Source of the DNA: Asticcacaulis solisilvae
Lineage (GTDB): Bacteria > Pseudomonadota > Alphaproteobacteria > Caulobacterales > Caulobacteraceae
DNA: 64,000 bases
Direction of reading: 5' to 3'
Assembly (NCBI RefSeq): GCF_017875235.1
Contig: NZ_JAGGMI010000001.1
Span: 372,001 to 436,000, forward strand
Within the stretch, counting starts at the first letter, position 1; every line of letters starts with the position of its first letter. Made by a program: the position numbers and the translations under genes. The notes below the pieces were generated by a model. That model ran no database searches and was not told where the DNA came from. It saw only the letters and a list, made by a program, of their open reading frames with translations. Shown in pieces: positions 1 through 64,000 of this stretch.

Positions 1-94
1 AACGCAGATCGGGACAGGCCCCATAGGCATTGTCCATCGCCGCCGGGTTCAGCGCGGGGGTATAGAGCGTGGCGCCCAGTTCGATCGCTCTCAT
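1..94 (-). CDS. CitE-like HpcH/HpaI aldolase, partial (5' end only)
   Basis: Only the first 31 codons lie in the window; the gene leaves at the left edge. The peptide begins MRAIELGATLYTPALNP, which resembles the N-terminus of citrate-lyase-beta-like (HpcH/HpaI) aldolases that accompany Ter enzyme modules. Its ATG overlaps the TGA of the upstream PRTase gene (ATGA), so it is translationally coupled to it. In this family a carbon-carbon lyase or aldolase step on a CoA-ester or keto-acid-like substrate is expected, but the active site is outside the window. The assignment rests on a short peptide plus context, so it is moderate. Confidence 0.6.
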   Translation of the reverse strand, partial: MRAIELGATLYTPALNPAAMDNAYGACPDLR

Positions 95-1179
95 TCCTGC
101 TCGCCCTTTATATTCCTGATAATCGTCACTGCGCGGTAGCCCCCCAAATCGCGTTCCATCACCGGCACGCCGTCCTTTTCCGCCAGATGCCGCAGGTGCT
201 GCGTCTCCGGATCGTCGAGGTCCCTTACCAGCACCCGTTCGGGCAGACGGCGAAGGGTCGCCCGCGTTGCTTCGGCGATGCCGGGCTTGATGCGATTAAT
301 ATCGGTAACCTGATAAGTATCCGCAAGATGCCGCAAAATGCGGTCTTTCGTTGCTGCCGCCATTTTCGCCGCCTCCGGTGACCACGGCACGGAGACGGCA
401 ACGGTATCGGCGCCCTCGACGGCCTCGAGGAAGTGGTGGGTCAGGTCGTACGGCGCCTGGTCTTGCTGGAACAGGCAGGCGTGGAAGTCATTTGGGCCGA
501 CCAATGTGTCGGTCAACACAGTGCGGCTGATCAGCCCCGAGACAATGCCGTTCAGAAGACCGCTGGGGATGACATAGTCGTCGGTCGTCGCCGCCAGACT
601 GGCGGTCCCGGCCGGATCGGCGACTACGGCCAGGAACGGCGCAAAGCCCAGGTCTGACTGCGCCAGCGAGGTTTCCAGTTCGCGGCTGATGGCGCCCTTG
701 CCGGTCCAGCCGTCGAGAAAGATCGCGGACGCCGTACCATGACGCGCCGTGATAGCCCTGAGCGCATTGAGATCGATGCCCCGGCCGCGAATGATGCTGA
801 CCGTGTAGTGAAAGGCTGTGACGCCCAAGCGCTCCAGCGCGCGTTTGACCAGCACGCCGATCGGCGTTCCGGCACGGGCCAGCGAAATGATGACGCATTG
901 CGCCTGCGTTTGCGGTCGCGCGGCGATCTTCTGCGCCAGCGTGGCGATATCATTTTTCAGCCGCCCGGCATTGCGCGCCAGGGCATCGTGATAAAGCTGC
1001 ATGTAACGCGCGTCCGGCACGGCTTCTGCCGACAGCATCTCTGAATAGTGCTTCACGCCCGACTGGATCAGGCGTTCCTTCTCGGCGACCGGTGTAGGCG
1101 CGATGTCTGCGGGCTTGAGCAGCATGACCACATCCTCAGCCGCGTAGGTGCCGGAAAAGGCTTCAGTCAATCCAGACAT
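91..1179 (-). CDS. StiP/PRTase_1-type phosphoribosyltransferase-like protein with PELOTA-like C-terminus
   Basis: A 362-residue protein that matches the StiP family, once described as a cysteine protease and now viewed as a phosphoribosyltransferase-like fold with a C-terminal PELOTA RNA-binding-type domain. Landmarks are the segment VIISLARAGTPIGVLVKRAL (about residues 96-115), the glycine-rich IIRGRGIDLNAL and the loop IFLDGWTGKGAI, which looks like a PRPP-binding loop. The last 85 residues form a separate alpha/beta unit. The gene overlaps the preceding HAD gene by 17 bp and the following CitE-like gene by 4 bp, so it sits in a tight operon. Family comparisons propose that these enzymes make a nucleoside-like metabolite linked to Ter stress responses; the real substrate is unknown. 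Confidence 0.8.
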   Translation of the reverse strand: MSGLTEAFSGTYAAEDVVMLLKPADIAPTPVAEKERLIQSGVKHYSEMLSAEAVPDARYMQLYHDALARNAGRLKNDIATLAQKIAARPQTQAQCVIISLARAGTPIGVLVKRALERLGVTAFHYTVSIIRGRGIDLNALRAITARHGTASAIFLDGWTGKGAISRELETSLAQSDLGFAPFLAVVADPAGTASLAATTDDYVIPSGLLNGIVSGLISRTVLTDTLVGPNDFHACLFQQDQAPYDLTHHFLEAVEGADTVAVSVPWSPEAAKMAAATKDRILRHLADTYQVTDINRIKPGIAEATRATLRRLPERVLVRDLDDPETQHLRHLAEKDGVPVMERDLGGYRAVTIIRNIKGEQE

Positions 1180-1909
1180 TGTCGCCCCCGACGTGCGTCC
1201 AAAGCTGGGATTGCGTGGGCGTCATGGCGAAGTCGCACAGGTCCATGAAGCCAACGTCGGAGACGCTGTCGCCGATGCCGATCACCGGTGCATCGGGCGC
1301 GTCGGCCCGCAGCTTTTCGATAAGGTAGCGGACGGCGTGTCGCTTGCTCAGCCAGGGCGGCAGATAGGCCAGGTTGTTGTCATTGCGATGGACGCGCCAG
1401 CCATCCGGCAATCGGTGCACCAGGTCGCGTTCAATGTCTGCCAGCACCTCGCCGCCATCGCGGTTGCTCTTGACGACGATAAATTGCGGCATGCCGTTTT
1501 CTGCCGCGACCCAGTGGCGGAATGCGGCCGTATCAAGCGCCCCGGTAAGTGCGGCATAGACGTCGTCAACAGCTTCGCCATCGCGGGCCTGAGCCAACAG
1601 TTGATCATGCCAGGCCTGGTCGATCTCGCCATCGTCCAGTAGAATACAGCCGCCATTGCCGCAGATGGCCGGCGCCTGTTCGATATCGGCGCGGCTGAGC
1701 GCCTCGCGGCTGCGCGCGGTCACCGGGATCAGCTTACCGACGCGCAGCCACTTCAGCAGGCTTTCCTGCCGCACCGTCGCATAGCCGCTGGGACTGCCAT
1801 CGTTCAGCCGGCTCATCAGTCGCAGGCCGTCGGCCACGCCGCCGGGGCATTTGCGGGCGGTCTGGAACAGGGTGTCGTCCAGGTCGGCAAGGATGATCGG
1901 GGCGCTCAC
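1163..1909 (-). CDS. HAD-superfamily phosphatase of the Ter module
   Basis: A 248-residue Cof/sucrose-phosphatase-like HAD hydrolase. Motif I is ILADLDDTLF (nucleophile Asp near residue 9), motif II is the PVTARS segment, and motif IV is GIGDSVSDVGFMD near the C-terminus. A middle cap domain fits the C2 type. The start is a GTG at 1909 whose GTGA overlaps the TGA of the upstream TRSP/PRTase gene, and its own 3' end overlaps the StiP-like gene by 17 bp. Within the Ter enzyme module it probably removes phosphate from the phosphoribosyl-derived intermediate; this is inferred from context. Confidence 0.85.
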   Translation of the reverse strand: MSAPIILADLDDTLFQTARKCPGGVADGLRLMSRLNDGSPSGYATVRQESLLKWLRVGKLIPVTARSREALSRADIEQAPAICGNGGCILLDDGEIDQAWHDQLLAQARDGEAVDDVYAALTGALDTAAFRHWVAAENGMPQFIVVKSNRDGGEVLADIERDLVHRLPDGWRVHRNDNNLAYLPPWLSKRHAVRYLIEKLRADAPDAPVIGIGDSVSDVGFMDLCDFAMTPTQSQLWTHVGGDNVWID

Positions 1910-3057
1910 TGGCCGTCACCATAACGGCAGGCGACAACCTCGACTAGGATGTCACGGCCCAACTGCGCCAATGCCGCGCGGGCTTCCGCCGCCTGGTCCC
2001 TGACGACCTCGCTCAGGATCAGGATGCGATCGGGGCGATGACCGAGAATATTGTACAGGAAACACGGCGCGCCGCTGCCATAGGCGTCCGAAAACGCTGA
2101 CGCGCTCTGCATGGCGTGACCCAGAAGCGCCGGGCTGCGGGTGATGCACTGGACGGCGGCGATGGCGCCTTGCGCCTCGACCTCCTCGGCGGCCAGCAGC
2201 GCCTCGTAGGAATGCTCGCCCTCGCCCAGCACCAGAATGCGCTCACCAGCGACAGCCTTGATTGGCTGGCGCACGGCGCGTTCCGGACGGGTCAGGCCTG
2301 TTCGGCTGCGCATACCTTCGGCGGGCGCGCCGCCCGGCTGGTTGGTGCGCGCCGCCAGCACCGGCTGAGCCGGAAGTGTCGCCGCCTGCCACTGCATGCT
2401 GCCCGACAGGATGGCGCGCGCCTGCGTCGGCAGCGGCATGGCGTCGAGATAGGCGCCGCCGCCCCAGTCGGTAATACAGCAGGTCTCGATGCATTCGAGG
2501 TGCGGCATCACATTGGCCAGCGCTTCGGCGGCACCGATAAAGGTATTGCCCGTGCTGCACTCGTCGTCGACGATGACCAGCGACCGCGCCGATCGCGCAA
2601 GCGCCTCCAGCTCAGGATCGGCGATCTGGACCAGATGGGTCGTGGCGTGGCTGTGCCCCTCTTCGAAAGTCGTCAGCACCTGCACGCCCTCGACCCTCTG
2701 CCGCGCGCTTTGCAGGTACAAAACCTTCGCTGCCGGGTGGATCTGCTGAAACGCGGCAAACACGCCCTGACCCAGCGCCGTCGCCGTTTCCGCCAGGCCC
2801 AGAAAGACGATTGGCTGCGGCAGGTCGGCCGCGATCTTTTGCGCCAGGACCTGCATCGACCGGCGCATCTCGACCGGCGACGCCGGCAGGTGGCGGCCAA
2901 GAATCTTCGAGACGATCAGGAAGCCGCGTTTGGGGTTTGAGCGCGCGGCGAAGTCGCACAGATCGCGCAAAGGCGGGCCGTCGTAAACGCGCAGGGACAA
3001 CTCGCCGGTCGGCAAGGTGATGGTTTCGGAAAGGTCGGCTGTGTACGCGCCCGTCAT
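1906..3057 (-). CDS. PRTase_2 phosphoribosyltransferase with C-terminal TRSP domain
   Basis: About 383 residues starting at the ATG at 3057, which follows AAGG at a good distance; an in-frame upstream start at 3114 would overlap the preceding gene and is less likely. The loop LVIVDDECSTGNTF has the acidic pair and Thr-Gly pattern of a PRPP-binding site. The C-terminal domain contains the diagnostic TRSP tetrapeptide in AVQCITRSPALLG (about residue 304), matching the PRTase_2-TRSP architecture known from Ter clusters. It overlaps the HAD gene by 4 bp and starts 7 bp after the protease gene. The pathway product is not established; transfer of a phosphoribosyl group to a base-like acceptor is the family-based expectation. 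Confidence 0.85.
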   Translation of the reverse strand: MTGAYTADLSETITLPTGELSLRVYDGPPLRDLCDFAARSNPKRGFLIVSKILGRHLPASPVEMRRSMQVLAQKIAADLPQPIVFLGLAETATALGQGVFAAFQQIHPAAKVLYLQSARQRVEGVQVLTTFEEGHSHATTHLVQIADPELEALARSARSLVIVDDECSTGNTFIGAAEALANVMPHLECIETCCITDWGGGAYLDAMPLPTQARAILSGSMQWQAATLPAQPVLAARTNQPGGAPAEGMRSRTGLTRPERAVRQPIKAVAGERILVLGEGEHSYEALLAAEEVEAQGAIAAVQCITRSPALLGHAMQSASAFSDAYGSGAPCFLYNILGHRPDRILILSEVVRDQAAEARAALAQLGRDILVEVVACRYGDGQ

Positions 3058-3064
3058 GGCTACC

Positions 3065-4159
3065 TTAGAAATGAACGATAATGCTGACGACGGACTTGCG
3101 CAGGCGCTGGACAACGTCCCGGCGGTCGCAATTCAGCGAAGGCTTGGCTTCCGGGATCGGGAAACCCGCGGCCGCGACCATCTCGTAGACCATGCCGGCG
3201 CGGATGGCAAAATTGACGTTTTCCGAGATCGAGCCCCGGTCGCGCATATTGCCGTGCGCCAGAGACGCCGAGACGATGCCAACGAGGTTGCCGAACTCGT
3301 CGATGACCGCTCCGCCCGATGAGCCCGAGCCGATCGGCGCGGTGAACTGAAAGCGCGAAACATCGCCGCTGCTGCCAGTCAGGCCGGAAATATTGCCCGT
3401 GGTGACCTTGAGGTCCGCCCCCAGCACATCCATCAGCGGAAAGCCGGCGGCGAGCACGCTTTCGCCCAGCCACAGGGGCGCACCGTGGCGCAGCGCCATG
3501 GGCTCGCCTTCAACTTCGCCTTCGAGCAGGGCCAGGTCGTGGATCAGGTCGGCGGCCACGGGCCGCAATTTGTTACGACTGCGGCCCAGTTCCAGCGCCG
3601 TGCCGTCTTCGATGACGTGGGCATTGGTGACAACCAGACCCGGCGCGATCAGCACGCCGCTGCCGGATGCGGTCGCACCGCGCGGCGGGCGCGAAGGGGC
3701 GCCTTCGCGGCGCGGGCGTGACGGGAAATCGGCGTTTTTCAGGTTGCGGGCGCGGGCATAGGCATCGATGCCGAAGGTAAATCCCTCATTGGCGACCTTG
3801 GCGCGCCAGACGCCGTCCTTGGCGTAGATTTCCGCCAGGATGACCGCCGCCAGTTGCCCGTCGGGTTCGGGGAAGCTGTGCACCTGTCCGGCAATCTCGA
3901 CATGGATCGGATAGGCGGCATTGACGAAGCCGCCGCTGCGGTCGTCGGTGATATAGGCGATGACCTCCAGCGGCGTGTCGCGGATCAGCGGCGACGGCGC
4001 CACCCAGCGGCGGCCGCCCTCTTCGCTGAAAGGAATGATCACGCCATCACCGCCGACAGCGCAAACGACGACGCGATCGGCGTCGCTGCCGTGGATGCTG
4101 ACGGCCCAGTCTCCGTCTTTGGAGACCTGGAGCCGCTGACCGGGTGACGGCGTCAACAT
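3065..4159 (-). CDS. TerD-like domain fused to trypsin-like serine protease
   Basis: A 364-residue fusion. Residues 1-135 resemble a TerD-type beta-sandwich (it ends with ILAEIYAKDGVWRAKVANEGF, the usual TerD C-terminal pattern). An Arg/Pro-rich linker (about 145-160) leads to a trypsin/Do-like protease domain with the complete triad visible: His181 in VVTNAHV, Asp208 in LIHDLALLE and Ser281 in GSSGGAV. No signal peptide or membrane segment is seen, so it should act in the cytoplasm, unlike DegP-type enzymes, and there is no PDZ domain. It lies between the ATP-grasp gene (9 bp gap) and the TRSP/PRTase gene. A role in stress-triggered cleavage guided by the Ter domain is an inference. Confidence 0.85.
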   Translation of the reverse strand: MLTPSPGQRLQVSKDGDWAVSIHGSDADRVVVCAVGGDGVIIPFSEEGGRRWVAPSPLIRDTPLEVIAYITDDRSGGFVNAAYPIHVEIAGQVHSFPEPDGQLAAVILAEIYAKDGVWRAKVANEGFTFGIDAYARARNLKNADFPSRPRREGAPSRPPRGATASGSGVLIAPGLVVTNAHVIEDGTALELGRSRNKLRPVAADLIHDLALLEGEVEGEPMALRHGAPLWLGESVLAAGFPLMDVLGADLKVTTGNISGLTGSSGDVSRFQFTAPIGSGSSGGAVIDEFGNLVGIVSASLAHGNMRDRGSISENVNFAIRAGMVYEMVAAAGFPIPEAKPSLNCDRRDVVQRLRKSVVSIIVHF

Positions 4160-4168
4160 GGGATGGCC

Positions 4169-5173
4169 TCAGGACGCCAGCCGCTGGACGGCGGTTTCAA
4201 AGCTGATCTCGGTATCAATCATCGTCCCCTCCACTTCGTCGGCGCTCAGGCGTCTCGTCAGCAGTCCCGCCCAGCCGGCCAGGATACCGGCGCCTACCGC
4301 CTCGGCATATACCACACCACCGGCGGGGCGTGCATTGATCTCAAGCACCTTCCAGCTTCCGTCCGTATGCTTGCGGAACTGGACATTGACCACGCCGTTC
4401 AGGGCATAGCGTTCGACCAGCTGTCCGGCATAGGCGCTTAAAGGGTGGTCGGTCTGGATACGCTGCTTGCCGGTCGCCAGCTTGGTCCGCGCCGCATAAC
4501 GCAGCATGCGCCCGTGATCGGCCAGGATGTCAAATGAAACCTCCGGGCCGGGCAGATATTCCATCAGCACCATGTCGCGAAACGGCTTCGTCTGCTCCTG
4601 CTGACGCAGCGCCGCCAGGTAGAGATCGGCCTTGATTTCGCGGGCATCCGGATTTTCGAGATGCGCCATCGGCCTGTCAGGGATCAGCTTCCAGAAGCCG
4701 AAGCCATTGACGCCGTTGCGCGGCTTGACGCACGGAATGGCGCCGTCGCCGAAGCGTTCAGGGAACGTCGCAATCGCCGCTTCCAGCTGCGCGCTCGACG
4801 TCACCAGTTCGGTATTCAAATGGAATTCGACCGCGCGCAGGTCCTCGGCAAAGCGGAACTTGTCCTCGAGCAGCTTCAGGACGTCCTGGCTGCCCGGAAA
4901 CTCGACACGGCACGGCAGGGCCGCATCGCGCAGGGTGTTGCGGTAGTGGGTCGGGATCAGGACATCGATGGCCTTGTCGGCCACCTTGTCCTGAACCCAT
5001 TGCAGATAGCCGACAGGGTCCGTTTCCGGTTCCACCCAGGTTTCCACCGGGCCGGAATGTTGCGGCTTGCCCTTGGCCACACTGGCATAGATTTCTAACC
5101 CCGGTTCCGCAGACATCATGGCCTGAGAAATGCTGGCCAGGGAAAACCCGCGATTGAACCAGATACGCATCAT
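4169..5173 (-). CDS. ATP-grasp carboxylate-amine ligase-like enzyme of the Ter module
   Basis: A 334-residue ATP-grasp protein. It has a short N-terminal Rossmann-like part (starting MRIWFNRGFS), then ATP-grasp landmarks: CVKPRNGVNGFGFWKL, where Lys and the Gly-rich loop bind ATP, VLMEYLPGPEVSFDIL with the metal/adenine-binding acidic residues, and a late VNVQFRKH...VLEINARPAGG with the Mg-binding Glu and Asn. The start codon overlaps the stop of the upstream terD-like gene (TGATG). Such enzymes join a carboxylate to an amine or thiol through an acyl-phosphate; the substrate is unknown, and context places it in the putative nucleoside-like metabolite pathway. Confidence 0.85.
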   Translation of the reverse strand: MMRIWFNRGFSLASISQAMMSAEPGLEIYASVAKGKPQHSGPVETWVEPETDPVGYLQWVQDKVADKAIDVLIPTHYRNTLRDAALPCRVEFPGSQDVLKLLEDKFRFAEDLRAVEFHLNTELVTSSAQLEAAIATFPERFGDGAIPCVKPRNGVNGFGFWKLIPDRPMAHLENPDAREIKADLYLAALRQQEQTKPFRDMVLMEYLPGPEVSFDILADHGRMLRYAARTKLATGKQRIQTDHPLSAYAGQLVERYALNGVVNVQFRKHTDGSWKVLEINARPAGGVVYAEAVGAGILAGWAGLLTRRLSADEVEGTMIDTEISFETAVQRLAS

Positions 5174-5754
5174 CAGGCCAGGTTGACGCCCATGGCGGAC
5201 GCCAGGCCGGACAGGCCGCTTTCCCAGCCCTCGCCGATCGCCTTGACCTTGATGTCGCCTTGCGGGCCGCGATACAGCTCGACGAAGACCATGGCGGCAT
5301 TGGTGCTGCTGTCTTCCGACAGGTCGTAGCGCGCCAGTTCCTTGCCGTCCGCCTGATTGACCACGCGGGCATAGGCGTTCTGGACCGAACCGAAGTTCTG
5401 CTTGCGCTGCTGGCCTTCGTAGATGGTGACGGCAACCGTCACCTTCCTGGCGTTGGCCGGCAGCTTGGAGAAGTCGACCTTGATGGTTTCGTCGTCACCG
5501 GCGCCGTCGCCCGTCCGGTTGTCGCCGCCATAGATGACGGCGCCGTCGGGCGAGGTCTTGTTGTTGTAAAACACAAAGTGGCCGTCGCTCAGGACCTTGC
5601 CGCCCTCATCGACCACAAAGGCCGAAGCGTCGAGGTCGAAGGCCGCGCCATCGGTCTTGCGCACATCCCAGCCGAGGCCAACCGTGACGGAGGTGAGGCC
5701 CGGGGCCTCCTTGGACAGCGAAACATTGCCGCCCTTGACGAGAGAAACTGCCAT
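5173..5754 (-). CDS. terD: TerD-family calcium-binding stress protein
   Basis: A 193-residue TerD/TerE-type protein. It opens with [20 protein letters not shown], contains [10 protein letters not shown] and [15 protein letters not shown], the acidic loops that bind calcium in this family, and ends with the usual [12 protein letters not shown] segment. AAGGA lies 8 bp before the ATG. Cytoplasmic. TerD proteins are associated with tellurite, oxidative and phage-related resistance; the biochemical action is not known. The gene follows its paralogue at 5875-6447 after a 120-bp gap holding a dispersed repeat, and is coupled to the ATP-grasp gene. Confidence 0.92.
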
Positions 5755-5827
5755 TATGCGATCCTTGGAGAGATATCGAAGCGGCCGGAACGCGCCGGCC
5801 GCTTCCTAGTCTAGTTTTTGCTTTGCC

Positions 5828-5872
5828 GAGATATTTTTGGCGAAAACCGCTTACACTTTCGCCATATCGCTC
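5828..5872. repeat. Dispersed intergenic palindromic repeat, copy 1
   Basis: An imperfect palindrome: outer arms GAGATAT and ATATCGCTC around GGCGAAA...TTTCGCC with the core AAACCGCTTACAC. It belongs with related sequences at 9729-9771, 15898-15928, 21062-21174, 41615-41761, 53680-53722 and 58665-58767. It begins 3 bp after the stop of the terE-like gene and may act as a processing or terminator structure. Confidence 0.6.
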
Positions 5873-5874
5873 AG

Positions 5875-6447
5875 TTAACCGACATTGACACCGAAGTTGG
5901 TGGCCAGCGGGCCGAGGCCACCCTTAAAGCCCTGTCCGACGGCGCGGAACTTCCATTCGGTGTTGTGGCGGTAGACTTCGCCGAGGATCATTGCCGTCTC
6001 GACCGAAGCGTCTTCCGACAGATCATAGCGGACAATCTCCACATTGGTCTTCTGGTTGACCAGACGGATGAAGGCGTTGGCGACCTGGCCGAAGCTCTGG
6101 CGGCGGGCTTCACCGTCGTGGATGGTGACGACGATCGAGACCTTGTCGATGTCGGCTGGCACTTTGCTGAGCGTCACCTTGACCTGTTCGTCATCGCCTT
6201 CGCCAGCGCCGGTACGGTTGTCGCCCAGGTGTTCGACGCCCGGCACGGCCTTGTTGTTATAGAAGACGAAATCGTTGTCGGCGCGGACCTTGCCGTCGGC
6301 CTTCAGCAGGAAGGCGGAGGCGTCCAGGTCAAAGTCGGTGCCATCGGTGGCGCGGACGTCCCAGCCCAGGCCGACGATGATTTCATCGAGCGAAGGATCT
6401 TCCTTGCTCAGGCTGACATTGCCACCTTTGGAAAGCGAAATTGCCAT
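5875..6447 (-). CDS. terE: TerD/TerE-family calcium-binding stress protein
   Basis: A 190-residue paralogue of the neighbouring TerD. It begins [20 protein letters not shown] and carries [38 protein letters not shown] and the closing [13 protein letters not shown] motif. The acidic Asp/Glu-rich loops are the family's calcium ligands. AAAGGAATATTCG precedes the ATG. The D-versus-E naming is uncertain because the two proteins are close paralogues. It lies between the DUF475/TerC gene and terD on the same strand. Confidence 0.9.
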
Positions 6448-6530
6448 ATCGAATATTCCTTTTCATCTTGGCGGAGGTCGTATCGGGATGGTGCACCCTC
6501 CGCCATGGGAGCCCATTGTTTACGCAAATA

Positions 6531-7652
6531 TCAGTCTTTCCGGACGTCTTCGGCCACCGGACGGGTATGCTGGTGGGTAATGACTTCGCCCGTCGGCAGG
6601 ATGGCCTGGGCGTCGCCGTCCTCGGCATATTCCTCCGGAAAGCGCTTCTTGTGCTCGATCGACACCCATAGCGAGACACCGATGATGATCGCGCCGATCA
6701 GGCCGGTAACGGCTTCCGGAATGTGTAGCTCGATGCTGAGCAGCATGATCGTCGCCAGTGCGATGATGGCGTAGAAGGCGCCCGCCTCGAGGAAGCGGAA
6801 CTCGGCCAGGTGGCCGCCGCGCACAAGCGCGATGGTCATCGAGCGCACGAACATGGCGCCGATACCAAGACCCAGGGCGATCAGGATGATGTCGTTGGTG
6901 ATGGCGAATGCCCCGATAACGCCATCGAACGAGAAGGAGGCGTCGAGGAATTCGAGGTAGATAAAGGCGCCGGCGCCGGTGCGCACCACAGTGCCCGTGG
7001 CATCCTTTTCACCGCCGATCCAGTCACCGAACGCCTGGACCGCCCAGAAGGTCGCAACGCCTGACAGACCGGCGATCAGGAAGGTCTTTTGTTCTTCGCC
7101 CTGCAGCAGGAAGGACAGGCCGCCGATCAGAAGCGCCGTGACGATATAGGCCGCGAACGGGATTTTCGACAGCGCCGCCAGCGGGCGTTCGATGAAGCCC
7201 AGCCAGTGATGTTCGCGGTCGTCATCGAAGAAGAAGTTGAGCCCGACCAGCATCAGGAACGCGCCGCCGAAGCCCGAAATGCCGATATGGGCTGAGGTGA
7301 CGATGGCCTCGTAACGCGCATGGTCCATGATGGCTATGCGCGTGGCTTCCCACGGCGTCACCATGGCCGAGATCGACACGATCAGGATTGGGAAGATGAT
7401 CCGCATGCCAAAGACGGCGATGATAATGCCCCAGGTCAGGAAGCGGCGTTGCCATACCGGGTCCATGTCCTTGAGGATCGAGGCGTTGACCACTGCGTTG
7501 TCGAGGCTGAGCGAGGTTTCCATGACGCCCAGGACGCAGGCCAGGAACACCAGTTGCATGGCCACGCTGACGCCGCCCTGGGAATAGCCCAGCAGGCCCG
7601 CCAGGATCAGCGAAACGACGCTGAAGACGATCGATCCATAAAAGTTTTTCAT
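6531..7652 (-). CDS. DUF475/TerC-superfamily integral membrane protein
   Basis: A 373-residue polytopic membrane protein with about nine hydrophobic segments. It shows the two acidic intramembrane signatures of the TerC/DUF475 group: METSLSLDNAVVNA (about residues 44-57) and EFLDASFSFDGVIGAF (about 235-250). TerC-like proteins are thought to move or sense divalent metals such as Mn2+ or Ca2+ at the inner membrane, working with the Ca-binding TerD proteins. A charged cytoplasmic tail of about 40 residues ends the protein. The gene sits between terA and terE and is probably cotranscribed with them. Confidence 0.88.
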   Translation of the reverse strand: MKNFYGSIVFSVVSLILAGLLGYSQGGVSVAMQLVFLACVLGVMETSLSLDNAVVNASILKDMDPVWQRRFLTWGIIIAVFGMRIIFPILIVSISAMVTPWEATRIAIMDHARYEAIVTSAHIGISGFGGAFLMLVGLNFFFDDDREHHWLGFIERPLAALSKIPFAAYIVTALLIGGLSFLLQGEEQKTFLIAGLSGVATFWAVQAFGDWIGGEKDATGTVVRTGAGAFIYLEFLDASFSFDGVIGAFAITNDIILIALGLGIGAMFVRSMTIALVRGGHLAEFRFLEAGAFYAIIALATIMLLSIELHIPEAVTGLIGAIIIGVSLWVSIEHKKRFPEEYAEDGDAQAILPTGEVITHQHTRPVAEDVRKD

Positions 7653-7673
7653 ACGTGTTTAGTTCTTTCGCCC

Positions 7674-8834
7674 TTAGTTCTTTCGGCCGGCAACCCACTG
7701 CAGGATGATGCCGATGTCGTCGGCAAAACCCTTCTGGTCGCGATAATACTGGATATGGCGATCCACCTGGATATTGCCATTCACATTGTTGATGACGGCG
7801 ATGCCGCACAGCCGCGTATTGTTGCGGCCTTCTTCGAGACGGACCTCGATTTCCGGCTGGCCCGGCATGGTGATGCGGACGACGCCGTCGGTCTGCTGCC
7901 AGTTCGGCACGCCGTCATAGATCAGCGCGAAGACGCCGATGCGGCGGATCTTGTCGAAGTGGCGGCCGTTGACGCGAATGGTTTCACCGGTCGAAACCGC
8001 GCCCGTCCGGTCATCGCCTGACAGCTGGATAAAGGGCTCGTGGTCAAACGATCCGAAATTGCCGCCCAGCGCCTGGATGCAGCCCTTGTAGCCGTCTTCC
8101 AGTTCGAACAGGACGCCAAGGTCGAGGTCGATATTCTTGCCACCGCCGCCAAAAAGCCCGGCCTTCTGTTCCTGGCGGCTCCAGTTGAGATTGAGTACGA
8201 TCTCGCCGAAACCGGCCGCCCCTTTTTGCAGGCTGACGCGCGGGCTGCTCTTCTCCAGCGTCACCTTTTTCAGGCTGATCGGCGCGGACGCTGGCGGTGC
8301 CGGAGGCGGCGGAGGTGCTGGAGCCGCCGCCGGCGCCGCTTCGACTTCGCCGCCGAAATGTCCGATCAGGCTGGCCAGCCCGCCGGCGAACCCGGCGGCA
8401 ATCGTGCCGATGCGCCAGCCCGAGCTGTGGCGATAGACCTCAGCCAGCATGACGGCCTTTTCGTTGCTCAGGGATTTGGCGACGTCGAAAGTCGCCAGGT
8501 TGTCGCCGAGCGTGACCAGCAGAGGCTTTGAATCGCCGATCGGGCGGCTGTCGTGGGTCGCCGTAAACACAATCCGGTCGATGCTGTCAGGCAGCCTGTC
8601 GAGCTCCAGCTCAAACACCGCCGAACCGGCCGAGGGCGAAAGCGTAATCGCGCCTTCGGGCGACCGCGTATTGGAGAACAGCACGACATAGCGGTCGTCG
8701 CCGATCTTGCGGTCCTTGTTGAGGCCGAAGGCGGCGATATCCGCGCCATCGAGACCGAAATCGACCTTGACCTTACACCGCGCGCCCAGCCCGAAATCGG
8801 CCAGGCTGCGCTTCTCGCCTTGCTGCAATTGCAT
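7674..8834 (-). CDS. terA: TerA-like two-domain tellurium-resistance protein
   Basis: A 386-residue protein, the usual TerA length. The N-terminal TerD-like domain (1-165) is followed by an Ala/Pro-rich linker (about 168-190) and a second beta-rich domain (about 195-386) containing IDLDLGVLFELEDGYKG, LSGDDRTGA and QQTDGVVRI. AGGA lies 6 bp before the ATG at 8834. The protein is cytoplasmic and probably scaffolds other Ter proteins. The acidic metal loops of its N-terminal domain are weaker than in TerD. It lies 51 bp after the terZ-like gene and 21 bp before the DUF475 gene. Confidence 0.88.
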   Translation of the reverse strand: MQLQQGEKRSLADFGLGARCKVKVDFGLDGADIAAFGLNKDRKIGDDRYVVLFSNTRSPEGAITLSPSAGSAVFELELDRLPDSIDRIVFTATHDSRPIGDSKPLLVTLGDNLATFDVAKSLSNEKAVMLAEVYRHSSGWRIGTIAAGFAGGLASLIGHFGGEVEAAPAAAPAPPPPPAPPASAPISLKKVTLEKSSPRVSLQKGAAGFGEIVLNLNWSRQEQKAGLFGGGGKNIDLDLGVLFELEDGYKGCIQALGGNFGSFDHEPFIQLSGDDRTGAVSTGETIRVNGRHFDKIRRIGVFALIYDGVPNWQQTDGVVRITMPGQPEIEVRLEEGRNNTRLCGIAVINNVNGNIQVDRHIQYYRDQKGFADDIGIILQWVAGRKN

Positions 8835-8885
8835 GCATTATCCTGTGGTCTGAGGGAGGGGCCTTGAAGCGCCCTCCCCTGGTAA

Positions 8886-9470
8886 TCAGATCAGTTGGGA
8901 CGCCAGGGTGGTGATGTCCTTCACCGTCCGGGCGGTCGTGCGCTCACCGATCGCCTTGAAGGTCCACTCGCCGCCGTCGCGCTTGACGATGGCCAGAACC
9001 ACGCCGGTGTGCGGGCCGCTCTCGGAAATGTCATACCGCGCCAATTCCTTGCGGGCGCGGCTGTCGACGACGCGCGAAAAGGCGTTCTTGACCTTGTCGA
9101 AGGTTTGGCCACGGAAGCTGTTGACGGTAAAGACCAGGGTCTCGATGTTCGACGGCAGGCGGGTCAGGTCGATGGCGATGGTTTCATCGTCGCCGTCGCC
9201 CTCGCCGGTCAGGTTGTCGCCGCTGTGGCGGATCGAGCCGTCGCGGCTCAGCAGTTGCTGGAACCAGACTGTGTCCACGACCTGGCGGTTGCCGTCGAAA
9301 GCGATGCACGAGGCGTCGAGATCGATGCTGTTGCCACCGCCGCCGAACAGGCCGCCCAGAATGCCGCCGGACGCCACGTCCCAGCCGACCCCCAGGGTGA
9401 TATTGGTAAGTCCCTCGCCGCCCGCCTTCTTGAGGCTCACCGACGCGTTTTTTTGCAGAGAAATACTCAT
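8886..9470 (-). CDS. terZ: TerZ/TerX-like TerD-family protein
   Basis: A 194-residue TerD-family protein from the second of two in-frame ATGs. The ATG at 9470 has AAAGG six bases upstream, whereas the ATG at 9476 directly abuts that ribosome site, so 9470 is preferred. The acidic loops are NSIDLDASCIAF and SGDNLTGEGDGDDETIAI; an insertion GGILGGLFGGGGN after residue 30 is typical of the TerZ/TerX subgroup. It is the first visible gene of the minus-strand Ter island, so its upstream region (9471-9779) should hold the island's main promoter. Confidence 0.88.
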   Translation of the reverse strand: MSISLQKNASVSLKKAGGEGLTNITLGVGWDVASGGILGGLFGGGGNSIDLDASCIAFDGNRQVVDTVWFQQLLSRDGSIRHSGDNLTGEGDGDDETIAIDLTRLPSNIETLVFTVNSFRGQTFDKVKNAFSRVVDSRARKELARYDISESGPHTGVVLAIVKRDGGEWTFKAIGERTTARTVKDITTLASQLI

Positions 9471-9779
9471 ACTCATCCTTTCATGGCAGCAAGACAGCTC
9501 TTAAGAGTCTGCGAGGCGCATTTCCACCCGGAATCCGGCCAGGGATTTTATGGTTACTTTTCCCTTAACCAATTGATGCCTTTATCGAAACCCGATCAAA
9601 ATTGAGATGCGGGCACGCCCCCGGCGCGGACTGTAATCATAAAATATGCGGGCGGACAAGCTGAATACAAGCCGGGCTTTGTCGACAAAATACTTTTAAT
9701 TGCAAAGCTCGGAGGCTTTTTTGCTTTGTCGCGATATCTCGTCAAAAACCGCCACACACTTTTTGACTATAGTTCCGGC
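9471..9779. other. Intergenic region upstream of the Ter island
   Basis: About 309 bp without a gene, between the 3' end of the TetR gene and the 5' end of terZ. It must contain the Ter promoter, but no clear sigma-factor boxes could be assigned. It also holds a small AAAGC/GCTTT stem with a T run (9705-9721) and a dispersed repeat copy (9729-9771). Confidence 0.5.
9729..9771. repeat. Dispersed intergenic palindromic repeat, copy 2
   Basis: Contains TCGCGATATC, GTCAAAAACCGCCACACAC and TTTTTGAC: the inverted halves GTCAAAAA and TTTTTGAC surround a CCGCCACACA core, as in the other members of the family. It lies just downstream of the TetR gene's stop codon, at the same relative position as copy 1. 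Confidence 0.55.
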
Positions 9780-10394
9780 TCAACGCACCATGACGTCGAC
9801 CATCTGAGTCAGGTACTGGCGGATATCATCGACACTTTCGCCGGCGCGCATGCGCACCGAGATGGTATTGTGGCCCGACGAAGCGATCCGTGCCAGCGCC
9901 TTGACATCGGCGTCGGCCGGCAACTCCCCCGCCTCCTTCGCCTTTTCGAACCGGCGGATAAAGCCCGCCTCCATGTCCTTGAGCGCGCTTAAGATCATCT
10001 CGCCGACCTCCGGGTCGCGCTTCACGTCCGTCAGGGCCGCACCAATCATAAAGCAGCCCATGCCTTGCGCCTGCGGATTGTGATAGATGGCGATCGACGT
10101 CTCATAGACCTTCATCAGGCTTTCGCGCAACGGCGCCGGCGTCCGGAACGCCGCAAGGTATAACGGGCGCGCATCGTCGATATAGTCCTTGAGCACAGCG
10201 CGGAAGGCTTCGGTCTTGTCGCCGAACGCCGCATAAAGGCTGGGGCGGTTCATGCCGGTCGCCGCGCTCATGTCGTCCAGCGAGGTGGCAGAAAACCCCT
10301 TGGTCCAGAACACCTGACGCATGGCCTTCAACGCCGCGTCGCGGTCGTAGGCCTTGGGCCGGCCACGCAGTTTCGGGGCAGCAGACGCTGGCAT
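9780..10394 (-). CDS. TetR-family transcriptional regulator
   Basis: About 204 residues from the ATG at 10394. The N-terminal helix-turn-helix is plain: LRGRPKAYDRDAALKAMRQVFW, then FSATSLDDMSAATGMNRPSLYAAFGDK. The C-terminal ligand/dimer domain contains a GMGCFMIGAALTDV segment as in the common TetR_C_16/AcrR-like subgroup. Earlier in-frame ATGs at 10424 and 10463 exist, but the first of these lies inside an operator-like palindrome, so 10394 is chosen; this is not certain. The gene is divergent from the small secreted protein gene at 10574, and two matching inverted repeats between them suggest autoregulation and control of that gene and possibly the MAPEG gene. Confidence 0.88.
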   Translation of the reverse strand: MPASAAPKLRGRPKAYDRDAALKAMRQVFWTKGFSATSLDDMSAATGMNRPSLYAAFGDKTEAFRAVLKDYIDDARPLYLAAFRTPAPLRESLMKVYETSIAIYHNPQAQGMGCFMIGAALTDVKRDPEVGEMILSALKDMEAGFIRRFEKAKEAGELPADADVKALARIASSGHNTISVRMRAGESVDDIRQYLTQMVDVMVR

Positions 10395-10413
10395 TGTCAC
10401 ATCACTTTCTTCT

Positions 10414-10435
10414 TTTTGTACCATATTGCACAAAA
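10414..10435. promoter_or_regulatory. Probable TetR operator O2
   Basis: Inverted repeat TTTTGTAC / GCACAAAA with a 6-bp spacer, one mismatch from the perfect copy at 10465-10490. It overlaps the candidate upstream start codon of the TetR gene. The left arms of the two sites are 53 bp apart, about five helical turns. Confidence 0.7.
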
Positions 10436-10464
10436 TTTCTTGACACGCACCCCCGTCCTGCATT

Positions 10465-10490
10465 TATTTTGTACTCGTTGGTACAAAATA
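10465..10490. promoter_or_regulatory. Probable TetR operator O1
   Basis: Perfect 10-bp inverted repeat TATTTTGTAC / GTACAAAATA separated by TCGTTG, in the divergent intergenic region between the TetR gene and the secreted-protein gene. Arm length and spacing fit binding by a TetR dimer. Recognition by the adjacent regulator is inferred from location. Confidence 0.75.
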
Positions 10491-10573
10491 CTCGTGCAAT
10501 CCGAAAAGTGTCCGTATCTCTATCGTACGGTTTTCGGTTGAATTGCACGAGCAACAAAAATGAGGGTGATCCA

Positions 10574-10888
10574 ATGACCATTTCCCGCCTTGCCGCGCTG
10601 GCGCTTGCCGCTGCCGTTGCGTTTGCGCCGCTGACAGCCACTGCCCGCACGGAGTCGGCTGAGTTGACGTTACAGCAACCGGCCGCGCAAAACGAATTTA
10701 TTATCGATGGCGCCCGCTGGAGCTGTGACGGCACGTCGTGCCGCTCGGGCTTCGTTGACGACATGCCGGCGCTCAGAAGCTGCAAGCGCGTGGTGGCGGT
10801 GACGGGCGCGGTGACCAGCTTCAACTGGCGCGGCCGCACCCTGGACGAAGCCCAACTGGCCGTGTGCAACACCAAAGCAAAGGCGTAA
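10574..10888 (+). CDS. Small secreted protein, CC_3452-like
   Basis: A 104-residue protein with a clear signal peptide (MTISRLAALALAAAVAFAPL, cleavage after TATA or nearby). The mature part has four cysteines (in WSCDGTSC, RSCK and AVCN) that could form two disulfides. Its layout recalls the short CC_3452-type secreted proteins of Caulobacterales. AGGGTGATCCA precedes the ATG. It is divergent from the TetR gene with two operators between them and is followed after 4 bp by the MAPEG gene. Function unknown. Confidence 0.8.
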   Translation: MTISRLAALALAAAVAFAPLTATARTESAELTLQQPAAQNEFIIDGARWSCDGTSCRSGFVDDMPALRSCKRVVAVTGAVTSFNWRGRTLDEAQLAVCNTKAKA

Positions 10889-10892
10889 GGCC

Positions 10893-11318
10893 TTGACGCC
10901 GGCAACGGGAATACTGGCCAGCGTCATCGCGCTGGCCTTCCTGCACCTGATCATGAGCGTTGCGCTCTATGCGACGCGCATTCCGGCCATGATCGCCATG
11001 AAGATGAGCGCGAACAAACTGGCCAGGCCCGGCGGCCGCGAAAGCCTGCCGGCCTGGGCGCGCAATGTGGCGGACAATTACAACCATCTGGCCGAGGCGC
11101 CGACGGTCTTCTATGCGGTGGCGATTGTCATCGTTGCGCTGGGCCAGGCGGATGTGGTGCACCTGTGGAGCGCCTGGGCCTATGTCGGACTGCGATACGT
11201 CCACTCGGTCATCCATGCGACGGTTAATGTCGTCATGCTGCGCTTTGCGATCTTTGTGCTGTCCTGGGTGGCGCTGGGCACGATGATTGTGCGGGCGGGG
11301 TTCGGGCTGCTGGGATAG
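10893..11318 (+). CDS. MAPEG-family membrane protein
   Basis: A 141-residue protein with four hydrophobic helices and the MAPEG signature around NYNHLAEAPTVFYA and GLRYVHSVIHATVNVV (about residues 66-115). MAPEG proteins include glutathione-dependent membrane enzymes; the activity of bacterial members is mostly unknown. The start is a TTG at 10893, 4 bp after the preceding stop; the next ATG would delete the first membrane helix, so TTG is preferred. It is likely cotranscribed with the secreted protein and controlled by the TetR regulator. A hairpin repeat follows. Confidence 0.85.
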   Translation: MTPATGILASVIALAFLHLIMSVALYATRIPAMIAMKMSANKLARPGGRESLPAWARNVADNYNHLAEAPTVFYAVAIVIVALGQADVVHLWSAWAYVGLRYVHSVIHATVNVVMLRFAIFVLSWVALGTMIVRAGFGLLG

Positions 11319-11327
11319 TCGGTCTTT

Positions 11328-11353
11328 CCTTCTCCCCGCCTGCGGGGAGAAGG
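11328..11353. repeat. GC-rich hairpin repeat (intergenic palindrome), copy a
   Basis: Perfect 12-bp stem CCTTCTCCCCGC / GCGGGGAGAAGG with a 2-nt loop, followed by GGTCCGAAGGACC, another small palindrome. It is the kind of SPRxRGEG-encoding repeat often found between genes in alphaproteobacteria. It may terminate the MAPEG transcript. Confidence 0.7.
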
Positions 11354-11435
11354 TGGTCCGAAGGACCGGATGAGGGGCCACAGTATTTCCACGCGCCACC
11401 AACTCAACTTGTCGCTTCGACCACCGCCCCTCCCC

Positions 11436-12647
11436 CTAACCCTCTCCCCGCAAGCGGGGAGAGGGGACTAAGTCGTAATCTTTCGCCATGATGCGATAGG
11501 CATCCAACAAACTATTCGCATCATATCGTCCTGCCGGACTTCGCCGTTTCGGCGGCGCGGCAGGCGCAGGCGTCGAACCCGGCGCTTCGGCCGTATTGAT
11601 ACCTTGCGACAAGAGGTTCGGCCGCGGCCCCTCCCCTGCGGATTTTCCATCCTTATCGAACACCGCTTCCTGATGGCGGGTCGGCTCCCAGATCCAGCTG
11701 CCCCAGCCGTGCGGCTGATCATGAACCAGATCGTTCACGTACCTTTTGCGGCTGGAATATTCCGCCACGAAGAAGCCCAACTGTGGATACGATTTGGTGA
11801 AGTTGCCGAAGGTCCGCTCCCAATCACCCTCCGCCGCCTGTTGGTAACAGGAAAAGCCCAGCGCATCGAAACGGACATCGCGTTTCAGGAGGTTATCCGT
11901 CCACGCCTGGACGATTCCCCAATGGCGCCCAAGGTGGTTATGTAGCGCCGTCTTCGCGCCAGGCAGGACATCGTGGACGCCTGCCAGCCCCGCCTTCAAC
12001 ACGGCGGCGAAGTTGTCATAGCCGCCAATGCCGCTGACCTTCATGTGGTTTCCGTCGGTCACCGGATTGCCCGTCGGAATCGTCAGGGCGACACGCGCGT
12101 CCGGCCACAGCGTCCCAAATGTCGTCTCATTGCCGATCAGCACCAGGTCTGGCGCGCATCCGGCCATCTTCATGGCTTTTAGGCTATCGGCCGTGTGTTT
12201 GTGAACTGCGTCGACCAGCGCCGGAAAGGCCAGATTCGCCCACGCGGCAGGCTTGTTTTGATGCTCCGGATCTGCCCAGGTGTCGGAGTAGTGAAAAGTG
12301 AGGCTGAGGTGAAACCCTGCCGCCTTGATGCGTTTGGCGAACGCAATCGTCTGCTCCAGCCCGCACCACTTCTTCTCGGGCGCGGATTTGGAATAGCCAA
12401 GCTCAGGATTGACGAACAGGCGCAGCTTGATGGCGTTGAAGCCGGCATCCTTCAGGATCAGCAGAGGATCTTTCTGTACGCCGCTTTCGAAATAGACGGC
12501 ACCTATGGCTTCGTCCTGCGGAATCCACGACACATCGGCGCCAATCAGGTAGGGCCACGGCCGAGCGGCGGTGTCCGCAGCCGACGCCGTCCCCGCCACG
12601 GCGGCAGTCGCCAGTCCCAATCCGAATGCGCGCCGGTTCAGTTCCAT
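11436..12647 (-). CDS. GH53 arabinogalactan endo-beta-1,4-galactanase
   Basis: A 403-residue secreted glycoside hydrolase family 53 enzyme. The N-terminus MELNRRAFGLGLATAAVAG is a twin-arginine-type signal. The catalytic domain shows IGADVSWIPQ (about 35), IKLRLFVNP (73-81), the acid/base Glu174 in LIGNET and the nucleophile Glu296 in FVAEYSS. It cuts beta-1,4-galactan in pectin side chains and arabinogalactan. The final ten or so codons (PSPRLRGEG) are encoded by a GC-rich intergenic repeat, so the native C-terminus has probably been replaced. It is convergent with the MAPEG gene. Confidence 0.9.
   Translation of the reverse strand: MELNRRAFGLGLATAAVAGTASAADTAARPWPYLIGADVSWIPQDEAIGAVYFESGVQKDPLLILKDAGFNAIKLRLFVNPELGYSKSAPEKKWCGLEQTIAFAKRIKAAGFHLSLTFHYSDTWADPEHQNKPAAWANLAFPALVDAVHKHTADSLKAMKMAGCAPDLVLIGNETTFGTLWPDARVALTIPTGNPVTDGNHMKVSGIGGYDNFAAVLKAGLAGVHDVLPGAKTALHNHLGRHWGIVQAWTDNLLKRDVRFDALGFSCYQQAAEGDWERTFGNFTKSYPQLGFFVAEYSSRKRYVNDLVHDQPHGWGSWIWEPTRHQEAVFDKDGKSAGEGPRPNLLSQGINTAEAPGSTPAPAAPPKRRSPAGRYDANSLLDAYRIMAKDYDLVPSPRLRGEG
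11440..11465. repeat. GC-rich hairpin repeat, copy b, inside the GH53 3' end
   Basis: Perfect 12-bp stem CCCTCTCCCCGC / GCGGGGAGAGGG with an AA loop. It is homologous to the copy at 11328-11353 and in opposite orientation relative to it. It lies within the last codons of the GH53 reading frame. Confidence 0.75.
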
Positions 12648-12706
12648 GTTGTTCTCCCTTTTTCAGGTCGAACGGCCAAGCGAACGAAATCCGACGGCGC
12701 TTTCGA

Positions 12707-14311
<1,605 letters not shown>

Positions 14312-14503
14312 GGCGGCGGAGGTAAGCTTTGGCACGCCAAATGTCAAAGGCTAGAACGATATGCACCGGTTTTTGGTCCGGCACACGGGGGTGTGACTTG
14401 CGTTAACCGAAGACCGTGGCATCGTAAAACCCAATGCCCGCGAATTTCATTCGTGAAAATCCACCATGCCCATTAACCTTAACCGAACGAGAGATAATCG
14501 GTG

Positions 14504-14662
14504 ATGAGCGTGTCCATTATTGAACCGCACGACAGCTATGCGGCGCTCAAACCCGCGCCTCTGGCGTGGTACGGTGCGCCCCTGCGCGGTGCGCTGCCAA
14601 GGCCATTGCCCTCCCCGCCGGCAAAAGCCGAGTCGGCGCCGCGCCCCGGGCGGCCAGGCTAA
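14504..14662 (+). CDS. Possible small Pro/Ala-rich protein
   Basis: A 52-codon frame starting MSVSIIEPHDSYAALKPAPL and ending in a Pro-rich tail. The third codon positions are about 75 percent G or C, as in real genes here. There is only a weak GAGA-type ribosome site. Its TAA at 14660-14662 overlaps the TAG of the convergent gene at 14659. No family recognised; it could be non-coding. Confidence 0.35.
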   Translation: MSVSIIEPHDSYAALKPAPLAWYGAPLRGALPRPLPSPPAKAESAPRPGRPG

Positions 14663-14901
14663 AGCTGGTCGATGTCGCACAGCGCCGCGGCAGTGACGAT
14701 ATCCTCCACGGCCTCGCCTTCGGTGATATTGTGCGCGCAGACAGCCGCCAGGGCATTGTCCGAAAGGGCCTCGGCGACAGGGGTGGCGTCCGGCACCAGT
14801 TCCCGCCGCAGTTGCGCCCGCGCGTCCTCCAGGGCCAGTTCCCCCTCCCTCAGCCGGTGCACGATGTCCGCTGCCCGCTGGTCGATACCGGTGTGCGCCA
14901 T
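14659..14901 (-). CDS. Small acidic hypothetical protein
   Basis: An 80-residue protein from the ATG at 14901, which has an excellent GGAGG ribosome site 6 bases upstream; a longer frame reaching 15147 lacks such a site. The product (MAHTGIDQRAADIVHRLREG...) is helical and acidic, with two cysteines, in AVCAH and ALCDID. No signal peptide or membrane segment. No family recognised. Confidence 0.65.
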   Translation of the reverse strand: MAHTGIDQRAADIVHRLREGELALEDARAQLRRELVPDATPVAEALSDNALAAVCAHNITEGEAVEDIVTAAALCDIDQL

Positions 14902-15169
14902 GACACCCTCCGATGATTTGTGGAAAAGATTCAGGCTGCCACCGGCGCTTCTCGCCCGGCCGCCGGCAAGGTCGTCCATCCGGACTCGGGTGTCATTATT
15001 CTCAGGTCGATCATAAAAGGACGATGCGGTTAACAGGTCACCGCGGGAAAGACGGGGATAAAAGTGCGAACGCCTCGCGTTTACCTTGTGCTTTAGGAGG
15101 GCCTTAATGGCGTTGTGAGATAACGCCCTCTTAATTGCGGTACACATCTAAGGTCTTCAGCACGGGCAC

Positions 15170-15643
15170 ATGGAACCCTATCGCTTTAAAGTCTTCGTTG
15201 ATCACGAACGGCGCGTGCTGACGGTCCGCGTGATCGGCCTTATGCCCAGTGCGGAATTTGTCGACCGACTGTTCGAGGCCTATGGCCGCATCGACAAACC
15301 GTGGACCTATAACCGGATCATGGATTTCCGCCGTTTCGACGGCCAGATTTCCGAAGACTATATCGAAGAAATGGGCCGCCGCTGGCACGCCATGGTACCT
15401 CCGGGCACGCCGCGCTCCAAGCTGGCGGTCGTCAGTTGCAACCCTCTCGACCGGACGCGCACCCCATCCGTATCTCCTGCCGTTCCCAGCCGCGCCATTT
15501 GCCACTTTTCCGATTTTCACAGCGCCGTCCGCTGGATCTCCTCCCAGGACCAGGCAGCGCCAAAGGAAGAGAACAATGCCTGGTCGGTGACCGGTACCCG
15601 CGCCGATCTGCATCTGTCGGACGACGTCGCCTACGTCATCTAG
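15170..15643 (+). CDS. Hypothetical cytoplasmic protein, possibly STAS/SpoIIAA-like
   Basis: A 157-residue protein with alternating strands and helices: YRFKVFVDHERRVLTVRVIGLM followed by AEFVDRLFEAYGRIDKPWTYNRIMDFRRFDG, a pattern like SpoIIAA/STAS-type small domains. No catalytic motif is seen. The long antiparallel frame at 15131-15613 is rejected because it is compositionally a shadow. Not recognised further. Confidence 0.65.
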   Translation: MEPYRFKVFVDHERRVLTVRVIGLMPSAEFVDRLFEAYGRIDKPWTYNRIMDFRRFDGQISEDYIEEMGRRWHAMVPPGTPRSKLAVVSCNPLDRTRTPSVSPAVPSRAICHFSDFHSAVRWISSQDQAAPKEENNAWSVTGTRADLHLSDDVAYVI

Positions 15644-15685
15644 GTCGACGTTTTCTTTTCGGTTTCCCTGCCTAAGGCAAAAAAA

Positions 15686-15707
15686 AGCCGCGCTAAACAG
15701 CGCGGCT
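15686..15707 (-). terminator. Rho-independent terminator (minus direction)
   Basis: Stem AGCCGCGCT / AGCGCGGCT with loop AAAC. Read on the minus strand it is followed by a run of T, so it terminates transcription arriving from the S9 gene at 15929; in the plus direction it may weakly end the 15170 gene. Confidence 0.75.
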
Positions 15708-15897
15708 AAAAGTTTACAGGGAGGAAACGCCCAGGAAGGGCAATCAGCGCAAAAGCGCCGAACACCCTCACTATATGGTGCGCCGCAGCAAATTTCAAAG
15801 GTTTTCGACTCGTTTCGCTTTCAACTTCCGTTACAATGAAAGACCATATCGTGAGCGCGATTGCGGCAACCTCTTTATTTTGTCCCGTTTCCTAATT

Positions 15898-15928
15898 CGA
15901 AAACCGCTTCACACCTTTCCGGAAATGC
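15898..15928. repeat. Dispersed intergenic repeat, partial copy 3
   Basis: GAAAACCGCTTCACACCTTTCCGGAAATGCT resembles one half of the repeat family found at 5828 and 53680. It abuts the stop codon of the S9-like gene. Confidence 0.5.
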
Positions 15929-18184
15929 TTACGGATTGTACTTCACCAGGAAGTCGGTGACGGCCTGCGCGGCCTGAAGACGACAGGTTTCGGTCTTCAG
16001 GCCGTGATCGCAATCCGTCATCTGCAGGTACTGGATCCGCCCCTTGCCGGCGTCGCGCATGAAACGGCTTTGTTGCGGCGGCACGTCCTTGTCGGCTTCG
16101 GGATGCAGCACCAGGGTCGGCACCGCCTGCTCCGCCTTCGCGACCGGCGACATGGCCGCCGGGTCACCCGCGCCAAGCTGGCGCTTCAGCCGGTCACCGG
16201 AATTGCTCGCCGCCTTGAAGGCGCGCGGCCAGGCCGGGTCGGGCTCCAGGCCACCGAAGTCGTCCGGATTAATGCGCGGCTGGTTCTGCATGAACCATTC
16301 CTTGTATGCCGGAACGTCTGCAATGCCGCCAATCGACACGGCGCAGCGGTAAGTGCCGTTGCCCGCCACCGCACCGGCCAGTGCGGCATAGCCGCCATAG
16401 CCCTGGCCGACGATACAGGCGCGTTTGGCGTCACCAATGCTTTCGTCCGCGAGGTAGCGGACCCCGTCCGCCATGTCGTCGAGCATCTTGCCGCTCCACT
16501 GCCCGTCGCCGGCGGCGGTAAAGGCCGGACCGGCATTGTTCGACCCGCGATAGTTCGGCTGCAGCACGGCGAAACCGCGCGAGGCGATCGACTGGGCCAG
16601 CCAGTTGAATTCCAGCCGATCGTGACCGTACGGCCCGTCGTGCGGCAGGACGACCACCGGCAGGTTCTCGTCCTGCGGCTTGGACGGCAAGGTCAGTACG
16701 GCCTGGATGTCGAGCCCGTCGCGACTCTTGTAGCTGACCACGGACTGGCGCGCGACCCATTCGGGCGGCACGGCGGCGTGGTCGTTGCCAAGATCGATGA
16801 AGCTGCCGTCGGTCAGGTTGAGATAGTAGTAGTTGCCGGCCTCGACATCGCCATGCGTCGAGATGATCAGCTTACGCGGATCGTCGGCCATGGCCACGAC
16901 GCGGACCGCCTGCCCGGGCGCGGCGTCGCGCGCGGCGGCATAGACCTTGGCCAGGCCGGCGTCGAAGAAGGTATAGGCCGGGCTCTCCTGCTGGCTGACG
17001 AAGCCCGCCAGCCGACGGGTCTGCGGATGGAAGATCGGCCGGTCGGTCGTGGCGTCGCCTGGATTAAGCGCCTCGGACAGGGCGCCATCCGGCGACAATT
17101 CATAATAACGATAGATGCCGGCGGCATCGCGGTCGATGATCAGGATCGACTGACCATCGCGGCCGAGACCCGCCATCTGCGGCGCGAAAGCGTCAAGATT
17201 GTGCGCGACCTTGCGCGACAGGACAGGCTTCCATTTCGTCTTGCCCTTCTTCTCCTGGCCATCCCGTACCTGAATCGAGAAGGTCTGGGTGTCGTACTGA
17301 TAGACGGTACGCGCCAGGATGCCGCCGTCCGGACCGATCAGCCAATCATCAGGAAAGCGGAACTCGCGGTCAAGATCGCCGCCACCGTCGTCGACCATCC
17401 GGCCGGCGCCCGTGGCAGGATCGACCCGCCAAAGATAGGCGCGTTGCGTCGGCTGGTCCTTCATCGACTGGCCGCGCAGCTCCAGAAATCCGCCGACCAG
17501 TTCCGGCTTGCCATTCGCGGTCACCGTCACGGGGATGTTCAGGGCCGCGTGATGATATTCGCTCAGGCCGAAGCCGATCTGGGTGGCTGTTTCCGTCTTG
17601 AGGTCGACGACGATAATGGCGCTGGTCGCGGTCACGCCGTAGTTCACGCAGCTCGGCGACTTGAGGCGGCTGAGCGCCGAAAAGGCCAGGGCTGCTTCGA
17701 CCGCGGCCACGCCCGAGCCCGGCCCCGCATTCGGACTCTTGAAATCGACATTGGGGCGCTGGACCATCGAGTTGAAGCCGTTCTGCGCCTGCTGATTGGT
17801 GCCATTGGCGCAAGTGCTGCGCAGGCCCGTGTGGGTGTGCGCGATCATCAGATGGTCGTTGTCGACAAAGCGGATGGACGACAGCGGTTCATCTTTGAGT
17901 TTGATCGCGCGCTTGTTGCCGGTGGCGACATCATAAAGCGCCAACAGATGGCTGCCGTCGACGTGGGTGGTGAAGGCGACCTGGCTACCATCGGCCGACA
18001 GGGCGACGCGCTCCATCCGCGCCGCCTTCACGAACATGTCGAGCGCCGGCAGCGGCGCGTCCGGCGCCGGCCTGACGCGTTTCGCGCCCTTGATGACGAC
18101 CGGCCCGTCGTTCTGGGCATGCGCCATGACGGGCACCGCCATCAAGGCGAAGGCTACCGTCAGCAAACCACGAATGTGTCTCAT
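15929..18184 (-). CDS. S9 prolyl-oligopeptidase-like protein lacking the catalytic serine
   Basis: A 751-residue protein from the ATG at 18184, which follows GGGGGAAGATC. The signal peptide (MRHIRGLLTVAFALMAVPVMAHAQ) sends it to the periplasm. Residues 30-480 form a beta-propeller-like region, and about 500-751 an alpha/beta-hydrolase domain with VVLPHDGPYGHD, VLQPNYRGS, DMADGVRYLAD and the acid and base segments HPEADKDVPPQQS and DCDHGLK. The nucleophile elbow reads VGQGYGGYAAL instead of GxSYGG: Gly595 (codon 16400-16402) replaces Ser. It is therefore likely an inactive relative of dipeptidyl/acylaminoacyl peptidases. Confidence 0.9.
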   Translation of the reverse strand: MRHIRGLLTVAFALMAVPVMAHAQNDGPVVIKGAKRVRPAPDAPLPALDMFVKAARMERVALSADGSQVAFTTHVDGSHLLALYDVATGNKRAIKLKDEPLSSIRFVDNDHLMIAHTHTGLRSTCANGTNQQAQNGFNSMVQRPNVDFKSPNAGPGSGVAAVEAALAFSALSRLKSPSCVNYGVTATSAIIVVDLKTETATQIGFGLSEYHHAALNIPVTVTANGKPELVGGFLELRGQSMKDQPTQRAYLWRVDPATGAGRMVDDGGGDLDREFRFPDDWLIGPDGGILARTVYQYDTQTFSIQVRDGQEKKGKTKWKPVLSRKVAHNLDAFAPQMAGLGRDGQSILIIDRDAAGIYRYYELSPDGALSEALNPGDATTDRPIFHPQTRRLAGFVSQQESPAYTFFDAGLAKVYAAARDAAPGQAVRVVAMADDPRKLIISTHGDVEAGNYYYLNLTDGSFIDLGNDHAAVPPEWVARQSVVSYKSRDGLDIQAVLTLPSKPQDENLPVVVLPHDGPYGHDRLEFNWLAQSIASRGFAVLQPNYRGSNNAGPAFTAAGDGQWSGKMLDDMADGVRYLADESIGDAKRACIVGQGYGGYAALAGAVAGNGTYRCAVSIGGIADVPAYKEWFMQNQPRINPDDFGGLEPDPAWPRAFKAASNSGDRLKRQLGAGDPAAMSPVAKAEQAVPTLVLHPEADKDVPPQQSRFMRDAGKGRIQYLQMTDCDHGLKTETCRLQAAQAVTDFLVKYNP

Positions 18185-18394
18185 GATCTTCCCCCAACTT
18201 ATGCGTTTTGTTTTAATCAATGAAACATAGCCGGGAGGACTTGGCAATCCGGCCGTGGAGGGCCAGCACCGGCTGAAGTCCGAACGCGACGCGTCCGCCA
18301 GCGTCGGCGAAACTTTTCAGCAGGGCCTCAGACCGGCCTCATGCCATTCACCGTGCGCGTCCCTAAGCTTCCGTCACACGACAGGAGGCAAAGG

Positions 18395-18577
18395 ATGACG
18401 AACAGCAAGGACAGGGCCTTCAAGGTCAGGCTCCAGGCCGCGACGCTCGAAAAGGTCATCGATTTTCGCCAGGCCCACGGCCTGCCGGCCGGCGAGGTTA
18501 TCGGTCTGTGGGCGCGCCTTCTGACCCTGGCCGAAGCCCTCGAACAGGCCGAAGGCGGACGGGTAACTGAAGCTTAA
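18395..18577 (+). CDS. Small hypothetical protein
   Basis: A 60-residue protein from the ATG at 18395, preceded by GGAGG at a good spacing. The sequence (MTNSKDRAFKVRLQAATLEKVIDFRQ...) looks like one basic strand and two helices and might be a small nucleic-acid-binding or adaptor protein, but no family is recognised. It lies 62 bp before the histidine kinase gene. Confidence 0.6.
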   Translation: MTNSKDRAFKVRLQAATLEKVIDFRQAHGLPAGEVIGLWARLLTLAEALEQAEGGRVTEA

Positions 18578-18639
18578 GCCGCGTCTGTTACATTGGAGAC
18601 TTACGAGGCTCTGCGCCTCTTGTTTCAGAGTTCAGGCAC

Positions 18640-19407
18640 ATGGCCACTGCTCCGCAGACGTCCCAGGCACGCGACACTGTTGCGCCCTGGCAGCCCGCTA
18701 CCGCCGCCAATGGCGACGACAATGCCGCGCGCCGTGCCTTCCTGCGCATGGTCAGCCACGAACTGCGCACGCCGCTGAATTCGATCATCGGTTTTTCGGA
18801 AATCCTGCATCAGCAGCTTTACGGCCCGCTGGGGTCGCCGAACTATGTCGAATATGCCGGCATTATCCAGGACAGCGGCAAGAAGCTGCTGGCCCTGTTC
18901 AACAGCTTCATCGAAATCGTCCGCCTTGAAGGCGGCGGCGACCTCAAGCCGCAGCCAAACGCCGTGCTGGCCGCCTTCGAAGACGCGGTCGCCAAGGTGC
19001 GCGGCGTCGCATCGGCGCGCGGCGTCCATCTCGATATCCGCCTGCTGGATGAAAACCTCGAGGCCTGGTTCGATCCGCGCGGTCTCGCCTCGTGCCTGGA
19101 TCAGCTGCTGCATAACGCCATGGACTTCACGGCGCCCGGCGACAGCATCGAGCTGGATGCGGCGATCCGGGGTGGCATGGTCGAGCTCTCCGTCTTCAAT
19201 CGCGGCGACGCGCCGCCGGCGGCCGACATCGACCGCCTGATGGCGCCGTTCGAACAGGGCAGCTCCAGCGCCGCCCGCACCCGCCAGGGCGCGGGTCTTG
19301 GCTGGGCCATCGTCCGGCTGAACGCTCAGGCCATGGGCGGCACATTCGAAGTGGAAAGCTTCGAGGGTCAGTCGCTCAGGGCCATTCTTCGCTTGAAGGC
19401 CGCGTAA
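18640..19407 (+). CDS. Soluble sensor histidine kinase
   Basis: A 255-residue kinase without a sensor domain or membrane helix. HisKA: FLRMVSHELRTPLNSIIGFSEIL with phospho-acceptor His40. The HATPase domain shows CLDQLLHNAMDF (N-box), DAPPAADIDRLMAPFEQGSS (G1/F-type) and GAGLGWAIVRLNAQAMGG (G2). A short disordered N-terminus precedes. The partner regulator is not adjacent, so it is an orphan kinase whose input must come from another protein. It is followed after 51 bp by sufE. Confidence 0.9.
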   Translation: MATAPQTSQARDTVAPWQPATAANGDDNAARRAFLRMVSHELRTPLNSIIGFSEILHQQLYGPLGSPNYVEYAGIIQDSGKKLLALFNSFIEIVRLEGGGDLKPQPNAVLAAFEDAVAKVRGVASARGVHLDIRLLDENLEAWFDPRGLASCLDQLLHNAMDFTAPGDSIELDAAIRGGMVELSVFNRGDAPPAADIDRLMAPFEQGSSSAARTRQGAGLGWAIVRLNAQAMGGTFEVESFEGQSLRAILRLKAA

Positions 19408-19458
19408 GGATACGCATATACGGGGCGCCCTCCGTCCCGCTTTTGAGTGTACGCCTTC

Positions 19459-19872
19459 ATGTCTGAATTCCAGACCCGCCTTGACGCCCTCCTCGAAGAG
19501 TTCGAGCTGTTCGACGACTGGGAAGAGCGCTACCGCTACATTATCGATCTCGGCAAGGATATGCCGCCGCTGGACGCATCCGAAAAAACGGAAGAAACCC
19601 GCGTGCTCGGCTGCGCTTCGCAAGTCTGGCTGGTCATGGACCCGGCGCCGGAAGGAATCCTGCGTTTTCGTGGTGAATCCGACGCCTTTATCGTCAAGGG
19701 GCTGATCGCCGTCCTGGTCCGGCTGCTCGACGGCCTTCCCATTACGGAAATTCAGGAATTCTCGATCCGTGACACGCTTCACAGACTTGGTCTCGACGAG
19801 GCCCTGTCGTCACAGCGGACCAATGGCCTCATTTCCATGGTCGAGCGGTTGAAACAGGCCAGCCGCGCCTGA
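19459..19872 (+). CDS. sufE: Cysteine desulfuration protein SufE
   Basis: A 137-residue SufE. The sulfur-accepting Cys52 lies in VLGCASQVWL, and the N-terminal DDWEERYRYIIDLGKDMPPL matches the family. It takes persulfide sulfur from a SufS-type desulfurase and passes it to the Fe-S scaffold. The ATG at 19459 gives a typical N-terminus; a GTG four codons earlier is possible. No suf operon is present here; a stand-alone sufE is common in alphaproteobacteria. Confidence 0.93.
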   Translation: MSEFQTRLDALLEEFELFDDWEERYRYIIDLGKDMPPLDASEKTEETRVLGCASQVWLVMDPAPEGILRFRGESDAFIVKGLIAVLVRLLDGLPITEIQEFSIRDTLHRLGLDEALSSQRTNGLISMVERLKQASRA

Positions 19873-20170
19873 TGGAGTTTTTATGGCATGCCGGCGACCG
19901 TATAGTGAACCAAAACGCCGGTTTCGTTCGCGATAAATAAGCATGCAGTCAGGAAGACGGCACACGACGGGAAGACGCGATAATAATCGGTCGGCAACCG
20001 GTTAATCCTGCCGCAATGTCGCCCCAATCCTTAAGCGTCAACCTTAACGGCAAAGCCACCTGTATCGGCGTCTCCCGGACTGACGCCTTACTGCCGACGA
20101 TTTAATCTCATCTTCAGCAACCGGCAGACCTTTGAGGGAATAGCCCAGGCCGGATCAAACACGCACGAAG
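19873..20170. other. Gene-free stretch
   Basis: About 298 bp between sufE and the next plus-strand gene. Several TTAA tetramers (near 20009, 20030 and 20042) occur without the 7-bp spacing of a CtrA box. No other structure was recognised. Confidence 0.4.
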
Positions 20171-20809
20171 ATGAGTACCGACATGTCCTACGCCAGCCAC
20201 GCGGATTTCGGGGGAAGAGAATATCACAGCAAGTACGAAGCCGAGGCCTATCGCCCGTTCGAACGCCGGCGCAAGCCCGGCCCATTGTTCACCAGCCTGA
20301 TCGCCGCCGTCACCCTGTCGGTCGCCAGCGGCGCCATCATTGTCAATCGGCTCGGCAGCCTGCCGATTGTCGATCCGGGCGACGCGGTTGGCCCGATTAC
20401 GGAATATACTGGCCTGCAATGGCAGGAAAACGCCGCCCGTAAAAGCGGCGTGACCCATGGTCGCCTGGCTGTGCTGACGCCGCCGGTCTACGCCAATCAG
20501 CCTGTCTTCACGGTCCGGAACACGTCCACGGCCGTCGAAAAGGTCGAAGCCGAAATTACCGGCGCGGAGGCCGCCGAACTGGCTGCCCATCTCGACACCT
20601 ATCCTTCGGCCCAATCGGCGCAGACCGCCGCCATCGCCGAAGCCATTGCAGTCGACGTCGCCGCCGCCGAAGCCATGGTCCACGCCGAAGAACAGTCGGC
20701 TCCGGAGCCGCGCTATGTCCTTGAAGACGAAGGCACACTGCCTGGCCGGATCATCGAGGACGACGGCAATGTGGTCATCGTGCGACAGGATGATACCGTC
20801 AGCATGTAA
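20171..20809 (+). CDS. Hypothetical single-span membrane protein
   Basis: A 212-residue protein. After a Tyr/His-rich cytoplasmic tail of about 38 residues there is one membrane helix (PLFTSLIAAVTLSVASGAIIV), then an extracytoplasmic region with an Ala-rich helical stretch (about 125-175) and an acidic C-terminus. A second in-frame ATG is at 20183. No known domain. It is followed by a duplicated terminator that carries the 156-bp element. Confidence 0.6.
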   Translation: MSTDMSYASHADFGGREYHSKYEAEAYRPFERRRKPGPLFTSLIAAVTLSVASGAIIVNRLGSLPIVDPGDAVGPITEYTGLQWQENAARKSGVTHGRLAVLTPPVYANQPVFTVRNTSTAVEKVEAEITGAEAAELAAHLDTYPSAQSAQTAAIAEAIAVDVAAAEAMVHAEEQSAPEPRYVLEDEGTLPGRIIEDDGNVVIVRQDDTVSM

Positions 20810-20834
20810 AGGATGGGATACGAGCAATTGCGAA

Positions 20835-20855
20835 AGGCGGCCATCAAGGCCGCCT
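20835..20855 (+). terminator. Terminator hairpin, left duplicate (element A)
   Basis: Stem AGGCGGCC / GGCCGCCT around ATCAA. It is an exact copy of 21006-21026, lacks a T run on its right because the element follows, and ends at the element boundary. It probably was, with its twin, the single terminator of the 20171 gene before insertion. Confidence 0.75.
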
Positions 20856-21008
20856 CAGGCTACTGACAAACCCCCTATCTTTTTTGAGAAGGGCCAATTG
20901 CCACAATTTGATTCCGATATGTTCACCGCTTGATTCCGAGACGTTCCGTGAATCAGGTGGCAATATACCGCATGAAAATTGTCCACAGACTTTGTCAGCA
21001 GCCTGAGG
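20853..21008 (+). mobile_element. 156-bp MITE-like element, copy A
   Basis: Identical over 156 bp, in inverted orientation, to 29793-29948. The ends are imperfect inverted repeats of 18 bp, CCTCAGGCTACTGACAAA and, reversed, CCTCAGGCTGCTGACAAA. It carries no reading frame of note. Internal TGATTCCGA and TGTTCACC segments occur in short repeats, which is reminiscent of transposase-binding repeats. It is flanked on both sides by the same 21-bp terminator hairpin, as if that hairpin had been duplicated on insertion. Confidence 0.85.
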
Positions 21009-21026
21009 CGGCCATCAAGGCCGCCT
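21006..21026 (+). terminator. Terminator hairpin, right duplicate (element A)
   Basis: Same hairpin as 20835-20855, here followed by TTTCTT, so it remains the functional Rho-independent terminator. Confidence 0.75.
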
Positions 21027-21061
21027 TTCTTGTGCGCTGAAACCCATAAATACTGCCCTTA

Positions 21062-21174
21062 GAGCGATCTGGCGAGAAGTGCCAAGATGCGTTTTTTGGG
21101 GTTTTCGCCTTAAATATCGCGACAAAACCAAAACTTAGATCGGTATGATGTTTCCACTTAAAATCATACCGATC
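21062..21174. repeat. Dispersed intergenic repeat, copy 4, with 12-bp palindrome
   Basis: Contains GAGCGATCTGGCGAG, TTTTTTGGGGTTTTCGCC and ATATCGCGACAAAACC, followed by the hairpin GATCGGTATGAT / ATCATACCGATC (21138-21149 and 21163-21174) with a 13-nt loop. The same order of parts is seen at 41615-41761 and, reversed, at 58665-58767. Confidence 0.65.
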
Positions 21175-21290
21175 GCCAAGACATTGACGCCATTCTTAGG
21201 TCGGCAATGCATCTCCGGCACCGCCATTTTGCACGGCTTGCGCTAGGGTTTTCCCGTCACCCGTTGACGCGTCCTTTGAGGAGAAAGCCA

Positions 21291-21593
21291 ATGGCCACGC
21301 AATACGAGACCCCAAGCCAGAGCGGCAACAATACCGGCATCATCATCCTGGCGATCCTGATCATCGCCGCCATCGCCGTCGCGGCCGCCATCTACCTATC
21401 GTCCGGCACCAGCACCAATACCTCCAACACCACGGTCGAACGCTTCAGCTCGACGGTCGAAAGAGTCCCGGCCCAGGTCGGCGAGGCCACCCGCGACGCC
21501 GCGGACACGGTCACAACCAATCCGCAACCGGCGCCGGCGCCCACCGAAAACCAGCCCGTGGTTTCGGAACCCACCCCGGCTCCGGCTCAGTAA
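21291..21593 (+). CDS. Small single-span membrane protein with Pro/Ala tail
   Basis: A 100-residue protein from the ATG at 21291, preceded by GAGGAGAAAG. After 15 polar residues comes one helix (GIIILAILIIAAIAVAAAIYL), then a Thr/Ser-rich stretch and a Pro/Ala/Glu-rich tail (NPQPAPAPTENQPVV...), which could cross part of the periplasm. No family recognised. A strong terminator follows at once. Confidence 0.7.
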   Translation: MATQYETPSQSGNNTGIIILAILIIAAIAVAAAIYLSSGTSTNTSNTTVERFSSTVERVPAQVGEATRDAADTVTTNPQPAPAPTENQPVVSEPTPAPAQ

Positions 21594-21614
21594 TCGTTTT
21601 AACTTGAATATAGA

Positions 21615-21640
21615 AAGGCGCGGATTGCGGTCCGCGCCTT
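21615..21640 (+). terminator. Rho-independent terminator
   Basis: Stem AAGGCGCGGA / TCCGCGCCTT with loop TTGCGG, followed by TTTCG; it ends the 21291 gene and may also serve the convergent PAS gene. Confidence 0.85.
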
Positions 21641-21665
21641 TTTCGTTACTTTCAAGTCAAGGAGA

Positions 21666-22169
21666 TCAGGCGCTCTTGATCCCGGTCTGCGCGATGTCGA
21701 GCTTACCAATCAACGCATCGTGGCCGAGGATCATGTCAACCGTGACCCCATCGCTGGCCAAGGGCAGGCGCAGCCAGAACAGGCTCAGGCCCTTGGCGCC
21801 CCGCCAGGCCATCGAATGCAGGCCGACATTGGGTTTCTTCTGGTCGACGACAAAGGTCAGATGTTCGGCCCAGTATTGCGCTTCGGATGCTGTATAGATT
21901 TTGTTGATCGTCTTACCGGTGATTTCCTGGCCATAGGCGTCGAACAGTTCCGTACCGGCCAGACGCTGGCGAAAACACGAGGCTTCGCTGTCAGGATTGG
22001 GATCGAGGACATCGATCAGCGAGATGGTCGAAAGGCGGCGTTTCAGGGCGCCTGGGTCGATATCCGCCCGCGACGGCAGCCGGCCACGGCGACGCAAACC
22101 TTTCCAGTACCGAAAGATCTCCTCATGGGAGCGCAAGGCTGCCAACATTTCGGACGCTAAACCAGACAT
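21666..22169 (-). CDS. PAS-domain (PAS_5 type) protein
   Basis: A 167-residue single-domain protein of the PAS_5 type typical of alphaproteobacteria: FRYWKGLRRRGRLPSRADIDPGALKRRLSTISLIDV, then CFRQRLAGTELFDAYGQEITGKTI and a C-terminal LFWLRLPLASDGVTVDMILG. These proteins lack an output domain and are presumed small-ligand sensors or adaptors. Convergent with the 21291 gene across the terminator. Confidence 0.8.
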   Translation of the reverse strand: MSGLASEMLAALRSHEEIFRYWKGLRRRGRLPSRADIDPGALKRRLSTISLIDVLDPNPDSEASCFRQRLAGTELFDAYGQEITGKTINKIYTASEAQYWAEHLTFVVDQKKPNVGLHSMAWRGAKGLSLFWLRLPLASDGVTVDMILGHDALIGKLDIAQTGIKSA

Positions 22170-22389
22170 GAGGAAAGTGTACTACGGCCCTGAGTAAACA
22201 AAACAGATGTTTTTGTAGTTTCCAGCGAATCACCTGTTTTTCACCTTCCCTTAACAGGCGATTCCTTGGCAAGCAAAAAAGAGTTAACGCCAGCTTGCCA
22301 TCATAAAAAAGCCACAGAAAAAAGGCTCGCACCGCAAGATGAGAGCCTTTGTTCTATTTTTGTTTTGCTTTGACCGGATAAGGCCCAGA

Positions 22390-22818
22390 TCAGGCCTTGG
22401 CGCGGCTCTTGCGGGTAACGGTGCGGCCACCCTGGCCCAGGCCCATCTGCTTGGCCAGGTCCGAACGCGCCTTGGCGTAGTTCGGGGCAACCATCGGATA
22501 GTCCTTCGGCAGGTTCCACTTGGCGCGATAGTCTTCCGGGCTCATGCCGTACTTGGTGCGCAGGTGGCGCTTCAGAGACTTGAACTTGCGGCCATCTTCC
22601 AGGCAGACAATATAGTCGTTGGAAATGGACTTCTTAACCGAGACAGCCGGTTCCTTCGGCGCTTCGACCTTGGTTTCTTCACCGGTCGAAATCGAATTCA
22701 GCGCCTGATAGACGCTTTGGATCAGCGACGGCAGTTCAGCAGCCGGTAGCGAGTTGTTGCCAACGAAAGCCGAAACGATGTCTGCTGTCATATCCAGCGC
22801 ATCAGTCTTGTTTTCCAT
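22390..22818 (-). CDS. mucR: MucR/Ros-family transcriptional regulator
   Basis: A 142-residue regulator. The conserved core is YIVCLEDGRKFKSLKRHLRTKYGMSPEDYRAKW (about 75-107), followed by the basic tail GGRTVTRKSRAKA. MucR proteins are H-NS-like global silencers that bind AT-rich promoters; in Caulobacter they act with SciP in the cell-cycle circuit. Relative to Ros, the second zinc Cys is Asp (CLEDG) and the distal His is Lys (HLRTKY), so the classical zinc site is incomplete, as in several alphaproteobacterial relatives. Confidence 0.92.
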   Translation of the reverse strand: MENKTDALDMTADIVSAFVGNNSLPAAELPSLIQSVYQALNSISTGEETKVEAPKEPAVSVKKSISNDYIVCLEDGRKFKSLKRHLRTKYGMSPEDYRAKWNLPKDYPMVAPNYAKARSDLAKQMGLGQGGRTVTRKSRAKA

Positions 22819-23135
22819 TATACTTGTCCCTTGTAAAACCTGCGCTTTAGCTAATGCAAGCTCGCGAATTATTCAAGCATGAATATTAAAAAAAACGAAC
22901 GGACCCATATTGGGACATATTTTACTTGAAAAGCGGGTAAAGAGATGTTGCGCCAATGCATCTTACAAGAGAATCATGGACTCTGCTTGTACAGACGCCG
23001 GCAAGACTGCATACCAGCAGCAATTTAGTGATTCTGGCAAATCAATGGCAAAGGAGATGGTGCGATCGCCCTGTGATTTCAGCAAAGCGGCCCGCAACGC
23101 TGAAGCGAAGAATACCTGTTAGAATACTGTATTCG
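22819..23135. other. Gene-free stretch upstream of mucR
   Basis: About 317 bp, comparatively AT-rich near mucR (AATTATTCAAGCATGAATATTAAA). It should hold the mucR promoter. No repeat or RNA gene was recognised; the plus-strand frames in it have poor codon usage. Confidence 0.4.
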
Positions 23136-24419
23136 TCAGGACTTCAGGTCTTGGGCGAAGGCCAGCATGGCGGCGCGTTGCGGTACGGACAGACCGTCGA
23201 GATCCATATCTTCACCCCGGGCCAGCGATTTCAGCATGACATGGGTCAGGGCCGAGGACAGCGACCAGTTCCAGTAGCGCAATACAGTCTGTGCCCGGTC
23301 GACGGCCAGCATGTCGTAGACGATCAGGACTTCGGCCAGTTGCGGATGGATATGCCCTTCGGCGGTCCGCAAGGGGCGGCGCAGCGCCTTCCACAGAGCT
23401 TTCAACGCCTTGCGTGACAGGCCGGTCGCCTTGCACAGCACCGCCAGGCCTTCGCCGCCGGCGTCGCGGAGTATCTTGGCGCCGGTCGACGGCTTGATGC
23501 CCGACATATAGGCGATTTCCTCGGCCATCTTGCGCGTCATGCCGCTCTTAGCGGCGTCGGCGATGGCGGCCTCGAGGGACTCGTACGGCGACTTCTTCAG
23601 CGCCTCGCGGTTGCGCTGGCGGCGCTCGATGAATTGAAGCGCCTTGCGCGACATGGCGTCCTGCCACTTTTCCTTGGCCGCCATGGCGAAGACGTCCGAC
23701 GCCATGTCCTGCATGATTTCACGGTTGACGCCGAAGCGGCTGAGGATGACCTTGCGCACCTCCGCCGGGCTCCACCAGAACAGCACATAGGCCGACGACG
23801 GCCGCAGTTCGGGACGGCGCATAAGCAGCGGAATAAGCGAGGGCTCGTTCTGGCTCATGGCGACGATGGTCTCGAGCGCTTGCTGCGACAAGGTCGCCTT
23901 GCCGTTCTTCAGCAGGGTCTCGATTACCGGAATCTCTTCGCCCTCGACCAGGACCTCGGACAAGAGGCTTGACAGGCCCTTGCGCGCGGCCAGCATCTGG
24001 CGGTGGGCGAACTTGCCGTGACGGGCGCAATAGTTCAGGTCGGCGTCGCTGAGCGCTTCGCCGTCCTCGATCAGGGGACGGGCGACGTCGGCCTCGTCGA
24101 CCAGCAGCAGGCGGACCAGGGAGTTCGGCAGTTCGGCCAGAATGCTCAGGCGTTTGGCGACGCGGGCGCGTTCGGCCACGTCGGACTCGCGCAGCATTTC
24201 GACCAGCAGGTCGGCGGTGACGGCGCGCTCAAACGCGTTGATGCGGCTTTCGGGCAGGCACACGACGTCCGCCAGCCGGCGCATCAGCACCTGGCGCGAG
24301 GGCGCCGACGGCGGGATCACGGCCAGGTCGTCGAACAGGTCGACGCCAGCGCCTTCGCCGGCGGGCACGGAATCGATCGATTCTTCGGGGAGCGAACTGG
24401 CATTGAGCATGGCGGGCAT
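23136..24419 (-). CDS. DUF2336 domain-containing protein
   Basis: A 427-residue all-helical protein of the DUF2336 family found in alphaproteobacteria. Typical segments are RLADVVCLPESRINAFERAVTADLL, ERARVAKRLSILAELPNSLVRLLL and ALSDADLNYCARHGKFAHRQMLAARKGLSSLL, which look like HEAT-like repeats. The C-terminal part (GIKPSTGAKILRDAGGEGLAVL) is conserved in the family. No membrane segments. Function unknown. Confidence 0.82.
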   Translation of the reverse strand: MPAMLNASSLPEESIDSVPAGEGAGVDLFDDLAVIPPSAPSRQVLMRRLADVVCLPESRINAFERAVTADLLVEMLRESDVAERARVAKRLSILAELPNSLVRLLLVDEADVARPLIEDGEALSDADLNYCARHGKFAHRQMLAARKGLSSLLSEVLVEGEEIPVIETLLKNGKATLSQQALETIVAMSQNEPSLIPLLMRRPELRPSSAYVLFWWSPAEVRKVILSRFGVNREIMQDMASDVFAMAAKEKWQDAMSRKALQFIERRQRNREALKKSPYESLEAAIADAAKSGMTRKMAEEIAYMSGIKPSTGAKILRDAGGEGLAVLCKATGLSRKALKALWKALRRPLRTAEGHIHPQLAEVLIVYDMLAVDRAQTVLRYWNWSLSSALTHVMLKSLARGEDMDLDGLSVPQRAAMLAFAQDLKS

Positions 24420-24547
24420 GATGCCGGGGATGCGTTAAGTATTTGTATAGGCAATCGCGCGGCAAAACTGTGCATATCTTCCCGTGGCGCTCAATCCCTG
24501 ACATATTTCGGTGCCAGAGTAGCGGACTACCGCCGCAGGAGCACACC

Positions 24548-25057
24548 ATGAAAGTCTTATCTCTTATCGCCGCCCTGGCACTGACCACAGCCCTAAGCGC
24601 CTGCGCCATGATGCCCGCCGATACACCGGGGGCGGATGCGGAAACCATCAGCTATTCGGTCGGGCCATGCTTCGGCTTCTGTCCGGTCTACAACGTCTCG
24701 GTAATGCCGGATGGACACATCACCTTCGAAGGCGAACGCCACACGGCAACGCTCGGCAAACAGGGAAAAGACGGCGGCGCGCAGGCCTACCGGACGGTTT
24801 CCGACGCGCTTGCCGCCTACCGCCCGGCCACCGGCACAACGGCGGACACGGAGTGCGAGTCGCGCATGAGCGACCAGCAGCATTACCGCATCGTCTGGAC
24901 GGCGGCCGACGGTACCGAAACCGTCCTGCAGCACGACCGCGGCTGCCGTTCGACAAAGAACGACCAGCTCAACAAGACTATGGAAGCCCTGCCCGCCAAA
25001 CTCGGTATCGCTGACTGGGCCAAGCAAACGACCCGCCCCGGCGTCGGACGGGGTTAG
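24548..25057 (+). CDS. DUF6438-type lipoprotein
   Basis: A 169-residue lipoprotein: signal MKVLSLIAALALTTALSAC with the lipobox LSAC (Cys19). GCAGGAG precedes the ATG. The mature part begins with the conserved GPCFGFCPVYNVSVMPDGHITFEGE of the DUF6438 family, with two Cys (CFGFC) that may form a disulfide. There are further Cys residues at TECES and RGCRS. Anchored in the inner or outer membrane facing the periplasm. Function unknown. Confidence 0.8.
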   Translation: MKVLSLIAALALTTALSACAMMPADTPGADAETISYSVGPCFGFCPVYNVSVMPDGHITFEGERHTATLGKQGKDGGAQAYRTVSDALAAYRPATGTTADTECESRMSDQQHYRIVWTAADGTETVLQHDRGCRSTKNDQLNKTMEALPAKLGIADWAKQTTRPGVGRG

Positions 25058-25393
25058 AGTAAAGAAGAGGCCCCCACCACCATCTGCTCCGCAGATGGTC
25101 CCCCTTGTCTCATGGAAATGCGCGATAGTGTGGTCGCGGACGAGACCCCGAGGTCCCCGAGGTTTAAAAAACCGTACGGAGCGAGGGGCTCGTCCGCTCC
25201 CCACAAGTAGGGAGGAATAGATTTATAGAAGCGTCGCTTTGACAAAAGGCCCCCTGATGCGTCAGGGAGTCTTAATTCATCGTGACGTTGCTTTGACGCC
25301 GAAGCCGTGAGTCGAGAAGCAGGCGGCGAGCGACGGCTGTATTTTTATACAGCCTAGCGACGCCAACGCACTTATCGACCACGGATTTGGATG
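25058..25393. repeat. Gene-free stretch with structured repeats
   Basis: 336 bp with three structures: a perfect hairpin ACCATCTGC / GCAGATGGT (25079-25099); a longer imperfect inverted repeat between CGGACGAGACCCCG (near 25138) and CGAGGGGCTCGTCCG (near 25182), and CCCTGACGCATCAGGG-type palindrome near 25254. The first two look like dispersed alphaproteobacterial intergenic repeats. No gene is apparent. Confidence 0.5.
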
Positions 25394-26386
25394 TCAAAGA
25401 CCGTCGAAGAGGGCGGTGGAGAGGTAACGCTCCGCGAACGACGGGATGATCGCCACGATCGTCTTGCCGGCATATTCGTCGCGGCCGGCCAGGCGGAAGG
25501 CGACTTCCAGCGCCGCGCCGGACGAGATGCCGACCGGCAGGCCTTCGGTGCGCGCGGCCTTGCGGGCCATGGCGAAGGCCGCGTCGTTCGACACGGTTTC
25601 GACGCCATCGATGATGCCGCGGTCGAGGATGCCCGGCACAAAGCCCGCGCCAATGCCCTGGATCTTGTGCGGGCCGGGCTCACCACCCGACAGGATGGGC
25701 GAGGCTTCCGGTTCGATGGCGATCATCTTCACCGACGCCTTCTTCTTTTTCAGCACATGGCCGATGCCGGTGATCGAACCACCGGTGCCGACGCCCGATA
25801 CGACCGCATCAACGGCGCCGTCAGTATCGTTCCAGATTTCCTCGGCGGTCGAGATTTCATGGATGTAGGGGTTGGCTTCATTTTCGAACTGCTGCGGCAT
25901 GACGGCGCCGGGTGTTTCATTGATCAGTTCCTGGGCGCGGTTGACGGCGCCGCGCATACCCTTTTCGGCCGGCGTCAGTTCCAGCTTGGCGCCCAGCAGG
26001 ACCAGCATCTTGCGGCGTTCGATCGACATCGATTCCGGCATGACCAGGACGATATTGTAGCCCTTAGCGGCGGCGACGAAGGCCAGCGCGATGCCGGTAT
26101 TGCCCGAGGTCGGCTCGATGATGGTTCCGCCCGGCTTAAGCTTGCCCGAGGCTTCCAGCGCCTCGATCATCGAGATGCCGATCCGGTCCTTGACCGAGGC
26201 CATCGGGTTGAAGAATTCGAGCTTGGCCAGGACCGTACCCTTGGCGTTGTACTCGGCCGACAGGCGCGGCAGGCGGATCAGCGGTGTGTCGCCCATGGTG
26301 TCCAGGATCGAATCAAAGACCCTGCCGCGGCCCTTGCGGGCAAAGCGGGTGGTGGCGGACGGCTTTGGGTCGTCGGAAGAGGCCAT
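25394..26386 (-). CDS. cysK: Cysteine synthase (O-acetylserine sulfhydrylase)
   Basis: A 330-residue PLP enzyme from the ATG at 26386 (AAGGAG nine bases upstream). PLP-binding Lys66 is in NPMASVKDRIG; the substrate loop is PTSGNTGIA, the phosphate loop GVGTGGSITG, and GISSGAA follows. The C-terminus IIPSFAERYLSTALF fits CysK. It condenses O-acetylserine with sulfide to give cysteine in the cytoplasm. The N-terminus has about 22 extra basic residues compared with typical CysK. The upstream region is shared with the divergent chpT. Confidence 0.93.
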   Translation of the reverse strand: MASSDDPKPSATTRFARKGRGRVFDSILDTMGDTPLIRLPRLSAEYNAKGTVLAKLEFFNPMASVKDRIGISMIEALEASGKLKPGGTIIEPTSGNTGIALAFVAAAKGYNIVLVMPESMSIERRKMLVLLGAKLELTPAEKGMRGAVNRAQELINETPGAVMPQQFENEANPYIHEISTAEEIWNDTDGAVDAVVSGVGTGGSITGIGHVLKKKKASVKMIAIEPEASPILSGGEPGPHKIQGIGAGFVPGILDRGIIDGVETVSNDAAFAMARKAARTEGLPVGISSGAALEVAFRLAGRDEYAGKTIVAIIPSFAERYLSTALFDGL

Positions 26387-26473
26387 GGGGCGTGCTCCTT
26401 GAAGAAACGTTAAAAATAGTGAAGAGGCAGATGCCTTACGCGACAAGGGAAAGCGTGCGCCCGTGCGCTTTTG

Positions 26474-26499
26474 TTAATCCCTCGTTAAGAACATTTTAA
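26474..26499. promoter_or_regulatory. Tandem CtrA-type boxes upstream of chpT
   Basis: Three TTAA tetramers at 26474, 26485 and 26496, each pair separated by exactly 7 bp: two overlapping TTAA-N7-TTAA motifs, the CtrA consensus in Caulobacter. The spacing of 11 bp puts all three on one face of the helix. They lie 109-134 bp before the chpT start. Confidence 0.75.
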
Positions 26500-26514
26500 G
26501 AGATATTATCGCGT

Positions 26515-26532
26515 CTTAACTTTCCGGTTAAG
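26515..26532. promoter_or_regulatory. Additional TTAA inverted repeat upstream of chpT
   Basis: CTTAAC TTTCCG GTTAAG, a perfect 6-bp inverted repeat with TTAA-N8-TTAA spacing (one base off the CtrA consensus). It may be a further regulator site or promoter element for chpT. Confidence 0.5.
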
Positions 26533-26607
26533 CCAAATCACCTCACATCTTGTGTGAGACAAACTAATCTTACCGCCCTGTCAAGGTGCGCGGCCGCTGA
26601 AAAAGGT

Positions 26608-27357
26608 ATGACGATGAGCATGGACGATCTCTCGCCGGTATTGACCCCCGCCGCAACCAATGAGGGCATGGAAGCGCCGGCCGCCGAAACACCAGCCGAA
26701 GCGGCCGCACCGGAAGCCCAGGACCTGGCCGGACGCCACGAACTGGCCACCCAGATGGTCGCCAAGCTATGCCACGACTTCATCTCGCCCGCCGGCGCCA
26801 TCATGTCGGGCCTCGACCTGCTGGAAGACCCGTCCGCTCAGGACATGAAGCAGGAGGCGCTGAACCTGATCTCGACCTCGGCCAAGAAGCTGGTGTCCCT
26901 GGTCTATTTCGCCCGCGTGGCCTTTGGCGCCGCCAATACGGCCGAAGCCTTCAACGCCGCCCAGCTCAACAAGATTCTGAACGACGTCTACGCGTCCTTG
27001 CGCGCCGAGCTCGACTTCCGCATCGAGCCGAACGTCATTTTTGAGAAGCCCGCCGCGCGGGCCCTGCTCAACCTCGGCCTGCTGGCCGGCAATTCGCTGC
27101 CCATGGGCGGCAAGATGCGGCTGGAAACGTCGAATGAAGACGGTCAGTTGATCATCACGGCCGAGGCTCGCGGCCCGCGCGCCCGCCTCAAGCCCGAGGT
27201 CGTCGAAGGCCTGAGCGGCGTGCCTCTTAGCGACGGCCTGGCCGGTCAATGGATCCAGCCGCACTGGCTCTACAGCGTCGTGGCGGAAGCCGGCGGCGAG
27301 ATTAGCTGGGTCGCCGAAACCGATATCCTTATCCTGACGGTCAAGCTGCCGGCATAA
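26608..27357 (+). CDS. chpT: Histidine phosphotransferase ChpT
   Basis: About 249 residues (ATG at 26608; 26614 or 26620 are also possible and the AAGG spacing favours 26614). The phospho-accepting His56 lies in VAKLCHDFISPAGAIMSGLDLLED, the ChpT signature; the C-terminal half is a degenerate kinase ATPase fold (ARALLNLGLLAGNSLPMGG). ChpT passes phosphate from CckA to CtrA and CpdR in the Caulobacter cell-cycle phosphorelay. An Ala/Pro/Glu-rich N-terminal extension of about 40 residues is present. The 3' end overlaps the convergent hydrolase gene by 17 bp. Confidence 0.93.
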   Translation: MTMSMDDLSPVLTPAATNEGMEAPAAETPAEAAAPEAQDLAGRHELATQMVAKLCHDFISPAGAIMSGLDLLEDPSAQDMKQEALNLISTSAKKLVSLVYFARVAFGAANTAEAFNAAQLNKILNDVYASLRAELDFRIEPNVIFEKPAARALLNLGLLAGNSLPMGGKMRLETSNEDGQLIITAEARGPRARLKPEVVEGLSGVPLSDGLAGQWIQPHWLYSVVAEAGGEISWVAETDILILTVKLPA

Positions 27358-28222
27358 CGGGCTGTCGCAATCGGGCAAGAAATGCCCGGCTTAAGCTGAC
27401 GGCTTCGTCCAGGCTGGTTTCAAGCAGCCAGTGCCCGGCATCCAGCAGATGCAGCTCCGCATCCGGACGATCGCGCAGATAGGCCCGCGCCGACGCTTCG
27501 GGCATGTAACCGTCCTGCGGCCCCCACAGGATCAGTAAGGGCGGTGCGTGCTCACGCAAATAGGCCTGGTAGCGCGGGAACCAGGCGAGGTTCTGTTTCA
27601 GGTCAAAGATGGTGCGGGCATATATCTCGCGCCGGCGATCCGTGGTCAGCGCCCAATGCAAATGCCACAGGTCGGGCGGAATGCGCCGGGCAAGGTCCGG
27701 ACGCACCTCATTGAGAAACTCCTCCTTGAAGCCGTCCAGACTGACGGCCTCGCGAATCTGGGCCAGCCCCGCCTCCTCTCCTTTTTCCCAAGCCCCCCTC
27801 AGGCCGGCATATTTCGGCCCCATGGCGTCTTCATAAATATCGCCATTTTGGATAATCAGGCCGGCAATACGCTCAGGCCGGCGCATGGCCAGACGAAGCC
27901 CTATCCAGGTTCCGAAATCATGGAGATACAGGACAAAGCGCTGGACGCCCTGCTGGTCCAGAAAGGCCTCAAGGATATCCGCGAAGCCGTCGAAATCGTA
28001 ACGGAAATGTTCAGGCGTCGCGCTCAGGCCGCTGCCGGGAAAGTCCGGCGCCAGCATACGCCAACGGTCGCCCAGCGCCTCCATATAGCGCCGGAACTCG
28101 TATGACGAACACGGATAGCCGTGCGGCAGGACAATTGCCGGCGCATCGGAAGGACCCGCCTCCCGAAAGAAAATTTCCACGCCGTTGACGACTGTTGTGC
28201 GATGACGAACCTCTGCGCGCAT
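27341..28222 (-). CDS. Alpha/beta hydrolase, epoxide-hydrolase/haloalkane-dehalogenase type
   Basis: A 293-residue alpha/beta hydrolase. The oxyanion motif is LPHGYPCSSYEFR; the nucleophile is Asp102 in YLHDFGTWIGLRLA, so it belongs to the Asp-nucleophile branch rather than Ser esterases; acid residue GPQDGYMPE and base DAGHWLLE follow. The presence of HGYP and HDFG fits epoxide hydrolases or dehalogenases; the substrate cannot be told. Cytoplasmic. Convergent with, and overlapping, chpT by 17 bp. Confidence 0.85.
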   Translation of the reverse strand: MRAEVRHRTTVVNGVEIFFREAGPSDAPAIVLPHGYPCSSYEFRRYMEALGDRWRMLAPDFPGSGLSATPEHFRYDFDGFADILEAFLDQQGVQRFVLYLHDFGTWIGLRLAMRRPERIAGLIIQNGDIYEDAMGPKYAGLRGAWEKGEEAGLAQIREAVSLDGFKEEFLNEVRPDLARRIPPDLWHLHWALTTDRRREIYARTIFDLKQNLAWFPRYQAYLREHAPPLLILWGPQDGYMPEASARAYLRDRPDAELHLLDAGHWLLETSLDEAVSLSRAFLARLRQPVMPAA

Positions 28223-28367
28223 GAGAGCACCTCAATCTTCCGCCCAGCCACCGTTAAGTAGGAAGACGCGCATAAAAAGCGGATATGGAATAACAGAAGC
28301 AGAACCATTTCGCCCTGCGGGTACCTGCGAAGGTCTTATCCTGACAGTAAAGTTGCCAGCCTGATCC

Positions 28368-28985
28368 CTAGGCGTGCTCCGGTTGCCGGACGGGTTCGTC
28401 GCTTCCCTTGCGAACGGTTTCGACTGATAGCGAGCCCTGTGGCAAAGGCCTGAGCAGCGCGTCTTCCGGCTTGCTGAGATAAAGCCAGTCCATCCATGAC
28501 TCTGGCCGGAGCACCACGATCTGGCGATTGTGATAGGGTTTTATGTCCGGCCCCGGCTCGGTCGTCAGCATGGTAAAGCTCGATGGCTTATTGCCTTCGC
28601 CCTCTCGCCACAGCCCGGCGATGCACAGGAAGGGCGCATCGTTTAACGTAAAACGATGCTTGGCCTTTGGATACTTCGTGCCGGTGAACTCGAAGAAGGC
28701 GGAGGCCGGGATCAGGCATCTCTGGCTGTCGCCGAAATGCCGGCCTTCCGAGCGAAAATTAAACACCGGCCCGCCCCTGCCCTTCGGTGGGAAGCCGAAT
28801 GTCATCTGCGCCAGCTCCACACCATTACCCGCCTGACGCATGACCGGCCCCATCGACCCGATACGGATATCGTCGGCCTGGGGCAGGTCGCGCTCGGATT
28901 GGTGTGAAGGTGTACCGATATCCAATGCATGAAGGGCCTGCATATAGGCCTGCCAGCGGACATGCTGTTCATAATCATTGCACAC
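28368..28985 (-). CDS. SRAP-family protein (SOS response-associated, HMCES/YedK-like)
   Basis: A 205-residue SRAP protein. The start is set at the GTG at 28985, which yields MCNDYEQHVRW with the essential Cys2 that attacks abasic sites; CAGGAG lies nine bases upstream. A longer frame to 29027 would bury this Cys, so it is rejected. Other active-site elements are ASAFFEFTG (Glu) and KPYHNRQIVVL (His). These proteins form a thiazolidine DNA-protein crosslink at abasic sites in single-stranded DNA to shield them. No lexA or imuB-type partner is adjacent. Confidence 0.9.
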   Translation of the reverse strand: MCNDYEQHVRWQAYMQALHALDIGTPSHQSERDLPQADDIRIGSMGPVMRQAGNGVELAQMTFGFPPKGRGGPVFNFRSEGRHFGDSQRCLIPASAFFEFTGTKYPKAKHRFTLNDAPFLCIAGLWREGEGNKPSSFTMLTTEPGPDIKPYHNRQIVVLRPESWMDWLYLSKPEDALLRPLPQGSLSVETVRKGSDEPVRQPEHA

Positions 28986-29237
28986 GGCAAAGGCTCCTGA
29001 CACAGGGCCTACTGCCGCGCAAAACACCTTTGCTTTTCAAAGGCGACGTTCGACAAGACTACCCGCGGCCCCGTAAGTTTTCAGTACCTGACGCCTGTTT
29101 AACTTCCCTTACGTAATCCTTACGCGCGCACGGCCAATACCTGCGAAATCATTACGCGGCTTGCGGTATGACTTTTCGCACTCGCAGCATTGCGTAACCT
29201 GGGCTGCGACCTCTCCCTCCGCAGAAAGGATACGACC

Positions 29238-29747
29238 ATGGCCGACTCCCCGAATGACATTCCGAACCGCCTGAAGGACTCCGCAGAAAAGGTTCAGGCG
29301 ACCGCGCGCGAAAACGCACAGCGTGCCGCCGACGCCGGCCGGGAAGGCATGCGCCGCGCCAGCGAAAACGCATCGAACATGGCCAGCCGAGGCCTGGAAA
29401 TGGGCAACCAGGCCATGGGCGCCTATGTCGAGGCCGGCAAGCAGGCCGCCAGCGCCCTGGGCGACGTCAACAAGGCCATGACCGAAGCCTATAGCCGCTC
29501 GCTCACCGACTATGATGAGCTGTCGAAAAAGGCGCTGAGTTGCCGCACGACGCAGGACGTCATCGACCTGCAGACGACGGCGCTGCAGAAGATGCAGGAC
29601 AATATCAACGAGACGGCGCGAATCTACAGCCTGTTCATCGGCGCCTTCACGCGTTCGGCAGAGCAGGCCACGAACCGCGCCATGCAGACGGCCAATAACG
29701 CGGCCGATGCCGCCTCCGGGCAGGCCAAGACCACGGTCGGCGCTTAA
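29238..29747 (+). CDS. Phasin-family protein
   Basis: A 169-residue helical protein from the ATG at 29238 (AAAGGATACGACC upstream). After an Ala/Arg/Asn-rich N-terminus it shows the phasin pattern MTEAYSRSLTDYDELSKKALSCRTTQDVIDLQTTALQKMQDNINETARIYSLF. Phasins coat polyhydroxyalkanoate granules, though some bind other surfaces. No PHA gene is nearby. It is followed by a terminator that carries the second 156-bp element. Confidence 0.88.
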   Translation: MADSPNDIPNRLKDSAEKVQATARENAQRAADAGREGMRRASENASNMASRGLEMGNQAMGAYVEAGKQAASALGDVNKAMTEAYSRSLTDYDELSKKALSCRTTQDVIDLQTTALQKMQDNINETARIYSLFIGAFTRSAEQATNRAMQTANNAADAASGQAKTTVGA

Positions 29748-29773
29748 TTACAGGTTCGCAAGATCAAAAAAGG

Positions 29774-29795
29774 AGGCCTCGCCAAAGCGAGGCCT
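29774..29795 (+). terminator. Terminator hairpin, left duplicate (element B)
   Basis: Stem AGGCCTCGC / GCGAGGCCT with a CAAA loop; an exact copy of 29946-29967. It directly abuts element B and lacks a T run on the right. Confidence 0.75.
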
Positions 29796-29948
29796 CAGGC
29801 TGCTGACAAAGTCTGTGGACAATTTTCATGCGGTATATTGCCACCTGATTCACGGAACGTCTCGGAATCAAGCGGTGAACATATCGGAATCAAATTGTGG
29901 CAATTGGCCCTTCTCAAAAAAGATAGGGGGTTTGTCAGTAGCCTGAGG
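29793..29948 (-). mobile_element. 156-bp MITE-like element, copy B
   Basis: Reverse complement of 20853-21008 with no difference over 156 bp. The terminal inverted repeats are the same. It is flanked by two copies of a different 22-bp terminator hairpin, that of the phasin gene, so the flank differs from copy A while the kind of target is the same. Confidence 0.85.
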
Positions 29949-29967
29949 CCTCGCCAAAGCGAGGCCT
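29946..29967 (+). terminator. Terminator hairpin, right duplicate (element B)
   Basis: Same stem-loop as 29774-29795 followed by TTTT; the functional terminator downstream of the phasin gene and possibly, in the other direction, of the GH15 gene. Confidence 0.75.
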
Positions 29968-29991
29968 TTTGCTTTTCCACGTCGAGACAGT

Positions 29992-31842
29992 CTAACGGAT
30001 CGCCGTCCACGGCTTTGACAGCAGCGCCGCGCAGGTGATCAGCCCCACCAGCGAATAGGTCTGCGGGAAGTTGCCCCACAGTTCGCCGGTATCGACCTTG
30101 ACGTCCTCGGACAACAGGCCGGAATGGGTCCGCCGGGCCAGCATGGCTTCGAACAGGTCGCGCGCCTCTTCGGTCCGGCCCATCATGTGCAGCGCCTCGA
30201 TATACCAGAAGGTACAGAAGTTGAAGGCCGTCTCCGGCTCGCCGAAATCGTCGGGTTCGACATAACGGTAAAGGTTGTCGCCGTGGCGCAGCTGGCGCTC
30301 GACCTCAGCGAAGGTCGCCACGCAGCGCGGATCGTCCGCCGGCAAAAATCCCAGCTCGAACAGCTGCAGCAGGCTGGCATCGACCTCCTCGCCGCCGAAC
30401 GAGCCGGCGAAGTAGCCTTTTTCGGCATTCCACGCCCGCTCCTCGATGGCGCGGCGGATGGTATTGGCGCGCTCGACCCAGTACATGGTCCGCTCGACCA
30501 GCCCCAGGGACGACGCAGCATTGGCCAGCCGGTCGCACGCCGCCCAGCACAACAGCGCCGAATAGGTATGGACGCGGGCGATGGTGCGGAACTCCCAAAG
30601 GCCGGCATCGGGCTTGTCGTACATGGCAAAGGCGCGTTCGCCGACCTTTTCCAAAGCGTGGAAATCGTAAATCGTGCCCTGGTGCAGGAAACGCTCGTCG
30701 AAGAAGGACTGGGTCAGCGGCAGGACCATCTGGCCGTAGACATCGTGCTGGAAGTGCTCATAGGCCTGGTTGCCTATACGCACCGGTCCCATGCCGCGAT
30801 AGCCGTTCATGCCAGGCGCCAGGCGCTCATACAGTTCGGGCTCGAGGCTGACGCTATAGAGCGGCTGGACGTGCCCCCCCGCCGACCGGTCCGTCAGGTT
30901 GCGCAGGTACACCAGGTAGGATTCGAGCATGTCGGCGCAACCTAACCGATTCAGCGCGCGCACCACATAATAGGCGTCGCGGATCCAGCAATAGCGGTAA
31001 TCCCAGTTGCGCTCCGTGCCCGGCGCTTCGGGCACCGAGGTCGTCAGCGCGGCGACGATGGCGCCGGTTTCCTCGAAGGAGCACAGCTTGAGCGCGATGG
31101 CGGCGCGGATGACGGCGCCCTGCCATTCCAGCGGCAGGTAGAGGGTCCGCACCCAGCTCTGCCAATAGGCCGTCGTCGCCCGCAGCATATGCTCGGCGTC
31201 GTTCAGCACGTCGGCCGGATAGGGTTCGTCGAGACCCAGATGGAACGCCAATGGGCCTTCCAGCCGGAAGGTCTGGCAGTCACGCAAATAGGTCAGCGGC
31301 GCATTGGTCGTCAGCCGCATGGCGGCGGCGCCGCAATCATAGCGTACATGGCTGGACCCGACGGTCTCGCGCGCCAGGTCGCTGCCCCAGTTGCCGGTAG
31401 GCCTAAGGCAGACACGGATGCGCGGCGTGCCCGACAGCGGCCGCACCAACCGGTAGAAGGCCCATGGCCGAAAGGTCCGGCCCATCTGGTGAAAGCGCGG
31501 CGCGAAATCGATGACTTCGAGGCTGCCCCCCTGCCTGTCGGTCAGGACCGTGCGCAGGCAGGCGGTATTGCGGATATAGTCCTGTGTAATCTCCGCCTGG
31601 TCCTCGATCTCAACGGCCCAGATGCCGGCGTCATCCCCCGCCGACGGATTGAGCAGGCTGGAAAAGACCGGCTCGCCATCGACGCGCGGGCAGCACGCCC
31701 AGATAAAGCGTCCCCGCCGGTCGATCAGCGCCGCCGCCGCGCAATTGCCGATCGGCGCCAGGTCCAGATCGTGTTGCGACGGTGCGGCAGCGGCCGATTG
31801 CAAAACCAGGTCCGGATGACTGTCAGGGCGGCTATCGGGCAT
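29992..31842 (-). CDS. GH15 glucoamylase/trehalase-like glycoside hydrolase
   Basis: A 616-residue enzyme from the ATG at 31842 (AAAGGAG seven bases upstream). The N-terminal beta-domain contains PIGNCAAAALIDRRGRFIWACCPR, followed by an (alpha/alpha)6 barrel with RNWDYRYCWIRDAYYVVRAL and a late DTGELWGNFPQTYSLVGLI, all typical of bacterial GH15. No signal peptide, so it is cytoplasmic. Members cleave alpha-glucans or trehalose. It lies divergent from otsB-otsA, which suggests a role in trehalose or storage glucan balance. Confidence 0.88.
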   Translation of the reverse strand: MPDSRPDSHPDLVLQSAAAAPSQHDLDLAPIGNCAAAALIDRRGRFIWACCPRVDGEPVFSSLLNPSAGDDAGIWAVEIEDQAEITQDYIRNTACLRTVLTDRQGGSLEVIDFAPRFHQMGRTFRPWAFYRLVRPLSGTPRIRVCLRPTGNWGSDLARETVGSSHVRYDCGAAAMRLTTNAPLTYLRDCQTFRLEGPLAFHLGLDEPYPADVLNDAEHMLRATTAYWQSWVRTLYLPLEWQGAVIRAAIALKLCSFEETGAIVAALTTSVPEAPGTERNWDYRYCWIRDAYYVVRALNRLGCADMLESYLVYLRNLTDRSAGGHVQPLYSVSLEPELYERLAPGMNGYRGMGPVRIGNQAYEHFQHDVYGQMVLPLTQSFFDERFLHQGTIYDFHALEKVGERAFAMYDKPDAGLWEFRTIARVHTYSALLCWAACDRLANAASSLGLVERTMYWVERANTIRRAIEERAWNAEKGYFAGSFGGEEVDASLLQLFELGFLPADDPRCVATFAEVERQLRHGDNLYRYVEPDDFGEPETAFNFCTFWYIEALHMMGRTEEARDLFEAMLARRTHSGLLSEDVKVDTGELWGNFPQTYSLVGLITCAALLSKPWTAIR

Positions 31843-32206
31843 GAAACGCTCCTTTGGCAAGCACAGAGCATTATCATGAGGAGATAACACTCAGCGTTCA
31901 CAAAAATTTGCAGCAGACATCACAGAACCGCGAGATGATGCAAAAATATATAGGCAAAGGTAGACATAGGCGTTACCATTCAATAATCTTAACCATATAG
32001 TATACGCCCTTTATGAATTTCTTATTTTTTCAATTACTTTAGAATAACTGCGATTCATCCACATGTTTTCTGTATTGATTGCGCTGACAACTGAGCGCAT
32101 CAGTTTTTGCATGTGCGAATGGGGCTAGGTGCGTGGCGTAACAAGAGGAGGCTGAGGCTATGACTGGATACATATTTCACCCGAACCGGTGGGCGCGGTG
32201 CGGCGC
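31843..32206. other. AT-rich divergent promoter region
   Basis: About 364 bp between the divergent GH15 gene and otsB, clearly richer in A and T than its surroundings (for example 31960-32050). It should hold promoters for both directions. No specific operator was recognised. Confidence 0.45.
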
Positions 32207-32965
32207 ATGACCGTTGCCGATGTCACAAGACTTCGCCTCGATACCGTGTCGCTTTTTCTTGATCTCGACGGCACCCTGGCGCCGTTCGCCGCCACGCCGG
32301 ACGGTGTTGGCCCGGACAGGGAACGCAATGCCCGGCTGAAACGCGTTGTCGAGAGGCTAAACGGCCGCGTGGCGGTCGTCAGCGGCCGGTCATTGTCCGA
32401 CCTCGACCGCATCCTGGAAGGCGCGGTTGCCGCCATGGCCGGCAGTCATGGGCTGGAACGCCGCACGCCAGGCGCCCTGGTCGCCAATGAGGCCCATCCA
32501 CAGCTTGCGCTTGCGATGGCTGAACTGGAACGGTTCGCCGGACAGTTCGCCGATGTCCGCATCGAAACCAAGCCGCTCAGCGTCGCCTTTCATTATCGTG
32601 GCAATCCGTCGGTCGAGCCCATGGCGCGCGTCTTTGCCGACGACCTGGCCAGCCGCACCGGCCTCAAGCTGCAGCGCGGATCCATGGTCGCCGAATTCCT
32701 CACCCCTGGCGGCGACAAGGGCCAGGCGGTCCGCGCCTTCATGGCCGAAGCACCCTTTTCCGGCACGAAGCCGATCTTCGTCGGCGACGACCTGACCGAC
32801 GAGGATGGTTTTTCCGCCGCCACCGCGCATGGCGGCTTCGGCGTCCTTGTCGGACCAAAGCGCGAGACCCAGGCCCGTTACCGTCTGTCCGACGAACGCG
32901 CCGTCCATGCCTGGCTGGACCAGGCGCTCAGCGACAATGTTTTTAGTTTGGAGAGTCCCCTGTGA
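32207..32965 (+). CDS. otsB: Trehalose-6-phosphate phosphatase
   Basis: A 252-residue HAD phosphatase. Motif I is LFLDLDGTLAPF, motif II VVSGRSLSDL, motif III around GGDKGQAV and motif IV FVGDDLTDEDGF. It removes phosphate from trehalose-6-phosphate to give trehalose. The ATG at 32207 is chosen; a GTG six codons upstream is possible. The stop overlaps the start of otsA by 4 bp. Confidence 0.93.
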   Translation: MTVADVTRLRLDTVSLFLDLDGTLAPFAATPDGVGPDRERNARLKRVVERLNGRVAVVSGRSLSDLDRILEGAVAAMAGSHGLERRTPGALVANEAHPQLALAMAELERFAGQFADVRIETKPLSVAFHYRGNPSVEPMARVFADDLASRTGLKLQRGSMVAEFLTPGGDKGQAVRAFMAEAPFSGTKPIFVGDDLTDEDGFSAATAHGGFGVLVGPKRETQARYRLSDERAVHAWLDQALSDNVFSLESPL

Positions 32966-34392
32966 GCCGCCTGATTGTTGTTTCCAACCGCGTCAACCCT
33001 CCTGCCGATTCCGGCGTCGGCACCGCCGGCGGGCTGGCCATGGCCTTGGCCGCGGCATTGCGCGAAGACAAGGGCCTGTGGTTCGGCTGGTCGGGCCAGA
33101 CGGTGGAGCAGTATACCGGCCAGATTTCGATGCAGAAGGTCGGCGGCGTCACTGTCGCCCTGCTTGACCTCGAACCCCAGGATCAGAACGAATACTACAA
33201 CGGTTACGCCAATCGCACCCTGTGGCCGTTGTTTCACTATCGTCCCGATTTGGTCAGCTATGAGCGCAGCTTCGACGAGGGCTATGCCCGGGTCAACCAG
33301 CGCTTCGCCGACACGCTTTTGCCGCTGATCGCGCCGGACGATCTGATCTGGGTGCAGGACTATCACCTGATCCCGCTGGCGCGCGAACTCAGGGCGCGTG
33401 GTGTGCAGAACCGCATCGGCTTCTTCCTGCATATTCCATGGCCGGCCCGCCGAATCTTAAGCACCCTGCCCAAACACGCCGAACTGGTCGAGTCGCTGTT
33501 CAGCTACGATCTGGTCGGCTTCCAGACCGTCGATGACCGCGAGGCCTTCGAGGACTATGTCGTCCATGACGCCTCGGCGACCCTAACGCAGGATGGCGTC
33601 ATCACCGCCTATGGCCGGTCGATCCGCGCGCGCGCCTTCCCCATCGGCATCGATGCGACCGACTTCGCCGAGACCCTCAAGAGCGAACGCGCCGAGCTGT
33701 TCTACAAGGCCATGCTGAAAAGCCAGCGCGGCCGCAAGATGGTGCTGGGGGTCGACCGGCTCGACTATTCCAAAGGCCTGGAAGAGCGCTTCAACGCCTA
33801 CGACACGTTCCTGACCAACAATCCGGAAATGCAGGAACAGCTTTTCCTGCTTCAGATCGCCACGCGGTCGCGCGACGACGTCGACGCCTATCAGGACCTG
33901 CGCGCCCGCCTCGACAACCTCTCGGGCAAGATCAATGGCGCCCACGCCACGGTCGAATGGGTACCGCTGCGCTATGTCAACCGCCCCTACCGTCGCGATG
34001 AACTGGCCGGCATCTACCGCTCGGCCGATATCGGCCTGGTGACGCCGTTGCGCGACGGTATGAACCTGGTCGCCAAGGAATATGTCGCCGCCCAGGACCC
34101 GAACAATCCCGGCGTGCTTATCCTGTCGCAGTTCGCCGGAGCCGCAGAACAGATGAAGGACGCCCTGATCGTCAACCCTCTCAGCCGCGAGGACATTTCC
34201 GAGGCCATTCACCGCGGGCTGACCATGCCACTCAAGGAGCGCAAGCGGCGTTGGGAAGCGCTGTACGACAATGTCCGTCGCTTCGATGTCGGCCACTGGC
34301 GTGACGATTTTGTCGCCGCGCTGAAACGGCCCGTTCCTGCCGCTCCGGTCACGGAACCCTCATCCGCTGCCGAAGAGCTGGAAAAGACGTAA
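32962..34392 (+). CDS. otsA: Trehalose-6-phosphate synthase
   Basis: A 476-residue GT20 enzyme that joins UDP-glucose and glucose-6-phosphate. Landmarks are SNRVNPPADSGVGTAGGLA (nucleotide-sugar loop), VQDYHLIPLARELR, GFFLHIPWP, VDRLDYSKGL and PLRDGMNLVAKEYVAAQ. The GTG start at 32962 overlaps the otsB stop, and GGAGAG precedes it. The C-terminal tail is short and Ala/Pro-rich. Together with otsB it makes trehalose, an osmotic and desiccation protectant. Confidence 0.95.
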   Translation: MSRLIVVSNRVNPPADSGVGTAGGLAMALAAALREDKGLWFGWSGQTVEQYTGQISMQKVGGVTVALLDLEPQDQNEYYNGYANRTLWPLFHYRPDLVSYERSFDEGYARVNQRFADTLLPLIAPDDLIWVQDYHLIPLARELRARGVQNRIGFFLHIPWPARRILSTLPKHAELVESLFSYDLVGFQTVDDREAFEDYVVHDASATLTQDGVITAYGRSIRARAFPIGIDATDFAETLKSERAELFYKAMLKSQRGRKMVLGVDRLDYSKGLEERFNAYDTFLTNNPEMQEQLFLLQIATRSRDDVDAYQDLRARLDNLSGKINGAHATVEWVPLRYVNRPYRRDELAGIYRSADIGLVTPLRDGMNLVAKEYVAAQDPNNPGVLILSQFAGAAEQMKDALIVNPLSREDISEAIHRGLTMPLKERKRRWEALYDNVRRFDVGHWRDDFVAALKRPVPAAPVTEPSSAAEELEKT

Positions 34393-34737
34393 GCGCTACG
34401 AAACCGCCACCTCCAGGAGCCAGTTGCGAAAGGCCTGCATGGCTGGCGTGACGTGGCGCGAATTGAGCCGCGTGAATCAGGACGACTTTCGTGTTCGACA
34501 TGGCAACCGGGCGCAAGCGCCAAGCCAAGCCGCTGCGCGGCGCGGCCTCGATCAAGACGGTGTGTGCAGGACCGCTTGCGTGCAAACGATTGTGATCGTC
34601 CGCACGTTTTTGGCGAAATTCAGATTTCGGTAATCATTTGCGAACCCTCTCTTAACCAAAGTTCAGCAATATGGCCCCGACTGGTTGGGCGAGGTGTATC
34701 TTTTGTCGCCCCCACATTCTCAATACGAGGGTACGTC
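34393..34737. other. Gene-free stretch between otsA and cheA
   Basis: 345 bp holding the LysR remnant (34396-34590) and the probable cheA promoter region. CTTAACC occurs at 34653 without a partner TTAA at 7 bp. Confidence 0.45.
34396..34590 (-). pseudogene. Remnant of a LysR-family regulator (3' end)
   Basis: On the minus strand a short frame ends TPAMQAFRNWLLEVAVS and a TAG at 34396-34398, matching the usual C-terminus of LysR regulators. The same frame has a TGA about 28 codons before the end, and related sequence continues in another frame (SGLAWRLRPVAMSNTKVV). No N-terminal DNA-binding part is present. It is therefore a decayed fragment lying between otsA and cheA. Confidence 0.45.
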
Positions 34738-37254
34738 GTGGACGACTTAATTGCTGAATTCCTGACCGAAACGGCCGAAAGCCTGGAAGTCGTCGATAGC
34801 GAACTCGTAAGGTTCGAAGCCAATCCGAACGATCGCAAGACACTCGATAATATTTTCCGCCTGGTTCACACCATTAAGGGCACCTGCGGATTCCTGGGAC
34901 TTCAGCGCCTGGAAGCGGTCGCCCACGCCGGCGAGACCTTGCTGGGCCGTTTCCGCGATGGCAAGCTGGAAGTCACGCCGATCGCCGTGACGCTCGTCCT
35001 GCACTCGATCGACCGCATCAAGGTGATCCTGGCGGGCCTCGAGCAGACCGGTAACGAGCCCGACGGTGACGATCACGACCTGATCTCGCAGCTGGAAGCC
35101 ATGGCCGAGGGCCATGAGGTCGACCTGACCGCCGTCCAGGCCGTCGAAGTGCCGGACCGTCCGATCGGCGGCGAAATCGAACCCGCCGAAATCAACGCCC
35201 CGGCGCTCGGCGTTGGCGACATCGATCCGTCGACTGGCCGCGCCCTGCGCCCCGGTGAAGTTTCCGAAGCCGACCTGCAGGCCGCCTTCGACGCCGCCGA
35301 TGGCCCGGGCATGGGCCTCCAGCCGGGCGATGTCGATCCGGCCACCGGCCGCACCCTGCGCCCCGGCGAAGTTTCCGAAGCCGACCTCGAAGCCGCTTTT
35401 GCCGCCGCTGAATCGCCCGACTGGATGAACGAGCCGGTCACGGAAGTCGTCGATACCAAACCCGAGCCCGTCGCCGAGGTTGCTCCGGCGCCCGTCGCCG
35501 CCAAGGCTGCCGCGGCTGCTCCGGCACCGGCCGCCGACGCGCTTCAGGGTCTGGGTGGAGAAGACGGCCAGGGTATCAATACAATCCAGTCGATTCGCGT
35601 GTCCGTTGATGTACTGGAAGGCCTGATGACCCTCGTGTCGGAAATGGTCCTGACGCGGAATCAACTGTTGCAGATCAGCCGGAACCGCGAGGACTCGGCG
35701 TTTGCGACACCCTTGCAACGTCTGTCGACCCTGACCGGCGAACTGCAGGACAGTGTCATGAAGACGCGCATGCAACCCATTGGCGCGGCTTGGAAAAAGC
35801 TGCCCCGCCTGGTGCGCGACCTGAGCTACGAACTGGGCAAGAAGATCGACCTCGTCATGGAAGGCGAAGGCACCGAACTGGACCGCCAGGTTCTGGAACT
35901 GATCCGCGACCCCCTCACCCACATGGTGCGCAACTCGGCCGACCACGGCCTGGAAGGCACCCAGGAACGCATCGATATCGGCAAGCCGGCCAACGGCACG
36001 ATCAAGCTGTCGGCCTTCCACGAGGGCGGCTATATTGTCATCCGCATTGCCGACAACGGCCGCGGGCTGAACACCGGCCGCATCCGCGAGAAGATCATCG
36101 AAAAGGGCCTGGCTTCGCGCGTCGAAGTCGAGGGCATGAACGATCAGCAGATCCATCGCTTTATCTTCGCGCCCGGCTTCTCCACCGCCGCCAAGGTCAC
36201 CAACCTGTCCGGCCGCGGCGTCGGCATGGACGTGGTCCGCACCAATATCGAGCAGATCGGCGGCCAGATCGACCTGACTTCGCTGCCGGGCCAGGGCACG
36301 ACCTTCACCATCAAGATCCCGCTGACGCTCGCCATTGTGTCGGCCCTGATCGTCGGCGCCGGCGGCCAGAAGTTCGCCGTGCCGCAGACCTCGGTCATGG
36401 AGCTGGTCCGCACTGGCCAGAACGCCGAGCACAAGATCGAAAAGATCAACGACGCCCTGGTCCTGCGCCTGCGTGAAAAGCTGCTGCCGCTGGTCCAGCT
36501 GGGCCCGACGCTGCAGCTCGAAGCCGCCAAGGAAGAAGACCCGACCTTCGTCATGGTCATCCAGGTCGGCGAGCGCCGTTATGGCCTGGTCGTCAACGAC
36601 GTCCTCGACACCGAGGAAATCGTCGTCAAGCCGCTGGCCACCATCCTGCGCGACGTCAACCTCTTCTCCGGCGCCACCATTTTGGGTGACGGTTCCGTCG
36701 TCCTGATCCTCGATCCGAACGCCATGAGCGAGCGCGCCGGCAACATGCTGGAAGAAAAGCAGGACGAGGACGCCGAAGTGGTCACCGACTCCAGCGAAAG
36801 CGAACGTGTCGCCATGCTGCTGTTCAAGGCCGGCTCCGGCGCCCCCAAGGCGGTCGAACTGGAGCACATCACGCGCCTGGAACACGTCGAATCGTCGCAG
36901 ATCGAAATCATGGACGGCCGCGCCGCGCTGCAATACCGCGGCAAGCTGATGCCGATCCTGACCGTCAATGGCGACTATTCCAGCCTGCTCCATGGCGACA
37001 GCACCCACATCCAGCCCCTGCTGGTCCTGACCGGCGAAGGCTATGCCATCGGCCTGGCGGTCGACGAGATCGTCGACGTCGTCGAGGACCGCCTGCAGAT
37101 CGAGCTGTCGCCGGACCGTGCAGGCGTACGCGGCACCGCCGTCGTCGCCGGCAAGGCCTGCGAAATCCTCGACGTCAGCCATTACCATCTGCGCGGCCTG
37201 GCCGAACACCAGCGCCGCCCGCAATCCTCGAATGAAGAAAGGGCCGTCGCATGA
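34738..37254 (+). CDS. cheA: Chemotaxis histidine kinase CheA
   Basis: An 838-residue CheA from the GTG at 34738 (GAGGG seven bases upstream). Domains: HPt with phospho-His44 in FRLVHTIKGTCGFLG; a linker (about 155-285) holding two copies of a motif ending LRPGEVSEADL.AAF, rich in Asp/Ala/Pro, in place of a recognisable P2 CheY-binding domain; dimerisation; ATPase with MVRNSADHGLE, IADNGRGLN and GRGVGMDVV; and a CheW-like P5. A second CheW-like unit (about 690-820, IQPLLVLTGEGYAIGLAVDEIVDVVE) ends the protein. First gene of the che operon. Confidence 0.93.
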   Translation: MDDLIAEFLTETAESLEVVDSELVRFEANPNDRKTLDNIFRLVHTIKGTCGFLGLQRLEAVAHAGETLLGRFRDGKLEVTPIAVTLVLHSIDRIKVILAGLEQTGNEPDGDDHDLISQLEAMAEGHEVDLTAVQAVEVPDRPIGGEIEPAEINAPALGVGDIDPSTGRALRPGEVSEADLQAAFDAADGPGMGLQPGDVDPATGRTLRPGEVSEADLEAAFAAAESPDWMNEPVTEVVDTKPEPVAEVAPAPVAAKAAAAAPAPAADALQGLGGEDGQGINTIQSIRVSVDVLEGLMTLVSEMVLTRNQLLQISRNREDSAFATPLQRLSTLTGELQDSVMKTRMQPIGAAWKKLPRLVRDLSYELGKKIDLVMEGEGTELDRQVLELIRDPLTHMVRNSADHGLEGTQERIDIGKPANGTIKLSAFHEGGYIVIRIADNGRGLNTGRIREKIIEKGLASRVEVEGMNDQQIHRFIFAPGFSTAAKVTNLSGRGVGMDVVRTNIEQIGGQIDLTSLPGQGTTFTIKIPLTLAIVSALIVGAGGQKFAVPQTSVMELVRTGQNAEHKIEKINDALVLRLREKLLPLVQLGPTLQLEAAKEEDPTFVMVIQVGERRYGLVVNDVLDTEEIVVKPLATILRDVNLFSGATILGDGSVVLILDPNAMSERAGNMLEEKQDEDAEVVTDSSESERVAMLLFKAGSGAPKAVELEHITRLEHVESSQIEIMDGRAALQYRGKLMPILTVNGDYSSLLHGDSTHIQPLLVLTGEGYAIGLAVDEIVDVVEDRLQIELSPDRAGVRGTAVVAGKACEILDVSHYHLRGLAEHQRRPQSSNEERAVA

Positions 37255-37694
37255 GCATCCGCGACTACGTAACCCTGCGTGTGGGTGGCCAGCTGTTTGG
37301 CGTCGACGCCGCCCGCGTCCACGACGTTTTCCATCCGCGTGGCCTGACGCCCGTGCCTTTGTCGCGCTCCGAAATCGCCGGCGTGCTGAACCTGCGCGGC
37401 CGCATTGTCACCGCCGTCTGCGCCCGCCGCCGTCTCGGCTTGCCGCCGCGCCCGGAAGGCTCGCCCGAACCTTTGGCCATCGGCCTCGAAGTCCATGGCG
37501 ACAGTTATGGCCTGGTCATCGACTCAGTCGACGAAGTCCTGAAGCTGGACGATGAGAAGTTCCACTCGCCTCCTGGTAATCTTCCGCCCCGCTGGGCAGA
37601 AATTATCGTCGGCGTTTATCAATTGGAAAAGGAACTTCTGATAGTCTTGGATCCACACACGCTGCTGGATGCCGCACATCTCAAAGCCGCGTAA
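37251..37694 (+). CDS. cheW: Chemotaxis coupling protein CheW
   Basis: A 147-residue CheW whose ATG overlaps the TGA of cheA by 4 bp. The two-barrel fold is visible in TLRVGGQLFGVDAARVHDVF, PLSRSEIAGVLNLRGRIVTAV and LVIDSVDEVLKLD. It links chemoreceptors to CheA at the signalling array. The fourth residue block and the conserved NLRG motif are intact. Confidence 0.93.
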   Translation: MSIRDYVTLRVGGQLFGVDAARVHDVFHPRGLTPVPLSRSEIAGVLNLRGRIVTAVCARRRLGLPPRPEGSPEPLAIGLEVHGDSYGLVIDSVDEVLKLDDEKFHSPPGNLPPRWAEIIVGVYQLEKELLIVLDPHTLLDAAHLKAA

Positions 37695-37721
37695 CTGGCT
37701 TTATTAGGGAAGTAACAGAAG

Positions 37722-38087
37722 ATGAAAACCTGCCTCGTCGTCGATGACAGCCGCGTTATCCGCAAGGTGGCCCGGCGCATCCTTGAAAACCTGCAGTTCG
37801 AGGTCATCGAAGCCAATGACGGCCTCGAAGCGCTGAATTCCTGCAAGGAAAAGATGCCTTCGGCCATCCTGCTCGACTGGAACATGCCGGTCATGGACGG
37901 CATCACCTTCCTGCGCCAGCTGCGCAAGGAGGATGGCGGCAAGGCGCCGGTCGTCGTGTTCTGCACGACTGAAAACGACCTGGCCCACATCACCGAAGCC
38001 CTGACCGAAGGCGCCTCGGAATACATCATGAAGCCGTTCGACGGCGAAATCCTGGAAGCCAAGTTCTCCGAAGTTGGCCTGATCTGA
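37722..38087 (+). CDS. cheY: Chemotaxis response regulator CheY
   Basis: A 121-residue single receiver domain. Acidic pair Asp8-Asp9, phospho-Asp52 in LLDWNMPVMDG, Thr in VFCTTENDL and Lys in YIMKPFDGE. It is phosphorylated by CheA and either binds the flagellar switch or acts as a phosphate sink. It lies 27 bp after cheW in the operon. Confidence 0.93.
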   Translation: MKTCLVVDDSRVIRKVARRILENLQFEVIEANDGLEALNSCKEKMPSAILLDWNMPVMDGITFLRQLRKEDGGKAPVVVFCTTENDLAHITEALTEGASEYIMKPFDGEILEAKFSEVGLI

Positions 38088-38232
38088 TTTGATGCCTGCC
38101 GGAGGGGCAAGCCTCCGGAAGGCGCCGCACACGCAGCCCGAGGTTACGCGCGACGTGGGTCGCGCTTCCTGGAGGCGGCCCGTGCGGCACACGACAAGAC
38201 TAAAAAAGTAGCTGCGTTTTTGTTCACTGCAG

Positions 38233-39438
38233 ATGTCCGGGACCATGTCTGTTAACCCTATTCCCGCCGCGTCCCTGCGGCCCCTGAAGATCATGATCGT
38301 GGACGACAGCGCTGTCGTGCGCGGCCTGATCTCGCGCTGGCTGGAGCAGGAGCGGGACATGGTTCTCGCCGGCCTGGCCATCGATGGTCAGAAGGCGATC
38401 GACAAGGTCCGTGAAGTCCAGCCGGATGTCCTGATCCTCGACATCGAAATGCCGAACATGGGCGGCCTCGAAGCCCTGCCCAAGCTGATCGCCGCCAAGC
38501 CCGGCCTCAAGGTCCTGATGGCCTCGACGCTGACAACGCGCGGCGCCAATGTCACCCTGCGCGCCCTGGAACTGGGCGCCGCGGACTATATCCCGAAACC
38601 CGACTCGACCCGCATCGGCGGCGCCGACGGTTTCCGTACCGAGCTTCTGACCAAGATCCGCGCCCTGTGCGGCCGCACGCGCCAATGGCCCATGCCCGGC
38701 GCCACGCCCGCCCCTGCGCCGACGCCGACGCACCCCACGCCGTCCGCCTTCTTACCGGCGGCACGAGATGCAGAAGCCAGGCCGCAGATCGTGCCGATCG
38801 CGCCGAAACCCGTCGTTCCGGCCGCGCCCACCGTCCGCCCGCGCTCGGGCCCCAAGCGTATCGACCTGCTCGTCGTCGGCGCCTCGACCGGCGGTCCGCC
38901 GGCGCTGCGCACCTTCCTGCTCGGCCTCGGGCCGGACTGGAAACTGCCCATCCTGATCGTCCAGCACATGCCGGCGACCTTCACCGCCATCCTGGCCGAG
39001 CACCTCGACAAGGCGCTGCCGCAGAAGGTGCAGGAAGCCAAGGACGGCATGCTGATCGAAAGCCGCAACGTCTATATCGCGCCCGGCGACTGGCACATGA
39101 CCATCCGTCCTGACCCGATCGTCAAGCAGATCCGCCTCGACCAGGGCCCTCAGGTCAACTGGTGCCGGCCGGCGGTCGATCCCCTGTTCAAGTCCGCCGC
39201 CGAGGTCTACGGCAACCACGCGCTCGGCGTCGTGTTGACCGGCATGGGCCATGACGGCCGCGACGGGGCCCAGGCTCTGGTTAATGTCAACGGCACCGTC
39301 ATGGTGCAGGACGAAGCCTCCAGCGTCGTCTGGGGCATGCCGGGCGCCGTGGCCGAAGCCGGGCTTGCCGAAATTATCAAACCGATCGAAGGCCTGAGCG
39401 CAGCCTGTAAGGCTTTTGCGCGCGGCGAGCGTCCGTAA
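38233..39438 (+). CDS. cheB: Protein-glutamate methylesterase CheB
   Basis: A 401-residue CheB: receiver domain with phospho-Asp70 (LILDIEMPNMGG), an Ala/Pro linker (about 155-205) and the C-terminal esterase domain with Ser218 in VGASTGGPPAL, His245 in IVQHMP and Asp in GMGHDGRDG. It removes methyl groups (and deamidates) on chemoreceptor Glu residues to adapt signalling. A second ATG at 38245 is possible. About 145 bp separate it from cheY. Confidence 0.95.
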   Translation: MSGTMSVNPIPAASLRPLKIMIVDDSAVVRGLISRWLEQERDMVLAGLAIDGQKAIDKVREVQPDVLILDIEMPNMGGLEALPKLIAAKPGLKVLMASTLTTRGANVTLRALELGAADYIPKPDSTRIGGADGFRTELLTKIRALCGRTRQWPMPGATPAPAPTPTHPTPSAFLPAARDAEARPQIVPIAPKPVVPAAPTVRPRSGPKRIDLLVVGASTGGPPALRTFLLGLGPDWKLPILIVQHMPATFTAILAEHLDKALPQKVQEAKDGMLIESRNVYIAPGDWHMTIRPDPIVKQIRLDQGPQVNWCRPAVDPLFKSAAEVYGNHALGVVLTGMGHDGRDGAQALVNVNGTVMVQDEASSVVWGMPGAVAEAGLAEIIKPIEGLSAACKAFARGERP

Positions 39439-39453
39439 AAGGCGGGGAACAGA

Positions 39454-40296
39454 ATGACAAACGAAGACATCGACCACCTCGCCACCATGCTCAAGGCCCG
39501 CTCGGGCCTGATCCTCGGTTCGGACAAGACCTATCTGATCGAAAGCCGCCTGGCCCCGGTGGCGCGCCGCGAAGGCTTCGCCAGCGTCTCGGCGCTCCTG
39601 GCCTCGCTGCGCACCAAGCGCGACGAAAAGCTCATGACCGTCGTCACCGACGCCATGACGACCAACGAAACCTTCTTCTTCCGCGACAAGGTGCCGTTCG
39701 ACCAGTTCAAGTCGGACGTCCTGCCGGCCCTGTCCAAGACCCGCATGAACGGCGACATCAAGATCTGGTGCGCCGCCTGCTCGACCGGCCAGGAGCCCTA
39801 TTCGCTGGCCATGCTGATGGACGAAGCGCGCATCCAGTTCCCGCGCGTCAATCTCGACATCCTGGCGACCGACATTTCCGACCGCTGCCTGGAAAAGGCG
39901 CAGTCCGGCCTCTACACGCAGTTCGAGGTCCAGCGTGGCCTGCCGATCACCATGATGGTCAAGAACTTCGAGAAGGTCGACGAGATGTGGCGCATCTCGC
40001 CCAAGCTGCGCCAGTCGATCCGCTTCAAGAAGGTCAACCTGCTCGACGATCTGCGCATGGTCGGCCGCCAGGACGTGATCTACTGCCGTAACGTGCTGAT
40101 CTATTTCGACCTCGAAACCAAGAAGAAGGTGCTTGAGCAGATGGCCACCCTGCTGGCCGATGACGGCTATCTGTTCCTGGGCGCGGCCGAAACCGTGCTG
40201 GGCATCACCGACGTCTTCAAGCCGATGCAGGGCATGCGTGGCCTCTACGTCAAGAATCAGGTCGCCCAATCGACGCCACTGCGCAAACTGGCTTGA
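39454..40296 (+). CDS. cheR: Chemoreceptor methyltransferase CheR
   Basis: A 280-residue CheR. The N-terminal helical domain (DIDHLATMLKARSGLIL) is followed by the SAM-binding domain with TNETFFFRD, KIWCAACSTGQEPYSLAM, ILATDISDRCLEKA and VIYCRNVLIYFD. It methylates receptor Glu residues, opposing CheB. It follows cheB by 15 bp and is the last gene of the operon before a terminator. Confidence 0.95.
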   Translation: MTNEDIDHLATMLKARSGLILGSDKTYLIESRLAPVARREGFASVSALLASLRTKRDEKLMTVVTDAMTTNETFFFRDKVPFDQFKSDVLPALSKTRMNGDIKIWCAACSTGQEPYSLAMLMDEARIQFPRVNLDILATDISDRCLEKAQSGLYTQFEVQRGLPITMMVKNFEKVDEMWRISPKLRQSIRFKKVNLLDDLRMVGRQDVIYCRNVLIYFDLETKKKVLEQMATLLADDGYLFLGAAETVLGITDVFKPMQGMRGLYVKNQVAQSTPLRKLA

Positions 40297-40317
40297 TTTC
40301 TTCCCGACAGACGATGG

Positions 40318-40339
40318 AAGCCTCTGGAAACGGAGGCTT
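40318..40339 (+). terminator. Rho-independent terminator of the che operon
   Basis: Stem AAGCCTC / GAGGCTT with loop TGGAAACG, followed by TTTTTCG, 21 bp after cheR. Confidence 0.85.
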
Positions 40340-40416
40340 TTTTCGTTTTATCTCCGCCTTAACGCCTCGGTTCTAAACTGCGGCAAAAGTTCCGCGTACA
40401 GAGGAAGGCCGGAGAC

Positions 40417-41022
40417 ATGACCATGGACCCGTCGGTCCGTTTCGAGCCGGCCCGCCTGCTGGCCGTCGACGACGACCCGATCCTGCGCGAATTCGCCGCC
40501 GCCGAGTTGACCTCCGCCTTCGTCACCGTGGAAACCGCCGCTGATGGCGCGCAAGGCCTGGAACGGTTGAAGCGCGGCGGCATCGACATCGCCCTCGTCG
40601 ACCTCGACATGCCGGTCATGGATGGCTTTACGCTGATCGAACGCATTCGCGCCGACGAACGCCTGGCCACCCTCCCTGTGGTCGTCGCCACCAGCCGCGA
40701 CGACATGGCGGCTATCGACCGCGCCTATACGGTCGGCGCGACCTCCTTCGTGCTCAAGCCGCTCAACTGGCGCGTCGTCTCCTACCAGCTGTCCTATGTC
40801 CTGCGGAACAGCCGCGAGGCCGCGCGCGTGCGCACCCGCGCCCGCACTCTGCGCCAGACCGTCCGCACCCAGGACGAGGCGCTGAACCTGTGCCAGGCGG
40901 GCATAGACGACCTGCTGCAGAAGATGCTGGACGATCCCGGTCCCGGCAACTTCACCACGGTGTGGACCGCGCTGGAAAGTTTGAGCCGCGCGCTCAGGGA
41001 CAAGTCCTCCCAGGCGCACTGA
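40417..41022 (+). CDS. Response regulator with C-terminal helical domain
   Basis: A 201-residue protein. The receiver domain (about 10-130) has LLAVDDDPILREF, the phospho-Asp in ALVDLDMPVMDG, the Thr/Ser in VATSRDD and the Lys in FVLKPLN. The last 70 residues are helical and Arg-rich, without a DNA-binding or output signature. GGAG lies 2 bases before the first ATG and 8 bases before an ATG at 40423, so 40423 may be the true start. It is separated from cheR by a terminator and thus has its own promoter. Confidence 0.85.
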   Translation: MTMDPSVRFEPARLLAVDDDPILREFAAAELTSAFVTVETAADGAQGLERLKRGGIDIALVDLDMPVMDGFTLIERIRADERLATLPVVVATSRDDMAAIDRAYTVGATSFVLKPLNWRVVSYQLSYVLRNSREAARVRTRARTLRQTVRTQDEALNLCQAGIDDLLQKMLDDPGPGNFTTVWTALESLSRALRDKSSQAH

Positions 41023-41133
41023 TGCTGCCTGGCTTCACAAAGCCGATCACATCTGCCTGAGGTATCTCCTCGCCCGTAGGTCTCTCGCTTCATATCACCT
41101 ATGCTTCCCCGACCCGAAAACGGAGGATGCACC

Positions 41134-41604
41134 ATGCAGGTCGAAATCAGGGACGAACACCGCTGGCTGGAAGGCTTTGCCGGCGAATGGCAGATGCTGG
41201 CCGATCCGGACGCCCCGCCGGAAGAAACCACCGATGACTGGCACGAAAGCGGCCGTATGCTGGAAACCGGTTCGTGGCTGGTCATCCAGTCACACGGCAC
41301 CATGCCCGGCGGCGGCAAGGCCGAAAGCATTCTCACGCTCGGCTTCGATGCCTCCAGAGGCAAGTATGTCGGCACCTGGATCGGCTCGATGATGGACCAC
41401 CTGTGGGTCTATGAAGGCCTGCGCGAAGGCAATGCGCTGGTGCTCAACAGCGTCGGCCCCAGCTGGGATCGCCCCGGCCAGATGGACAGCTACCAGGACA
41501 TATACACACTGGACGGTCCTGATGCGCGCAGCCTGAAATCGCAGGTGCTGCAGACCGACGGCACGTGGAAAGTGTTCATGAACGGCAAGTATCGGCGGAA
41601 ATAG
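41134..41604 (+). CDS. DUF1579-type protein
   Basis: A 156-residue protein from the ATG at 41134 (GGAGG upstream). The sequence LEGFAGEWQMLADPDAPPEETTDDWHESGRMLETGSWLV and VGTWIGSMMDHLWVYEG is typical of DUF1579, a small lipocalin-like beta-barrel of unknown function. No signal peptide. It is followed by a long dispersed repeat. Confidence 0.8.
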   Translation: MQVEIRDEHRWLEGFAGEWQMLADPDAPPEETTDDWHESGRMLETGSWLVIQSHGTMPGGGKAESILTLGFDASRGKYVGTWIGSMMDHLWVYEGLREGNALVLNSVGPSWDRPGQMDSYQDIYTLDGPDARSLKSQVLQTDGTWKVFMNGKYRRK

Positions 41605-41614
41605 CCTCTGCTTG

Positions 41615-42818
<1,204 letters not shown>

Positions 42819-42826
42819 AAGCAAAA

Positions 42827-42854
42827 AAAAGCCCCGGATCGCTCCGGGGCTTTT
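42827..42854. terminator. Bidirectional Rho-independent terminator
   Basis: Stem AAAAGCCCCGGA / TCCGGGGCTTTT with loop TCGC, with A and T runs on both sides, between convergent genes. Confidence 0.9.
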
Positions 42855-42872
42855 TAAACAACGACGCTGAGA

Positions 42873-43547
42873 TTAGCGCGTACCGGCCGTGGCGGCAGGG
42901 GCCGCGGCGTCGAGGGCCGCCGACTGGGCCTGCAGCTTCGGCAGGGTCGCCGAGGCAAAGGTCTTCGTCGAGGCATCGGTCGCTGTCGACGCGTAGGACT
43001 GGAACAGGGCCGTGGCCTTGTCGAGTTCCGCGCCTTGCAGTTCGACATACTTCTGGTCAAAGTCCTTGCCGGTCACTGACTGGAGATCGGCCAGCTTTTG
43101 CTTGTATTCCTGCGGCCAGGCCTGGTCGAAGTGCATGTCGGCAGTCGAGCCCTGGATGGCCTTGATCATCTCCTGGCGCGTCGCCGTGCCGTCAGTCAGC
43201 AGGGTTTGCGCGGCCGTCTTGACCTCGGCATCCGTGGACGTCTTCAGGGCGACCTGAGCGGCGGCGACACCGAACTCATTGGCAAGATAAGCCTGCTGGA
43301 TGAAGTCCTTGGGCGCCGTCGTGCCGGCGGCCGTCGCAGTATTGTCGGCAACCGGCGGAACGGCCGGCTGGGCCGGTGAGGTTGGCGCAGCGGACGGATC
43401 GGTGGTCGGGGTCTGCTGCACCGGCGGGACAGCCTGGGTGTCGGCAGCCGTTGGAGCGGTAGCATCCTGGGCAGAGGCGCCAAAGGCGGCGGCCGTCATG
43501 ACAGAAGCCAGTATAGCGGTGGCGGTATATTTGAACTTACGCGTCAT
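42873..43547 (-). CDS. DUF4142 secreted protein
   Basis: A 224-residue protein. The signal peptide MTRKFKYTATAILASVMTAAAFGASAQ is followed by a Pro/Ala/Thr-rich linker (about 28-75) and a helical DUF4142 domain: FIQQAYLANEFGVAAAQVALKTSTDAEVKTAAQTLLTDGTATRQEMIKA. Periplasmic. The family has a ferritin-like four-helix outline but no metal ligands are evident here. Function unknown. Confidence 0.85.
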   Translation of the reverse strand: MTRKFKYTATAILASVMTAAAFGASAQDATAPTAADTQAVPPVQQTPTTDPSAAPTSPAQPAVPPVADNTATAAGTTAPKDFIQQAYLANEFGVAAAQVALKTSTDAEVKTAAQTLLTDGTATRQEMIKAIQGSTADMHFDQAWPQEYKQKLADLQSVTGKDFDQKYVELQGAELDKATALFQSYASTATDASTKTFASATLPKLQAQSAALDAAAPAATAGTR

Positions 43548-43807
43548 CGCGATTCCTTTCGAGTATATCCGGAATGAATGGACGCGTTTACGCCAATCAA
43601 GGCATCACGTCCGTCGGGAACACCAAGACTAAAGGAAAGGATTGTTGCGAATATGACCCCGATGCAATTCAGATATAAATAAAGGGATGTTATATATTTT
43701 GGAAAAATAAATAACGAATATGGATTTCAATTGAAAATGCGGCAATTTGGCGAGTCTATGGCGGGCTTAAGGAAATCCTGAGGCCCGCCGCCCTTATCCA
43801 CAAGTCG

Positions 43808-44173
43808 TTATTTGGCCTTGGCGACTTTGGCTGCGGGCTCGTCGCCATTTTTCTTAAAATAGGCGTTGAGCGCTACGGCAGCGTCAGGATGGCCTTCGCA
43901 GCACTCTTCAACCATAAAGCCGACCAGCTCAGAAAAATGCGCAAAATTGGCCCGGTAGATGATGGAGCGGCCATCCCGATAGGCGGTCAGCAGGCCGGCC
44001 CCGGTCAGGATGCTTAGGTGGGTTGAGGCCGTGTTGGCGGGAATGCCGACGCTTTCGGCGATCTTGCCGGCGGCGATGCCATTCGGGCCGGCCTTGACGA
44101 TGGTGCGGAAGACATTCAGGCGGCCCGGATGAGCCAGGGCAAAGAGATTAACTACCGCATCGTCGTTGGTCAT
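43808..44173 (-). CDS. arsR: ArsR-family transcriptional regulator
   Basis: A 121-residue winged-helix regulator: LFALAHPGRLNVFRTIVKAG, IAESVGIPANTASTHLSILTGAGLLTAYRDGRSIIYRA. Two adjacent Cys and a His occur in VEECCEGHPD, a possible arsenite-binding site at the C-terminus rather than the usual alpha3 position. It likely represses ars genes until As(III) binds. It lies downstream of the arsC-like gene but is separated from it by a terminator hairpin. Confidence 0.88.
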   Translation of the reverse strand: MTNDDAVVNLFALAHPGRLNVFRTIVKAGPNGIAAGKIAESVGIPANTASTHLSILTGAGLLTAYRDGRSIIYRANFAHFSELVGFMVEECCEGHPDAAVALNAYFKKNGDEPAAKVAKAK

Positions 44174-44238
44174 AATTCAGCCTTTTGGGAAATAACGCTA
44201 GCCGATCAGTGTCTATTACGAAATTTTGGAAATATAAA

Positions 44239-44258
44239 GGCGCGCGGGTCCGCGCGCC
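44239..44258 (-). terminator. Hairpin terminator downstream of arsC
   Basis: Stem GGCGCGCGG / CCGCGCGCC with a GT loop, flanked by AT-rich sequence that gives a T run on the minus strand. Confidence 0.7.
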
Positions 44259-44325
44259 TATAAAAATAATGTTATAGAGCCGTGGCGAATTGCGGCTTGC
44301 TTTTTGCTGCGCGCCGCTGGCTTTT

Positions 44326-44850
44326 TTACGAAGCCATGCGTAGCGGAGTCTCGTCCATCCGCTCCAGCCAGCCAGCGACATTGCCCGACTCGAACAGGTT
44401 ATGCGGCATCTTGGACAGAGCGTCGATGCGAGCCGCCAGCTCGATATAGATTTCTTCGTAGGCGCGGGCGATGTTGGCCATGGCGACATGGGTTTCGCGC
44501 GGATCGTCGAAGAACCAGTCGACGATGACCGGCTGACCGCCACGGCAGGCCGGCCACTGGCCGCCGGCGGGATGGCCGTGCGACAGGCGGATGATCACGT
44601 CGAAAACAGGGGCATGTTTTCCAATGTGCGCCTCGACCGGCTTGGTCGATACCCAACCGGTATTGTACGGCATCCGATGCAGCATGGCGCGGGCATAGGG
44701 ACTGATGTCCGATACCGGATCGAAGCCGGCGGAACAGGCCTCGAAACGGCCTGCGCCCAGGCGGTTCAGCAGGGCTTCCGCCAGGATGGAACGCGCCGAA
44801 TTGTGCTCGCAGACAAACAGGACATTGATGGGACCGGATTTCTTTTTCAT
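44326..44850 (-). CDS. arsC: ArsC-like low-molecular-weight phosphatase/arsenate reductase
   Basis: A 174-residue LMW-PTP-fold protein: VLFVCEHNSARSILAEALLN with catalytic Cys14 and Arg20, and a late DWFFDDPRE that carries the acid Asp. The family reduces arsenate using thioredoxin or glutaredoxin. The usual resolving Cys pair in the TVCD...CPVWPG region is not conserved: here the segment is IIRLSHGHPAGGQWPACRGG. So it may use glutathione/mycothiol-type chemistry or have another substrate. Adjacent arsR supports an arsenic role. Confidence 0.8.
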   Translation of the reverse strand: MKKKSGPINVLFVCEHNSARSILAEALLNRLGAGRFEACSAGFDPVSDISPYARAMLHRMPYNTGWVSTKPVEAHIGKHAPVFDVIIRLSHGHPAGGQWPACRGGQPVIVDWFFDDPRETHVAMANIARAYEEIYIELAARIDALSKMPHNLFESGNVAGWLERMDETPLRMAS

Positions 44851-45036
44851 ACGCTCGCCCTTAATACCGGTGCCTTCTGTACCGGCCTAGAAGAGCATGT
44901 AAGCACACACTCATTATTCCATGATTTATGAATTGGGTAAATGAAGCTTAATCTTTTCGCGAAGCAGGATCAGATCGTGGCAAAAGACAATGCGGATCAG
45001 CTGCCGGCGGCAGCTTTTTCGCACCCGGCCAGCCCG

Positions 45037-45570
45037 CTAAAATAAGGCTTCGCGGATATAGATAATGGCGCCATTCGCGCTGGTGATGGGACCGTGCAAG
45101 GTATCGACCGCGATCAGCTGCATGTCGCCCGCCTTCAACACCGTGCCGTTGATCTGGATTTCGCCTTCCAGAACCAGACATTCCTCGGCGACTGTGTTCA
45201 GGTGACGATCGACAACGGCGCCCGGTCCGGCGCGGTAAAGCACCATACGGATGCCATTGTCGCCATCCTCGTGCAGCACCTTCAGCTCCAGGTTGGGCGC
45301 CACCGGCCGCCAAGGCAGGGCGCCGGGTGACACTGTGAGCGGCGGCGGGGCATCGCCGGAAATGGCCGCTTCGATCCGGTCCCAAACCGCGGGCGGCGGA
45401 TCTATCGGTTGGGTACCGCCATGCAGGTCGTCAAACGTGATCTGGAATTTCGCTACGAGGGCGGCAAAGGACGAGTCGCTTTCCAGCAGGCGCTCGGCGG
45501 TCGCTATCTCAGACGGCGCGGCGACACCCAGGGCGTACCGTGCGGCCAGGATATCGAGGGAATCAGTCAT
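45037..45570 (-). CDS. ChrR-type anti-sigma factor with cupin domain
   Basis: A 177-residue protein. The N-terminal part LDILAARYALGVAAPSEIATAERLL is typical of anti-sigma factors; the C-terminal half is a cupin: HLNTVAEECLVLEGEIQINGTVLKAGDMQLI and HGPITSANGAII. This matches the ChrR-like group that holds an ECF sigma factor until a signal such as singlet oxygen is sensed. The ATG overlaps the sigma factor's stop by 4 bp, as usual for sigma/anti-sigma pairs. Confidence 0.85.
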   Translation of the reverse strand: MTDSLDILAARYALGVAAPSEIATAERLLESDSSFAALVAKFQITFDDLHGGTQPIDPPPAVWDRIEAAISGDAPPPLTVSPGALPWRPVAPNLELKVLHEDGDNGIRMVLYRAGPGAVVDRHLNTVAEECLVLEGEIQINGTVLKAGDMQLIAVDTLHGPITSANGAIIYIREALF

Positions 45571-46133
45571 GCCGCCGTCATCGAGTCCTTGAGTTGGTTC
45601 AGACCGCGACGGACCCAGCTTTTGGCCGTACCCAGGGGCACGTTCAGCTCCTCAGCCAGTTCCTCGTGTGTCAGTCCTATGACATAGCATAGTTCCAGCG
45701 CACGGTTAACATCCGGCTTCAAATATTTTCGCAGATGCGAAAGTGTGATGCGGGTTTCAGGATCGACGGGAACACTTTCCCGCTCCTCGCTTGCCCCAAC
45801 GCAGTCAAAGATAGCGTCCAGGCCAATCTTTTCGCGCTGCGAGACGCGCAGACGGTCAATGGCCTTGCGCCGCGCGATCGACGACAGCCACGCATTCGCC
45901 TCGCCGCGTTCGGGATCGAATTGCGACGCTTTCTGCCAGACAGTGACAAAGGTATCCTGTAACAGTTCTTCTGCAACATCCCGCCGCTTGACCATTCGGG
46001 TCAGGATGGCGAACAGGCGTCCGGCGGTGTCCTGGTACAGAGCTTTCAAGGCGGTCGGATCGCCTTCAGCAACGCGAATCAACAGTGTGTTCAAACTGGT
46101 GGCCGGCGCGGCTGGGCCCGTGGTTGTTGGCAT
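45567..46133 (-). CDS. ECF sigma factor (RpoE/SigK-like)
   Basis: A 188-residue ECF sigma-70 factor. Region 2: LYQDTAGRLFAILTRMVKRRDVAEELLQDTFVTVWQKASQFDPERGEANAWLSSIARRKAIDRLR; region 4: LELCYVIGLTHEELAEELNVPLGTAKSWVRRGLNQLKD. It is cotranscribed with the overlapping ChrR-type anti-sigma gene and is divergent from a second ECF gene at 46340. Confidence 0.93.
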   Translation of the reverse strand: MPTTTGPAAPATSLNTLLIRVAEGDPTALKALYQDTAGRLFAILTRMVKRRDVAEELLQDTFVTVWQKASQFDPERGEANAWLSSIARRKAIDRLRVSQREKIGLDAIFDCVGASEERESVPVDPETRITLSHLRKYLKPDVNRALELCYVIGLTHEELAEELNVPLGTAKSWVRRGLNQLKDSMTAA

Positions 46134-46339
46134 AACCCGTTATCTCCCATGCGTCGCCGTCATGTGCGCGGACAATGCGTAAATTTACAATGTGGCTCGG
46201 TTAATGGAGGTCGCTTTCAGGCCAAGGTTGCATGTCGCATGAAAAAAAGTTTCGGCCGCTGCATCCGGCAAAACCACCCGCCTCGTAATGCTTAACAAAA
46301 GGTCAACGACCATAAGTGACGCCAGAGGAAACAAAGACC

Positions 46340-46843
46340 ATGCAGACGCCTGACGCCTTCCGCGAGGCCATGCTTGCGCAGATTCCCGTCCTGAAAGCCT
46401 TCGCATTGCGGCTGGTGAAGTCGCGCACGGAAGCCGACGACCTGGTCCAGGAAACCTTGATGCGCGCCTTACGGTACCGCGACACCTTCGAGGACGGCAC
46501 CAGCATGAAGTCCTGGCTGTGCCGGATCCTGCAGAACTGCTTCTATAAGGACGCCTCGCGCCGCCGCGACACTATCCAGGACGTCGAAGGCCGTTGCGCC
46601 GCGCAACAGATGGTCGCTGCGCCCCAGGAATGGTCTGTACTCTATGCCGAGATGCTGGCGGCCATCGACCGGCTGGCGCCCGAAACGCGCGACGCTTTTT
46701 TGATGGTGGTCGCCCATGGCGCCTCCTACGAGGAAGCCGCCCAGGCCTTCGATTGCCCCATCGGCACGCTCAAGAGCCGGGTCAGCCGCGCCCGCGACCG
46801 CCTGATGGCCCTCACGGACGACGTCCAAGCCCTTTCCGCCTGA
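46340..46843 (+). CDS. ECF sigma factor adjacent to Fap-like locus
   Basis: A 167-residue ECF sigma factor (ATG at 46340; a GTG at 46316 is possible). Region 2: VLKAFALRLVKSRTEADDLVQETLMRALRYRDTFEDGTSMKSWLCRILQNCFYKDAS; region 4: ETRDAFLMVVAHGASYEEAAQAFDCPIGTLKSRVSRARDRLM. It lies 26 bp before the outer-membrane barrel gene on the same strand, so it may be cotranscribed with and control the amyloid-like locus. No anti-sigma gene is next to it. Confidence 0.9.
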   Translation: MQTPDAFREAMLAQIPVLKAFALRLVKSRTEADDLVQETLMRALRYRDTFEDGTSMKSWLCRILQNCFYKDASRRRDTIQDVEGRCAAQQMVAAPQEWSVLYAEMLAAIDRLAPETRDAFLMVVAHGASYEEAAQAFDCPIGTLKSRVSRARDRLMALTDDVQALSA

Positions 46844-46869
46844 TCATTTCTTTATCCCAGGATCCCCGC

Positions 46870-48270
46870 ATGACCCGCCACTTCACCTTCCGCCCGTCGC
46901 TGCTGGCCCTGACGGCCGGGCTTGGCCTGATCAGCCTCGCCTCCCCCGCCATGGCGGACGAGGCCGACGGCAAGCGGCTGGAGCGAATCGAACAGATGAT
47001 GCGTCAGTATGAAGAGCGGCTGGCGGCGCAGGAAAAGAGGCTGGCCGAGCAGGAAGCGCGTCTGAAAAGCCAGGAGACCGAACTGGTCGCCCTGCGTTCA
47101 CGCACCGCCGCGCCGCAGCTGGCCGGAAGCGATCCGCGCACCACGCGCGAAAAGCTGCGCGACCGCGTGCTGGCCTACACCAATGGCGGCTCGCCCGAAG
47201 ACCCCGTGCTTGGCAGCGGCAGCGCCAATGCGGCGTTGGCCACGGTGCGCGCCGGGTCAGGCGGCTATGCCACAGCGTTGGCCGGCGCCATGCAGGTCGA
47301 ACCCGTGACCGGTAATACGCCACAGCGCCCGGTCGGTGAAGCGCCGCCGCCGGAACGAAAGGTCGAGGTCACCGCCCTGCCCGAACGCGTCGGCGTGCTG
47401 ACACCACGCGGCAAGTTCGTTATGACGCCGTCCTTCGAATATGTCCGCTCCAGTTCCAACCGTCTGGTCTTCCGCGGGGTCGAAATCGTACCGGGCATCC
47501 AGTTGGGTGTGATCGAGGCCAATGACGCAGACCGCGATTCAGCCGTAGGCGCGATAGGCCTGCGCTACGGCCTGACTCGCCGCTTTGAAATCGAAGGCCG
47601 CATTCCCTATGTCTATCGCCACGACCGCGTAACGACCGTCGCCCAGCGCGATGAGACGATTTCGCGCACCATCGAACTCGACGGCCAGGGCGCCGGCGAT
47701 GTCGAAATCTCGGCACGTTACCAGATCAACGAGGTCAGGCCCGGCAAGCCGATTTTCGTCGCCAATGCGCGATATAAGCCGGCTACGGGCTTGGGCCCCT
47801 ACGACGTCGGCTACGACGAATTCGGCGTGGCGAAGGAATTGTCGACCGGTTCAGGCTTCGACGCCATCGAAGGCGGCGTGACCATGCTGTATCCGACAGA
47901 CCCGGCCGTCATTTTCGCGTCCTTAAGCTACCTGCACAACCTGCCCAAGGACATCGACAAGGAGATCGGTGATGCCATGATCGGCCGCGTCGAGCCCGGC
48001 GACTCGATTGGCGCGTCCCTGGGCTTTGGCCTGTCGCTCAATCCGCGCTTCTCCGTGTCTTTCGGCTACAGCCACAACTACATCTTCCCGACCAAGACCG
48101 AGATCGGCTCGACGTGGCAGGAATCGAACAGCCTCCAGGTCGGCTCGATCCTGATGGGCTGGTCGTTCCGCCTGACCGAAAAGCTGACCCTGTCCAACAA
48201 TTTTCAGTTCGGCGTAACCTCCGACGCCCCCGGTATGCAGGCGGTGTTCAGCCTGCCGGTCCGATTTTAA
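46870..48270 (+). CDS. Outer-membrane beta-barrel protein, FapF-like transporter
   Basis: A 466-residue protein starting at the ATG at 46870. The signal peptide MTRHFTFRPSLLALTAGLGLISLASPAMA is followed by a coiled coil (KRLERIEQMMRQYEERLAAQEKRLAEQEARLK, about 34-66), a disordered linker (about 75-165) and a C-terminal beta-barrel (about 180-466, ending SLPVRF with a terminal Phe). FapF of the Pseudomonas functional-amyloid system has this very plan: coiled-coil plug region plus trimeric barrel. The neighbouring C39 protease and repeat protein support the assignment. The family is also annotated as MetA-pathway transporters. Confidence 0.75.
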   Translation: MTRHFTFRPSLLALTAGLGLISLASPAMADEADGKRLERIEQMMRQYEERLAAQEKRLAEQEARLKSQETELVALRSRTAAPQLAGSDPRTTREKLRDRVLAYTNGGSPEDPVLGSGSANAALATVRAGSGGYATALAGAMQVEPVTGNTPQRPVGEAPPPERKVEVTALPERVGVLTPRGKFVMTPSFEYVRSSSNRLVFRGVEIVPGIQLGVIEANDADRDSAVGAIGLRYGLTRRFEIEGRIPYVYRHDRVTTVAQRDETISRTIELDGQGAGDVEISARYQINEVRPGKPIFVANARYKPATGLGPYDVGYDEFGVAKELSTGSGFDAIEGGVTMLYPTDPAVIFASLSYLHNLPKDIDKEIGDAMIGRVEPGDSIGASLGFGLSLNPRFSVSFGYSHNYIFPTKTEIGSTWQESNSLQVGSILMGWSFRLTEKLTLSNNFQFGVTSDAPGMQAVFSLPVRF

Positions 48271-48486
48271 GCACAAAGCGTAAAGAGGCCGGGGAACATT
48301 ACTGCTTTTTTATAAACCAGATTATACAAATGAGATCGCAATTCTTTATGCGCATGATTTGCGTCCATTTTTCAAGAAATAAAATTAGTAAAAATATTTT
48401 TAAAAGCATGCAACCAAAGTCTAGTTCTAGAGATTGTACTTCCGGGAGGACATCCCTCCGAACTCAAATCTCAAAGGTAGACTGAA
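48271..48486 (+). promoter_or_regulatory. AT-rich leader upstream of the repeat protein
   Basis: About 216 bp markedly AT-rich (for example AAATAAAATTAGTAAAAAT around 48377) between the barrel gene and the repeat-protein gene. It probably carries a separate strong promoter for the repeat protein. No exact sigma box could be assigned. Confidence 0.45.
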
Positions 48487-49782
48487 ATGACCGCAAAGAA
48501 TATGACGTTACTGGCCTCTGTATCGGCCATGGCTCTGGGCCTGACGCTGGCCGGTGGCGCGATGGCGCAGGACATTACCGACAGCTACAACAACAATTCG
48601 ACCAACACCGAAAACCAGGACGGGTCGGTGCACAACTCGAACAACGACCTTTCGGACGCTTCGACGCACAACTCTAACAACGATAACTCGACCACGGACA
48701 ACTCGACCTGGGCCGACAATTCCGACAATTCGACCAGCGACGCCTCAACGCATAACTCGAACAACGACAATTCGATGAGCGATGCTTCGACCCACAATTC
48801 GAACAACGACAGCTCCACGACCGACAATTCGACCTGGGCCGACAACAGCGACAACTCGACCCACGATGCTTCGGACAACTCGACGACCGACAATTCGGAT
48901 AACTCGAACAACTCCGATAACTCGACGCACGACTCGTCCAACAACTCGACCTGGGCTGACAACTCGAACAATTCGGATAATTCGACGCACGACGCATCGG
49001 ATAACAGCACCACCGACAACTCGACCTGGGCTGACAATTCCGACAACTCCACGACCGACAATTCGGACAACTCGAACAACTCCGACAACTCGACGCACGA
49101 TGCCTCGGACAACTCGAACAATTCTGACAACTCGACGCACGATGCGTCGGACAACAGCACCACCGACAACTCGACCTGGGCTGACAATTCCGACAACTCC
49201 ACGACCGACAATTCGGACAACTCGACCAGCGACAGCTCGACTCACAACTCGAACAACACCGACAGCTCCGATAACTCGACCACGGACAATTCGGACAACT
49301 CGAACAACAGCGACAATTCGACGACCGACAATTCCGACAATTCGAACAATTCGACAAACGACTCGAACAACAACAGCTCGATGAATGACTCGAACAACGA
49401 CAACTCGGACAACTCGGACAACTCGACGCACAATTCGAACAACAACAACTCGGTCAACGACTCCAACAACGACAGCTCCAGCTGGAGCCAGTCGGATTCG
49501 GGCAACAACAATTCGGTCAACGACTCGAATAACGACTCGTCAGTCACCTATACCAGCCTGAACACCCAGCAACTGGAAGCCTCGGTCAGCGGCGTCGGCA
49601 TCGATCAATCGACCGACCAGGACAATGACGGCCAGGTCAACACCGGCGCCATCGACACCGACGGCGGCTCCTATGCCAACTTCGCCGGCATCCAGACCGC
49701 CAGCAACAACACCGGCATCGGTTCGGTCAACCAGGTGGCGACGGCTGTTTCGGCCAACGCCAACATCAGCTTCGGTCAATAA
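48487..49782 (+). CDS. Secreted Asn/Ser/Asp/Thr repeat protein, candidate amyloid subunit
   Basis: A 431-residue protein. The signal peptide ends near GGAMAQ (residue 28). Residues 29-355 consist almost only of Asn, Ser, Asp and Thr in short units such as DNSTTDNSTWADNSDNST and DASTHNSNND, with Trp in each TWAD unit, no Cys and almost no Lys or Arg. The last 75 residues form a different domain (SLNTQQLEASVSGVGIDQS...) with NNTGIGSVNQVATAVSANANISF, which resembles amyloid-type Asn/Gln ladders. AAAGGTAGACTGA precedes the ATG. Near-identical 70-bp DNA blocks show recent repeat expansion. By position it is a FapC-like fibre subunit; proof is lacking. Confidence 0.75.
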   Translation: MTAKNMTLLASVSAMALGLTLAGGAMAQDITDSYNNNSTNTENQDGSVHNSNNDLSDASTHNSNNDNSTTDNSTWADNSDNSTSDASTHNSNNDNSMSDASTHNSNNDSSTTDNSTWADNSDNSTHDASDNSTTDNSDNSNNSDNSTHDSSNNSTWADNSNNSDNSTHDASDNSTTDNSTWADNSDNSTTDNSDNSNNSDNSTHDASDNSNNSDNSTHDASDNSTTDNSTWADNSDNSTTDNSDNSTSDSSTHNSNNTDSSDNSTTDNSDNSNNSDNSTTDNSDNSNNSTNDSNNNSSMNDSNNDNSDNSDNSTHNSNNNNSVNDSNNDSSSWSQSDSGNNNSVNDSNNDSSVTYTSLNTQQLEASVSGVGIDQSTDQDNDGQVNTGAIDTDGGSYANFAGIQTASNNTGIGSVNQVATAVSANANISFGQ

Positions 49783-49862
49783 GACCTGAGACTGCCAACT
49801 CCGGGCCGGCCAGGCAGCCGGCCCGGGTCTGGTTTTTCCGGGAATGAACAAGGGATATCTCA

Positions 49863-50222
49863 ATGATTACGCTTTTCCCGGCCGCTCTGCTGGCCGCCGC
49901 ATTGGTCACCGCACCGCCGGCAATCGAGACACCTGCGGCCGAAAGTTCTGAAACGCCCATGGCTATTGAAGATCTGGACGCCACCGCCGCGCAGGGCGTC
50001 GAGATCAACACCATTTCCGACCAGGACCTGAACGCCGTCAACAGCGGCAACACCATCGTCGCCAATACGCTTACCAATGGCGACATCTCGTTCTCAGCCG
50101 GAGCGCTCAGCGGCTTCAGCGGCGTCGGCAACTTCGTCACCAATACCGGCAACAATTCGAACCTGCAGGGCAGCATCAGCGTCACCATCACCAACAGCGC
50201 CGATCTTCCGTCCCTGCCCTAA
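49863..50222 (+). CDS. Small secreted protein, FapB/FapA-like candidate
   Basis: A 119-residue protein with a signal peptide (MITLFPAALLAAALVTAPPA). The mature part contains ISDQDLNAVNSGNTIVANTLTNGDISFSAGALSGFSGVGNFVTNTGNNSNLQGSISVTI. The closing NTGNN..LQ.SISVTI pattern recurs in the 50955 protein (NTADNRDIRQEVNVTL), which suggests that the two share a fold. It may be a minor fibre subunit or chaperone. Confidence 0.65.
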   Translation: MITLFPAALLAAALVTAPPAIETPAAESSETPMAIEDLDATAAQGVEINTISDQDLNAVNSGNTIVANTLTNGDISFSAGALSGFSGVGNFVTNTGNNSNLQGSISVTITNSADLPSLP

Positions 50223-50234
50223 GTTCCGAAGAAC

Positions 50235-50951
50235 ATGAAATTAGGTCCGCTCGTCATCACCGCCCTGTTATTCACCTGCGCGCCGTGCGCTGTCCAGGCA
50301 CAGGCAATGCTTGCCGACGGCGGCATCCACTTCAACGTGCCCGTCGTCAGCATGGCGGACATTCCCTTCCGCACCGTCGTCCGCCAGCAATACGACTATA
50401 GTTGCGGCTCGGCGGCGCTGGCGACCCTGCTCCATTATCACTATGACCTGCCGGTCACCGAAGGCGAAGTCTTCAAGGCCATGTACGCCGTCGGCGACAA
50501 GGACCGCATCCGCAAGGTCGGCTTCTCGCTTCTGGATATCAAGAAATATCTGGCGAGCCATGGCCTCGAGGCCGATGGCTACCGCGCCACCTTCGAACAG
50601 CTGGCCAAGGTCAACCGTCCGGCCATAGCCGTTGTCACAGTCGGCACCTATCGCCACTTCGTCGTCATCAAGGGCGTGCGCGACGGCCGCGTCCTGGTCG
50701 GAGATCCGGCCCTGGGCCTGAAGACCTATACCAAGGCCGAATTCGCCGCCATGTGGAACGGCGTCATCTTCGCCGTTCACGCGTCGAACAGGACGAAGGC
50801 CGCCTATAACCGTGACGAAGAGTGGACGCCCTACGCCATCGCGCCGCTGGGCAGCCCGTTGACCGACGATTCGCTGTCGGGATTCACACGCGAACTGCCA
50901 CCGATCTACCAGGTGTCGGTGGCGATCGACGGCTCCATCGGCAGGAATTGA
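50235..50951 (+). CDS. C39-family cysteine peptidase, FapD-like
   Basis: A 238-residue secreted peptidase. The signal ends near VQAQA. The catalytic Cys57 lies in QYDYSCGSAALATLLHYHYDLPV, His141 in YRHFVVIKGVRDGRVL and Asp157 in VGDPALG, the C39 triad. It is not fused to an ABC transporter, unlike bacteriocin exporters. The stand-alone C39 enzyme of the Fap system (FapD) has this size and these motifs and is needed for fibre secretion. It lies 12 bp after the 49863 gene. Confidence 0.85.
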   Translation: MKLGPLVITALLFTCAPCAVQAQAMLADGGIHFNVPVVSMADIPFRTVVRQQYDYSCGSAALATLLHYHYDLPVTEGEVFKAMYAVGDKDRIRKVGFSLLDIKKYLASHGLEADGYRATFEQLAKVNRPAIAVVTVGTYRHFVVIKGVRDGRVLVGDPALGLKTYTKAEFAAMWNGVIFAVHASNRTKAAYNRDEEWTPYAIAPLGSPLTDDSLSGFTRELPPIYQVSVAIDGSIGRN

Positions 50952-50954
50952 CAC

Positions 50955-51488
50955 ATGAAATACGCCGCACTCTGCCTGATTGCCCTTCTCACCACCTCCC
51001 CCGCCCTGGCGCAGGACGGCCCACCTCTGGCGACCGAAGAACTGGAACGCGAAGTTGGAGGCTTCCAGACACCTTCGGGCCTTGAGGTCGGCTTCGGCGC
51101 CGAGGTCCGCACCTATGTCGACGGGCAGCTGGCGCTGCAGACCCACCTGACGTGGACGGACCAGGGCGCGGTCCAGACGACCACGGCCGCCAATGGCGCC
51201 GACCTGTCGGACGCCGCCGGCGCCGGCATCCATATCGATGGCGCGCCGGGTACAGGCCTTTTCCTGCCGGGCGACAATGGCGGGACGGTGGTGCTGCACG
51301 GCCTGGACAGCGACCAGATCTCGGGCCTGATCTTCAACACGGCCGACAATCGCGACATCCGCCAGGAGGTCAATGTCACGCTGAACGTGCCGGACCTGAC
51401 CCAGTTCCAGAAGGACGTCGCCGGCCAGCAGCTCGACCTGCGGCTTCAGGAAACGATCGGCCGCGCGCTCGAAAATACTCTGCGATAA
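50955..51488 (+). CDS. Secreted protein, FapE/FapA-like candidate
   Basis: A 177-residue protein with a signal peptide (MKYAALCLIALLTTSPALA). The start is 3 bp after the peptidase stop. The C-terminal half has GLIFNTADNRDIRQEVNVTLNVPDLTQFQKDV, related to the motif in the 49863 protein. Its order and size fit an accessory (FapE/FapA-like) protein. A strong terminator follows. Confidence 0.65.
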   Translation: MKYAALCLIALLTTSPALAQDGPPLATEELEREVGGFQTPSGLEVGFGAEVRTYVDGQLALQTHLTWTDQGAVQTTTAANGADLSDAAGAGIHIDGAPGTGLFLPGDNGGTVVLHGLDSDQISGLIFNTADNRDIRQEVNVTLNVPDLTQFQKDVAGQQLDLRLQETIGRALENTLR

Positions 51489-51503
51489 GGACGACCAGAC
51501 GCA

Positions 51504-51538
51504 AAAACGCCTGCCGCGAGGAGGGCGGCAGGCGTTTT
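51504..51538. terminator. Bidirectional Rho-independent terminator
   Basis: Stem AAAACGCCTGCCGC / GCGGCAGGCGTTTT with loop GAGGAGG, between the convergent Fap-like locus and ctrA. Confidence 0.9.
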
Positions 51539-51562
51539 CTTGTCTTCTAATCGGGCTGCGCT

Positions 51563-52264
51563 TTACGCGGCGACAGTGCCCGACTGATCGTGCGGGTCGC
51601 GCAGGACGTAGCCGCGGCCCCAGACGGTTTCAATATAGTGGTTGCCGTCGGCGGCGACTGCCAGCTTCTTGCGCAGCTTGCAGATGAACACGTCGATGAT
51701 CTTCAGTTCGGGCTCGTCCATACCGCCGTACAGGTGGTTCAGGAACATTTCCTTGGTGAGCGTCGTGCCCTTGCGGAGCGACAGCAGCTCCAGCATTTCG
51801 TATTCCTTGCCCGTCAAGTGGACACGGTTGCCGGAGACTTCGACGGTCTTGGCGTCCAGGTTGACGACGATGTCGCCGGTGCGGATGACCGACTGGGCGT
51901 GGCCCTTCGAACGGCGGACAACGGCGTGGATACGGGCGATCAGCTCGTCCTTGTGGAACGGCTTGGTCATATAGTCGTCGGCGCCGCCGCCGAGTGTCTT
52001 GACCTTGGTTTCGATTTCGGCGGTGCCCGACAGGATCATCACAGGCGTGTTGACCTTGCCGACGCGCAGCTGACGCAGGACTTCGAGGCCCGACATGTCG
52101 GGCAGCGACAGGTCGAGCAGGATGAGGTCGTAATCGTAGATCTTGCCCAGATCGACGCCTTCCTCGCCCAGGTCGGTGGTGTAAACGTTGAAGCCTTCCG
52201 ACTTGAGCATCAGCTCGATGCTCTGAGCGGTGGCGCTGTCGTCTTCAATCAGCAGTACGCGCAT
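51563..52264 (-). CDS. ctrA: Cell-cycle response regulator CtrA
   Basis: A 233-residue OmpR-type regulator from the ATG at 52264 (GGGAGGGG upstream). The receiver starts [20 protein letters not shown] with phospho-Asp51 in [13 protein letters not shown]; the DNA-binding domain has [52 protein letters not shown], a CtrA hallmark. It ends GTVAA, like the Ala-Ala degron recognised by ClpXP. It binds TTAA-N7-TTAA and controls division, flagellum and replication genes, receiving phosphate through ChpT. The upstream region has many GANTC sites. Confidence 0.97.
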
Positions 52265-52910
52265 ATAAGCCCCTCCCGGCTTGTGGGAACAGATCGGCCC
52301 AGGCGGGATGCCTGTCCTGTTAACTTTCATGCTAAACAGGAAATCCCTACAGATTCGTTAAGCTTAACACCTCCCCTCGGGTAAGGTGATTTGCGAATCG
52401 GGAGCAAGAGTCCGGAGTCAAGAAAATAGACAGTTCACAGATTTTTTACGGCCATTTTTTGGCAATGAATCTTTTAAATCACACACTTAGACGTGACGAC
52501 TCAGGCGAAAAATCCTGTGCGTAAATCGCCAAACAGGCGAAAAACGGAACCCTTTCTACCCGAAATGTGCCGTTAACATGTGAAAAAAACCGCCACTTTT
52601 GAGTCATAAATATTGCCAAAAATGTATAAGAGACCCTGAAGGCCGACACTCAAGACCTTAAGCCCATATACGCGGCTACCGCAGAACAATGGGCGCAACC
52701 GTTTTCAAACGAAATGTTTGCATAGGTCAAAAGTGCACAAATGCACTCAACTGGAAGTTTTTTCAGATAACGCTCAAGAATAGACCGAGCAACCGGCGCG
52801 CGTTGAAATGATATCCTTCACCTTGATGGCCGCCAAACCAATTGAACCAATTCATCAATTTTCAAGACTCGATTCGTACTCTTGCTCTCAAATATAAGGA
52901 GCGGACCGCC
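52265..52910. other. Long intergenic region upstream of ctrA
   Basis: 646 bp between the divergent ctrA and the double-receiver gene. It contains GANTC sites, a perfect palindrome TTAAGCTTAA (52358-52367), TTAAC at 52320 and an AT-rich stretch (52430-52620). It should contain both ctrA promoters and the promoter of the 52911 gene. No gene was recognised. Confidence 0.6.
52352..52605. promoter_or_regulatory. Cluster of seven GANTC (CcrM) sites upstream of ctrA
   Basis: GANTC occurs at 52352, 52395, 52408, 52415, 52467, 52498 and 52601, seven times in 254 bp, where about one is expected by chance. In Caulobacter a GANTC in the ctrA P1 promoter makes transcription depend on hemimethylation after replication-fork passage. 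Two further adjacent sites are at 52866 and 52871. Confidence 0.75.
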
Positions 52911-53675
52911 ATGAGTAAGAGTACCGCGTTGATTATCGAAGATAGTCAAACCCAGGGAGAATTTATTGGCCGCATGCTGGCGCGCGAGGAATGGAATTAC
53001 GTCCTCTGCAAGGAGATCAAGGCCGCACGCGATCTTTTGAAGTACGAAAAGGTCCAGTTGATGCTGATCGACATCTACCTGGCCGAAGAAACCAGCCTGC
53101 CGCACCTGCCGGCCTTGCGCGAAGCCGCGCCATCGACGCCGATCGCCGTCATGAGCGCCGGCACCAAGGACGAAGACGTCGCCATGGCGCTGAACGCAGC
53201 GCGCAATGCCGGCGCGGACTTCGTGCTGAGAAAGCCGTTCAATCCGGATCAGATCCGCCCCATCCTGACCAGCGCCCGCATCGAACAGACGCGCGGCGGC
53301 CGTCGCAAGCACGCCCTGGTCGTCGACGACTGCCGCTTCGTGCGCCATCACACGATCGACGTGCTCGACAAGGCCGGCTATCGCACCAGCGAAGCCAAGA
53401 CGATGGAAGAGGCGTTCAAGAACATCGACATCGCCCACGTTGACCTGGTCGTCAGCGACATCTTCATGCCCGGCATGGGCGGCATCGAAGGCATCAAGCG
53501 CATCAAGACGACCTGGCCGAGGGTCAAGGTCATCGCCATGTCGGCCGGGCTCGAGATGCGCCTGCCGACCGAAAAGGCATTGCTGGCCGCGAAGGTGGTC
53601 GGCGCCGACGGACAGTTGCCCAAGCCATTCGACGACGGCGTGCTGACAAACATGGCCGGGTCGCTGCTCCGTTAA
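52911..53675 (+). CDS. Double-receiver response regulator
   Basis: A 254-residue protein from the ATG at 52911 (AAGGAG upstream). Two tandem receiver domains: the first has ALIIEDSQT and LMLIDIYLAEE, with KPFN; the second has ALVVDDCRFVRH, phospho-Asp in LVVSDIFMPGMGG and KPFDDG. There is no output domain, so it may act as a phosphate sink or adaptor. The first receiver's switch motif lacks the usual DxxMPxMDG form. It is divergent from ctrA. Confidence 0.88.
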   Translation: MSKSTALIIEDSQTQGEFIGRMLAREEWNYVLCKEIKAARDLLKYEKVQLMLIDIYLAEETSLPHLPALREAAPSTPIAVMSAGTKDEDVAMALNAARNAGADFVLRKPFNPDQIRPILTSARIEQTRGGRRKHALVVDDCRFVRHHTIDVLDKAGYRTSEAKTMEEAFKNIDIAHVDLVVSDIFMPGMGGIEGIKRIKTTWPRVKVIAMSAGLEMRLPTEKALLAAKVVGADGQLPKPFDDGVLTNMAGSLLR

Positions 53676-53679
53676 ACAA

Positions 53680-53722
53680 GCGCTTTCCAAAAAGTGTGAA
53701 GCGGTTTTTGGACAGAAAGCGC
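53680..53722. repeat. Dispersed intergenic repeat, copy 6 (compound hairpin)
   Basis: Outer stem GCGCTTTC / GAAAGCGC and inner stem CAAAAA / TTTTTG around GTGTGAAGCGG. It sits between two convergent genes and likely acts as a bidirectional terminator. Confidence 0.75.
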
Positions 53723-53730
53723 GCCAAAAA

Positions 53731-55683
53731 TCAGACTAGCGGGGTAAAGCCGCAGTCAATGAGATAGTCGTAGGTGCCGTCGTAATAGTCCGGCGGGCGC
53801 GTGGCGTCGGCGGCGTCGCCCTTCGGCACGAAAACGGTCATACCCTGGCGCGCGCGGGTCAGGATGACGCGATAGGCGTTACGCAGATACAGCCGACGGA
53901 AGCGATCATTGATCGCCTGCCAGCGCGTACCTTTGAAATTCCAGCTCTGCCAGCCGTCATTGTAACGCAGGTCGGCATCCCAACAGACGGCAGCATAATC
54001 GAGCTCAAGCCCCTGGACATCGAACTCGCTGGCGACCTCCTCCATATAGAAAGACGAGCGGACGTCGTTGCGGTCATTAAGGAACCAATTGGCCGGGTCG
54101 ATGCCCGCCTTGACGTGTAGGCCTTCCGGCCGTAGGCGATGCGCGCCTGACGATGCTACCAGCCCATAGCGTTCCGAGCCGCGCGCCGTTGTCCTCAGCC
54201 AGTCTTTCGCGGCCCTGAGATCGCGCGTCACAAACAGCGGATATTGGTTCAGTTGCATCGATGCCGCTTTTGCCGCCTCCACATCACCGTTCAGCACATG
54301 CGCAATAAATGCCGACAGCGTTTCGGCGCGGAAGGACCGCATCGACACGCTCAGGTGCAGATCTTCGTTCAAACTGACATGCGATTGTTCAATAAAGATG
54401 CGGGCATCGGCATTGAGGTCATAGTCCGGCTGGACGATCTGCGCCGAGGCATGGACCCGCCAGTGCGGGAAGCGGTCGCGGATCGCCGCCATCCATTCCG
54501 ACAGGCCGGCCTCACCGGTATTGATCTCCTGGCCGCCGCCGATCAGGCAGACCACCGTGCACCAGTCGGGGTGGCGATCCATGACGCTGAGCAGGAATTC
54601 CGGCTCGGACATGTCGAAATCGGCCACGCCCTTCTTGCGCTGCATGAAGCTCGACGCCTGCGCCCGCGTCCAGGCGCGCTGGGCCTCGTCGAAGACGACG
54701 ACGTGATCGGACGGCGCGGCCTGGCTGCGCGTCGCGTATTCGTCGCGAAATTCGTGGATGTTCTGGATGAAGGCGCGCACCTTGCTGTGGGCGAAGGCCC
54801 GCGACACGTCTTCCCGCGCGGCCTGATCGCGTGCCAGCGCCTGTTGCAGCACCTGGATCAGCGGACCATTGCCGGTCAGGTAGGTAGCGTGGGCGGTCCG
54901 GTCCTCGCTGCGCTTGGTGGCGACATTCAGCCCGGCCAGGGTCTTGCCGGCACCCGGCACGCCGGTGATAAAGCAGATCGCCTTCCAACCATTCGCCCGC
55001 GCATCATCGATCACCTGTCCGATGGCCGCCTCGGTCCGCGTCAGGTTGATAGCGCCGGCGTCGCGACGCGTGATCTCCTCGACATTATGATTGGCGTAAA
55101 GCGCCTGCGCCGCCTGGATGATGGTCGGGGTCGGCCGATAGCCGCTAGCGGCCCAGGCGGCCGCGTCCATCTGGATATGACGATGATAGGCGCTGGCCAT
55201 GCGAATAATGTCGGCCAGGTCGATGACGCTCGACAGCACGGGCCTGGCTACCTGCGCCAGCGCCATTTCCAGCTGCACAGCGCGCGCCGCCGGCGCCTTG
55301 GTCGGCACCAGGACGGGAATGATCGACAGGGCGTGGCTACCCTCGTGGAAATTCTTGAGGTCGAGCGCATAGTCTTCGACCTGCTCGATGGCGTGGCGAT
55401 CGAAGGTTTCGGCCCCAACCTTGAACTCGATGACGAAGATGCAATCGCCGATGACCAGCACGGCATCTGCGCGTTTGCCCATGCGCGGGATCGAAAACTC
55501 AAACGCCAGCGTGTAGGCGTCGATTGCCGCCAAGGCGTTGCGCATGATGCGAATCTGCTGAAGCCACGCGCTCTTCTGCTCGATCTCGAGCGCGAAATTA
55601 TGCCGGCGTGTCAGCTCGCCCAGAATATGGTCGTCAGTGTCGCTTTCGAACCTGGCGCGATCGGCTGTGTAATAGGCGCGCAT
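53731..55683 (-). CDS. Nuclease-helicase: PD-(D/E)xK-like domain plus DUF2075 helicase
   Basis: A 650-residue protein from the ATG at 55683 (GGGGAGGG upstream). Residues 60-95 (RADAVLVIGDCIFVIEFKVG) fit a PD-(D/E)xK nuclease core with Asp73, Glu87 and Lys89. The DUF2075 (Schlafen-3-like) P-loop helicase follows: Walker A GVPGAGKT (241-248), Walker B VVVFDEAQR (Asp332, Glu333), and motif VI LTRARQGMTVFVP near the C-terminus. Such proteins are scattered in bacteria and often linked to DNA repair or phage defence. It stands alone here. Confidence 0.85.
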   Translation of the reverse strand: MRAYYTADRARFESDTDDHILGELTRRHNFALEIEQKSAWLQQIRIMRNALAAIDAYTLAFEFSIPRMGKRADAVLVIGDCIFVIEFKVGAETFDRHAIEQVEDYALDLKNFHEGSHALSIIPVLVPTKAPAARAVQLEMALAQVARPVLSSVIDLADIIRMASAYHRHIQMDAAAWAASGYRPTPTIIQAAQALYANHNVEEITRRDAGAINLTRTEAAIGQVIDDARANGWKAICFITGVPGAGKTLAGLNVATKRSEDRTAHATYLTGNGPLIQVLQQALARDQAAREDVSRAFAHSKVRAFIQNIHEFRDEYATRSQAAPSDHVVVFDEAQRAWTRAQASSFMQRKKGVADFDMSEPEFLLSVMDRHPDWCTVVCLIGGGQEINTGEAGLSEWMAAIRDRFPHWRVHASAQIVQPDYDLNADARIFIEQSHVSLNEDLHLSVSMRSFRAETLSAFIAHVLNGDVEAAKAASMQLNQYPLFVTRDLRAAKDWLRTTARGSERYGLVASSGAHRLRPEGLHVKAGIDPANWFLNDRNDVRSSFYMEEVASEFDVQGLELDYAAVCWDADLRYNDGWQSWNFKGTRWQAINDRFRRLYLRNAYRVILTRARQGMTVFVPKGDAADATRPPDYYDGTYDYLIDCGFTPLV

Positions 55684-55787
55684 TATCCCTCCCCGCAGCC
55701 CACAGGTGTGCCAGGTCAGCAGCGGGTGCGCAAGCCGCCTTGCCGAAAGGCATATCCATGCCAATCTTGGACGGACAGGGAGGCCTC

Positions 55788-56675
55788 ATGACCGTTACCA
55801 CCACCTTGAACGGCTATATCCGCCGTGACCTAAAACCGGACGGACCGGTGCTGATCCGCATCAACGGCCCCGCCGGTCCTGACGCACCATGGGAGGCCGC
55901 GCCGCCCGTCGACATTCGCGATGCCCGGCCGCCGCAGGCAGGCGCGAGCGAAGACGCGTTTCTGGAGGACCACGGCTTTGTCCTGCTGAAGCATCAGTCT
56001 GCCGTGAAGGACTGGGATTCAGGCGGCGCCACACCTTATGAGCAGAACGAGATCGCGCGCATCTACATGCCCGAAGTCGAGGCCATCATTCGTCAGCGCC
56101 TGCTGCCAGGCAAAGCGCTTGAAATCGAACAGGGCCCTTACATCGTCCGGCGTGGGCCCAGTACTAATGGCTACGCACAGGGCATACATAACGACTACGG
56201 TCTGACACCCGACGATTACCAGGAAAGCTTGGAAGCCTGGTCGACGCCGGAATATGCGGCAGCGTGGCGGCAGAGGTTCGACCGGCCGGAGGTCGCGGGC
56301 TTCGTGGTCATCAATTTCTGGCGAACGGTCTATATGGACGCGGCGTTGAAGCACATGCCGCTGGCCGTGTGCGATCCCCATACCGTCAAGAGAGAAGACA
56401 AGGTCCACGCAGCTCTCGTTGGCTTCGCCCCGACCGGCAAGAATACCAACCAGTTGTCGCTGCGATATTCGCCCGAACAGCAGTGGTGGTATTATCCCGA
56501 CATGACGCCCGAAGAGGTCCTAGCCTTCAAGATCTTCGAATATATGAAGGACAGCCCGGATGCCGCGCCGGGCACCTGCTTTCACACCGCCTTTGCGGAC
56601 CCAAACGCACCCGCCGATGCGCCGCCGCGCAACAGTTGCGAGCACCGCGTCGGAGTCGTCATCCTTCGAAATTGA
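55788..56675 (+). CDS. CmcJ/NvfI-family oxidoreductase/hydroxylase-like protein
   Basis: A 295-residue protein from the ATG at 55788 (GGGAGG upstream). Its layout (FLEDHGFVLLKHQSAVKDWD, IHNDYGLTPDD, GFVVINFWRTVY, WWYYPDMTPEEVLAFKIFEY, FADPNAPADAPPRNSCEHRVGVVIL) matches the CmcJ/NvfI family related to asterriquinone/cephamycin-type non-haem Fe oxygenases; His and Asp in HNDY could bind iron. The substrate is unknown. It starts 105 bp from the divergent nuclease-helicase gene and precedes the MarR-GNAT gene. Confidence 0.75.
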   Translation: MTVTTTLNGYIRRDLKPDGPVLIRINGPAGPDAPWEAAPPVDIRDARPPQAGASEDAFLEDHGFVLLKHQSAVKDWDSGGATPYEQNEIARIYMPEVEAIIRQRLLPGKALEIEQGPYIVRRGPSTNGYAQGIHNDYGLTPDDYQESLEAWSTPEYAAAWRQRFDRPEVAGFVVINFWRTVYMDAALKHMPLAVCDPHTVKREDKVHAALVGFAPTGKNTNQLSLRYSPEQQWWYYPDMTPEEVLAFKIFEYMKDSPDAAPGTCFHTAFADPNAPADAPPRNSCEHRVGVVILRN

Positions 56676-56706
56676 CGCGGCGAAATTATCTGACTAAAGT
56701 CAGAGA

Positions 56707-57585
56707 ATGCAGACACAGATCCAGCAGGTGCGCCGCTTCAACCGTATCGTCTCGCAGCGCGCGGGCGTGCTCGACAGCTCGTATCTCGGCCAGGGCCGGC
56801 CCTTGGGCGAAGCGCGGCTGCTGTTCGAAATCTCGGACGACGGCTGCGATGTGCGAACATTGCGCGACCGATTGGGGCTCGATTCCGGCTATGTCAGCCG
56901 TCTGCTGCGGTCACTGGAGCGCGAGGGCCTGATACAGGTCGCGCCGTCGCAGGAAGACCGCCGCATGCGCCGCGCCGAATGGACCGCGGCCGGCCGCGAG
57001 ACCGTGGCCACCTATGACCGCCTGTCCGACGACCGCGCCCAGGGCATTTTGGCGCCGCTTGATGCCGACCAACGCGACCGCCTGGTCTCCGCCATGGCGG
57101 AGGTCGAGCGCCTGCTGCGCGCGGCCGCGATCACCGTCACCGTCGAGCAACCGGACAGTCCCGCCGCCCTCGCCTGCCTCAAGGCCTACGGCGCCGGGCT
57201 GGCGGAGGTGTTCGAGGGCGGCTACGATGCTTCGAACGACGGCCCGCCGGACCACGATGATTACCGCCAGCCCAGGGGCGCCTTCCTGGTGGCCTGGTCG
57301 GAGGGCCTCGCGGTCGGCTGCGGCGCGTGGAAACGGCTGGATGCGACGACGGCTGAGATCAAGCGGCTGTGGACGGCCGGGGACGTGCGCGGACTGGGAC
57401 TCGGCCGCCGACTGCTGCGCACGCTGGAGGATCTGGCGCGCGATGCCGGCATGACGCAGGTACAGCTCGACACCAACCGCGTGCTTGGCGCCGCCCAGGC
57501 GCTTTACCGTTCCGAGGGCTACAAGGAAATACCGCGTTATAACGACAGCCCCTACGCCCACATGTGGTTTCGCAAAGACCTTTAG
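56707..57585 (+). CDS. MarR-GNAT fusion: regulator with N-acetyltransferase domain
   Basis: A 292-residue two-domain protein. Residues 1-135 form a MarR winged helix (GEARLLFEISDDGCDVRTLRDRLGLDSGYVSRLLRSLEREGLIQVAPSQEDRRMRRAEWTAAGRE); residues 145-292 form a GNAT domain with the acetyl-CoA loop VRGLGLGRRLLRTLEDLA and NRVLGAAQALYRSEGYKEIPRYND. Fusions of this kind act as regulators that also acetylate small molecules or proteins. It lies 31 bp after the CmcJ-like gene and is possibly cotranscribed. Confidence 0.9.
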   Translation: MQTQIQQVRRFNRIVSQRAGVLDSSYLGQGRPLGEARLLFEISDDGCDVRTLRDRLGLDSGYVSRLLRSLEREGLIQVAPSQEDRRMRRAEWTAAGRETVATYDRLSDDRAQGILAPLDADQRDRLVSAMAEVERLLRAAAITVTVEQPDSPAALACLKAYGAGLAEVFEGGYDASNDGPPDHDDYRQPRGAFLVAWSEGLAVGCGAWKRLDATTAEIKRLWTAGDVRGLGLGRRLLRTLEDLARDAGMTQVQLDTNRVLGAAQALYRSEGYKEIPRYNDSPYAHMWFRKDL

Positions 57586-57675
57586 CGCCAAATTTACCCC
57601 TGCCTCCCGCCCTTGGCATGCCAATCTTACGGCCCAGGGCCTATGGTTTCGAACCGAATTTCGAAGGAGGCTCTT

Positions 57676-58263
57676 ATGCCCAGACCCTATCAGACCGGCA
57701 GTGCCGGCGGCACCTCGATGACCGGCCATACCTACGAACCCCGGGTCACGCCCTGGAATCGCGAAGACGACGATTTCAATGTCACGGGTGGCCGATGGGC
57801 CAATAGCGAGCGTTATCGTAGCGGCCAGTACGGCCCCGATGAACGCCATCGCAACGAACGGGATCAGAACCGTTACCGCACGGACCGCGATCAGGACCCT
57901 TATTACCGCCGCGACCTGCAACCCAGCTACGGCGACCGCGACTACAACCGTTCACGCGACGAACGCGATCGTTATGACCGCGACAATGAACGCCGTGCCG
58001 AAAGCAACTACGGCCGTGATTACGATCATGACCGTTCGCGCTGGCGGAATTTCGGCAACCGCGACCGCGACGACTATCGCCCGCGTCAGTCGGATGAGCG
58101 CCGCTACGACGACAACCGCCGCTTCGATGACCGATATGAGGTCCGCGGCAGGTTCGACAAGGACTACAACCGCGATCATGACGACCGCCGTGATGATCGG
58201 GCCCGCGACCAGGATCATGACTATCGCGACGATCCATGGCGCAGCGCCTATCCGCGCCGTTAA
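57676..58263 (+). CDS. Asp/Arg-rich low-complexity (disordered) protein
   Basis: A 195-residue protein from the ATG at 57676, with the ribosome site AAGGAGG. Beyond residue 40 it consists mainly of Arg, Asp, Tyr and Asn in RD-type mixtures (YDRDNERRAESNYGRDYDHD), with nearly equal positive and negative charge, so it is likely intrinsically disordered. Cytoplasmic, no signal. It may form condensates or protect against drying; the function is unknown. A hairpin terminator follows 12 bp later. Confidence 0.8.
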   Translation: MPRPYQTGSAGGTSMTGHTYEPRVTPWNREDDDFNVTGGRWANSERYRSGQYGPDERHRNERDQNRYRTDRDQDPYYRRDLQPSYGDRDYNRSRDERDRYDRDNERRAESNYGRDYDHDRSRWRNFGNRDRDDYRPRQSDERRYDDNRRFDDRYEVRGRFDKDYNRDHDDRRDDRARDQDHDYRDDPWRSAYPRR

Positions 58264-58275
58264 ATACAGACAAAC

Positions 58276-58301
58276 AAACCCCGGCATACATGCCGGGGTT
58301 T
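58276..58301. terminator. Bidirectional Rho-independent terminator
   Basis: Stem AAACCCCGGCAT / ATGCCGGGGTTT with an AC loop, between the convergent disordered-protein gene and the 68-residue gene. Confidence 0.9.
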
Positions 58302-58305
58302 GTTG

Positions 58306-58512
58306 TTAGCGAACGATGCCGGCGATGGTCGGCGTCGGAATATGCGCCTTCAGCGGCTTGCCTTCGCCGGTGTAATAGTAGCCGGCGACCTTGAAATGGT
58401 CGCCTTCCCGCTCGCACAGGAAGATGGGATTGTGGTGCCAGCGGACATCCAGGCGTACATACGCGCCTTCATACAGGTTTGGCTGAGTCTCAACGGCCTG
58501 GCTCTCGAACAT
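58306..58512 (-). CDS. Small hypothetical protein
   Basis: A 68-residue protein (MFESQAVETQPNLYEGAYVRLDVRWHHN...) with AAGGGAAT just before the ATG. The pattern of strands rich in Tyr and Val, ending PTPTIAGIVR, suggests a small beta-barrel. It ends 4 bp from a strong terminator, which supports a real gene. No family recognised. Confidence 0.6.
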   Translation of the reverse strand: MFESQAVETQPNLYEGAYVRLDVRWHHNPIFLCEREGDHFKVAGYYYTGEGKPLKAHIPTPTIAGIVR

Positions 58513-58664
58513 ATTCCCTTACCCCGCGTCCGAACACGAAAACAGACACCTGACGATAGGGTGCTTCGCGCCATCTGTCAGCAAATATGTTCACTCTATG
58601 TTCTCATGTCCACAGCTATTTTGCTTGCGCGGTTTCGCGGGCAGGATAGTCTCACGCGATACGT

Positions 58665-58767
58665 CTGGAGCATGATGCGTTTAAGTCGGACCGCTATCAT
58701 GCTCCAGGTTTTTGTTTTATCGCGATATTCAGCCAAAAACCGCTGCACGCGTTTTGGCATATCGCTC
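58665..58767. repeat. Dispersed intergenic repeat, copy 7, with 12-bp palindrome
   Basis: Palindrome CTGGAGCATGAT / ATCATGCTCCAG (58665-58676 and 58696-58707) with TTTAAGTC in the loop, then GGTTTTTGTTTTATCGCGAT and GCCAAAAACCGCTGCACGC...GGCATATCGCTC. It is the reverse of the order seen at 41615. Confidence 0.65.
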
Positions 58768-58781
58768 TTACGGAGGGCAAC

Positions 58782-59681
58782 ATGGCGGCGTACGGCAAGG
58801 CAGGACTCATAAGCGGTTTGTTGATTACGGCGCTGGCCCTGACGGCGGCCGCCGAAGCGCCCAAACCCGCCCCCAGTCCCCAGGAGATTGTCGATGCCGC
58901 CCCGGCTTCGGCCTGGGCGACGATCAAGGCAGATGACCTGGTGGTGATGAAGCTGGCCGACGGCGCGGAGGTGATCTATCAGCTGGCGCCCGACTTCGCG
59001 CCCGTCCACGTCGCCAATATCCGCCAGCTTGTCCGCTCCGGCTATTTCGACGGCGCCTCAATCCTGCGTGTCCAGGATAACTATGTCGTCCAGTGGGGCC
59101 GCCCGGACGAGGACACCACCGAAGCCAAGGGCATCACTAAAACGCCGCCGGCCGAATACGAGGTCGCGGGCACACCGAAGACGTTCAGGGCGCTGCCGTG
59201 GCGCGACGCCTATGCGCCGAAGACCGGCCACATCGCCTCATGGCCGGCGGCGTCAGACGGCAGCGCGACCTGGCTGGTTCATTGCTACGGCATGATCGGC
59301 GTGGCGCGCGGCAATACGCCTGATACCGGCGACGCGACGCAGCTCTATACCATTATCGGCCACGCGCCGCGCCACCTCGACCGCAACCTGGCCGTCGTCG
59401 GGCGGATCGTTTCGGGCATGGACTTGCTGGCTGACCGGCCACGCGGCGGCGAGGCCCTGGGCTTCTACAAGACCGATCCCGAGCGCGTGAAGATCGTCTC
59501 GGCAAGGATGGCGTCCGACATCGGGGCGGGCGCGCCGTCGTGGCAGGTCATGGACACGGCCTCGCCGGCTTTCGATGCTTGGGTCAAGGCGCGCGCCAGC
59601 CGTTCAGGCGCATTCTTTGTCCGGCCGGCAAACGCGCTCGACATCTGCAATGCCCAGGCACCGCTCAGAAAAGCCCCATGA
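58782..59681 (+). CDS. Periplasmic cyclophilin-type peptidylprolyl isomerase
   Basis: A 299-residue protein. After a signal peptide (MAAYGKAGLISGLLITALALTAAAEA) and a Pro-rich stretch comes a cyclophilin domain (about 48-230): LAPDFAPVHVANIRQLVRSGYFDGASILRVQDNYVVQWG, GMIGVARGNTPDTGDATQLYTIIGHAPRHLDRNLAVVGRIVSGMD. A C-terminal extension of about 65 residues holds the DICNAQAP segment. It should fold periplasmic proteins. GGAGGGCAAC precedes the ATG. Confidence 0.88.
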   Translation: MAAYGKAGLISGLLITALALTAAAEAPKPAPSPQEIVDAAPASAWATIKADDLVVMKLADGAEVIYQLAPDFAPVHVANIRQLVRSGYFDGASILRVQDNYVVQWGRPDEDTTEAKGITKTPPAEYEVAGTPKTFRALPWRDAYAPKTGHIASWPAASDGSATWLVHCYGMIGVARGNTPDTGDATQLYTIIGHAPRHLDRNLAVVGRIVSGMDLLADRPRGGEALGFYKTDPERVKIVSARMASDIGAGAPSWQVMDTASPAFDAWVKARASRSGAFFVRPANALDICNAQAPLRKAP

Positions 59682-59711
59682 TTTCAACCAAAAGTATATT
59701 TTTACCCTCAT

Positions 59712-59726
59712 TTAACCCAGCGTTAA
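59712..59726. promoter_or_regulatory. CtrA-type box upstream of the chemoreceptor gene
   Basis: TTAA (59712) then CCCAGCG then TTAA (59723), followed by C: an exact TTAA-N7-TTAAC consensus, 51 bp before the start of the chemoreceptor gene. Confidence 0.75.
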
Positions 59727-59776
59727 CTGAAAAAAATCATCCTTTATGATGAGAGTACAGCGCAGGCGGGTAAATT

Positions 59777-61249
59777 ATGTTTTTCAAGGCGATCAATACG
59801 GACGACAAGGCAATTATCACGGCATTGAATGCGTCCCAGGCCGTTATCGAATTCACCCCCACCGGCGATATTCTTACCGCCAACAGCAACTTTCTCAATA
59901 CGGTTGGCTATAATCTCAACGATATTCAGGGGCGGCATCACAGTTTGTTTTGCGACCCCGAATACGCCAAGAGCGCGGCGTACCGCGACTTCTGGGCCGG
60001 CCTCGGGCACGGCGAATTCGCGTCAAACACCTTCAAGCGTTTCGGCAAGGATGGCCGGGTCATCTGGCTGCAGGCGACCTACAATCCGATTCGCGACGCG
60101 TCGGGCAAGGTGATCAAGGTCATCAAGTTTGCCTCTGACATCACCGAGAGCAAGCGGCGCGACATCGACTTCGCCGGCAAGGTCAATGCCATTTCACGCG
60201 CCCAGGCGGTGATCGAATTTTCACCCGACGGCATCGTGCTGACCGCGAACGACAATTTCCTGAACGCCGTGGGCTATACCCTGCCGGAAATCGTCGGGCG
60301 GCCGCACAGCCAGTTCTGCGAAAAGGCGCAAACCGAATCCGCCGAATACGCACGGTTCTGGGAGGCCTTGCGGCGCGGGGAGTTCCAGGCCGCCGAGTAT
60401 CGCCGGCTCGGCAAGGGCGGGCGGGAAGTCTATATCCAGGCGACCTATAACCCGATCTTCGACGACACCGGCGCCGTCGTGAAGATCGTCAAGTTCGCGA
60501 CCGACATTACCGAAGCCGTGCACAAGCGCCGTCGCGGTCTCGAACTGAACGCCGAACTGGGGTCTGTCGTGCATCGCATTACCGATGCGCACGAAAAGGC
60601 GTCGGTGGCGTCGACGGCCTCGACCGAAACCGGCGCCATTATCAACAGCGTCGCGGCGGCGGCGGAAGAACTGGCGCAGAGTGTCCGGGGCATATCCGAC
60701 AGCATGGGCAATGCGCGCGAAAGCGTCGCCGGCGTCTTCAAGCATACGGAAACGGCCAATACGTCGGCGGAATCGCTCAACAAATCCGCGGCCGCCATGA
60801 CGAACATCGTCACGCTGATCCAGGACATTGCCGGCCAGATCAATCTTCTCGCGCTCAATGCCACCATCGAATCGGCTCGGGCCGGTGAGGCTGGACGGGG
60901 CTTTGCCGTTGTGGCGTCCGAGGTGAAGAACCTGGCCAACCAGGCGGCCAATTCGACCAGGACCATTGCCGATGAGATTACCTCCATGCAGTCGGTCACC
61001 GAAGAGGTGGTGGGCACCCTGTCGCTGATCTCGACTTCCATGGACTCGGTGCTGGAAAATGTCAGCTCCGTCGCCGCGACGCTGGAACAGCAGACGGCCG
61101 CGACACATGAGATCACCGGCAACATGCAGGCGGCCGTCGTCGCGGTTGGTGAGATCAATGAGAGCCTCGACAATATCAGCCACACCTTCTCGGAAGTGGC
61201 GGAAGCGTCGGAAGCGGTGAAGCGTGAGATGGATCTGCTGAGCGCGTAA
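59777..61249 (+). CDS. Soluble PAS-PAS methyl-accepting chemotaxis protein
   Basis: A 490-residue cytosolic chemoreceptor with no membrane helix. Two PAS domains (about 13-125 and 135-247: [38 protein letters not shown] and [24 protein letters not shown]) are followed by an MA signalling helix (about 290-480) with [43 protein letters not shown], the receptor hairpin tip. It would signal to CheA/CheW of the 34.7-40 kb operon. A CtrA-type box lies just upstream. Confidence 0.92.
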
Positions 61250-61302
61250 CGGACACTGGCGCGTTACAGGGTTTGGGGCCTGCGGCCCCAAGACTTTCCA
61301 TT

Positions 61303-61345
61303 CAAACAAAAATCCCGCCCTTTTAAGGGGCGGGATTTTTGTTTG
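61303..61345. terminator. Bidirectional Rho-independent terminator
   Basis: Perfect 18-bp stem with loop TTTTAAG, core TCCCGCCC / GGGCGGGA, and T runs on both sides, between the chemoreceptor and the acyl-CoA ligase genes. A second hairpin TTGGGGCC / GGCCCCAA lies at 61273-61291. Confidence 0.92.
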
Positions 61346-61388
61346 AAAAGAAGGCTTTGTGGGGTCACGGACCCCACACCCCGAAACT

Positions 61389-63026
61389 CTACAGAGTCAG
61401 TTTCACCGCCTCCGGATGCACTTCCGCTCCGTACTGCTCACGCAGGGCCGCCTTCATCACCTTGCCAGTGCCTGTGTGGGGCAGCTCTTTCACGATGATC
61501 ATGTCCTCGGGGATCCACCAGCTGGCGACGTGTGGCGCGATAAAAGCCTTCAGTTCCGGCCCGCTCAGCGTCTTGCCTTCGCGCAGCACGATCAGATAGC
61601 GCGGCCGTTCGCTCCACCGACTGTCGGCGCGAGCGATCACCGCCGCCTCCAGCACCGCCGGATGGCTCATGGCCACGTTCTCAAGCTCGATGGAGCTGAT
61701 CCACTCGCCGCCCGACTTGATGACGTCTTTCGACCGGTCGACGATGTTCATGAAACCTTCGGCGTCGATCGTCGAAATGTCGCCGGTGCGGAACCAGCCA
61801 TCCGCCGTGAACTGGCTGCGGTCGGCATTGTTATAATAGCCCGACGCGATCCACGGTCCGCGCACTTCCAGCTCGCCGCGCGACACGCCATCCCACGGCA
61901 AGGGCTTGCCGTCCGGCCCGCTGATCCGCATCTCGATGCCGAAGGGCGCCCGCCCCTGCTTGAGCTGCAACTTCATCCGCTCGGCCGGCGGAAGGCTGCC
62001 ATGGTGATCCGACAACACGCTGATCGAGCCAAGCGGCGAGGTCTCGGTCATGCCCCATGCATGAACGGTCAGGGCTTTGTGGGCATTGAACCGCTCGATC
62101 AGGGTCTGCGGACACGCCGCGCCGCCGATGACGACGCGGCTCATCGGCGCGATCGACTGCCCGGCCTGGTCGGCGTGATTCAGCAGGTTCAGCCAGATGG
62201 TCGGCACCCCGGCGCCGATACTGACCTTTTCACCGTGAATGACCTCCAGCAGACCCGGCCCGTCCAGCCGCGGCCCCGGCAGGACCAGCTTGGCGCCGAC
62301 CTGAGCCGCCGCATAGGGCACGCACCAGGCATTGACGTGGAACATCGGCACAACCGGCAGGACGCACTCACCCGGCGCGATGCCGAACAGGCCCGGCTGG
62401 TTGACGCCCATGGCGTGCAGCACGGTCGAACGGTGCGAATAGAGAACACCCTTTGGATTGCCTGTCGTCCCGGATGTGTAGCACATGCCCGACGCCATGC
62501 GCTCGTCGAACTGCGGCCAGTCATAAAGGTCACTTTCCGGGGCGAGCAGATCTTCGTAGCACAGCGCGTCCGGAAAACCTTCCGGCATGTGGGCGCGGTC
62601 GCACATGAAGACGACGCCGCGCAGTTGCGGCAGGTGCGGACGCAGTCCTTTGACCAGCGGCGCAAAGCACGCATCGGCGAACAGGTAACGCGACTGGGCG
62701 TCATTCAGGATGAAGACGAGCTGTTCGGGAAACAGGCGCGGATTGACCGTATGCAGGACCAGCCCGACGCCCGGCACGCCGAAATACATTTCGAAATGGC
62801 GGTGATTGTTCCACGCCAGGGTCGATATCCGATCGCCCGCCGTCACGTTCAGCCGCGACAGGGCGTTGGCCAGTTTGCGCGTCCGCTGGGCGGCCTCCGC
62901 ATAGCCATAGCGGTTGAGGCTCGAATCCTCGTTGCGCGACACGATCTCCGTGTCGCGGTGATACTTCGCCGCATATTCCAGAATTCCGGAGATAAGCAGC
63001 GGCGCATCCATCATCAGGCCGTGCAT
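61389..63026 (-). CDS. Medium/long-chain acyl-CoA ligase
   Basis: A 545-residue member of the ANL adenylating family. The AMP-binding loop is [20 protein letters not shown], then [81 protein letters not shown] and the catalytic Lys in [13 protein letters not shown]. It activates fatty acids with ATP to acyl-CoA in the cytoplasm. The closest group is the FadD/AlkK medium-chain ligases. AGGGAAACGCC precedes the ATG. Confidence 0.93.
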
Positions 63027-63262
63027 GGCGTTTCCCTGTGTTTAAGCGCTCATGAGCGGCGCATTTTCGTTAACGGCAGGAAAGCCGAAATTTCCGTTCA
63101 CGTCAAGTTTCGTACGGATCACATGTCAGCGCTGACGCATCCGGCGCACGGCCGCCGCAAAGCCCGCGAACCCGACACAACATTTCCGCCGGCGCGACAC
63201 ATGCGAAATACGAAAGCCATCCGCGCGACCGAGGGTTTCGGCAGAGACCGAGAGGAGCGTAC

Positions 63263-64000
63263 ATGTTCGAGTTCATCGGCGGGTTCCGGACCGCCAGACA
63301 ACCCCAGCCACACCCATCGCCACGACTGAATCAGGCCTGCCTGATTTCGTTGTGCAACACCCTGCCGGGCCAACCCCACATGCTGGTCGTCGCGGCGGAC
63401 GGAACCGTAACGCCCATCACTTTTGACGGCCGGGTAACGGGCGCCACCGGCTTCGTCGTCGGGGCTGGGCACGTGACCGTCGCCATTCAGTCGAACCGCC
63501 GCAGCGCCATTGCCCGTCTCGACTCCAGCTTTCGCACCCGCCGGATCGTCTACCCCAAGGGCCTGTCGGATACCCACGGCCTGATCGACGCCGGCTATGC
63601 CCTCTATGCCGTTTCAACCGGTACGGACGGCGTCCTGCGGTTGTGGCCCGACCTCAACCGTTACGAAATGCTTCAGCCCTTTCCGACCGCCGGCGAAGAC
63701 GCCCACCACATCAATGATATCTGCCGTCATCGCGGCGACATCGTCTTTTCGATGTTCGGCGCCCGACGCAGGTACGGCCTTCGCAACGGCACACTAATGA
63801 GCCTCAATGACGGCAGCCCCTACTTTGACGGGCTAAGCGATCCGCACAGCGTTACCTCGGACGGCGACAGCCTTTATGTGCTGGAATCAATGACAGGTAC
63901 GCTCTACCGCATCGGGGACGACGGCTTTGAGAAGGTCCTGTCGGTGCTGGGCTATGCGCGTGGCCTGTGCATCACCAGCGACCACTTCATCATCGGCATC
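63263..64000 (+). CDS. Beta-propeller-like protein (DUF4915/TIGR03032-like), partial
   Basis: 246 codons from the ATG at 63263 (GAGAGGAG upstream) to the end of the window without a stop; the gene continues beyond it. The sequence has repeated strand units such as PHMLVVAADGTVTPITFDGRV, LSDPHSVTSDGDSLYVLESMTGTLYRIGDDGF, which look like propeller blades of the DUF4915/TIGR03032 group. No signal peptide is seen in the first 30 residues. Function unknown. Confidence 0.65.
   Translation, partial: MFEFIGGFRTARQPQPHPSPRLNQACLISLCNTLPGQPHMLVVAADGTVTPITFDGRVTGATGFVVGAGHVTVAIQSNRRSAIARLDSSFRTRRIVYPKGLSDTHGLIDAGYALYAVSTGTDGVLRLWPDLNRYEMLQPFPTAGEDAHHINDICRHRGDIVFSMFGARRRYGLRNGTLMSLNDGSPYFDGLSDPHSVTSDGDSLYVLESMTGTLYRIGDDGFEKVLSVLGYARGLCITSDHFIIGI

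Follow-up and report, generated by a model that had tools for sequence, protein, structure and literature searches.

Curli (CsgA/CsgG) pair a secreted fibre subunit of low complexity with an outer-membrane channel dedicated to it, and the genus Acinetobacter harbors the Fil putative pilus system (FilB and FilC). Closest to the locus analyzed here is the Fap system of Pseudomonas, encoded by classical fapABCDEF operons. As described in PMC5557850, the C38A substitution in FapD blocks FapC secretion, and the N-terminus of FapE was lost in mass spectrometry; the same account reports no canonical C39 sequence in the Fap proteins and suspects FapE (Rouse et al., 2017). A 2025 review presents Fap as evolutionarily "fixed," with almost always three repeats; its genome screens demanded a match to a FapB/C repeat profile (PMC12822426).

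The window, a 64-kb stretch of DNA from Asticcacaulis solisilvae, contained a six-gene locus that is quite probably a Fap-related amyloid-type export locus, belonging to a sister branch of the classical operons. The ORF list confirmed all six genes of the initial annotation, at the same positions and all on the + strand, in the order ECF sigma factor, barrel, repeat protein, small protein 1, peptidase, and small protein 2, which differs from fapABCDEF. ORFs were taken from the earliest start codon; their lengths are therefore possibly overestimated.

46316..46843, + strand, ECF sigma factor gene (Pfam Sigma70_r2, 4e-14; r4_2, 2e-14)
46870..48270, + strand, FapF-like outer-membrane barrel, 466 aa, with an N-terminal coiled-coil-like stretch (NCBIfam NF058560, PDB 5o67)
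48440..48462, + strand, G+C-rich hairpin in the mRNA leader of the repeat protein, ~25 bases 5' of the ATG (fold z -2.4)
48487..49782, + strand, secreted protein of low complexity (N/S/D/T), 431 aa, presumed fibre subunit (composition, signal peptide)
49618..49779, + strand, single-copy module at the C-terminus of the repeat protein, residues 378-431 (profile built without the window, L032, and L062)
49863..50222, + strand, small secreted protein 1, FapA/FapB-like, 119 aa (module profile, alignment A3)
50235..50951, + strand, stand-alone C39 peptidase, FapD-like, 238 aa, with signal peptide (NCBIfam NF058616; Pfam C39, 1e-23)
50955..51488, + strand, small secreted protein 2, FapE-like, 177 aa (profile A2, predicted fold)
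51027..51062, + strand, candidate double-glycine leader LATEELEREVGG at residues 25-36 of small protein 2, next residues FQTPSG (A2 alignment, model helix, motif survey)

The barrel matched FapF best in both NCBIfam (E = 2e-34, 119 bits) and PDB (5o67, E = 6e-26), with no unrelated transporter ahead of it. The ATG at 46870 is the likely start of this gene; a longer ORF begins inside the sigma factor gene, at 46594. The peptidase likewise matched the NCBIfam FapD model best (E = 1.3e-46, 158.7 bits), ahead of bacteriocin processors. Neither of these two outcomes, named beforehand as refuting, thus occurred; the earlier Fap-like reading of the locus was borne out, and homology to FapF and FapD is shown at the sequence level. 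In contrast to Pseudomonas Fap, both proteins scored below the equivalog cut-offs (700 for FapF and 330 for FapD). The Fil system, compared by models alone, also has a C39 peptidase and a barrel that match those of the window, but the Fap models fitted better than FilC (E = 1e-14) and FilB (E = 1.8e-39). None of the six proteins had a Csg match among the Pfam and NCBIfam matches listed (for the sigma factor, the best 25 from NCBIfam); curli are similar in outline, whereas the channel and the protease here are of the Fap kind.

FapF is described as structurally near COG4313-type channels (PMC6173800, PMC5557850), and the barrel might be such an importer of hydrophobic molecules, located by chance beside an unrelated protease locus; 11 survey loci did contain a FapF-like match with no C39 in the fetched stretch. 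However, a FapF-like gene was present in 73 of the 80 loci retrieved solely by C39 similarity and in 93/100 of all loci, the former being the fairer count because 19/100 loci were fetched by FapF, and it occupied four different placements among the 100 loci. Accidental adjacency does not explain this pattern, and the importer reading was rejected as highly improbable.

Cys57, His141, and Asp157, the catalytic residues proposed earlier, were invariant together with Gln51 throughout alignment A1 (12 sequences, window included) and in 62/62 C39 sequences of the tree set, among them 16 classical FapDs; the catalytic residues are intact. The peptidase carries a signal peptide of its own, and its likely target lies immediately downstream. 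A double-glycine leader carries hydrophobic residues at -12 and -7, an acidic residue at -8, and GG at -2/-1. LATEELEREVGG of small protein 2 agrees with this pattern (L at -12, E at -8, L at -7, and GG), although its -4 residue is Glu, not hydrophobic. The two glycines were invariant in the 26 sequences of alignment A2, and the structure model placed a helix at residues 27-34. In the survey, the leader regex matched 76/80 downstream small proteins (shuffles 7.1%) and 42/90 upstream small proteins (2.3%), as well as 9/100 peptidases (3.2%), 0/80 repeat proteins (5.5%), and 46/1770 other ORFs (3.9%); shuffle rates were calculated on no more than 200 proteins per set, taken from its start. The strict form (R/S/A/T at -3) misses the window's own leader because its -3 residue is Val. 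Among 96 leaders, L or M occupied -7 in 93 and R occupied -3 in 90, counts that lean on the choice of each leader as the best-scoring G-G/G-A 12-mer, and three were poor picks (L122, and the classical L181 and L184).

Classical FapE carried the same leader in 16/16 classical loci, ending in G-R or G-K before Tyr/Phe instead of the GG of the window, with a regex that also permitted G, H, S, Q, and A at the final position; it superseded an earlier version that matched 10/16 loci, one of them (L181) on the wrong ORF. An acidic FapD residue that might explain the classical Arg/Lys cut site was sought, and the two candidate columns sit in the C-terminal tail (window residues 211 and 213). Profile A2 detected classical FapE at the expected gene position in G656 (E = 3e-4) and in G383 (E = 8e-4); of the 16 classical loci, two matched at E ≤ 1e-3, namely L181 (2e-5) and L184 (1e-4). 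The NCBI FapE model matched 3/26 relatives of small protein 2, not the window's protein. These results make the downstream, FapE-like small protein a strong candidate for the FapD target, with cleavage predicted after Gly36. In this branch the leader is easily recognized, and the question of FapD's target could, if this reading is right, be reduced to a one-tube test.

Small protein 2 was modeled as a beta-rich fold (mean pLDDT 84.7), with a folded part of ~140 residues after the leader. Foldseek returned no relative of this model among solved structures at E ≤ 0.001 (best E = 0.13), and a PDB sequence search with its profile returned nothing at E ≤ 1. The small proteins matched no Pfam family, apart from one DUF4165 match (0.0067) among the 26 relatives of small protein 2 and none among the 38 of small protein 1, and the profile comparison of small protein 2 with FapB gave a probability of 0.08%.

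C39 domains of bacteriocin ABC transporters belong to the same peptidase family and act on the same leader pattern (-12, -8, -7, GG), which raises the possibility of a bacteriocin or contact-killing system, in which the C39 enzyme would process double-glycine peptides that act on competitors. The PDB matches of the peptidase were indeed bacteriocin transporters (best E = 2e-8), no FapD being returned by that search, and a surface-associated two-protein bacteriocin is described from Caulobacter (PMC5380434). On the other hand, a Pfam scan of 16 proteins encoded in and around the locus (41832-56675) found no ABC transporter, and the peptidase is stand-alone, neither fused to such a transporter nor beside one in this stretch. 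Furthermore, its FapD match stood 100 bits above the best bacteriocin model (NHLM ABC, 55.5 bits), the leader here follows a Sec signal peptide, and small protein 2 is, according to its model, a folded protein and not a peptide. This reading was also rejected, being scarcely credible.

The repeat protein contained 103 N, 100 S, 66 D, and 52 T, with a single K and no R, and its DNA contained tandem repeats of 9-72 bases. Its C-terminal module scored 75.4 bits, a value reached by 0/200 shuffles (best 16.3; reverse 3.5). With the default bias correction, hmmsearch missed the window's repeat protein and found 36/80, whereas runs without this correction, controlled by shuffles and reversed sequences, found the window's protein and, at ≥12 bits, a C-terminal module in 71/80 repeat proteins and 0/80 reversed ones. 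The profile was built from 34 of these 80, and 37 of the 46 outside the building set carried the module at the C-terminus. One copy was present in 70 of the 80, more in 2, and none in 8; in all 114 proteins found by the first profile the module lay ≤15 residues from the C-terminus, as a single copy in 108. The profile scan of the window's protein found no second copy and no FapC-like repeat. In 20/100 C39 loci the composition filter gave no seed repeat protein, and a regex count of module-ended ORFs (none in 44/100 loci) was too strict and was not used.

A module profile from the 80 C-termini matched FapB in 13/16 classical loci (E from 1e-4 to 0.023) and 0/10,053 reversed ORFs at E ≤ 0.1. In profile-profile comparisons, the window clade was linked to the other repeat proteins (97.3% probability; L036, L037, and L053 were excluded from the latter profile), which in turn were linked to FapB (65%). 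The direct comparison of the window clade with FapB failed (0.6%), which makes the connection an indirect one, through relatives, and comparisons with the FapC repeats gave 0.24% for the window clade and 0.67% for the other repeat proteins. By sequence, the module thus appears to be linked to the FapB repeats, with one copy per subunit here compared with three imperfect repeats in FapB and FapC. The initial annotation had called the subunit unrelated to Fap: this holds for the N/S/D/T repeats, which are unlike FapC, but the last ~50 residues are the indirectly linked module. A PDB sequence search with the module profile returned nothing at E ≤ 1. A profile of 29 classical repeats placed only 5/80 repeat-protein ends above the shuffle threshold and gave the window's end 1.7 bits vs. 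8.7 for its reverse. Judged by this profile of our own, not by that of the review, the branch would probably for the most part fail the screens described in PMC12822426.

The middle of the repeat protein, in contrast to its end, was variable. Close relatives measured 431 (window), 353 (L032), and 335 aa (L062), and the median N+D+S+T fraction ranged from 0.61 to 0.76 in several orders and from 0.27 to 0.42 in others; in Burkholderiales the middle was rich in G and A (0.54) instead of N/S/D/T. The earlier reading placed the fibre core in the N/S/D/T segment, as an unrelated amyloid that stacks on its own short repeats and borrows the Fap machinery. The strong DNA-level periodicity and the lack of a second module or FapC-like repeat in this segment are compatible with such a core, but a segment that is strongly acidic, with few hydrophobic residues, and that varies in length among close relatives and in composition among orders is unlike a register-bound core, and we consider this unlikely. 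Somewhat more weight, although still short of probable, is given to Fap-like machinery with a non-amyloid product, namely a soluble or brush-like surface polymer or adhesin for which the module would be only a barrel export signal. A variable middle with a conserved, almost always single module at the very end would suit such a product; the link of the module to the repeat of FapB, a protein found in amyloid fibres, and its presence in small protein 1 argue against it.

Small protein 1 contained a leader-like helix at residues 35-41 (conserved Leu38) and the C-terminal module at residues 71-110 (E = 0.0014; 2.8e-7 in the second round). The module connected it with the repeat protein of the window clade (84.6%). 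FapA models gave only E = 0.025 and 0.046 for the window's protein and matched 0/38 of its relatives at E ≤ 0.01. Its signal peptide is weak, with no Lys/Arg close to the start, and its model was of low confidence (mean pLDDT 66.5; strands 88-94 and 99-105). Ala-Gln replaces the Gly-Gly of many relatives, and the protein may therefore not be cut; FapA of Pseudomonas appeared uncut in the data of PMC5557850. The pattern previously noticed in both small proteins was present (NTGNNSNLQGSISVT and NTADNRDIRQEVNVT) and exceeds chance: the C-termini of the two families matched at 88.7% in a profile comparison in which the small protein 1 profile lacked Caulobacterales members, compared with 0.16% for the reversed alignment and ≤0.81% for five column shuffles. 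Small protein 1 is likely a nucleator or chaperone.

For the Fap-related reading, we infer cleavage, export, amyloid formation, and a brush at this locus as follows. Sec would take five of the six products, all but the sigma factor, out of the cytoplasm. The periplasmic C39 peptidase would bind small protein 2 at its amphipathic leader and cut after Gly35-Gly36, which may license passage through the FapF-like barrel, by analogy with Pseudomonas, where FapD and its active-site Cys are required. The strand-turn-strand module (G-I/V-x5-N-T/S-G...) shared by the C-termini of the repeat protein and small protein 1 could serve as a cross-beta stacking unit, an export signal, or both. Each monomer, having a single module, would add one layer to the fibre core, from which its long, acidic N/S/D/T segment would project as a brush. 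The parts resemble those of Pseudomonas Fap: a FapF-type barrel, a FapD-like periplasmic C39 peptidase whose catalytic residues agree, a FapE-like protein with the shared leader, a secreted low-complexity subunit, and a small accessory protein whose module is of the FapB type.

The locus is part of a widespread branch, which looks like a second, little-noticed one of the Fap system. The scan of genome contigs gave at least 573 confirmed relatives, of which the best 80 were kept, and in sampled Pseudomonadota this branch occurred in 16 and the classical one in about 20 of 398 genomes. In the C39 tree (62 author-chosen loci), all 16 classical FapDs stood apart (99/93), and the window's peptidase fell outside their clade. 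The proposed "Caulobacterales version" was too narrow, since the same branch was found in Sphingomonadales, Burkholderiales, Lysobacterales, Chromatiales, Marinobacter, Geobacterales, and others. The gene set was conserved: the small secreted protein family was present in 79/80 named-genome loci fetched by C39 similarity alone, again the fairer count, and stood beside C39 in 93/100 loci and on both sides in 76/100, the per-C39 counts omitting 11/111 survey loci without a C39 match. Alignments A2, A3, and A4 (26, 38, and 34 sequences) were author-chosen for spread. A fuller picture, which we regard as evenly poised between right and wrong, is an overlooked second Fap branch about as common as the classical one, in which a single C-terminal module would be the amyloid core of secreted proteins whose low-complexity body (acidic N/S/D/T brush or silk-like G/A) is swapped between clades, and in which FapE would be the FapD substrate across the superfamily, with cleavage following R-G-G in this branch and G-R or G-K in the classical one. 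If this is right, the Fap machinery accepts subunits that have one repeat and an exchangeable body, a natural template for engineered surface fibres.

The ECF sigma factor gene adjoined the locus in four Caulobacteraceae loci (window, L032, L062, and L097), and a fifth member of the sigma cluster (L037) lay about 4.5 kb from the peptidase; the neighbor search covered, in 100 loci, ORFs of this size that lie on the same strand and no more than 6.5 kb away. The adjacency claimed earlier is thus correct, but a simple search found no promoter motif common to the regions upstream of the sigma factor and the repeat protein, and control by this sigma factor is only suggested. Hairpins placed like that in the mRNA leader of the window's repeat protein were present in L062, L097, L032, and L064 (z from -0.7 to -2.5).

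The six genes of the Fap-like locus, together with their surroundings in the window, are as follows:

45037-46133, divergent and immediately upstream of the locus: genes for a second ECF sigma factor and a ChrR-type cupin
46316-51488: ECF sigma factor, FapF-like barrel, repeat protein, small protein 1, C39 peptidase (FapD-like) and small protein 2 (FapE-like), in that order
48440-48462, directly 5' of the repeat-protein start: a G+C-rich hairpin
53731-55764, opposite strand, downstream of the locus: a 677-aa protein in which Pfam identifies a Schlafen group 3 helicase domain (E 8e-81)

The open reading frames of the window bore out the order and coordinates of the six genes that the initial annotation had proposed. 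The top NCBIfam match of the barrel was FapF (E 2e-34), followed by FilC (1e-14), and the barrel also matched solved FapF structures (E 6e-26). The peptidase matched FapD best (E 1.3e-46), followed by FilB (1.8e-39) and, far lower, by bacteriocin transporters; a PDB search matched bacteriocin transporters (best E 2e-8), and no FapD was among the returned entries. Gln51, Asp54, Cys57, His141 and Asp157 were invariant in all 62 peptidases compared. At 119 bits for the barrel (equivalog cut-off 700) and 158.7 bits for the peptidase (cut-off 330), both NCBIfam scores were too low for equivalogs; therefore, the locus is a relative of Fap and not a textbook member. Its homology to Fap is well supported by sequence comparison, and a Fap-like mechanism is what we infer for it. 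A hairpin at a position like that in the window, with an altered stem sequence, was found in four surveyed loci (L062, L097, L032, and L064; fold z -0.7 to -2.5), and this element may control the translation of the repeat-protein gene.

In a tree of 62 peptidases, a branch (99/93) set apart the FapDs of all 16 classical loci (Pseudomonas-type fapABCDEF), and another group (98/95) comprised 43 peptidases of the window's kind. The peptidases of loci L036, L046, and L053 fell outside both main groups. L046 and L053, from the host's order, represent a third kind of C39 locus; their peptidases paired up, and their secreted proteins end in NSGIxxxNQSTG-like stretches that are nearer to classical Fap.

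When genome contigs were scanned for C39 relatives by means of an alignment, at least 573 were confirmed, and the top 80 were used; among these 80, the closest named relative of the peptidase was that of Asticcacaulis tiandongensis (L062), with 68% identity, which makes the host probably an Asticcacaulis or a near relative. A FapF search of the host's order gave a match in 37 of 299 genomes, from which 30 loci were taken, so that with the window the survey comprised 111 loci, 100 of them containing the peptidase. The small secreted protein family adjoined the peptidase in 93 of these 100 loci (on both flanks in 76), and a FapF-like gene was present in 93, in four placements. Loci fetched by C39 alone (n = 80) contained the small-protein family in 79 cases and a FapF-like gene in 73; the corresponding counts for the loci fetched by FapF (n = 19) were 13 and 19. 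Eleven FapF-like matches from the host's order (L040, L043, L044, L045, L049, L050, L051, L052, L058, L060, and L061) lay on fetched stretches in which no C39 gene was found; possible explanations are a channel on its own, a split locus, or truncation at a contig end. When 398 Pseudomonadota genomes were searched, the FapE-like profile (A2) matched 18, including two classical FapE, and FapF matched 42, seven of them above the cut-off; the 20 genomes with FapF at 340 bits or more were counted as classical or near-classical. Genomes G328 and G382 harbored high- and low-scoring FapF at separate sites, with the FapE-like match close to the low-scoring one, thus indicating that the two kinds can coexist.

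The repeat proteins of the branch have similar C-terminal ends of approximately 50 residues (the module), and most of those from Caulobacterales are variants of F-A-G-I-Q-T-x3-N-T-G...A-N-x-x-I-x-F-G. The module of the window (residues 378-431) scored 75.4 bits with a profile built without the window, L032, and L062, a score reached by none of 200 shuffles, and a profile search of the protein found no second copy. At 12 bits or more, the module was C-terminal in 71 of 80 repeat proteins, had its best match internally in one, and was absent in eight (reversed proteins, 0 of 80); outside the profile-building set (n = 46), these counts were 37, 1, and 8. An earlier profile, built solely from repeat-protein ends and run with default settings, identified the module in 114 proteins (70 small proteins, 36 seed repeat proteins, and eight others) from 82 of 100 loci, always no more than 15 residues from the C-terminus, as one copy in 108 and two to five in six. 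With the same profile, FapB was detected at E 1e-4 to 0.023 in 13 of the 16 classical loci, and no match occurred among 10,053 reversed ORFs.

Between the signal peptide and the module, the repeat proteins are of low complexity, and their ORFs range from 164 to 1105 residues. In the Caulobacterales, Sphingomonadales, Chromatiales, and Pseudomonadales groups, the median N+D+S+T fraction was 0.61-0.76. Rhodospirillales, Rhodocyclales, Lysobacterales, Acidithiobacillales, and Aeromonadales, represented by one to five proteins each, had medians of 0.27-0.42, and Burkholderiales had 0.34 with a G+A of 0.54. Such freedom in composition and length would favor a spacer or brush over a cross-beta core.

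Profile comparison connected the window clade with the remaining repeat proteins (probability 97.3%), these with FapB (65%), and FapB with the FapC repeats (83%). Small protein 1 was linked to FapB at 58% for the window clade and 33% for other clades, and the two small-protein families were linked to each other at 88.7%. Reversed controls gave at most 2.04% and column shuffles at most 4%, with the exception of one comparison; for the two small-protein-1 sets, two of five column shuffles reached 6% and 35%. Direct comparisons failed between the window clade and FapB (0.6%), the repeat proteins and the FapC repeats (at most 0.67%), and small protein 2 and FapB (0.08%). The module of the window was also missed by a profile built from the classical repeats. 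Homology of the module to the classical Fap repeats is therefore claimed only through intermediates, along which the sequence profiles suggest it, and not by direct recognition.

According to the accessible text of Dueholm et al. (2013; PMC3792158), profiles gave 1594 FapD and 217 FapF matches compared with 70 and 69 curated ones; most of these matches were judged false positives, and FapD and FapF were considered likely to belong to larger families. As far as its available sections state, Rouse et al. (2018; PMC6173800) found fapD close to fapF in five more phyla. The GTDB screens of Jiang et al. (2025; PMC12392863) and of a 2025 review (PMC12822426), in the portions available, demanded a FapB/C repeat match and concluded that three repeats are almost universal. 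No description of the branch, its module, or its leader was found in the examined titles and passages of open-access journal articles.

The leader, a double-glycine-type stretch, follows shortly after the signal peptide of the downstream small proteins (small protein 2 side of the C39 gene) as L/V/M-x3-E-L-x3-R-G-G-F. Both Gly were invariant in 26 aligned downstream proteins, despite a mean column identity of 23%. The leader regex matched 76 of 80 downstream proteins (shuffled rate, 7.1%), 42 of 90 upstream small proteins (2.3%), none of 80 repeat proteins (5.5%), nine of 100 peptidases (3.2%), and 46 of 1770 other ORFs of 100-400 aa (3.9%). Small protein 2 of the window has Val for Arg at -3 and is thus missed by the strict regex; both Gly align in place, and its model (mean pLDDT 84.7) has a helix at residues 27-34 directly ahead of Gly35-Gly36, followed by a beta-rich domain. 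Classical FapE carries the same leader in 16 of 16 loci, with the last Gly replaced by Arg (10) or Lys (6) and followed by Tyr/Phe (e.g., LKDAEMADLRGR-F, VPEHELAEMRGR-Y, and IADEELGSIRGK-F). This leader agrees with the requirement of the FapD active-site Cys for secretion and with the absence of the FapE N-terminus in mass spectrometry, both reported in the accessible part of PMC5557850, which describes canonical C39 sequences as absent from Fap proteins and leaves the FapD target open. Relatives of small protein 1 (n = 38) kept the leucine position (L in 35, M in 3), with GG in 15 and GR in nine. Cleavage of small protein 1 is doubtful because the window has Ala-Gln at the GG position and Pseudomonas FapA, in the same part of PMC5557850, is seemingly uncut. 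L036 and L037, two closely similar loci of one genome (G275), contain upstream of the C39 gene a protein of approximately 375 aa with a leader-like stretch (LTDAQLGTVTAG / LSDAQLGAVAAG) directly past the signal peptide.
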